Shown here: positions 1-28,746 of the stretch, one piece after another | Numbering within the stretch: position 1 is the first letter of the stretch | Layout of the letters: each line of letters starts with the position of its first letter | IMG/VR virus record: IMGVR_UViG_3300047452_000025 | Coordinates: 1 to 28,746 of that record | Source: a virus | Direction: 5' to 3' (one strand) | Length of the DNA stretch: 28,746 bases | Made by a program: the position numbers and the translations under genes | The notes under the pieces: model-generated | Databases searched by the model: none | Told to the model about the DNA's origin: nothing | The model's input: the letters and a program-made list of their open reading frames with translations, nothing else

Positions 1-174
1 AGTGGGTGCGTCTATATGTTGTGTATATTAGTGCATTTGTGTGAGAAATGAAAGACCCCCTGAACGTGACCGCGCTCAGAGGGCCAGTGAGGAGAGCCAG
101 TGTATGGAGCTACACGATACCAACAGGGAGGGAGAGAGGTTGGCTCTTGCTGAGAAGGTAACACAATTTTAAGC
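1..174. other. non-coding edge region, function unknown
   Basis: No convincing gene is visible here. The stretch has a purine-rich block around 125-140 and an 8-base near-repeat ending in CCAGTG at 82-89 and 95-102. It lies downstream of the leftward replication operon and its terminator, so it may be the space before another transcription unit outside the window. The only longish reading frame, on the minus strand, runs through the terminator and has no protein-like features. Confidence 0.4.
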
Positions 175-211
175 AAAAAAACACCCCCTGCGGAGCGATC
201 ACGCGAGGGGG
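175..211 (-). terminator. intrinsic terminator of leftward replication operon
   Basis: On the minus strand AGGGGG at 206-211 reads CCCCCT and pairs with AGGGGG from 184-189. A 16-base loop contains a short inner GCG/CGC pairing. The hairpin is followed by UGU and then a run of seven U from the A-tract at 175-181. It sits 19 bases past the stop of the P-like gene, where a leftward operon should end. Read on the plus strand there is no U-tract, so it should act on leftward transcripts only. Confidence 0.85.
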
Positions 212-229
212 CAGTTAAGTGAGGCAAAC

Positions 230-733
230 CTATGAACTAGGTGGGTCAACCCTAGCAGGTATATTGTTTGCTGACAAGTATTCTAAGTACGGCTGCAAAT
301 GTGCGTCTGAGATAAGTCCCATCTCTACCATCTTATCTGCCAGCTTACCGCGTATATACATCTCACCTACTGGTTCACCTGCAATGATACGTTTGGCATT
401 TAGCTGTAAGGTGTCAGGCTTCCACGGGCCGCTGCTTACTGAGCGTGTGGATGCAGATGTCATAGACTTAGAAACTGCTGCGCTGATTTCTGCGGATGTG
501 GGCCAAGAGCGAGACTTGTGCGCTTCTTTTAGTTTCAGCATTGCGCGATCCATTGTGCCGCGAATGTGATCCTCATTTGTGTCGTTAGGAAACTTCTGGT
601 TAATCAAGCGACAGATACCCTCTACCTCTGTCTGCGCACGTTTCTCATCTTCTAAGTGCTTTGGAATAGCGTAAGTGCCAAGGATGTTCATTAGCTCATT
701 ACGGATTAGCTGCATTCTCATATCATAGTTCAT
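230..733 (-). CDS. putative replication accessory protein (lambda P position)
   Basis: A 167-residue soluble, mostly helical protein directly behind the O-like initiator, where lambdoid phages carry the helicase loader. No motif proves that role. A stretch near residues 75-85 (KSRSWPTSAEI) is of a kind I have seen in phage replication-region proteins, but there is no Walker A, so a DnaC-type ATPase is unlikely. I chose the ATG at 733 because GAGGT lies 8 bases upstream. In-frame ATG 748 and GTG 763 would overlap the O-like gene more. A strong terminator follows the stop. Function is inferred mainly from position. Confidence 0.7.
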   Translation of the reverse strand: MNYDMRMQLIRNELMNILGTYAIPKHLEDEKRAQTEVEGICRLINQKFPNDTNEDHIRGTMDRAMLKLKEAHKSRSWPTSAEISAAVSKSMTSASTRSVSSGPWKPDTLQLNAKRIIAGEPVGEMYIRGKLADKMVEMGLISDAHLQPYLEYLSANNIPARVDPPSS

Positions 734-737
734 AGCA

Positions 738-1388
738 TTATACCTCATCTGCCCAGCGCTCACCGTTTAGCCAAGTAGCTAGGTGAGGCATGTATTGTTT
801 GTCTTTACCGTCTAGTGTTGAAACGTATGCTTCCAGTTTAGGCAATAGATCAAAGAAGTCTATCTTCTTAGAAGCTGTTACATATGCTTTTCTAGCCTGC
901 CCTTTCCCTACCTTGCGTGGGTACATTTCCCATAATTGATCAAAGTAATAATTCACCTCATCATCCTTTGATGATGTATATAGTTTACTTCCAAGGTTCT
1001 TTCTTACAAGGTTTGGGTCAAAATTTTGTACCCTCCCCCCTACAGATTTTGTACCCTCCCCCTGTTGTTTTCTTGAGGGGGCTTTGTAGCACTTCATACC
1101 GCCAACTGTTCCGTCATCTTTAAACAAGAAATAATAATTGTTGGATGTCTGCCTGCCATCATCGCAGTAATACGGTGACCACTGAATAAGTTTAAGGCGC
1201 TCTAGTTCTTTTAGGTGGTTACGAACGCTTTGCTCACTCATCTCGCAACAATCTGCCAAACGCTTAATGCTTGGATAGCACTTTAAGGTTTCGCCGTTGT
1301 GATGATCTGCAAGCCAATACAACACAATCTTGGTTGCAGGCTTCAAACCCTGTTGCTTCATTGCTAATGCTGTCATATAGTGGGACAT
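738..1388 (-). CDS. phage replication initiator, O-like, winged-helix protein
   Basis: 216 residues in two parts. Residues 1-75 form a winged-helix domain of the HTH_36 type seen in phage replication proteins (PATKIVLYWLADHHN, then CYPSIKRLADCCEMSEQSVRNH). Residues 146-216 carry the pattern common to O-like proteins: W-x-x-YPRKVGKGQARKAY and, at the end, PHLATWLNGERW. The linker, residues 95-140, has little predicted structure, and its DNA holds two direct repeats and an inverted repeat that look like an origin. The start has AAAGGAG about 9 bases upstream. It should bind the origin and recruit the host helicase with the product of the next gene. The family call is solid; the exact partner is inferred. 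Confidence 0.85.
   Translation of the reverse strand: MSHYMTALAMKQQGLKPATKIVLYWLADHHNGETLKCYPSIKRLADCCEMSEQSVRNHLKELERLKLIQWSPYYCDDGRQTSNNYYFLFKDDGTVGGMKCYKAPSRKQQGEGTKSVGGRVQNFDPNLVRKNLGSKLYTSSKDDEVNYYFDQLWEMYPRKVGKGQARKAYVTASKKIDFFDLLPKLEAYVSTLDGKDKQYMPHLATWLNGERWADEV
959..976. repeat. perfect 7-bp inverted repeat near candidate origin
   Basis: CATCATC at 959-965 and GATGATG at 970-976 are separated by CTTT. It lies about 50 bp from the direct repeats, inside the O-like gene, with AT-rich sequence (TGTATATAG) next to it. Hairpins and AT-rich tracts beside iterons are usual parts of phage origins. It encodes part of the Ser/Asp-rich linker, so chance from codon use is possible. Confidence 0.4.
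1023..1062. repeat. two direct repeats, candidate replication-origin iterons
   Basis: ATTTTGTACCCTCCCCC occurs at 1023-1039 and again, identically, at 1046-1062, so the period is 23 bp. The period is not a multiple of three, and on the coding (minus) strand the two copies are read in different frames (GEGTKS versus GGRVQNF). Protein selection alone therefore does not explain the identity. They lie in the linker of the O-like initiator gene, the same place as lambda's iterons inside gene O. Only two clear copies are seen; lambda has four. Confidence 0.6.
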
Positions 1389-1418
1389 GAAAGTTTACTC
1401 CTTTCACTGTTAGATGTT

Positions 1419-1453
1419 AAAGACCCGTTGCTTCCACTGGCGCGGGTCTTTTT
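1419..1453 (+). terminator. 9-bp perfect hairpin terminator between regulator and O-like gene
   Basis: AAAGACCCG at 1419-1427 pairs perfectly with CGGGTCTTT at 1443-1451 across a 15-base loop. Read on the plus strand it ends in TTTTTC, a good intrinsic terminator, although no rightward gene precedes it. Read leftward, after the small HTH gene, only three U follow, so it may terminate partly there and lower expression of the replication genes relative to the regulator. The direction of main use is uncertain. Confidence 0.65.
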
Positions 1454-1639
1454 CTATTCTACATCCATAAAATAATCAGACAAGACTTTTACCGTATCGT
1501 AAGTGACATTGCCTACGCCATCCCGAACACGGTAGTAAGTATGCCGCGATAAACCTGTTGCTTCACATACCTTAGACGGTTGACGATCCTTCATCAGCCG
1601 CTGGATATGCTCCAAGTTATACATCATCTTGCTATTCAT
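1454..1639 (-). CDS. small helix-turn-helix regulator (Cro/CI-like)
   Basis: 61 residues, almost entirely one DNA-binding domain. The helix-turn-helix is around residues 21-46 (PSKVCEATGLSRHTYYRVRDG), followed by a helix VTYDTVKVLSDYF typical of Cro/CI-family domains. The ATG at 1639 has AAGGAGAA 5-8 bases upstream; the frame stays open further upstream but that part runs through the promoter. It is the first gene leftward from the divergent control region, preceded by a near-consensus promoter, so it probably regulates its own promoter and the rightward early operon. At this size it could be a Cro-type or an immunity-type repressor. Confidence 0.85.
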   Translation of the reverse strand: MNSKMMYNLEHIQRLMKDRQPSKVCEATGLSRHTYYRVRDGVGNVTYDTVKVLSDYFMDVE

Positions 1640-1725
1640 GCGTTCTCCTTTTTTGCATTCTTGGGGTTGTATATAGGCTACACTTGATATATATGCAAGA
1701 GACAAACAGTAAAACGAGGTAAACA
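1640..1725. promoter_or_regulatory. divergent early control region with candidate operator
   Basis: This 86-bp gap separates the leftward regulator from the rightward recombination operon. TTGCAT at 1653-1658 and ATGCAA at 1693-1698 form a widely spaced inverted repeat, and TGTA...TACA brackets the AT-rich middle at 1669-1682. A rightward promoter is less clear: TTGTAT at 1667-1672 with TATATG at 1690-1695 gives 17-bp spacing. The rightward ribosome site GAGG lies before the ATG at 1726. Confidence 0.55.
1670..1698 (-). promoter_or_regulatory. leftward early promoter
   Basis: On the minus strand TTGCAT (1698-1693) and TATATA (1675-1670) are separated by exactly 17 bases, close to the sigma-70 consensus. 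The ribosome binding site and ATG of the small HTH gene follow at 1650-1637. The -35 box is one arm of an inverted repeat whose other arm, TTGCAT, is at 1653-1658, so a repressor site may overlap it. Confidence 0.7.
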
Positions 1726-1911
1726 ATGCATAAACATCCTACACCATTGGCTATAAAGTCAGAGATATATAAATCGCTATGTATGGCGGCTGCAAAGCAC
1801 AGCTTGCTTTCAAGCGATGTCACGATAGCATTGCAGGCTATTGATGAAGGTATTGAAGCAGCAAACAAAGCACACGATGAACTAAGAAAGGCTATGGGAT
1901 ATGACCAATAA
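1726..1911 (+). CDS. small hypothetical early protein
   Basis: 61 residues, first gene of the rightward early operon, with GAGG 7-8 bases before the ATG. Its sequence is helical and mildly acidic (LQAIDEGIEAANKAHDELRKAMG) with no recognised motif. It overlaps the annealing-protein gene by 11 bases, which suggests translational coupling. First genes after a phage control region often encode host-takeover or regulatory peptides, but nothing in the sequence shows which. Confidence 0.75.
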   Translation: MHKHPTPLAIKSEIYKSLCMAAAKHSLLSSDVTIALQAIDEGIEAANKAHDELRKAMGYDQ

Positions 1912-2566
1912 GTTTCATATAGCAATGGAATTTGCCAGCGAACTAAATGAAAAGCACGGCAAGACAATGCAAGGCGGTAAGAAATATCTAATGGTAGATC
2001 GCCGCATAGAAGCATTCCGCGCAACATTTGGTGGTGAATACGGAATAGAAACAAAAGTTCTCCACTCTGATGAGCGTAGCGTGATGATACAATGCGACAT
2101 CAAAGACAAAGATGGGTTTGTTGTTTCATCTGGTGTTGCAGAAGAAATACGCGGATCAACAATGGTCAACAAAACATCCGCAGTAGAAAACTGCCAAACC
2201 AGCGCTGTTGGACGGGCGCTTTCAATGCTGGGACTTGCTGGTGGCGAGTTTGCATCTCTTAATGAAATGGAAGGTGTACCACGCAAAGAGATGGAAAAGG
2301 AAATACGCGACCTAAAAGATAAGATTAAAGAAATTAAGGAAAGCGATGTAGAACCATCTACCGAACCTAAAATGGAAATGACAACAGAAGATCGCGCGGA
2401 TGCTTGGCTTACTTTTTACGACAACAAGCCAGATGCGCAAAAGTTTTCTAAAGCAGAAGAACGGTTCCAGAAATTTATGAACCAAGCTGAGAATTATTTA
2501 TCAGCAGAAGTTACAGCAAATCTATGGGACAAACATGATGAACGTAAAACGGAGCTAATGGTATGA
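1901..2566 (+). CDS. single-strand annealing protein, Erf/Rad52-like
   Basis: 221 residues. Residues about 26-122 match the phage single-strand annealing family: GGKKYLMVDRRIEAFRATFG, a beta-rich middle (IQCDIKDKDGFVVSSG), and the signature KTSAVENCQTSAVGRALSMLG at 91-111, where the E-x(3)-TSAVGRAL pattern is typical. After it comes a highly charged helical stretch (128-150), then a C-terminal tail of unknown role. These proteins pair complementary single strands in phage recombination. The next gene encodes SSB, the usual partner, and its ATG overlaps this stop in ATGA. The family is clear; whether it is closest to Erf or another Rad52-like subgroup needs a profile search. Confidence 0.85.
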   Translation: MTNKFHIAMEFASELNEKHGKTMQGGKKYLMVDRRIEAFRATFGGEYGIETKVLHSDERSVMIQCDIKDKDGFVVSSGVAEEIRGSTMVNKTSAVENCQTSAVGRALSMLGLAGGEFASLNEMEGVPRKEMEKEIRDLKDKIKEIKESDVEPSTEPKMEMTTEDRADAWLTFYDNKPDAQKFSKAEERFQKFMNQAENYLSAEVTANLWDKHDERKTELMV

Positions 2567-2943
2567 AAGTATGCACTATTATCGGGCGTGTCACCAAAGA
2601 CAGTCAAATTCAACAGAACGAGAGAGGGGGATTTCTCAAATTTTCAGTCGCAGTTGATGATGGCTATGGAGCAAATAAAGGCACGATCTTCTTTGACGTT
2701 GACTATAACCGAACAGGAATTGCCCAGTACGTTACGAAAGGTAAACAAGTAGGCGTATCAGGTGAGCTAAAAACCCGCGAGTATAATGGCAAAACCTACA
2801 TCAGCATTCGTGCCAATGACGTTAAGCTGATCGGCGGTGGTCAACAGCGTGAGCAAGTATCGCACACTGAGCATGAACCCCAGCGCATGGCAGAAGGTCA
2901 GACGTTCTCAGAAAACCAACTGGACGATGAGATACCTTTCTAA
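2563..2943 (+). CDS. ssb: single-stranded DNA-binding protein
   Basis: 126 residues with a single OB-fold: N-terminal IIGRVTKDSQIQ, then FLKFSVAVDDGYG, FFDVDYNRTGIAQYVTKGKQVGVSGEL, and ISIRANDVKLIGGG. The C-terminus is the acidic tail DDEIPF, the standard SSB tip that docks replication and repair proteins. It is somewhat shorter than bacterial SSB because the linker is short. It starts within the stop of the annealing-protein gene and its TAA shares bases with the next ATG, so the three genes are translationally coupled. It coats single strands and should work with the annealing protein. Confidence 0.92.
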   Translation: MKVCTIIGRVTKDSQIQQNERGGFLKFSVAVDDGYGANKGTIFFDVDYNRTGIAQYVTKGKQVGVSGELKTREYNGKTYISIRANDVKLIGGGQQREQVSHTEHEPQRMAEGQTFSENQLDDEIPF

Positions 2944-3335
2944 TGACCAAGTTGCAGATGGAACTGAGGAATGGGCGCTTAGTGCCTGTTTCTCAATATG
3001 ACGCAGAACGGATGGAAGATTACCCACAAGGCGCGTTGTTTAACCTGTCGCCTACTGGCAAGCGATCTAACCCGCATCATAACCTATACTGGTCTACGCT
3101 GCGCAGGGTGGCTAGGGATACAGGTAAATGGCCCACAGAGCATCACCTGCACGATGAACTAAAGATTGCGTGTGGATATGTGCGGATCAAGTTGTCTGCG
3201 CTAAACGGTGAACTGGTGAACATACCTGATAGCATCAGCTTTGATAAGATGGATCAGCGAGAGTTTAACACGTTCTTTGAACTGACAATGACTAAGCTGG
3301 CAGAGGGAATAGGGTATGACCCATTGGAAACCTAG
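2943..3335 (+). CDS. hypothetical recombination-region protein
   Basis: 130 residues. The middle reads NPHHNLYWSTLRRVARDTGKWPTEHHLHDELKIACGY, and the end has MDQREFNTFFELTMTKLAEGIGYDPLE. The 'many residues conserved around LYW, then a helical end with F-x-x-F' layout is common in small phage proteins near recombination genes, of the kind grouped under DUF1367 or NinB, but I cannot assign it to either with confidence. It starts in the stop of ssb (TAATG) and its last 20 bases overlap the next gene. Function unknown, probably DNA metabolism by context. Confidence 0.75.
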   Translation: MTKLQMELRNGRLVPVSQYDAERMEDYPQGALFNLSPTGKRSNPHHNLYWSTLRRVARDTGKWPTEHHLHDELKIACGYVRIKLSALNGELVNIPDSISFDKMDQREFNTFFELTMTKLAEGIGYDPLET

Positions 3336-3762
3336 CGATGAGATGGTGCAGCGCGAGTTAGACTTGTGTGTGCGTCTAGGTAAGAAGTGGAAATGCACAG
3401 TAGAGATGCAGCACAAGTACAGCGTGTTTGATGCTGTAGCTCACAAAGACAACAAGCCGCAAGCGTTCGTAGAATTGCGCATCATTAACTACGCTTTTTA
3501 TGACCTGCCAGACATTATGATAAGTTTGACAAAATGCACTGCGGGTAAAAACCAAACTGAGATAACAGGATTGCCCAGCCTGTTTGTGGTACACTGGAAG
3601 AAAGACGATACCATTGGCTACATAGACATCAACAAGACTTACCACGGTGAACCTGACTATAGGGTGTCTAAGAAGGGCATGAACAGACTGAATGATGAGG
3701 CAGAAATAGAAGTATGCCGCCATGTCAGAACGTCACAATTCAAGGTGCTAACAGAGATATGA
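3316..3762 (+). CDS. putative restriction-endonuclease-fold protein, possibly inactive
   Basis: 148 residues. The layout resembles phage proteins with the PD-(D/E)xK nuclease fold: D39 in a strand (SVFDAVA), then FVELR at 51-55 in the place of the (D/E)xK strand, a helix with ISLTKCTAGK, and a strand LPSLFVVHWKKDD. The lysine of the motif is replaced by arginine (E53-L-R55), so it may be weak, inactive or a false resemblance. The gene overlaps both neighbours: 20 bases with the gene before and ATGA with the one after. Context with SSB, annealing protein, HNH protein and RusA supports DNA work. Confidence 0.65.
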   Translation: MTHWKPSDEMVQRELDLCVRLGKKWKCTVEMQHKYSVFDAVAHKDNKPQAFVELRIINYAFYDLPDIMISLTKCTAGKNQTEITGLPSLFVVHWKKDDTIGYIDINKTYHGEPDYRVSKKGMNRLNDEAEIEVCRHVRTSQFKVLTEI

Positions 3763-4439
3763 CAGAGTACACACAAGAAAAAGACTTTGATGTTGAGGTC
3801 AAAGTGCGCAACGGAAGATTGCTGAGAGCAATCCGTAAGCATTACAAAAGTACGGCAGCGTTTTGCAGGGAATATAACTTAGATGCCGTGCGCGTTAGTG
3901 CGCTAATGACAATGAAAGTTAAACCAATAAACAAACGAGGCTGGACGCAATTAGCCGCTGATGTTGCTATGCTGCTTGGCAAAGACCCAGAAGACCTTTG
4001 GCCCGACCATATGAAAGAAATCAAATTACGCAGATCAACTGCATCATTTGGCGCAGATTTTGATGAGGTCTTACAAATAGCTCAACAAGGATCGGTTGAA
4101 AAACTTATCGCACAAAAACAAACGCTAGACTTAATCACAGAGAAATTAACAGACCGCGAAAAATATTGCTTAAAAGCACATTACGAAATGGGGAAAACTT
4201 ATGTTGAAATAGCGGAAATACTGGGGAGAAGTGTTGAGAGAGTGCGGCAGATAATTTTTAAAGCACTCAGAAAGTCTCGCAACACAGCGCAGGCTCATGA
4301 TCTAATGAAACTGGCTACGGGAGATTTTCGCATAGTTTATAATGAGGAAACTGAAAGCTACGATTACATTGATACATCAAGACCCAAAAGTATCTCATAC
4401 GCAGCAAGAGAACTCTTTAAGGATGACGAATTAAGTTGA
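3759..4439 (+). CDS. HTH plus sigma-70 region 4 transcription regulator
   Basis: 226 residues with two DNA-binding parts. Residues 17-82 look like a Cro/CI-type domain (NGRLLRAIRKHYKSTAAFCREYN ending GKDPEDLWP). Residues 129-175 are a sigma-70 region 4 helix-turn-helix: LTDREKYCLKAHYEMGKTYVEIAEILG then SVERVRQIIFKALRKSRN. There is no region 2, so it cannot melt a promoter as a normal sigma factor. Proteins with this pairing occur in phages and prophages of alphaproteobacteria. It could activate late genes or redirect host polymerase. The start at 3759 overlaps the previous stop (ATGA). The tail from 190 on is unassigned. Confidence 0.8.
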   Translation: MTEYTQEKDFDVEVKVRNGRLLRAIRKHYKSTAAFCREYNLDAVRVSALMTMKVKPINKRGWTQLAADVAMLLGKDPEDLWPDHMKEIKLRRSTASFGADFDEVLQIAQQGSVEKLIAQKQTLDLITEKLTDREKYCLKAHYEMGKTYVEIAEILGRSVERVRQIIFKALRKSRNTAQAHDLMKLATGDFRIVYNEETESYDYIDTSRPKSISYAARELFKDDELS

Positions 4440-4450
4440 GGGAAGTAAAA

Positions 4451-4597
4451 ATGAGCAACATTCCACACGCCAGAAAAATACTTGAACAGCTTATGAAAGA
4501 TTTAGAGGGTTTTGAAACAGACCTGATGCACATACGCGCGTCTGTAAAAGCTGCGCTGCGCCACATGTATAGAGGCAGCAATGACAAATCTAGCTAA
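4451..4597 (+). CDS. small hypothetical protein, 48 residues
   Basis: A short gene fills the gap between the sigma-region-4 gene and the HNH gene. Its ATG follows GAGGGAAG by about five bases, and its last 17 bases overlap the start of the HNH gene, the same tight packing as the rest of the operon. The peptide starts MSNIPHARKILEQLMKDLEG and is predicted helical, basic near the end. No family is recognised. Confidence 0.65.
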   Translation: MSNIPHARKILEQLMKDLEGFETDLMHIRASVKAALRHMYRGSNDKSS

Positions 4598-4919
4598 ACG
4601 CCCACCTCTGGGTCTAAAGAAAGACAAGCCTTTACGCAGTAAGAAAATGCTGGACAAGGTGCGAGAACTGCCCTGTGCGGTCTGCCAAGCCCACGGTGAG
4701 GTACAGCTATCACCTACAACAGCGCACCACCCGATACATGACCGCTATGGCGTATATAAGCGCGGCGACGATTGGGCTATCCCTCTATGCGATGGGCATC
4801 ATCAGGGAAACTTTGATGACAGCAAGCAGGCCATTCACAAAGACAAACGTGCATGGCGTGAGAAGTATGGCCCTGATTGGTCTTATGCGCCATTTGCAGA
4901 AGGAGAGAACAATGAGTAA
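4581..4919 (+). CDS. HNH/Ref-like zinc nuclease domain protein
   Basis: 112 residues. A basic N-terminus (KRPPLGLKKDKPLRSKK) leads into a treble-clef zinc motif: PCAVC with Cys32 and Cys35, then AHH at 48-50, and IPLCDGHHQG with Cys70, His73 and His74. The end has W-x-x-KYGPDW. This matches the Ref/HNH group of small phage proteins; P1 Ref is a RecA-dependent nuclease that makes breaks at displacement loops. Placement among annealing and resolution genes fits a recombination role. It may instead be a plain HNH nicking enzyme. The stop overlaps the next start by 8 bases. Confidence 0.8.
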   Translation: MTNLAKRPPLGLKKDKPLRSKKMLDKVRELPCAVCQAHGEVQLSPTTAHHPIHDRYGVYKRGDDWAIPLCDGHHQGNFDDSKQAIHKDKRAWREKYGPDWSYAPFAEGENNE

Positions 4920-5190
4920 TCGCATGTCAGGGAAAGACATAAACACGATGTTGCGCATGTATGAGCGAGGTGAAACCGCAAAAGCTATTGGTCAAGAGTT
5001 AGGACGATCACCTAGCGTAATAAGCTCAACTCTCGCGCGTATGAAAAAACAGCTTACGTCAAGGGACTTGTCACCAGAAACAAATCAACTGATACACCAA
5101 GCCCAAGAGGAATTTATTGCTGCGTGGCGGCAATGGAAGAAAACCAACAGTACTGAAGATTTATTCGCCATGATCAGTCCAAGACACTGA
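4912..5190 (+). CDS. small helix-turn-helix protein
   Basis: 92 residues starting at ATG 4912, chosen for the strong AAGGAGAG 4-11 bases upstream. Residues 8-47 form a resolvase-like or sigma-like helix-turn-helix (MLRMYERGETAKAIGQELGRSPSVISSTLARMKK), followed by a helical tail (QEEFIAAWRQWKK). It is the last gene of the first rightward operon. Its final 30 bases overlap, tail to tail, the end of the leftward rusA gene. Likely a small regulator; target unknown. Confidence 0.75.
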   Translation: MSNRMSGKDINTMLRMYERGETAKAIGQELGRSPSVISSTLARMKKQLTSRDLSPETNQLIHQAQEEFIAAWRQWKKTNSTEDLFAMISPRH

Positions 5191-5598
5191 CACATAAAGC
5201 ACTGGCCCACGATCAGGATGACAGTACGTCTTTTTGACCTTCATGCTAGTGACCTGCTTGTCATCAGCAAAGATAGTGCCTGAGAGGCCATCTAAAGCGA
5301 TCTTAGCAATGTTATCCACATCTGGCTTAGTCATGGGGCTTATCGCGCCATACTCTGCCTCTAAGCGCTTTATCTTAGACCATGACTTTGGGATGTCCAT
5401 GAAAGCAATGATTTCAACCGCCACTGGCCTCAGTGTCTGGTCAATGTTGTGCTTTGCCATCTCTGCCCACGCAGCCGCATGAATACGCCGTTCATACTCT
5501 TTTGTTTTCTGCGGTGTGTATGTGTGGCCCACTTTGGTAAACCGTGGCCTGCCCTTGCCAATCGGTTGCCCTGATATTTCCAGTTCTATTTCGTACAT
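5161..5598 (-). CDS. rusA: RusA-family Holliday junction resolvase
   Basis: 145 residues, close to the usual RusA length. The start GQPIGKGRPRF and the core KPDVDNIAKIALDGLSG with ADDKQV are diagnostic. Catalytic acidic residues correspond to Asp93, Asp95 and one of Asp112/Asp113. It cuts four-way DNA junctions in symmetric pairs, resolving recombination and packaging intermediates. It lies against the direction of the surrounding operons, converging on and overlapping the HTH gene by 30 bases, and has its own likely promoter and a GGA ribosome site upstream of the ATG. Family call is firm. Confidence 0.93.
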   Translation of the reverse strand: MYEIELEISGQPIGKGRPRFTKVGHTYTPQKTKEYERRIHAAAWAEMAKHNIDQTLRPVAVEIIAFMDIPKSWSKIKRLEAEYGAISPMTKPDVDNIAKIALDGLSGTIFADDKQVTSMKVKKTYCHPDRGPVLYVSVSWTDHGE

Positions 5599-5629
5599 GC
5601 CCGATCCTTTGTGTAAGAACTGCTGTCAG

Positions 5630-5657
5630 TTAATACCTTGACTTAACTTTTTTGCAA
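5630..5657 (-). promoter_or_regulatory. leftward promoter of rusA
   Basis: On the minus strand TTGCAA (5657-5652) and TATTAA (5635-5630) are separated by 16 bases, 31 bases before the rusA ATG. It faces away from the promoter at 5666-5694, whose -35 box is also TTGCAA. Confidence 0.5.
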
Positions 5658-5665
5658 ATACCCCC

Positions 5666-5694
5666 TTGCAATGTATCACATAAGCGACTATTGT
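5666..5694 (+). promoter_or_regulatory. rightward promoter for the 5.7-8.2 kb operon
   Basis: TTGCAA (5666-5671) and TATTGT (5689-5694) with a 17-base spacer make a good sigma-70 promoter. The first gene starts at 5737 with ACGGAGG just upstream. The -35 hexamer is identical to that of the rusA promoter 9 bases to its left, which could let one regulator control both. Confidence 0.6.
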
Positions 5695-5736
5695 ATGTGT
5701 ATGTTAAACATAAACGCCAACTTACGGAGGTATCCT

Positions 5737-6072
5737 ATGGCACATTCTCTTTCTTTTCTTCTTTCTTCTAACGCAGCTACTGCGCGTATGGCAGATCGCA
5801 AGCCAGCTTATGTCTGCCACATGGAATTGGACACAATGTCCGACACTTGTATGGTTGAGCTAGACGCGGATAGCCGAGATCATGCGCACACTCTTGCGCA
5901 AAGCTGGTTGACTAACGGACGCGCGGTCAGCGTAGGCATCCGCAGAGTTCGTGCTGACGGTACGCTTGGCGAGGCAGACATTCTTGATCTGTCTGACTTT
6001 GAAGATGATCTTTCTGAGGAAACTCAGTCTAATCTTAACCGCGTCATGTCACAGTACGGCTTGGCATTCTAA
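5737..6072 (+). CDS. hypothetical protein, 111 residues
   Basis: First gene of the second rightward operon. ATG 5737 was chosen because ACGGAGG lies 7 bases upstream; an earlier in-frame ATG at 5671 falls within the promoter. A serine/leucine-rich start (MAHSLSFLLSSNAATARMADR) is followed by a compact domain with VELDADSRDHAHTLAQSWLTNGRAVSVGIRRVRADG and an acidic end (LSDFEDDLSEETQSN). No family is recognised. Strong translation signals suggest an abundant product. Confidence 0.75.
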   Translation: MAHSLSFLLSSNAATARMADRKPAYVCHMELDTMSDTCMVELDADSRDHAHTLAQSWLTNGRAVSVGIRRVRADGTLGEADILDLSDFEDDLSEETQSNLNRVMSQYGLAF

Positions 6073-6077
6073 TCAAC

Positions 6078-6093
6078 GGGGGCTACGGCCCTC
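6078..6093 (+). other. short stable RNA hairpin with UACG loop
   Basis: GGGGGC at 6078-6083 pairs with GCCCTC at 6088-6093 (one G-U pair) around the loop TACG. C(UACG)G is an unusually stable tetraloop. It lies just after the stop of the 5737-6072 gene and before the next ribosome site. No U-tract follows, so it is not a standard terminator; a role in mRNA end protection or processing is an inference. Confidence 0.5.
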
Positions 6094-6112
6094 ACCAACA
6101 CGGAGCAAACCA

Positions 6113-6364
6113 ATGGGATTTTTTACACTAGGCCGCACAACGCACCACGCATTTACAACAGTAACCATCAAGGGCGTGGAAATTGAGATTGTCATTGAGG
6201 GATCACTAGATCACGATGAACACTACTTTGAACTGGACACGGTTTATCTACAGGAGCCACGCGCCAAGACTAAAGACTTTGCACTGCCAGAGCGCATCTA
6301 TAACAAGCTGACTAGCGGTGCATATGATGAGCAGTTCCATGACGTAGCGTGGGGATCAGCATAA
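6113..6364 (+). CDS. hypothetical protein, 83 residues
   Basis: ATG 6113 follows CGGAG by 7 bases; the frame is open upstream but those residues are translated through the previous gene. The protein looks like one small beta-rich domain (TTVTIKGVEIEIVIEGSLD, then YFELDTVYLQEPRAKTKDFALPERIY). The stop overlaps the next ATG as TAATG. No family is recognised. Confidence 0.7.
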   Translation: MGFFTLGRTTHHAFTTVTIKGVEIEIVIEGSLDHDEHYFELDTVYLQEPRAKTKDFALPERIYNKLTSGAYDEQFHDVAWGSA

Positions 6365-6465
6365 TGCGTTACGGTAAATGGACATGGGAAGATGTAGTTA
6401 TTGGGATCGCCTTTGCAGTGGTGATCCTGATTTGGGTAGCAGGCACAATAAAAGGATGGTGGTAA
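6364..6465 (+). CDS. 33-residue single-pass membrane peptide
   Basis: The peptide starts MRYGKWTWEDVV and is almost wholly one membrane segment, IGIAFAVVILIWVAGTI (residues 13-29), ending KGWW. Both ends overlap neighbours by TAATG, which strongly suggests a real gene in this tightly packed operon. Phage peptides of this kind can alter host membrane processes or superinfection, but no target can be named from the sequence. Confidence 0.65.
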   Translation: MRYGKWTWEDVVIGIAFAVVILIWVAGTIKGWW

Positions 6466-6644
6466 TGAAACTAAACCCAGCCGATGAGCAGATACTAAAA
6501 TACTTGCGCAAGCAGGTAGATCGGTTGCAAGATGAGCGATACCGCACAGATGCACGACCAAGCATCAACAATGAAATATTTGCAGCACAACAAGAACTGC
6601 GGCGGTTTACAGCAGAATTGAGGAAAAAAGGATACAACATATAA
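6465..6644 (+). CDS. small helical hypothetical protein, 59 residues
   Basis: Start at ATG 6465 with AAGGA about 9 bases upstream; an in-frame ATG at 6456 is the alternative. The sequence is a charged coiled-coil-like helix (ADEQILKYLRKQVDRLQDERYRT, then AAQQELRRFTAELRKKGYNI). It overlaps both neighbours by TAATG. Likely self-associates; role unknown. Confidence 0.7.
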   Translation: MKLNPADEQILKYLRKQVDRLQDERYRTDARPSINNEIFAAQQELRRFTAELRKKGYNI

Positions 6645-7003
6645 TGGTGAACTATTACGATACTTTGACGCGCGTATTGCAACGCAAGCCAACAGAACAG
6701 GAGCTTGCTGCGGTGATGCAGATGAAGCGCGAACAAGAGGGATGGAAGAATACCAAAGACATGATAACCACTGAGAAGCCACAGAAGCGCTTGAGAGAGC
6801 CGAAACAGCCTACAGGGGTCAACACTAATGACAGGCAGTACAGATGGCCTAAGAGAGCGACACAGATGGCTCTACGCATAAACCGCGCCTTGCTGCGTCA
6901 GACCACAATAGAAAACATCGCATTCATTGAGGATGTTACGCAGTCAAGGATTATGCAAGAAATAAGGCAATGGGATTTGCCAAAAGTAGAAACAGAAGAA
7001 TGA
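6644..7003 (+). CDS. hypothetical basic protein, 119 residues
   Basis: A helical N-terminal third (YYDTLTRVLQRKPTEQELAAVMQMKREQEGW), a basic, proline-rich middle (EKPQKRLREPKQPTG) and a helical C-terminal part. Net basic, so nucleic-acid binding is possible but not shown by any motif. It starts in the stop of the preceding gene. Confidence 0.7.
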   Translation: MVNYYDTLTRVLQRKPTEQELAAVMQMKREQEGWKNTKDMITTEKPQKRLREPKQPTGVNTNDRQYRWPKRATQMALRINRALLRQTTIENIAFIEDVTQSRIMQEIRQWDLPKVETEE

Positions 7004-7089
7004 TCGTGTGGGCGGTTGCTTGGTGTCGGGATAAGCTAGGGGATTACCAACAAAAACTAGGTAAAAAACCGCCCACCGCAACAAGATAA
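7000..7089 (+). CDS. possible 29-residue peptide over a structured region
   Basis: A 29-codon frame starts ATG at 7000 in an ATGA overlap with the previous stop, as do many genes here. The peptide begins MIVWAVAWCRDKLGDYQQK. It has no ribosome site of its own beyond coupling, and the same DNA forms a 10-bp inverted repeat. The signal could therefore be an RNA structure rather than a gene. Confidence 0.3.
   Translation: MIVWAVAWCRDKLGDYQQKLGKKPPTATR
7008..7076 (+). ncRNA. candidate folded RNA element
   Basis: GTGGGCGGTT at 7008-7017 is perfectly complementary to AACCGCCCAC at 7067-7076. Inside, TTGGT (7020-7024) pairs with ACCAA (7046-7050). CTAG in the inner loop (7036-7039) can pair with CTAG at 7057-7060, which would make a pseudoknot. 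No U-tract follows, so it is not a simple terminator. It lies between two genes of the same direction and may be a leader controlling the 300-residue gene or a small RNA. Confidence 0.4.
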
Positions 7090-7111
7090 CAAAACAAAAA
7101 GTGAGTGCAAG

Positions 7112-8014
7112 ATGTCTGTTATACAAAGATACGAAAAAACAATAAATTATTTGCGTGAAAACCTGCACATAAAATCAGATGCATTGTTTGACCAGACAAA
7201 TGACCCAAATCCACACATTCCATGTCCATCAATGTCACAAGGACAGTTAAACCAAATCATCTTGCACGATATGTCGCAAGACACGCATTGCTTTGAAATA
7301 CTACCAGAAATTTTCAATGTTACGCGCGATTTTATAGACGACAAACTTCTGCAAAACCCTGATCAGATTTTAGATGAAGAATACAGACCCCCAGCCGACA
7401 AAATGTTTCTGACATTTGTGACGCAAAGCATACCTGATAAGATGCTTTCATTTTGGATTACGGAAACTGAACCAAACATGTATGAATTTCACTACATCCA
7501 TACAAACGGAAAAATGAGCAATATGGGGCAAATTAGAATAGGTGGCTCTAACATATGGTATCCGTCTGGGAAGCTGGGCTTATCTAAAGAACATGCGCAA
7601 GAAAACTTAGATTGGGAAAAGCGTATGATACCGCATGTTTTGACAACAATAGCTGCAATTAAAAACACAAACTTTGTTAAGTTCAAACCAGCAGGCACCC
7701 GCCAACAAAGAAAATCAATGCAACGCAGTATGGGTAAGGCTGTTGATACTTGGCACCGTGTGACTTGGAATATAGATGAGCCGTCTCAGGCGAAAGAGCC
7801 TTACGACAAGGGATACCACAAAATGCCACTGCATTGGAACAGAGGTCACTGGAAACGCGCTAAAGAACACCACCCAAAATCGCAGCAAAGACCACACGCA
7901 TTGAACCCAGAACATCGTAATATGTGGTGGACATGGATAGACGGTTACTGGGCAGGCCATCCAGCGTTTGGTTTCAAAAAGCAATACCACGCACCAAAAC
8001 TAAAGGTGAGCTAA
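7112..8014 (+). CDS. hypothetical 300-residue protein with basic aromatic C-terminal motif
   Basis: Soluble, no membrane segments. Residues 1-190 form a mixed domain with a beta-rich middle (MFLTFVTQSIPDKMLSFWITE). A basic linker (TRQQRKSMQRSMGKA) leads to the C-terminal motif at 239-295: PLHWNRGHWKRA, spacer, WWTWIDGYWAGHP, then KKQYHAPKL. I recall a similar 'RGHW ... W-I-x-x-x-x-G-x-P' arrangement in phage and actinobacterial proteins of unknown function. It is much the largest gene of this operon. The ribosome site is weak (GAGTGCAAG). Function unknown. Confidence 0.8.
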   Translation: MSVIQRYEKTINYLRENLHIKSDALFDQTNDPNPHIPCPSMSQGQLNQIILHDMSQDTHCFEILPEIFNVTRDFIDDKLLQNPDQILDEEYRPPADKMFLTFVTQSIPDKMLSFWITETEPNMYEFHYIHTNGKMSNMGQIRIGGSNIWYPSGKLGLSKEHAQENLDWEKRMIPHVLTTIAAIKNTNFVKFKPAGTRQQRKSMQRSMGKAVDTWHRVTWNIDEPSQAKEPYDKGYHKMPLHWNRGHWKRAKEHHPKSQQRPHALNPEHRNMWWTWIDGYWAGHPAFGFKKQYHAPKLKVS

Positions 8015-8015
8015 A

Positions 8016-8228
8016 ATGGAATTTTTTACAGCGTTATATATAGAATATACACTGCGTGGGATTGACATAGAAACATATTTGATTTTGCCAGACTACGAGG
8101 CTTGTCAAATAGCGATCCGTGACAATGAGGACATGGCAGAGTATTTCAAAGCAGATAGCGATGTTGATATGTACTGTATACGCACCAACACCCTATCTAG
8201 ATCAATCAGACCTAAACTTAGGCCATAA
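8016..8228 (+). CDS. small hypothetical protein, 70 residues
   Basis: It starts two bases after the preceding stop. The sequence is acidic with aromatic residues (FFTALYIEYTLRGIDIETYLILPDYEACQIAIRDNED) and a basic end. It may be a small alpha/beta domain. Its last 11 bases overlap the end of the leftward endolysin gene, where rightward early and leftward late transcription meet. No family recognised. Confidence 0.7.
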   Translation: MEFFTALYIEYTLRGIDIETYLILPDYEACQIAIRDNEDMAEYFKADSDVDMYCIRTNTLSRSIRPKLRP

Positions 8229-8688
8229 GTTCAAAATGTGGGCCATCAAGAAATGGCCTGCGCGACTGTGAACGTCTTAGGTCAATGTAGGCGTTCATGG
8301 CATCTTCTGCCGTGCCTGTGTAAGCGCGTATGTCGCCCTCTGACCATGCAGCACCCCATTTGATAGATGCACCTGTTTCTTTAGCAGCCGCAGCCATCGC
8401 ATCGCAGATGTCATCGTAGACATTGATTTCCCAACAGACATCCCCATCCACATACGCTAGGCAATCCACAGCATGTGAGTATTCGTCAGACTGCGGTATG
8501 TGCTTGCTGTTCATGGTTTGTGACCGACCAGTAGCAACCAAACGTTTCTGTTCTTCTACAGTGCGCAGACCGCATGTAATACCAAAGTCTACCTTAGTCA
8601 GTTCAATAGCGCGTTTGACTGTTGCAACCATATCTGGGTGAACGCCCTCTAATTTGCCCAAGCTGCGGTTGGATAATTTAAAACTCAT
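8218..8688 (-). CDS. endolysin, M15-family peptidase (L-Ala-D-Glu/D-Ala type)
   Basis: 156 residues. The zinc site of the M15 group is visible: SKH with His63, then after a spacer SHAVD with Asp75, and GPHFEL with His151. GLRTVEEQKRLVATGRSQT at 40-58 is the usual substrate-side segment. It cleaves peptide stems of the cell wall at the end of infection. There is no signal peptide, so it relies on the holin encoded just upstream, whose stop overlaps this ATG. GGGAG precedes the start. It is the last gene of the late operon. Family is firm; exact bond cut is inferred. Confidence 0.9.
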   Translation of the reverse strand: MSFKLSNRSLGKLEGVHPDMVATVKRAIELTKVDFGITCGLRTVEEQKRLVATGRSQTMNSKHIPQSDEYSHAVDCLAYVDGDVCWEINVYDDICDAMAAAAKETGASIKWGAAWSEGDIRAYTGTAEDAMNAYIDLRRSQSRRPFLDGPHFELMA

Positions 8689-9089
8689 TTCGTTACTCCC
8701 TTAAACTTTTCAAAGGTGCGCATCCCACCTAAACCTAGCATCCCCAACAACACCGTCATCAGGCTTTGCATGTCAAACTCTGGCAATGGTGGGTGCTGTA
8801 AATCAAACCACCCTGTCACAAAAAGTGTGACGGGCAGACCCAAGAAGTGCCAGAACAACGCCAATCCGCAAGTCCATCCAACAAACGGACGCCACCCTGC
8901 TATGAAGATGTTGCGTGACTTAGCTTCTTCTTTGTTTATCTCAATTTGACCGCGAGCAAGCTCCTGCGCATGACGTTCTGCCATCGTTGCGATCTCATGT
9001 GCGAGCGCGTTTTTTTGATCCTTGTCCTCAACAACCTTGTCAAGAATGTTGCTCACTGGGTCTACCAGCTTTCCCAACAAATCAAACAT
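8685..9089 (-). CDS. holin, 3TM family
   Basis: 134 residues. A soluble helical N-terminal part (to about 58) is followed by the family hallmark NIFIAGWRPFVGWTCGLALFW and two further hydrophobic stretches (LGLPVTLFVTGWF and LMTVLLGMLGLGGMRTFEKFKG). This is the layout of the 3TM holin family known from gene transfer agents and alphaproteobacterial phages. It would open the inner membrane to release the endolysin. It overlaps endolysin by ATGA and shares TAATG with the 31-residue frame upstream. Confidence 0.87.
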   Translation of the reverse strand: MFDLLGKLVDPVSNILDKVVEDKDQKNALAHEIATMAERHAQELARGQIEINKEEAKSRNIFIAGWRPFVGWTCGLALFWHFLGLPVTLFVTGWFDLQHPPLPEFDMQSLMTVLLGMLGLGGMRTFEKFKGVTK

Positions 9090-9184
9090 TATACCATAAC
9101 CCCCTGATACAGCGTCATCTCAACGCCTAGAATAATCTCCAGCAACTTCACAATCACATGCGTTAGTAACTGCTCACCTGACAT
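9089..9184 (-). CDS. 31-residue peptide between lysis genes
   Basis: It begins MSGEQLLTHVIVKLLEIILGVEM with GGAAAG upstream. Its start overlaps the end of the EF-hand gene by 11 bases and its stop overlaps the holin ATG as TAATG, filling the gap exactly. The peptide is an amphipathic to hydrophobic helix and could touch the membrane. Fit to the packing is the main support. Confidence 0.5.
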   Translation of the reverse strand: MSGEQLLTHVIVKLLEIILGVEMTLYQGVMV

Positions 9185-9506
9185 CTACATTTTCTTTCCG
9201 CGACACGTTGGCTTCCATTGCGTTGAAACCAAAGTATGCCGCCACAACACCGCTTGCACCAATCACATAAACACTAGCTATATCAGTAATTAGCTCTGCC
9301 GCGCGATCTAAGCCCACCCAGACTGCGAGAAAGATCACTAGCGGGTAAACAAGCATTCCAGCCGTACACGCTACTGTGAGCCGCCTCTGCGTGTCTCTCT
9401 TAGCGTCTTGATCTTCCATACGCCTGCGACGATCCTCTAACATGATCTCGCGCTCATCGGGATCAATCTTTCCGTTTCCGTTTAGATCGTAGTCTTCTTT
9501 CTTCAT
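9174..9506 (-). CDS. EF-hand membrane protein in the lysis cassette
   Basis: 110 residues from ATG 9506; ATG 9512 or TTG 9524 are alternatives in frame, and AAAGG sits best for 9506. At 7-18 is a full calcium-binding EF-hand loop, DLNGNGKIDPDE, with liganding residues at 1, 3, 5, 9 and the closing Glu at 12. A charged helix (REIMLEDRRRRMEDQDAKR) follows, then two membrane segments near 44-66 and 76-98. Function is unproven; position beside the holins suggests a lysis role that could depend on calcium. Only one EF-hand is seen, whereas most work in pairs, so it may dimerise. Confidence 0.8.
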   Translation of the reverse strand: MKKEDYDLNGNGKIDPDEREIMLEDRRRRMEDQDAKRDTQRRLTVACTAGMLVYPLVIFLAVWVGLDRAAELITDIASVYVIGASGVVAAYFGFNAMEANVSRKENVDVR

Positions 9507-9541
9507 TGGCATACCTTTCCCCAACTTTTCGGGATCGCGTA

Positions 9542-9547
9542 ATTATA
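9542..9547 (-). promoter_or_regulatory. possible -10 box ahead of EF-hand, holin and endolysin genes
   Basis: A perfect TATAAT on the minus strand lies in a 77-bp gap, one of the few gaps in an otherwise tightly packed operon. No good -35 is found 16-18 bases upstream. A TG pair lies near, but not exactly at, the extended -10 position. Weak support for a separate lysis promoter. Confidence 0.3.
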
Positions 9548-9583
9548 AGCACCTTTCCGTTTTCATCATAGAAAAAATACTTA

Positions 9584-9838
9584 TTACCCCTTTTTACCAT
9601 AACCATTTAATGCCGAACCTGTCAAAAGTGCGCCAAATGCCAGATGAAACATGCCGCCCCCTTGTAAGGTAAACGGCTGGTGATGCTGCCAAACTTGCTT
9701 AAACTTTTCTATGTTGAGATAGGCTAGATCGTCAATCGGTGGTCTATTTATTCCTATCCAACTAGGAACAACCACAAAATCAAAGAAACAAATAAAAGCG
9801 TAAATATACGCCAATATCGCTTTCCATTCATCACGCAT
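9584..9838 (-). CDS. putative second holin-like membrane protein
   Basis: 84 residues from ATG 9838. Two hydrophobic segments: AILAYIYAFICFFDFVVVPSW (8-28) and MFHLAFGALLTGSAL (63-77). They are joined by a polar loop containing QPFTLQGGG. The 'ICxFDFVV..P' and 'LTLQGGGxFH' style is familiar from small holins of marine phages, but that is recollection, not a computed match. Its start overlaps the preceding stop as TGATG. It could be holin, antiholin or pinholin alongside the 3TM holin. Confidence 0.72.
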   Translation of the reverse strand: MRDEWKAILAYIYAFICFFDFVVVPSWIGINRPPIDDLAYLNIEKFKQVWQHHQPFTLQGGGMFHLAFGALLTGSALNGYGKKG

Positions 9839-10002
9839 CAAACTCGCTCTACAGAAAAACAAGTCACCGCTTGCGCTGGGTTCTTTACCATAACCTCTGC
9901 CCTTGCTTTAGCCTTGTTGCAGTGCGCCTCAGTCCCAAACGTCCCTAATTGGTAAAACTCAAACCGACCATCTACAAAACTAAGCCAAACAAGTATCCAC
10001 AT
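9838..10002 (-). CDS. 54-residue small protein with hydrophobic start
   Basis: This frame exactly fills the space between two genes, sharing TGATG with the one on each side. The start is hydrophobic (MWILVWLSFVDG), then FEFYQLGTFGTEAHCNKAKARAEVM, with cysteines at 28 and 48 that could form a disulphide outside the cytoplasm. The hydrophobic start is short for a signal peptide. It could be a periplasmic or membrane-attached lysis or exclusion factor. Exact fit and amino-acid make-up support a real gene. Confidence 0.65.
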   Translation of the reverse strand: MWILVWLSFVDGRFEFYQLGTFGTEAHCNKAKARAEVMVKNPAQAVTCFSVERV

Positions 10003-10478
10003 CACCAACGCCCTCGCGCCTTGCCAACAATATAAATAGCCCCAGCTAAGATTACACCGCCAACAACAAATGCAGTCAAACCAACCGCCCAGTTAATGCA
10101 ATTATCTATGAACTCTTGTTTTTTGTATGCAGCCTCTTTCCGAATACGCCGCTGCTCCGCTTCTATTCTAAGAACCTCATCCCATGCCGATGGCCCATAT
10201 ATGAAAGAAATATGATCTTTAATCTCCTTGCGCATTTGCTCCATTTTGCGCTTCTGGTTCCAAATCAAGATCGCCGCTTCTTCATCAGAACCCTTAAAGG
10301 TTTTCTCCCACCAAGGCGGGTTCTTCTGACGTTCTTCTAATCTATTGAAATCGGAAAAGGCTTGGCCCCACGTTGCAATCGTGTTGCCCATTTCTTGTAT
10401 GTCTTTACCCGTGGAAATAGCTGCTTTGAGCGTCTTATACGCTCCTGTTGCAAGTGCTACGCAGCTAACGGGATCCAT
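10002..10478 (-). CDS. hypothetical membrane-anchored protein, 158 residues
   Basis: The start MDPVSCVALATGAYKTLKAAISTGKD is followed by a helical body (NPPWWEKTFKGSDEEAAIL, then KRKMEQMRKEIKDHISFIYGPSAWDEVLRIEAEQRRIRKEA). A C-terminal membrane segment lies near 129-152 (WAVGLTAFVVGGVILAGAIYIVG), with a short basic end. I recall similar proteins in marine podoviruses, always uncharacterised. Position between head and lysis genes and the tail-anchor layout suggest a virion-internal or spanin-like membrane protein; neither is shown. Confidence 0.75.
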   Translation of the reverse strand: MDPVSCVALATGAYKTLKAAISTGKDIQEMGNTIATWGQAFSDFNRLEERQKNPPWWEKTFKGSDEEAAILIWNQKRKMEQMRKEIKDHISFIYGPSAWDEVLRIEAEQRRIRKEAAYKKQEFIDNCINWAVGLTAFVVGGVILAGAIYIVGKARGRW

Positions 10479-10482
10479 AGCA

Positions 10483-10734
10483 TCACTTCTGCTCTATGTA
10501 TTCGCGCAGATATTTCAGGTTTTCGTCAATGCGCCCAAGCATAACAGCGTGGTCATTTACCCGATCAGTAAGTTCTTTTACTTCAATATCCTGACGTTCA
10601 ATATCGCGCGAGTTTACTTCCACCATGTTCACCACGCCTGCAATATACCAAACCAAAACAAAAGTTTGCGCAGCTATACCTACCAAAAACGCAATAGGAA
10701 TAGTCTTGGACAAATGCCAATTCTCGTTTGCCAT
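10483..10734 (-). CDS. small membrane protein with coiled coil, spanin-like candidate
   Basis: 83 residues from ATG 10734, with GAGGAT upstream. One membrane segment at about 10-31 (IPIAFLVGIAAQTFVLVWYIAGVV) is followed by a polar helix (RDIERQDIEVKELTDRVNDHAVMLGRIDENLKYLREYIEQK) with heptad-like spacing. An N-terminal anchor plus a coiled coil is the layout of inner-membrane spanins, although those are usually longer. No lipoprotein partner was found. Confidence 0.72.
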   Translation of the reverse strand: MANENWHLSKTIPIAFLVGIAAQTFVLVWYIAGVVNMVEVNSRDIERQDIEVKELTDRVNDHAVMLGRIDENLKYLREYIEQK

Positions 10735-10744
10735 GTGTTGATCC

Positions 10745-11029
10745 TCAATAACCATTTGCAATCAGCTTGCTAAATTCACCACTCATCAACTTCTTTTTAA
10801 CATATTCTGCGAACTCTTGCGACCCGATTTTAGCTCCGCATTCCCGCGACCACATTTCAGCAACCACAAAAGGTATTGAACCAGCCAAACGCATGTCAGA
10901 CTTACGGTTGTGACCGTCAATATTGCGCTCTTTGTTAAAGTCCAAAATGCTTTGAATATCTTGGCTACGCTTTACAACAACCTTGTCATCTTCTGTGTGC
11001 CATTGAGTGTTTAGAATAGTGTCAGACAT
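10745..11029 (-). CDS. hypothetical late protein, 94 residues
   Basis: ATG 11029 begins MSDTILNTQWHTEDDKVVVKRSQDIQSILDFNKERN, then SDMRLAGSIPFVVAEMWSRECG and a basic helical end. No membrane segment. It overlaps the preceding gene by 8 bases. I recall proteins with a similar pattern next to the capsid gene in marine podoviruses, where they are thought to be minor head or connector parts; the function is unknown. Confidence 0.72.
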   Translation of the reverse strand: MSDTILNTQWHTEDDKVVVKRSQDIQSILDFNKERNIDGHNRKSDMRLAGSIPFVVAEMWSRECGAKIGSQEFAEYVKKKLMSGEFSKLIANGY

Positions 11030-11279
11030 TTTTCTTTGGCCTTCCGCGTTTCTTAGGTGCTTTCCCGCCTTCCCACGCTTCATTTACATCTGGCGTAGAA
11101 GGGTCATCAGCTTTTAGTTTCCCCTTGGCATCACGCGCACGTTTTACTGTAATTTCTTTTGCAAACCCATTGGCAATCATTGCTTTGCCATCTGCTGCCG
11201 TGACCTCAATAACATCGCCTTTGTTTTTTTTCACCCCATCAACAAAGGGCTGGCGATCTGTTGTAATTTCAATTTTCAT
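11022..11279 (-). CDS. small protein with AT-hook-like C-terminus
   Basis: 85 residues from ATG 11279 with GGGAG upstream. The first half is a small beta domain (KIEITTDRQPFVDGVKKNKG, VIEVTAADGKAMIANGFAKEI) of a sort often found right after capsid genes. The C-terminus is KKRGRPKK (residues 76-83), the AT-hook core GRP flanked by basic residues, which binds the minor groove of AT-rich DNA. It lies just past the terminator behind the capsid gene, so it is made at a lower level than capsid. A role in head completion or packaged-DNA contact is inference. Confidence 0.75.
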   Translation of the reverse strand: MKIEITTDRQPFVDGVKKNKGDVIEVTAADGKAMIANGFAKEITVKRARDAKGKLKADDPSTPDVNEAWEGGKAPKKRGRPKKNV

Positions 11280-11296
11280 AACAAACTCCCGATAGG

Positions 11297-11320
11297 AAAA
11301 GGGGGCCATGATAGCCCCCT
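11297..11320 (-). terminator. attenuating terminator behind the capsid gene
   Basis: On the minus strand AGGGGGC (from 11320-11314) and GCCCCCT (11306-11300) form a perfect 7-bp GC-rich stem with a 7-base loop, followed by UUUU. It lies directly after the capsid stop. Genes beyond it continue in the same direction without a clear promoter, so partial readthrough would set capsid high and later genes lower. Confidence 0.8.
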
Positions 11321-11326
11321 CTGATA

Positions 11327-12286
11327 TTATGAGCAGTCTGCGATAACGCCGTGTGCTTTCTCTGAAGTGACCTGTAGGCCATACTCCGCAGAGATCAAAC
11401 GGCGCTCTGACAAACCAGTTTTTGCAAGAGGCTCTTGCTTCGCTGTTTGTAGGTAAGCAACCGATGCATAGTTTGGATCAAGAACGAACACATCACGCGC
11501 TCGTACATGTCTCGCTGGGACAATTTGCAGCTCACCGAAATCTCCAATATAGACATCAATCGCAGCATTTAGCTTACTGTCTTCTGCTTCTTTGTAACGT
11601 GTCGCGTTACCTGTGAAAGTAGAGATAGTTTGCTTGTTTGATGATCCACAAAGAACAACGCTTGGCTCTGCGCCTGCGTCCCAACAATCAGCAATAACAC
11701 CTTTTAGGATGTCTTCTGTGATCGCGCGAGTTGTGCCATCTGTCGCTGCCGCATCTGGGTAACCAGCAGAACCAGAACCTGATGTTGTACCGTCAGCACC
11801 GCCTGTGCCACGCGCAGTGTTTGTTGTCAAAAATGCACCTAGACCCGCAGTTTGACGCGCTGTGCCTGATGCACCCGCTGACGCTGCTACGTTGTCCAAC
11901 AACATTTTTTCCATGTCGCGCTTCATTTCAGACAGCTTGTAAGCAACTTGCTTTGCAACTGTTTGCGCATCTGCAACACCATTCACTGCTTGGTTAGTTG
12001 AACTAACTTCCACAACTTTAGTACTAATTTGCGTATAGTTACCCTTTCGGATAGCATTAGTTGGCGATGAGTTTGAAAGCCCAGTATCACCCTCCAATGC
12101 ACGGTTGTCGCCAGCCGCTGCAAGGTCTACTTCACTCCACTCAAAGTAGGTGTTATCTACATTGCGTGAACCGATTGTTGACATAAAGATAGTTTCAGTT
12201 GGTGAGATTGAGGTCAATGCGTCCTGCAAACTCTCTCTGATCGTAGAGACATTATATGTCTCGTTGGTATTTGCTGTTACAGCCAT
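11327..12286 (-). CDS. major capsid protein, SU10/DUF5309 type
   Basis: 319 residues. The sequence follows the SU10-type major capsid family with the HK97 fold: an N-terminal NVSTIRESLQDALTSISPTETIFMSTIG, then NYTQISTKVVEVSSTNQAV, a long helix VAKQVAYKLSEMKRDMEKMLLDN, and a beta-rich end with VVLCGSSNKQTISTF and DVFVLDPNYASVAYL. A Gly/Thr/Ser-rich stretch near 155-185 is likely a surface loop. AAAGGAAT precedes the ATG. Scaffold and portal genes lie immediately upstream in the same direction, and a terminator follows. No separate protease gene is seen. Confidence 0.92.
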   Translation of the reverse strand: MAVTANTNETYNVSTIRESLQDALTSISPTETIFMSTIGSRNVDNTYFEWSEVDLAAAGDNRALEGDTGLSNSSPTNAIRKGNYTQISTKVVEVSSTNQAVNGVADAQTVAKQVAYKLSEMKRDMEKMLLDNVAASAGASGTARQTAGLGAFLTTNTARGTGGADGTTSGSGSAGYPDAAATDGTTRAITEDILKGVIADCWDAGAEPSVVLCGSSNKQTISTFTGNATRYKEAEDSKLNAAIDVYIGDFGELQIVPARHVRARDVFVLDPNYASVAYLQTAKQEPLAKTGLSERRLISAEYGLQVTSEKAHGVIADCS

Positions 12287-12309
12287 TGTCTTATTCCTTT
12301 AGACAAAAG

Positions 12310-13293
12310 TTAAGAGGTTAGCCAGTTAGCAATATCATCAATGCTTCCTGACCGCTTCATAGCCGCTGATGCTTTTTTAGCCTTTGATGCCTTACCCGCG
12401 TTTGCCGACCTCTTAGCTGCTGGTTTGACTACTGGACGCGCACCCTCTGCCTTTTTCTGGGCATTGGACTTGTTAGCCTGTAGTTCCCGCCATTTCAGCG
12501 CATCATTTAAGATCATAACTTCCTCTGCCGTTTTCACTGTGCTGATCTGCTCATCTGTCAGATCGTAGTGCTTTTTAGCTTTAGAAGACATATTCTGTAT
12601 GAACACTGAGCGCTTTTCAGGGTCAGCAAATTCAGGCATCCATTCAGACAAGCGCTGGGCCTGCTGTTCTAAATACTGATTATGCTGCTGTTCCTCATAA
12701 GCGCGTTGCTGCTGCGTAACATAAGAAACTTGCTGTTCCCACTGTTGACGCTGTTCTACGGCGCGACGATATTCTTCTGCTTGTAGCTGAAAACCAAGAG
12801 GGTCACTGTCTTTCAGTTCCTCTGAAGGATATTCAGGCACAACAGGAATTCCGCCTTGTTGGGCTTGGTTAATCAAATGCTGTAGCATCTGGCCTTGCTG
12901 GGCATATTGCTGTGCTTGCTGATCTAATTCTTTCTTAGTCTCAGCGTTTTCAGCCATACCCTTTTGGATGTACTTTTGCCCTGAGTAACCACGGGTAAGC
13001 TCATCTAGGTCTACCTGACGCTCCTCACCATCAACTTTGACAGTGAAATATGTCGGCTCCTCTTGAACTTCGGGTTCCTCAACCTCAACATCCTCATCAT
13101 ATGTCTCTGTGTCGTCATATGATACGTCATCATCCTGATCTTGTGCTTCAATCTCCACCGCTTCAGGCTGAGTGTCCTCAGTTACTGCAACAGCTTCCTC
13201 TGATGCATCATCAGAATTACTAGGCGTTTCTAAAATCAAGTTTTCGGTAACCGCCTCTAAATCGTTACCGTTGATTGGGTTAGTCGTTTCCAC
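12310..13293 (-). CDS. capsid scaffolding protein
   Basis: 327 residues. The first 80 are strongly acidic. A short beta part follows, FTVKVDGEERQVDLDELTRGYS, which is a usual scaffold element in marine podoviruses. Then come a glutamine-rich coiled coil and a basic, alanine-rich C-terminus (KPAAKRSANAGKASKAKKA) with an amphipathic end (IDDIANWLTS), comparable to the coat-binding end of P22 scaffold. It directs assembly of capsid shells and leaves before DNA fills the head. It lies between portal and capsid genes as usual. Confidence 0.88.
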   Translation of the reverse strand: METTNPINGNDLEAVTENLILETPSNSDDASEEAVAVTEDTQPEAVEIEAQDQDDDVSYDDTETYDEDVEVEEPEVQEEPTYFTVKVDGEERQVDLDELTRGYSGQKYIQKGMAENAETKKELDQQAQQYAQQGQMLQHLINQAQQGGIPVVPEYPSEELKDSDPLGFQLQAEEYRRAVEQRQQWEQQVSYVTQQQRAYEEQQHNQYLEQQAQRLSEWMPEFADPEKRSVFIQNMSSKAKKHYDLTDEQISTVKTAEEVMILNDALKWRELQANKSNAQKKAEGARPVVKPAAKRSANAGKASKAKKASAAMKRSGSIDDIANWLTS

Positions 13294-13528
13294 GGTGCTT
13301 TCCCTTCCGTTGTACTAGCGCCAAGGCATCTACATCTGCCTGTAGTTGACGCTCTATTGCTGTTAATGCCCTCAAAATGGCGTGAGCATCCTCACGTTTT
13401 TCCACCTCTTGGGCGCTGCTATCTGCGAAAGTCCTCATTTGGGTGTCCCGCAAATCCTTTATGGTTTCCATGAACCATTCATTCTCTAACAGTGATTTTG
13501 AGCGTTTAGCTCTTTGCTCAATATCCAC
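13280..13528 (-). CDS. small hypothetical protein between portal and scaffold
   Basis: 82 residues, mostly helical and charged (QRAKRSKSLLENEWFMETIKDLRDTQM, then REDAHAILRALTAIERQLQADVDAL). The only suitable start is GTG 13528, overlapping the portal stop by 11 bases with GGGA upstream, and it overlaps the scaffold start by 14 bases. A small gene of this sort sits here in many podoviruses; it may be a head assembly helper. Confidence 0.75.
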   Translation of the reverse strand: MDIEQRAKRSKSLLENEWFMETIKDLRDTQMRTFADSSAQEVEKREDAHAILRALTAIERQLQADVDALALVQRKGKHRGND

Positions 13529-15629
13529 CTTGCATTCCCATCATCTGCGCGTTGTGTTCGCGTACCGCGTCTTGCTCTGCTTTTACGCTGGCAACATCAA
13601 CCGCTGTTCCGTACTTGCCAAGTATCTCAGCAACCTTAACCGCCAAGTCTTGAACCATGTCATCACGCGCCAAATCGTCATCCATGCCCAGCTTGTGCAT
13701 CTTATACTGGTAATCCATCTGCGCCTTGGTCATGTCTACCTGCGCCCGTGTCTGCGCTTTCATAGCCTCTGTCTGCATAAATGCTGCATTTGGATCAGGC
13801 TGTTGCGCTTGCATCATCGCTTGCTGCTGCGCCATCTGCTGTTGCTGCATCATCATCTGCTGCTCAATCTCTGGGGTCATCGGCATGAAATAGCGATCCG
13901 CATTCCGCAACCCACCAAGAGCCAATAAATCCGCTAACGTGTTTCGCATCTGCGTTAAAGTGACCACGCCATTCATTGGGCCATACTGCGCATATATCTG
14001 CTGCTGTATCTGTAAGGCTTGCTGTAGGGCCGCTGCGCGTTCGTTTTCGCGTCCAGTGCCGATACCCACATTGACGATCAAATCCATGTCTGTATCCCAC
14101 GCTCTGGGGTCTACAGGCACAAATGAACCGTTGAGGCGCATGATTTCTTCATTGTCGGTATTCTTAACCATCAAATCCAACATCAAGCGGAACAACTGGC
14201 GCATACCACCTTCTGCAAAGTTACGCGCAATCACCTCTGCTTGGCCTGTCTGACCTTCCATGGATGCCGCAACCGCTGTTGCTGTAGAAGACGCTAAAAC
14301 ATCTGGATCAAGACCCTGCGCCATCTTGGAAACGCCCGTCTTGTTATCTACCAACTGATCAAAGTATTGCAGTGCTGGAAGTGTCTGACCCGCTGTAAAA
14401 GGTACTGCCATCTCCATGACGCTGTTAGGTGCTTTCACCCGCACAATGCGTCCAATCTCGTTATTGAGCAAATCGTCAATCGCAACCTGACCATCAACAA
14501 TCTGCAACGCAGGGTTATTGGTCAGTGCTACGTTATCCAGAACACCGCGCAGCATCGCCGTAGCTGCGTCCTGATCGTCCAATACCAAATCAACAAGTGA
14601 TGAACCAAAGAAAGCGTGTGGCTCTGGATCGCATTCAAAGATTGCATAAGGCGCACAATCAGCCTCGTAGAAGTTCAACAGCTTAAACGTAGAACCAGCA
14701 CACAAGAACTGGTACAGACGCGGCATACCCGTACCTTCAATGTCTAATTCCATGTAAGCATTTGTAACTGTGATTTTCTTAGACGCGCCAGAGATGTTTT
14801 CATCCTCGCCCTCATCTACCGCATAACCACGGCGTTCAAACTCAGCCTCATCATCAACAACGCTATACTCAGTGCTATCCAATCCTGCCAAGTCTTCAAT
14901 GCTAAAACCCATCGCAATCAAATCAGACACGCGCATTTCTGTGCTGTGACCGCACACATAGAAGTTATCAATTCCACGCGCGTTACGATCCACAAAGAAA
15001 TCTTCTGGGGGAACGCTCTCTATACAGATGTCACCATGAGAAATAGACCGTGAAATCTTCACATCATGCTCTGGTACTTCAATCTCCATACCCATCTGAT
15101 CCATTGAAATGCTCATGCGCATCTCATGTTCAAGAACCTCTACGTCATCGTCTTCAATGATAACCGCAAATTCGTCATCAGTCAGATTGGTGAAGGTATG
15201 GATTTCTGTTTCCATTTCCTCATTGTAATACGCATATGCAATGCCAGCTTTCTTAACCATCGCGTCTTGGAATACATCGTTTAGTACGCGGTATCCGTCA
15301 TGCTGCTGGAACTTATATGAAATGAAGCTAGTCGCCTGCTCTGCTGCTGCAACATCCTCTGGGCCACGCGGCACAAACTCTACTGGCTTTTCGCTTGTAA
15401 GGAATATGCGCTGAATGCTTGGCTTTAGACCCCGCACAACCTCACGGCACTTTGTTGCCACAACTCTGCTGCGACCTTCCTCGTACCCAATGTCTACCTC
15501 GCCATCAAAGTAACGCTGGGCCTTAATGCGTTGTGGTGCAATCTCGCTGTCTACAAAGTCCACCGCATCTTGAATTGCTTTGGAAACAATGCTTTCAATC
15601 TGTGTTTGATCTAGTGGTTCTAATCGCAT
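13518..15629 (-). CDS. portal protein
   Basis: 703 residues from ATG 15629, chosen over the in-frame ATG 15662 because AAGGA lies between them and the preceding gene ends at 15640. The N-terminal part (FVDSEIAPQRIKAQRYFDGE, then GRSRVVATKCREVVRGLKPSIQRIF) and the central SVPPEDFFVDRNARG followed by YVCGHSTEMRVSDLIAMG match P22/SU10-like portals. An acidic insertion lies near 150-200. A Met/Gln-rich helical end (residues about 595-703) would form the barrel inside the head. The ring of twelve is the DNA entrance and the tail joint. Confidence 0.92.
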   Translation of the reverse strand: MRLEPLDQTQIESIVSKAIQDAVDFVDSEIAPQRIKAQRYFDGEVDIGYEEGRSRVVATKCREVVRGLKPSIQRIFLTSEKPVEFVPRGPEDVAAAEQATSFISYKFQQHDGYRVLNDVFQDAMVKKAGIAYAYYNEEMETEIHTFTNLTDDEFAVIIEDDDVEVLEHEMRMSISMDQMGMEIEVPEHDVKISRSISHGDICIESVPPEDFFVDRNARGIDNFYVCGHSTEMRVSDLIAMGFSIEDLAGLDSTEYSVVDDEAEFERRGYAVDEGEDENISGASKKITVTNAYMELDIEGTGMPRLYQFLCAGSTFKLLNFYEADCAPYAIFECDPEPHAFFGSSLVDLVLDDQDAATAMLRGVLDNVALTNNPALQIVDGQVAIDDLLNNEIGRIVRVKAPNSVMEMAVPFTAGQTLPALQYFDQLVDNKTGVSKMAQGLDPDVLASSTATAVAASMEGQTGQAEVIARNFAEGGMRQLFRLMLDLMVKNTDNEEIMRLNGSFVPVDPRAWDTDMDLIVNVGIGTGRENERAAALQQALQIQQQIYAQYGPMNGVVTLTQMRNTLADLLALGGLRNADRYFMPMTPEIEQQMMMQQQQMAQQQAMMQAQQPDPNAAFMQTEAMKAQTRAQVDMTKAQMDYQYKMHKLGMDDDLARDDMVQDLAVKVAEILGKYGTAVDVASVKAEQDAVREHNAQMMGMQGGY

Positions 15630-15639
15630 TTTTGTTTCC

Positions 15640-17373
15640 TTATTGTGGCAACGTAGACGCACCTAGCATTCTTAGTAGCGTTTGAGGGGTTTTTAATTCA
15701 TCAATCAGTTGGTTTTTCAAGTATGCTTGACCAGCAGGCGATGATACCAATTGATTTCTTACTGGTGGGATAATAGAGCCTAACGCAGCAGCCGCAGCTG
15801 CGGTCTGTGGGTCACCTGTGTATCCAAAACCTGCCGCGCCAAATCTTGTTGCGTCTTGGCTGGCTGGCCCACCTGCCGCTTGTAGTCTTGGCCCTGTGCC
15901 AGATTGCGGTAAACGCTTCATCAACGCACCGCCAGCTTTTGCCAATTCACCTAAATCTGATTTACCAAAAAGATTTGATCTTTTGAAAACCTGCTGCGTT
16001 GCAGATGCCAACTTATTTGGCGTGACTAACCCTTCATATAGACCCTCACCACTTTTTAAAGTTTTCTCAATAGCTAAGAAATCACGGTAGCGCCCGTTTG
16101 TGCTGCGCCACGCTTCACGCGCCTCTTTTGTCAGATTGCTGTCTACCATCTGCTTAACAACTGGCAGTATTTCCCTTGCAAACTGTCCATCAACATCACC
16201 TCTGCGTGTCATCGCGTTTAAAGTATCATGGAACCGCTTTATTTGCGTTTTGGACAAACTCTGCCCCGATTTTGCTGATGCCTGAAATGCGTTATAAAGA
16301 TTTCTGAAAATTGGCGCAGCGTTGGAAGGATTTACCTGACCACCATAAGTGCCAAGAATATCTACAATTTCATCCATTTGTTTGCTACTTGGAACGATTT
16401 TACGCGCAGTAGTGTCAATGCTTCCAATTGTATTTTCAAAGGAAGTCTTCATTTCATTATAAACACGTTCTAACTCTTTAGGTGTTGCGCGGTTACCATT
16501 TACACCAATGCGCTTCAATGCAGCCCGACTAAATTGCTCAAACGCTGTCATCTGCAAATCACGACCTGCGCGGGTAGCTTCTTCCCACGCCTTGATTACA
16601 TCATCATCGTACATCGTCCCAGCACTTGGCACGACACCCTCTTTCTTCAGTGTATCAAGGTACTCTTTGGTTACGCCTTTTAATTCCCCACCTCTGGGAC
16701 TAACGATCTTTTTGGCAAGAACTGGCGTTAAAACGGCTGTTGCAATCTCCATTGGTAGCTGTAGTGCCGTTCCCTCTACACCTTCTATTTTACCTGCATA
16801 AAGAGATGCAAGTGCTGGAGCAATTGCTTGTGAAATTACCTTTTTACCAGCAAACGGCACAAATTCCATTACGCGCTGCGTTGCTTCGCCCGTTCCTGTT
16901 TTTGGTTCATAGCCCATGACTTCAGGAGCTAATTTTTCTGCCGCTGCTGTTGCGTTAGCATCTCCAACATAATCTTTGATGTAGTCACCGACTACTGGTA
17001 TGTTCCCCAGTTGGTCTAAGGCTGACTGCTTTATGCCCTCTTTGCTACCACCCAATAATAAACCCAGACCAGAACTCCCAGCCTCTAAAAGCATATTTGG
17101 GGCATCTACAGCACCAGTTACACCTTTTAAACCGCCAGATGCCGCCGACATTCCAATATCAGTCAATTTCTCAGATGATGTCAGTTCTTCTGATAGTGTC
17201 TGACCATTAAACAAATCAATGCCAAACTTTGCCTCTGCGAAATCTTCTACTCGCTCTATTCTTTTTAGGTTCGCACCTGTTTTTGGGATAAGATTGTAGT
17301 AATCTCGTACTTCGGTGAAACTTAATTCATCTAAGTTTGTGCCATCTGCGAGTATGTTGTTTTGTCCAGCCAT
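15640..17373 (-). CDS. putative DNA ejection (internal virion) protein
   Basis: 577 residues. The N-terminal region is helical and includes a glycine-rich, weakly hydrophobic stretch (GMSAASGGLKGVTGAV, then SSGLGLLLGG) that could insert in membranes. The middle (250-470) is helical (TAFEQFSRAALKRIGVNGN, IFRNLYNAFQASAKSGQSLS, AREAWRSTNGRYRDFL). The C-terminal part is rich in Gly/Ala/Pro. Such a large helical protein beside the transglycosylase and portal is typical of the proteins that leave the head ahead of DNA. Start has AGGA seven bases upstream. No enzymatic motif seen. Confidence 0.78.
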   Translation of the reverse strand: MAGQNNILADGTNLDELSFTEVRDYYNLIPKTGANLKRIERVEDFAEAKFGIDLFNGQTLSEELTSSEKLTDIGMSAASGGLKGVTGAVDAPNMLLEAGSSGLGLLLGGSKEGIKQSALDQLGNIPVVGDYIKDYVGDANATAAAEKLAPEVMGYEPKTGTGEATQRVMEFVPFAGKKVISQAIAPALASLYAGKIEGVEGTALQLPMEIATAVLTPVLAKKIVSPRGGELKGVTKEYLDTLKKEGVVPSAGTMYDDDVIKAWEEATRAGRDLQMTAFEQFSRAALKRIGVNGNRATPKELERVYNEMKTSFENTIGSIDTTARKIVPSSKQMDEIVDILGTYGGQVNPSNAAPIFRNLYNAFQASAKSGQSLSKTQIKRFHDTLNAMTRRGDVDGQFAREILPVVKQMVDSNLTKEAREAWRSTNGRYRDFLAIEKTLKSGEGLYEGLVTPNKLASATQQVFKRSNLFGKSDLGELAKAGGALMKRLPQSGTGPRLQAAGGPASQDATRFGAAGFGYTGDPQTAAAAAALGSIIPPVRNQLVSSPAGQAYLKNQLIDELKTPQTLLRMLGASTLPQ

Positions 17374-17381
17374 CGTATTTC

Positions 17382-18776
17382 CTACTCACCAAAAATGGGT
17401 TTGTTAGCAAAATGCTCCCGAACAGCCGATGAGAAGTCTATCTGACTTAACGTGCGCAAATTGTTCTCTGTCATGTACTGCCTTGCAAAGTCGGCAATCT
17501 CTTGTTGCCGCACCAAAATCGCTTCTGTTGCAAGTAGCATATTCCGAATTGTTCTAGCGTCCATATTTGGGTTTGCTTGCATAGCATCCAGATACTCAAC
17601 ATCACTGGCGCTAATTCCTACGCCAAGACTTCCCCCAAGACGATCCAAAACCTGTTGACGCATCAGAGCGACAAATTCTTCATTACTTGAAACTTCTGTG
17701 TCAATGCCAAACCGCTTCAACAAGGCTTTACCTGTCTGGATCAACTCTGATCCAGCGCCAGCAGTGAAATCTGGCTGTTGTGATAGCTCTATTTGACGAC
17801 GAACTGTGGCTAGTTGCTTTGATGCATTACTTTCATCTGCAAACACTGATTTGGTAAAATCAATGTCCCATTCTTGTAAGCCCTTATCTGTTGTAGACAT
17901 ATCAACTAAAGGCTGAGTTTTTGATAATGCTTCTGCTTCCTCTGGTGATTTCCCTTTTGACAACCAATATTCGTAATTTTTTATCATAGAAGTACGGGCA
18001 TCTTTAGGAGTTTCCAGCATCTTACCCATATACAAAGACATCGCTGTTTTTGCGTCATAAGCGCCACTTTGTAACCCTTGAAGAACCATTGCTGCCAGCT
18101 TGTCGCCTTGTGCTGCACGTTGCTTTAGTGTCTCAATAGTTTTGTTGCGAGACTGTGTTTGCAATCTCTGCGCCCCACGCGCTCTAATTTGCTCACCCAT
18201 ACGCGCTTGCGGTAGAATAAGTGCATCTAGTGCTTGTGCAAAGTTCTCTGGGCCAGTTAGGCCAGTTGTTTGATTAGGGGCCATGAAGTTTTGCAAAAGT
18301 CCTCGCAGCCCACCCTGCTGTTGCTGTTTTTGCGGGGGAAAAATAGGTGGAGTTTGTATATTGCCGACCATTGCATCATTCCTCATTGCGCTCAGAGGCT
18401 GTCCATCGGTACTGCCTAGAATAGCTTTTAAATAGTTCTGTGTTTCTTTGAAGGGTGGTACGCCGCCATACTTCTCAACGTTACCCATGCCTGCGTTGTA
18501 AGCCGCAAGCGCCAAGGGCATTTCCCCAAACTGGTTTAATAACTGGCTTAGATACTTTGCACCGCCAAAAATGTTCTCGCGTGGGTCTTCACGATTTACG
18601 CCTAGCTCTGCTGCCGTATCAGGCATTAGCTGCGCTGGGCCATAAGCGCCTTTTGGCGATATAGCGTCTACTTTATAGCCACTCTCTTGGTTTATAAGTC
18701 GCAGAAATACGTCAGCAGGCAGGTTGTACTGCGCTGCTGCTTCTCTTGCTATTTGCTCTAATTCTGCGCGTGTCAT
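17382..18776 (-). CDS. virion lytic transglycosylase
   Basis: 464 residues. The first 120 are an SLT lysozyme-like domain: LINQESGYKVDAISPKGA with catalytic Glu31, GAYGPAQLMP at 43-52, and ALAAYNAGMGNVEKYGG at 89-105. The other 340 residues are helical and resemble no enzyme; they probably hold the protein in the particle. It cuts glycan strands locally so the ejection machinery can cross the cell wall on entry, unlike the endolysin, which acts at exit. AAAGG lies upstream of the ATG. Confidence 0.9.
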   Translation of the reverse strand: MTRAELEQIAREAAAQYNLPADVFLRLINQESGYKVDAISPKGAYGPAQLMPDTAAELGVNREDPRENIFGGAKYLSQLLNQFGEMPLALAAYNAGMGNVEKYGGVPPFKETQNYLKAILGSTDGQPLSAMRNDAMVGNIQTPPIFPPQKQQQQGGLRGLLQNFMAPNQTTGLTGPENFAQALDALILPQARMGEQIRARGAQRLQTQSRNKTIETLKQRAAQGDKLAAMVLQGLQSGAYDAKTAMSLYMGKMLETPKDARTSMIKNYEYWLSKGKSPEEAEALSKTQPLVDMSTTDKGLQEWDIDFTKSVFADESNASKQLATVRRQIELSQQPDFTAGAGSELIQTGKALLKRFGIDTEVSSNEEFVALMRQQVLDRLGGSLGVGISASDVEYLDAMQANPNMDARTIRNMLLATEAILVRQQEIADFARQYMTENNLRTLSQIDFSSAVREHFANKPIFGE

Positions 18777-18785
18777 ATTAAACCT

Positions 18786-19592
18786 TTATTTAGGCATCAT
18801 CTGTGCGCCAAGCTGCATGTAGTTAAAGAGGCCCGGACTGAAACTTTCAGACTGACCCACCATATTAGGCGCTCCGTAAACCGCAGACAAGAATGTCTGC
18901 AACCCTTGTGGCGCTCCATATTGGTTTTGGAAGTTTTGCTGACCACGATCAATTAGCTGCTGCATTGCGCCGCGCTGAATAGCGCCCTGTTGAAGCTGAC
19001 GATCTTGGATTTGTTGACCGTAGTTAAAAGATTGCTGACCAAGGTTTGCAAGTTGATTTGCTGCGCCCTGACGGAACTGATAGCCTGCCAATCTATTTGC
19101 AACATTCTGCTGCTGCGCTGACATTTGATTACCAACGTCAAACTGAGAAGCACCAAGAGCAGTGTTGAAGCCCTGTTGACGTAATGCGCCCACCTTATCT
19201 AATGCTTGCTGCTGATAACCCTTTGCAGCCTCTGCCATCGCAACACCGTGGCGAGAGCCACCGAAAGCGCCAGCCTGCGATGCTTGTGCGTCTAGTGTAT
19301 TTAGACCCATCTGAGCCGCACCGCCAACATCTCGCAAAGTTTTATCAACCACTGATTGTTCATACGGGTTTTGGTATGCAGCCATACCCCCTGCCGCACT
19401 TACTGCATTAATTGCCTCTGGCCTGTAACCCAAACCTGTAGCGGTTGCACCTAGCGCTGTCTTTTGCGCAGTAGATGCTTGCGTGTATGGGTTGTTTGCA
19501 GCACCCGTATTTTGCAATGCAGGGACATTAGCTGGGCCTTGTGGCGCAGCCTGCGTTTTTGCGATGATGCTAGGGTCTACTCCTGCGCCCAT
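18786..19592 (-). CDS. virion/ejection protein with AGAFGGSRHG motif
   Basis: 268 residues, rich in Ala, Gln and Gly. The middle has YQNPYEQSVVDKTLRDVGG and the signature QASQAGAFGGSRHGVAMAE (104-122). After this, Gln-rich helices repeat (QGFNTALGASQF, QSFNYGQQIQDRQLQQGAI). The GAFGGSRHG segment recurs in phage structural proteins of many podoviruses, where function is not settled; an internal head or ejection role is likely from position next to the transglycosylase. The start has AGGAG. Confidence 0.8.
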   Translation of the reverse strand: MGAGVDPSIIAKTQAAPQGPANVPALQNTGAANNPYTQASTAQKTALGATATGLGYRPEAINAVSAAGGMAAYQNPYEQSVVDKTLRDVGGAAQMGLNTLDAQASQAGAFGGSRHGVAMAEAAKGYQQQALDKVGALRQQGFNTALGASQFDVGNQMSAQQQNVANRLAGYQFRQGAANQLANLGQQSFNYGQQIQDRQLQQGAIQRGAMQQLIDRGQQNFQNQYGAPQGLQTFLSAVYGAPNMVGQSESFSPGLFNYMQLGAQMMPK

Positions 19593-19601
19593 TTTATTCT
19601 C

Positions 19602-20048
19602 CTATTTACCGCCACCCCGTGGGGTCATTTCTAAGGCATACTTCTGATTACTTAGCGCCCGTGATCCTACTTCGCCCGTAACAGGGTCAATCCCAAACGT
19701 AGAGCGATACTCAGCTAGTTCAGGGTTTTCGTATTTAAACTGCTCACTCATCTGCTCAACCAACGGACGCGATGAATAGCCCTGAATACCACCGTCATAC
19801 ATCTGCGCTTGCGGCATGTAGCTTTGACCACCCGTTGATGGCATTCCGAAAGCACCAGCCATCATGTCTGTACCCTGAAACGCAGCATTTTCTAATGGCG
19901 TAAATGAGGCGATTTCTGGCCCATATGTAGGCATTGGCGTATCTATATATGCAGCAATATCGGATGCTTGACCAATACCCTGCTGAATAGCTTTCTCTTG
20001 AAACTTTGGCATAGTCGCCGTTGTTTCTGTTCTGCCACCTTTTGCCAT
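19602..20048 (-). CDS. hypothetical virion protein, 148 residues
   Basis: Low-complexity, Gly/Ala/Met-rich with few predicted helices (PMPTYGPEIASFTPLENAAFQG, FGMPSTGGQSYMPQAQMYDGG). The N-terminal half resembles what precedes the GAFGGSRHG motif in longer versions of the next gene's family. This pair could therefore be one protein split in two, or two parts always encoded together. It shares TAATG with the gene before. Confidence 0.72.
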   Translation of the reverse strand: MAKGGRTETTATMPKFQEKAIQQGIGQASDIAAYIDTPMPTYGPEIASFTPLENAAFQGTDMMAGAFGMPSTGGQSYMPQAQMYDGGIQGYSSRPLVEQMSEQFKYENPELAEYRSTFGIDPVTGEVGSRALSNQKYALEMTPRGGGK

Positions 20049-20425
20049 TACTCGGCCTCCTTAACATAATGGGAGTGCATCAACTTCCACCCCATCGGCT
20101 CTAACACTTTCTTCCATCCTACACGACCCGTCATGGTTCCACCAGTGCATCCTTGCGCTTTAGCCCATTCGTTCATGTCATCGTACATATCAACCAACTG
20201 ATCCAACTCTCCACCAGCAAGAAAGATATTTAAAACCTTCTTTCTAGGGTATACCACAATTTCAGTTACCATGCACCCCCTTGGGGCAGGCCAGAACTGC
20301 ATCTTACCCTCTGCAATGTTTCCGACAACATCTTCCCATAGGTAAGTTCCATTGCAATATTCTAGTGCAGCCTCAATCCAAGGCTTACATCTTTCTAGTT
20401 CTGGGCTTGGTATCCAGTGTTTCAT
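20048..20425 (-). CDS. GNAT-like phage structural-region protein
   Basis: 125 residues: ERCKPWIEAALEYCNGTYLWEDVVGNIAEGKMQFWPAPRGCMVTEIVVYPR, then LNIFLAGGELDQLVDMYDDMNEWAKAQGC and GRVGWKKVLEPMGWK. The order of strands and helices and the G-R-x-G-W-x-K end resemble an acetyltransferase fold. Similar proteins are commonly found beside tail genes of podoviruses, and no reaction is established. The ribosome site is poor, and the gene begins one base after the previous stop, so coupling is likely. Confidence 0.75.
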   Translation of the reverse strand: MKHWIPSPELERCKPWIEAALEYCNGTYLWEDVVGNIAEGKMQFWPAPRGCMVTEIVVYPRKKVLNIFLAGGELDQLVDMYDDMNEWAKAQGCTGGTMTGRVGWKKVLEPMGWKLMHSHYVKEAE

Positions 20426-20426
20426 T

Positions 20427-20777
20427 TTACCATGTACTCAATCCAACACGCTTCCAAATAGCCGAGCTGCCATTATAATCAGCGGTGCATATATAAATGT
20501 AGCTTGTGTCCCAAGAGATCATGCCTGTAACGTCACCTAGCGAACCTGTGCTTGCACTTGGAACTGGTTGCTTTGTGGCAAGCTGACGAAAGGCTCCATC
20601 AGATGATACTACTGCATATTTGCTTACTTCATCCCACAAGACGATGCCATTTTCTGATGGATTGTCACTGGCAGTTTTAAAATACAAGCGCGGCAATTGT
20701 CGCTGCAAATATATTTTAAAGTTTTCACCCCATTGCTTTATATTATCGCCAATTGGTGGAAATACTGGTGCTGCCAT
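20427..20777 (-). CDS. small tail-associated protein, 116 residues
   Basis: The start (MAAPVFPPIGDNIKQWGENFKIYLQRQLPRLYFKTA) is helical, the rest beta-rich with NGIVLWDEVSKYAVVSSDGAF and the end GSLGDVTGMISWDTSYIYICTADYNGSSAIWKRVGL, which is a recurring end in tail proteins of marine phages. It directly follows the tail hub gene, sharing TAATG. Probably a structural part that attaches to the tail. Confidence 0.75.
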   Translation of the reverse strand: MAAPVFPPIGDNIKQWGENFKIYLQRQLPRLYFKTASDNPSENGIVLWDEVSKYAVVSSDGAFRQLATKQPVPSASTGSLGDVTGMISWDTSYIYICTADYNGSSAIWKRVGLSTW

Positions 20778-23401
20778 TAGCGCTTCCCACCTTGCTTTGT
20801 TTCAAGTCGCATCGTCCCTAAATTCCACTTTGTAGGTGGTAAGACGCTATCAACTTTCATTCTAATTTGACGACCTGTGAAACGTACTGATGTTGGCTTT
20901 GTTATGTCATATGGGCCGTATTCGCGTTCTTCTGCATTAGGATAGAACCGTGTTTTAAATGTAACATCTACAGCCGCTTCTGGTGCTTCATCCGAAACCA
21001 ATCCTGTTACCTGCATAACATTATCACCAACACCCAAAGATATTGCCCCTGTTTCTAAGAAGGGCAAAGAGGGATCAGAAACACTCACTGTCATTCTTTC
21101 TGCGGAGTGAGTAGAGCAACCAATTGTTAGTGTGTTAGGCGCATCATAAGGAACAGAGTATGTCAATTTATAATCATATGTACTGGTGGAACTATTGTTT
21201 TCACCTTCTATAAATACGTTATCAGCTTCACCTAACATTGTGTTGCCATCGTAAATTTTCAAATCGTGACCTAGATTTTCCTCATTCCCGTGATTGAAGA
21301 TATACTTAACGCCTCTTTCAAAGGCCAAACTGGGCATGAAATCATCACCAACCCAAAAACCTTCAGTTCCAGTAATGAAATCACCAAATGAAACCCCATC
21401 CCCGTAGGTTTTTGTAGTGTTTTTAACCAGAAAAGGAATAAGCGTCCCTTCAATATATTCCACTATCTCATCCGTTAAATACGGGCTTCTAGGGTTTCCT
21501 TCTTGCTTCCAAAGAATATACTGAAGTAGGTTGTAACTATCCGCAGCTATCACTTGTTGGTGATCTAATGTGTCTCCTAAAAATCTCTCATTTATATTGT
21601 TACCCATCCATCTCTCTACGGGATATGTGTTAGCTACTGCCGCCCCCAACATATCAGTAGTCGCCAGATACCCATTAACACCATCCGATACCCAAGTTAA
21701 ATCTTCGGTGCTTATCCCGTAAACAACATCATAAGATTGACCATCACCATATGTCAGCCCTACTTCATGCTCATATATCTGGCCCCGATCATTAGAAAGC
21801 ATGGCGTAAGGCCAAACTCCTTTTGAAACACCAGATGTTCGTGAAACTTCACCAACAAGCCAATGATTGTCTGCGTAATTGTATGCTACATACCTGTCTA
21901 TTTCAGATGAACCCTCAGATGGATAATACCACCAAACCTCATTGAACTCTGCGTTTGCATATGCCCAGATTTTGGATTTTTGGTCACTGTTTATGTCACT
22001 GTAAACATAGTCATATACTTCACAAGGAACTTGCTGAACAATATTTCCGTCAAACCTAAAGAAACCACCTTCACCCATCCAGTAAACGCCACTGTCAACA
22101 TCGGCTGCGCACTTAGCTGAAATTGCACCACAAGATGTACCAACACGCTCAAATCCATAAACGTAAGGTGGGCCAATGTAACGAGCAATGTGTGCTGCTG
22201 TGTCAGTAAGTATAAGTGTTTGACCGCGCGTTCTAATACCTAGCATAATTTCGCCATTATCAGATAGCTCTATATCACCCGCTTCGTTGTTAGCGGATGG
22301 TGTCCAAACTGTGTTGTTCTCTCTATCGCACCAAGCTATCTTTCTTGGATTGGCGTCAGCGCCAAGAGCAAATAAAAATCGTTCTTCGGTTACAAGGATA
22401 CTTTTGACATAATTTGGGGCATTAGGAACCTTAATAACCGTGTCTAGCTTTACAACTGATGGATTTAATATGCTCCACGCTCCAAGCGGCGTTGAGCCAA
22501 CATTTTCAAACTGAATAGTAGCTGTAGTAGCAGTTGCTTCAAAAGTTAAAGGTATTTCTTCTCTATCTGGTTCTGATCTGCGATACAGGATCGCCGTATG
22601 CGTTTCACTGCCGCAAATCACTCTCATTATCGTATCTGGGCCATCTGCCTCTTGCACCCAAACTGTTGCCCGATAAATTTGACCAACTTCAACATTAAAA
22701 GACTGCTCTAAAATAAAATTATTATCTGAAGTAAAAGCATTCCTACTAAGAGGGGTGTGCCAACTTGGATAACCACCCGTAGCACCCGCAAATTCATAAT
22801 AAACAATACCCGAACCAGATGTTGTCCAATTGGGAACGGAATTCACTAAATATCCAGTTGTACCATCGCTAAATTCTGGATTTAGCAATATATTTTGGGA
22901 CGTACCAGATGCATTAATATCCCACTCATAGATAATCCCTTCATGTGAAGCACACGCAACTAGATTTTCACCCCAGTTATCTAAAGACCAAGTGGTGCAA
23001 TCCTGAAGATTACCTGTGTCTGGGCGAGGTGTTCCATAGGTACTATCACCATAAACTCCATATCCATAACCAGTGTTTACGGCTGCATCTTTTATTCCTT
23101 CCGTATAATTGAAAGGTGTTAATTCATACTTTAGTCCACTTGGGAGAACGGCTGCTAACGCGTTATAGCCTCCACCAGCCAAGTAACGAGCAGAGCCAGA
23201 TGTACTTTTCCAAGAGTGCATACCGCGAATTGGAGAATTTACAAGCCTTTGTACTTGTTCATTAATACGCCATCCATTTACTGGCCTTGCGCTGTTATTT
23301 TGCCAACGCACCAAGCTCCCATCAGTCCATCGCCCTGCATTATCTAAATCTGTTCCGTTCTTACGGAAGCCTTGCGGTATTTTTATGGGCAAAAAACTCA
23401 T
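20777..23401 (-). CDS. tail hub/nozzle protein, T7 gp12/P22 gp10-like, with inserted domains
   Basis: 874 residues. The start (FLPIKIPQGFRKNGTDLDNAGRW, then DGSLVRWQ) and the end (FLETGAISLG, VRFTGRQIRMKV, WNLGTMRLE) are those of the podoviral tail nozzle/stabilising protein, with WxxGEGGFFRFDG-type beta-propeller text between (438-450 WMGEGGFFRFDG). Two inserts are visible. Residues about 165-325 look like a carbohydrate-binding jelly roll. Residues about 580-776 end in a cupredoxin-like stretch with His712, Cys762, His765 and Met770. It would extend the portal channel and may contact the cell surface. It starts in the stop of the upstream fibre gene. Confidence 0.82.
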   Translation of the reverse strand: MSFLPIKIPQGFRKNGTDLDNAGRWTDGSLVRWQNNSARPVNGWRINEQVQRLVNSPIRGMHSWKSTSGSARYLAGGGYNALAAVLPSGLKYELTPFNYTEGIKDAAVNTGYGYGVYGDSTYGTPRPDTGNLQDCTTWSLDNWGENLVACASHEGIIYEWDINASGTSQNILLNPEFSDGTTGYLVNSVPNWTTSGSGIVYYEFAGATGGYPSWHTPLSRNAFTSDNNFILEQSFNVEVGQIYRATVWVQEADGPDTIMRVICGSETHTAILYRRSEPDREEIPLTFEATATTATIQFENVGSTPLGAWSILNPSVVKLDTVIKVPNAPNYVKSILVTEERFLFALGADANPRKIAWCDRENNTVWTPSANNEAGDIELSDNGEIMLGIRTRGQTLILTDTAAHIARYIGPPYVYGFERVGTSCGAISAKCAADVDSGVYWMGEGGFFRFDGNIVQQVPCEVYDYVYSDINSDQKSKIWAYANAEFNEVWWYYPSEGSSEIDRYVAYNYADNHWLVGEVSRTSGVSKGVWPYAMLSNDRGQIYEHEVGLTYGDGQSYDVVYGISTEDLTWVSDGVNGYLATTDMLGAAVANTYPVERWMGNNINERFLGDTLDHQQVIAADSYNLLQYILWKQEGNPRSPYLTDEIVEYIEGTLIPFLVKNTTKTYGDGVSFGDFITGTEGFWVGDDFMPSLAFERGVKYIFNHGNEENLGHDLKIYDGNTMLGEADNVFIEGENNSSTSTYDYKLTYSVPYDAPNTLTIGCSTHSAERMTVSVSDPSLPFLETGAISLGVGDNVMQVTGLVSDEAPEAAVDVTFKTRFYPNAEEREYGPYDITKPTSVRFTGRQIRMKVDSVLPPTKWNLGTMRLETKQGGKR

Positions 23402-24066
23402 TATGCTGGCCCCTGAATATTAGCATATTTAAAGTTACAAGTGTCTGAGCTGTTATAGTTAGCACTCCCGTAAGCTGCCGAACAAATCCAATACTGCAAT
23501 ATATCTCCAGCCTGTAGAGAAAAAGTCCAACTTCTATACGCCAAGGTGTTAGTCGCAAGCGCAGATGGGAAAACCCCAGTGAATTGCCCACTAATTAAGC
23601 TTCCATTGCGATACTGACCAATACCTACAATACTATCATTCGTTGAGTTATTATTGGTTTTCGTGAAACCTATAAATGCTTTTACTGAACCCTCTAAGTT
23701 CTGAGCCTCAATGGTTGCAGCCAAAGTACCTGCGGAAACCATTTCAGCGTAACTATCTACGTTATTTTCCCCGCCATCATAGTCTATGAAAGTACCTTTG
23801 GTTATTATGCCATTCGCATTGTTATATGTATTAGAAATCCCAGCGGCGTTTGTTCTGGCGTCAAGCTGATAGTAAAGGTTACTTCCCGATGCCGTTATGG
23901 TTGAGGAAGCCCCATACCACTCACTCATGGATGATTGAACACCGCTACCTTTCCCAATCAACGCACGAATATCGCTGTCGTTCATAGAACACTGACTGCC
24001 AATACTGCCGCCAGCTTCTTGATGGATTTGGTTTAATGTAATGTATCCATTACTCTGTAGGGCCAT
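23401..24066 (-). CDS. tail fibre-like protein with adapter N-terminus
   Basis: 221 residues. The first 55 are an adapter often seen on tail proteins of marine phages: SNGYITLNQIHQEAGGS, CSMNDSDIRALIGKGSGVQSS, EWYGAS. The rest is beta-rich with many Ser, Asn and Thr (VKAFIGFTKTNNNSTNDSIVG, AYRSWTFSLQAGDILQYWI) and has no membrane segment. It overlaps the S74 fibre gene by 17 bases, with GAGGTG upstream of the ATG. Likely a tail appendage or adhesin. Confidence 0.78.
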   Translation of the reverse strand: MALQSNGYITLNQIHQEAGGSIGSQCSMNDSDIRALIGKGSGVQSSMSEWYGASSTITASGSNLYYQLDARTNAAGISNTYNNANGIITKGTFIDYDGGENNVDSYAEMVSAGTLAATIEAQNLEGSVKAFIGFTKTNNNSTNDSIVGIGQYRNGSLISGQFTGVFPSALATNTLAYRSWTFSLQAGDILQYWICSAAYGSANYNSSDTCNFKYANIQGPA

Positions 24067-24859
24067 CTTTTAGCACCTCTAATTCTGCCTTTAGCTCTTT
24101 TATGCCCTCTATCAAGAGTGCAATTAGTCGCTCATACCGAACACCTTTTGTTCCATCTTGTCTCTCTGCCACTATTTCTGGAATAACAGCTTCAACCTCT
24201 TGAGCAATGACACCAATGTCGTGCTTTGGGTTTAAATACAGCGGAGCGTCCCTTTTAGCGGTCAGAACGTGATCTTTCCAATCATAAGATACGCCTCGGA
24301 TTGCACTTATCTTCTCCAAAGCATTTGGGATCACCTGAATGTTCTCTTTTAGGTTTATATCAGAACTATAAAAAGCCGTGATGTCTCCAGTACAAATAAA
24401 AGAGTTTGCCGAACACAAAGTGTAATTGCCAGCAGATTGCGTAAAGTTACTCAGACCAACTTCCGCTGCGCTATCAACAGTACATCTAATAGTGGTGCCA
24501 CTAATAGAGATACCTGTTCCCGCATAATATGTAGTCCCGCCAGAACCTGCGGCAGCGTTGATTTGTGCTTGAATATTGGAGGTTACGTCAGAAAGATAAT
24601 TGATCTTAGTGGCGTTTACCGTAACACCGTCCATTTTGTTCAATTCATCTGTCGTAGCGGTAAGGCCATCTAACTTGTTTATTTCACCAGCCGATGCCGT
24701 GACAGCCGTACCATTTACTTTCCAACCCGCTTCCAGATTTGGTGTTGTACCAGTTGTGCCATTATGACCATCCACTAGGGCATCTAATGCCGTGTTTAGC
24801 TTTGTTCCCCAACTATCGGCATCTGCGCCAACTTGTGGTTTTGTAATGCTAACTGCCAT
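24050..24859 (-). CDS. tail fibre with S74 self-cleaving chaperone domain
   Basis: 269 residues. The N-terminus (ITKPQVGADADSWGTKLNTALDALVDGHNG) is a common fibre attachment segment. Residues 56-95 contain short repeats of the form E-I-N-K-L-D-G-(L/V), usual in fibre shafts. The C-terminal 105 residues are the intramolecular chaperone: SSDINLKENI with the Ser166/Lys171 dyad, ISAIRGVSYDWK, IGVIAQEVEAVIPEIV, and VRYERLIALLIEGIKEL, which is the coiled coil. It trimerises the fibre and then cuts itself off. Confidence 0.9.
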   Translation of the reverse strand: MAVSITKPQVGADADSWGTKLNTALDALVDGHNGTTGTTPNLEAGWKVNGTAVTASAGEINKLDGLTATTDELNKMDGVTVNATKINYLSDVTSNIQAQINAAAGSGGTTYYAGTGISISGTTIRCTVDSAAEVGLSNFTQSAGNYTLCSANSFICTGDITAFYSSDINLKENIQVIPNALEKISAIRGVSYDWKDHVLTAKRDAPLYLNPKHDIGVIAQEVEAVIPEIVAERQDGTKGVRYERLIALLIEGIKELKAELEVLKDGPTE

Positions 24860-24869
24860 TTTATTCTCC

Positions 24870-25499
24870 TTACGCTACCTTGCGAACTAGCGTCCATGCA
24901 TCGTTTATATCAGAAACATCCGTCCATGTCTCTGCTTCTATTTCTTGGAAATCCCATGTGAACCTTGCAACATTTGTAGGCGTTCCAGCGGTTACATCTG
25001 TTGCTGCAAAGTTGTGTATCTGCACAAACAATGGTGCTTCTAGCGTTGGAACACCCGCTATAATATCAGACGGTAAAGCCCTGAAGTTCTGAATATCAAC
25101 TGGGATTGTGTCTACGGTAGGCGCAGCGGTTGTAATTTCTTCAGCAACAAAGTTAGAAATAATTACTTCGGAAACTGTATCTACGACAGGAACACCTGCT
25201 GTAATTTCATCTGCGCTGAGAATGTCCACAAACGTCACTGGTAGGTCATCTACCACTGGCGTTGATGTTATATCTTCTAAGGCAAGATTACTTGTTACCG
25301 TAGTAATAAGATCGGCAACCACTGGTGGCTGCGTAACAATATCTAAAACTGTTAGGTTTTGCGTCTGAACAACTGTGATAGGATCAACAGTTGGCGTTCC
25401 AAGCGTGATTTGTTGCGCTGAGAAGGATTTGACGTTGGTGGCCGTTGCTACCGATGTTGTTGACAGCGGCTTTTTGGCTAATGGAAAGAAACCTAACAT
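24870..25499 (-). CDS. short-repeat beta protein in tail-fibre region
   Basis: 209 residues. After MLGFFPLAKKPLS the protein consists of about seven repeats of 21-25 residues with the plan F/L-x-A-x-D/E-I-T-A-G-x-P-x-V-D-x-I-x-V. Clear units include LSADEITAGVPVVDTVSEV, NFVAEEITTAAPTVDTIPVD and NFAATDVTAGTPTN. The end has WTDVSDINDAWTLVRKVA. It looks like a solenoid or stacked beta shaft; cysteine is absent. No known repeat family fits well. It is in the fibre block, so it could be a shaft or a surface decoration. Confidence 0.78.
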   Translation of the reverse strand: MLGFFPLAKKPLSTTSVATATNVKSFSAQQITLGTPTVDPITVVQTQNLTVLDIVTQPPVVADLITTVTSNLALEDITSTPVVDDLPVTFVDILSADEITAGVPVVDTVSEVIISNFVAEEITTAAPTVDTIPVDIQNFRALPSDIIAGVPTLEAPLFVQIHNFAATDVTAGTPTNVARFTWDFQEIEAETWTDVSDINDAWTLVRKVA

Positions 25500-25507
25500 C
25501 TAATCAC

Positions 25508-25975
25508 CTACGACATGTTGTCGCCTAAAAGTCTCCCATACCAAGTTGTCCCACCATCTACAGTCATAAAAGTGATTATGTCTGTTTGCCCTGATGCTGG
25601 GTCAGTCGGTTGTGCGCCATTAGGCCACTGAACACTTGCTGGGTATGTTATAGCATGTGTACCGCCTGATGTTAATATCAGCTTGCATTCATACGCTACA
25701 CCAGAAGTTGGCTCGTTATTAAACGCAACACTTGTTGCCGCCGATGTAGTCAGTGCAAACACATTGCCAGAACTACAATCCATTGTGACTGTCGCGCCAC
25801 TCATTGTGTTGTAAATCTGGTTGTAAGTACCCTTTACGGTTCCTGTAATGGCCACGTTACCTGTATGCGTTTCACCTACCACATTTGAGCGTGGCACGGC
25901 AACAGAAGCCTCACCAGAACCATCAATGCCTGATAAAACTATGGAACCGTTAGCTGTTTCAATTTTTATAGGCAT
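25508..25975 (-). CDS. tail fibre-associated beta protein, 155 residues
   Basis: A short N-terminal segment (PIKIETANGSIVLSGIDGSGEASVAVPRSNV) of a kind that attaches proteins to fibres, then TGNVAITGTVKGTYNQIYNTMSG, and a C-terminal beta domain (VTMDCSSGNVFALTTSAATSVAF, ECKLILTSGGTHAITYP, TWYGRLLG). The latter pattern is common at the end of marine phage fibres. Start has AAGGAAA. Confidence 0.78.
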   Translation of the reverse strand: MPIKIETANGSIVLSGIDGSGEASVAVPRSNVVGETHTGNVAITGTVKGTYNQIYNTMSGATVTMDCSSGNVFALTTSAATSVAFNNEPTSGVAYECKLILTSGGTHAITYPASVQWPNGAQPTDPASGQTDIITFMTVDGGTTWYGRLLGDNMS

Positions 25976-25984
25976 TTTATTTCC

Positions 25985-26461
25985 TTATGACGGTTCTGTA
26001 GGCCAATCAGTGTCTGCCAGATTTGGGAAATTCTCGTGTGAAGAAATATCTCGCAAAGATTGACGATATGTTGCCCATTGCGCTTTCACCTCTGTAGATA
26101 AGGGACTATCCGCAACTTGTGTCCAATCACTATTTGAAAGAAGTGAATTGCGTCTATTTCTCACCTCTGCATTTCTATTTGCATTCCATTCAGCTATTTG
26201 CTCTGCTGTTTTTTCTACGACTGTCCAATTCAGCACCCATGTACCGTCAGACTGTAAAACTGGCGTTTGTTGCTGACATACCTGTGTTGCCATATCGTGG
26301 ACAGGAAATGAAGCTACAGTGTAGGGAAAAACATTGTAGGTTGCCAAAATATCTTCTGTCATAACATTTGGAAAGCTAACTGTAGGGTTATCCCTCTGCA
26401 ATTGGCCACGCGAATATGGATATGTTACCTCTCCATTTTCGTATTTTAAATACTGTCTCAT
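25985..26461 (-). CDS. tail fibre assembly-like protein
   Basis: 158 residues. The C-terminal half has the pattern of phage fibre assembly chaperones: EQIAEWNANRNAEVRNRRN, LLSNSDWTQVADSPLSTEVKAQW, and YRQSLRDIS followed by FPNLADTDWP. The N-terminal half has short beta strands (YLKYENGEVTYPYSRGQL). Such proteins help the neighbouring adhesin fold or attach to the tail. It lies right after the FG-GAP adhesin, its likely client. AGGAG precedes the ATG. Confidence 0.83.
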   Translation of the reverse strand: MRQYLKYENGEVTYPYSRGQLQRDNPTVSFPNVMTEDILATYNVFPYTVASFPVHDMATQVCQQQTPVLQSDGTWVLNWTVVEKTAEQIAEWNANRNAEVRNRRNSLLSNSDWTQVADSPLSTEVKAQWATYRQSLRDISSHENFPNLADTDWPTEPS

Positions 26462-26470
26462 TTTTTTCTC

Positions 26471-28746
26471 CTAAGTAAACTTTAATACTACGCCTTGACC
26501 GCTGCTGTTGTAATTTACCCCACGATACGGCGCAGAACTGAAAAACCCACCCGTAAACATCCTGATGCAAGAGCCAAAATATGCAGTTTGATTAGCAAGT
26601 CCAATAGCTTCGGGATAACCGCGCAAGTCATAAGTTCTGATTAGATTGCCGTTTAAATCATATTGATATACTACACCTAAATTGGCTCTGTTATAAGTAT
26701 ATCCATCAATATTGTATTGAGCGTCTGTATAAGGCGCACCGACAAATATATATTGATCGTCTACGGCTACAGCCCACCCAAAATAATCACTACTGGAGGA
26801 ATATCCGACATTCTCTGGATTTCTGATGTCAAACCTACTGGCACCCGTTTCTGCGTTCCAAACCCAAATTCTACCTTGGTTAGTGCCTACATAATCTGAA
26901 TAGCGATGTCCCACAACTAAATTGTCATTAGTGCAAGCTATACTAAAACCAAACTCATCACTGCTTTCAGAATTTTGACCTGCTACCCACTGCTCTGTTC
27001 CTGTTGCTAAGTCGTAGCAAGTCACACCACCATAATTGGCTGAGTAATATTCATCGCCATTCTTTGAAGCGATATAATAATATGTGTCATTTGCACAAAC
27101 ACTCCAACCAAAATATGCGTTTGAGTTTGTTGAATGTGTGTGTGTTCTAATCAGTTGTCCCGTTTGCAGACTAAATACATAAGCCGCACCTGTGGTAAAG
27201 TTGGTACTATCTTCCCAAGGCGCACCCACGATTAAATAATCTCCTGAGATTGCCATAGTATCTTTAGAAGTATCCCAGCCAGACCCACCAAACTGATCAG
27301 AAGAACCATTGTTATAATTATTTGGATTGTATATTTGATGGAGCAATTGATACGTTGATGCATCATAAACATACACGACACCACTATCGTTCATGCCGCC
27401 AACATCTTCACGATGCGCACTTACGGCAATGTAATCATCACTGATTGCTACCGATGCCCCGAAATAATCTGAATTTGTTGTGCCATAAATGTTTGGGTTA
27501 GTTAAACTAGCCAACAAATTCCCTGTTTCTATGCTGTAAACATATGCACCACCACTGTTTGATTGAGCTGATGTACCAGAATAATCATCCTCTAAAGGTG
27601 CGCCTACAACTAATTTCGTAGAACTGGTGTCCATTGCTTGACCAAAATATTCATCATAACGCCTAGAAAAATCCAAATCGTTTGCGGGCGGGCGCCAATC
27701 ATAGTCTCTGGCCATAGAATAGGCACTTCCATTAGCGTCGTCGTAGATGTAAATAACCCCTGAGTTTGTACCTGATAGCCCGCCATCACTGTTTACAAAA
27801 TCTTCATTTCGCGCTGAGATATGCACTTGAGTGCAATATGAATTTCCATCTGAATTATTGCACCTTACCATAAAACCAAAATTATCAGAGGAACTTTGAG
27901 TGTTCACATTAGGATTATATAGAGTACCCTGATTGCTTCCTGAACTTGCGTCATAAGTAGTTATTCTATCGGTACTATAAGAGCCGACATATAAATGGTC
28001 ATAATCAACATCAAAGCTATAACCAAAACTGCCACCAACACCATTAATACTAAAGGCCTGATTTCCATTATGGTAAAAGGCATACACCCGACCGCTGTTG
28101 TAGAAATCGTTAGGCGCACTAAAATAAAAATAACGGCTATTTCCACGAACATGATACCCTGCAAGGGTACTATAACTACTGTTATAAATGTAATAAAGTT
28201 GCGAGTTTGTAAGTTGTTGACCAGTCACATGATTAAACATGTACATTCTACCATATTCATCAACTGTTGATGAAATATCTTCATAAGGCGCACCTACTGC
28301 AATAATATCGCCATACATCGCAATGCTATAACCGAAATAGTCATTATTTTCTATTGTGTTGCTGTCAACTTGCTTTTGAAAAGTTAATCCGTATTGATTA
28401 GAACTTGTTGTGTGAAAAACATACACTGCACCGATACTATAATAACTTCCAGTGTCTTCGTATATCGCACTAACGCCGATATGTGTATTCGTTAAAGAAA
28501 GCGCATAGCCAAACTGATCGCTGGTTCCTGTGTTATAATAATTAGGGTTTGTATAAGTGTGTAACAACTGCCAATCTTCGGGATTTGGCCCCGTAGAATA
28601 CAGATATACACGCCCACTATTAGCCCCTAAAGTGTCATCATAAGCAAAAGCGCCTATGGCTATTTTTGTTTGATCTGGACTAATCGCAACTGAATAGCCA
28701 AAATTACCAGTATCAAACGGACTGGCTGCGCTTTCTGGTGGGTGAA
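26471..28746 (-). CDS. giant FG-GAP repeat tail adhesin (5' end outside the window)
   Basis: At least 757 residues; the frame is still open at the window edge, so the true start lies beyond. The whole visible part is repeats of 50-60 residues with F-G at the start (SSDQFGYALSL, SNAYFGWSVCA, SSDYFGWAVAV), a strand ending VGAPYED or similar, and G-x-V/A-Y-V-Y/F. About 12 such units can be counted, one of them poorly kept. FG-GAP repeats make seven-blade propellers, so at least one and probably two propellers are present. It is probably the host-binding fibre or spike. No trimer or chaperone domain is visible at its C-terminus (VVLKFT). Confidence 0.85.
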   Translation of the reverse strand, partial: HPPESAASPFDTGNFGYSVAISPDQTKIAIGAFAYDDTLGANSGRVYLYSTGPNPEDWQLLHTYTNPNYYNTGTSDQFGYALSLTNTHIGVSAIYEDTGSYYSIGAVYVFHTTSSNQYGLTFQKQVDSNTIENNDYFGYSIAMYGDIIAVGAPYEDISSTVDEYGRMYMFNHVTGQQLTNSQLYYIYNSSYSTLAGYHVRGNSRYFYFSAPNDFYNSGRVYAFYHNGNQAFSINGVGGSFGYSFDVDYDHLYVGSYSTDRITTYDASSGSNQGTLYNPNVNTQSSSDNFGFMVRCNNSDGNSYCTQVHISARNEDFVNSDGGLSGTNSGVIYIYDDANGSAYSMARDYDWRPPANDLDFSRRYDEYFGQAMDTSSTKLVVGAPLEDDYSGTSAQSNSGGAYVYSIETGNLLASLTNPNIYGTTNSDYFGASVAISDDYIAVSAHREDVGGMNDSGVVYVYDASTYQLLHQIYNPNNYNNGSSDQFGGSGWDTSKDTMAISGDYLIVGAPWEDSTNFTTGAAYVFSLQTGQLIRTHTHSTNSNAYFGWSVCANDTYYYIASKNGDEYYSANYGGVTCYDLATGTEQWVAGQNSESSDEFGFSIACTNDNLVVGHRYSDYVGTNQGRIWVWNAETGASRFDIRNPENVGYSSSSDYFGWAVAVDDQYIFVGAPYTDAQYNIDGYTYNRANLGVVYQYDLNGNLIRTYDLRGYPEAIGLANQTAYFGSCIRMFTGGFFSSAPYRGVNYNSSGQGVVLKFT

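Follow-up and report, generated by a model that had tools for sequence, protein, structure and literature searches.

A probable lambda-like replication origin within the initiator gene of a marine phage and its relatives

Origins within initiator genes

Replication origins that lie within the gene for their own initiator are already known from the phages lambda and SPP1. In lambda the O protein binds each iteron as a dimer and has a flexible linker that joins its DNA-binding domain, at the N-terminus, to the C-terminal domain that binds P (PMC6022878), and the minimal fragment that permits unwinding of ori-lambda comprises two iterons together with the AT-rich region (PMC7466680). Determinants of replication specificity in O were the subject of studies of lambda-phi80 and lambda-82 hybrids in 1978, which are cited in PMC6022878. 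In SPP1, oriL is found within gene 38, where direct repeats are associated with an AT-rich region and the loader gene, gene 39, comes next (PMC6316719).

How does a phage known from metagenomic sequence compare with these systems? The window considered here, which is the whole stretch of DNA analysed, is 28,746 nt in length and represents positions 1 to 28,746 of the IMG/VR record IMGVR_UViG_3300047452_000025. Like lambda O and ori-lambda (PMC7466680; PMC6022878), its initiator gene combines an N-terminal DNA-binding domain, an iteron-encoding linker and a C-terminal domain, presumably for a partner; the iterons are imperfect dyads with the same 5-5-5 layout as the lambda iterons (CCCTC-AAAAC-GAGGG), and the AT-rich stretch is likewise promoter-distal to them. 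However, the iteron sequence is unrelated to that of lambda, which has four iterons in gene O where the window phage has two good copies and a decayed one, and the lambda spacing of 20/24/23 contrasts with the strict 22/23 of the marine family. A pair of AACCTTGKAA elements found in the marine family is not seen in lambda, and a lambda P homologue is not detectable next to the initiator of the window phage. The arrangement in SPP1, with repeats and an AT-rich region inside the initiator gene and the loader gene adjacent (PMC6316719), is alike, but SPP1 belongs to another phage group and also possesses oriR, a further origin that lies beyond the gene; the likeness noted here is one of layout. 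The closest protein family, PHROG 270, matches the initiator along its full length, although its entry is silent on in-gene iterons and on the AACCTTGKAA element. Judged by features that can be read from sequence, the mechanism is lambda O-like, with a putative loader, putative dimer binding and putative origin activity. What is new is the marine family itself, the natural swapping of specificity cassettes, what appears to be a readable helix-to-site code, and a second element. A literature search found nothing on the initiator family or the AACCTTGKAA element among open-licence papers, which is weak evidence of absence.

The initiator gene and its iterons

The N-terminal DNA-binding domain of the initiator is recognised as HTH_36 in a domain search, phrog_270 (replication initiation protein) covers residues 1-215, and the O-like PHROGs 391 and 345 are also matched; together with a winged-helix model these reveal the N-terminal helix-turn-helix that is a feature of lambda O-type initiators (Table 1). 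The AlphaFold2 model, for which an alignment of 17 relatives served as input, is of moderate confidence (mean pLDDT 74) and places the recognition helix at residues 52-64. A fold search with this model returned generic winged-helix proteins, MarR-like repressors and DnaD, with nothing at E <= 0.001, and MarR-type wHTH models match the DNA-binding domain weakly. The 167-aa product of the gene downstream, a putative helicase loader that was considered as a lambda P equivalent, has a confident all-helical predicted model and gave neither a PHROG match nor a PDB fold match at E <= 0.001. The initiator gene is divergent from an early operon containing SSB, and an early-region protein at 3714-4439 carries a sigma-70 region 4 domain. 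The first-pass annotation took the phage to be a podovirus, with which matches to a portal/head-tail adaptor and an internal-virion-like lytic protein (13521-15662 and 17385-18776) fit. YFG-type motifs recur in a large repetitive protein at 26471-28744, open at the window edge, which may accordingly be a structural protein of the beta-propeller-like kind.

Table 1. Position and nature of the features at the initiator locus (window coordinates unless residues are given).
Feature	Position	Strand	Description
Downstream gene	230-733	-	167 aa; conserved beside initiator, overlapping; helicase-loader candidate by position only
Initiator gene	738-1388	-	216 aa; HTH_36 E 1.7e-13; phrog_270 E 1.3e-39; AlphaFold2 model
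Protein layout	residues ~17-87, 95-140, 141-208		Winged HTH, disordered linker and helical C-terminal domain, respectively; AlphaFold2 model
Hairpin	959-976		Perfect 7-bp arms, CATCATC-CTTT-GATGATG; not counted as origin part
AT-rich stretch	976-1016		65.9% AT against 55.3% overall
Post-iteron element	989-1013	-	AACCTTGTAA-GAAAG-AACCTTGGAA; 3 bp past iteron 3; candidate strand-opening element
Iteron 3	1017-1031	-	Dyad GTACA-AAATT-TTGAC; adjoins AT-rich side
17-bp direct repeat copy	1023-1039	-	Exact match search
Iteron 2	1040-1054	-	Dyad GTACA-AAATC-TGTAG
17-bp direct repeat copy	1046-1062	-	Exact match search
First-iteron position	1063-1077	-	CTCAA-GAAAA-CAACA; degenerate here; assigned by register alone, weak
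Recognition-helix segment	1209-1244	-	Codons 49-60; covaries with DNA half-sites (Mantel, mutual information, model)

The locus was originally picked out through two identical 17-bp repeats, which are exact copies of ATTTTGTACCCTCCCCC (plus-strand letters) with a period of 23 bp, and which map to the disordered linker of the initiator. Since the copies translate as GEGTKS and GGRVQN they are read in different frames, and, as had been proposed, identity of the protein does not account for them, nor do codon shuffles reproduce them. Exact 14-mers that recur within 100 bp occur only at this locus in the 28.7-kb window; after order-1 Markov shuffling the figures per window are 0.02 for repeats of 14-mers and 0 for those of 17-mers. 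Among 2.9 million viral contigs the 17-mer is present in five stretches, each with two copies 23 bp apart, and all five are initiator genes having the same recognition-helix type. The repeats are therefore real, but what functions as the unit is a dyad of 15 bp and not the 17-bp direct repeat, whose copies overlap two dyads. The dyads have a 5-5-5 layout with an A-rich centre, each being an imperfect inverted repeat in the window and in the relatives, and they are found in tandem some 310-370 bp into the gene, in the coding region that separates one domain from the other. At the degenerate first-iteron position the relative L002 reads CTCTA-GAAAT-TTTAG. Elsewhere in the window iteron matches number only two, each with two mismatches, which equals the chance expectation. 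The automatic three-site search missed the window register (a wrong triple was returned for L001), and so the window sites were taken from the two-site result and entered by hand for the Mantel and mutual-information tests.

Conservation of the iterons acts on the DNA, independently of codons. Between the window type and L002 all 18 iteron codons are identical, against 48% elsewhere, and where both encode the same amino acid the codons are identical in 18/18 cases inside the iterons and 87/150 outside (Fisher p 1.5e-4, an optimistic value because the 18-codon run was picked as the longest). The same arrangement extends across the family, which was assembled from 80 relatives in viral contigs, with more added by further scans and two only from a scan of a genome collection. 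In a codon-shuffle test that scores repetition and dyad symmetry together, tandem 15-bp dyads exceeded the shuffles at p < 0.05 in 47/50 non-redundant cassettes, and in 45 of these 47 the dyad copies lie in different frames. Lambda O acted as a positive control in the same in-gene repeat test, and significant in-gene tandem repeats were also found for 10/20 HTH proteins of alphaproteobacterial genomes that are more distantly related, a set that includes likely non-initiators, which came out negative. The family usually has three iterons, with a three-site spacing of 22/23 bp in 77/95 genes and 23/23 bp in 14/95. As the dyad layout was first spotted by eye on the same family, a cleaner check is provided by 73 later genes, where the spacing is 22/23 in 61 and 23/23 in 11; these genes were retrieved via the AACCTTGKAA element, whose presence is then by construction, with site spacing and the gap to the element being independent of the retrieval. 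The half-site sequence varies from phage to phage, typical dyads being GCGCA-AAATC-TGCGC, GTCGC-AAAAT-GCGAC, TGGCA-GAATC-TGCCA, AGGAA-AAATA-TTCCT and GTCAA-AAATT-TTGAC. In L014 (3901-4549) the initiator frame is broken near its end by an apparent frameshift, either real or a sequencing error.

Recognition helix and cassette exchange

The similarity of residues 49-60 between cassettes covaries with the similarity of their half-sites (Mantel r = 0.762, p <= 0.0005, n = 41), and r is still 0.729 after partialling on other protein regions, whereas the N-cap and the C-terminal 70 residues give -0.081 and -0.012 over the same 41 cassettes. The set was restricted to cassettes with <85% identity across residues 34-86, and the control for kinship in these statistics is limited to the dropping of near-identical cassettes and the partialling. 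When each of 19 unseen helices was assigned the half-site belonging to its closest known counterpart, the error was 0.118, whereas shuffles averaged 0.515 and the best of 1000 reached 0.252; the effective number is below 19 because several helices share a type. Examples of helix types over residues 49-60 are EMSEQSVRNHLK and EMSRRSVEGHLE, and of dyad types GTACA and GCGCA. Mutual information with the half-site, calculated with phylogeny ignored, is present at residues 51, 52, 53, 54, 56 and 57 and absent at 49, 50, 58 and 59, which is the pattern that a single exposed face of the recognition helix should produce. That the half-sites follow the recognition helix, and not the N-terminal cap or the C-terminal domain, thus appears well supported, and the covariation also lends indirect support to binding of the iterons by dimers. 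With the helix and its own sites held within each gene, the sites of each protein should be predictable from sequence.

DNA identity profiles of the relatives reveal mosaic genes. For instance, the window type compared with L006 gives, per 15 codons, identities of 97, 93, 66, 37, 31, 42, 17, 28, 77, 97, 91, 100, 100, 97 and 100%, and L002 and L005 have a cassette in common at 97-100% with C-terminal domains of 46-57%. The C-terminal module of the window is found behind different N-terminal modules in L039, L040, L067 and L068, with 95-100% DNA identity to that of the window in the case of L040. The other-type N-terminal modules of these four bring their own in-gene repeats, such as TGCCC-AAAAA-GGCAA in L068. 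The transfer of recognition helix and sites together, as a cassette between nearly identical flanks, is well supported by such comparisons; as both lie within ~250 bp of one gene, recombination at the conserved flanks would exchange specificity and sites jointly. The 1978 hybrids of lambda with phi80 and 82 reportedly placed specificity already in the N-terminal part of O. It had been suggested at the outset that relatives keeping the protein but not the repeats would speak against an origin, and, taken literally, this is what is found, since many retain the ends of the protein with different repeats. Yet in these relatives the different repeats come with a matching, different recognition helix, which turns the outcome into support for an origin.

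The remaining parts of the proposed origin fared less evenly. Read along the coding strand, the iterons come first, then the AT-rich stretch and then the hairpin. The AT-rich stretch is present beside the repeats as described, but the enrichment is mild, with 11% of 41-bp windows being its equal. The hairpin arms are exact, but a role in the origin was rejected: the window contains around twelve hairpins whose arms reach 7 bp or more, making this one not unusual; the same DNA tracks the C-terminal module in L039, L040, L067 and L068 despite their different N-terminal modules and repeats; and L002-L004 retain the iterons but differ in sequence at the hairpin position. The GC skew of the window itself, which is a fragment, tracks gene orientation and is uninformative. 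In 11/12 related contigs the iterons fall within the lowest 10% of cumulative skew, again confounded by gene orientation, with G301 in disagreement, and the skew minimum is <=18 bp from the chosen midpoint in 2/12. Divergent transcription gives a minimum there too, and the contigs may be incomplete; within these limits the skew is consistent with an origin.

The post-iteron element and the origin reading

Beyond the iterons lies a second element, the family form of which is AACCTTGKAA-N5-AACCTTGGAA. It is separated from iteron 3 by 3 or 6 bp in 70/73 genes, and its codons are close to fixed over 40 cassettes (AAC 40/40, CTT 34/37, AAC 40/40, CTT 32/33, GGA 34/34), in contrast to the mixed codons of the conserved N-cap residues. 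Among the readable matches listed from a pattern scan of viral contigs, 83/88 are in the initiator family, 3/88 in one pentapeptide-repeat gene and 2/88 elsewhere. In the more distant L331, L337, L341 and L346, AACC-containing stretches are seen by eye right after the in-gene repeats, hinting at a wider, degenerate form. The AACCTTGKAA pair may mark the region of strand opening. A competing explanation with a substantial, if somewhat smaller, share of the probability is that the pair lies outside the origin and is a conserved recombination joint or a site for a host protein, for it sits where crossovers part the cassette from the C-terminal domain (L002 against L005); but the fixed distance to iteron 3 and the near-complete codon fixation point to an origin function that depends on its position, with which the stretches in several distant genes agree.

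For the locus as a whole, a lambda-like phage replication origin within the linker of the initiator gene is very probably the correct reading, and the original proposal to this effect is borne out by codon-independent conservation of the repeats, tandem dyads in nearly all of the cassettes, helix-site covariation and lambda-like geometry, and also by the low cumulative skew of the related contigs, subject to its confounding by gene orientation. The initiator, probably as dimers, would bind the two good 15-bp iterons through its recognition helix, the third, first-position iteron having presumably decayed in the window phage; once bound, the array would open the adjoining AT-rich DNA in which the AACCTTGKAA repeats lie, and the helicase machinery would be brought in by the C-terminal domain. 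A linker modelled as disordered would leave its amino acids free to drift to fit the DNA sites. It is improbable that the sites are instead an operator, from which the protein represses its own gene from within, with replication starting elsewhere: the weak MarR-type match and the resemblance of the model to MarR-like repressors and DnaD point that way, and an operator would yield the same covariation, but the best family match is to replication initiation, the sites lie ~310-370 bp into the gene, their 22/23 period is fixed, an arrangement like that of the lambda ori, and they are followed by the fixed AACCTTGKAA element, and the skew is low at the iterons in all but one of the 12 contigs, with the orientation caveat. 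An origin of the repeats in chance or in constraint on the protein, such as a repeated linker peptide, can be regarded as refuted. Although the linker does encode protein, and runs of C or G make similarity more likely, the copies are in different frames and beyond codon shuffles, the model gives a disordered linker, and the sites vary in sequence with the recognition helix.

Beyond the origin itself, the evidence leans towards these proteins being self-labelling initiators, in which a winged-helix code, mainly at residues 51, 52, 53, 56 and 57, is readable from metagenomes and predicts unseen specificities, and towards the post-iteron element being an undescribed origin-opening element common to all specificity types. 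If this is so, more than 160 genes that each carry a DNA-binding helix plus its own target sites would represent a natural experiment in protein-DNA recognition, and, as helix and sites swap between near-identical backgrounds, the recognition code would be both learnable and testable. The element would become a candidate for strand-opening assays, and the origins of many uncultured marine phages would be predictable from sequence alone. A single recombination event could then change the replication specificity of a phage.
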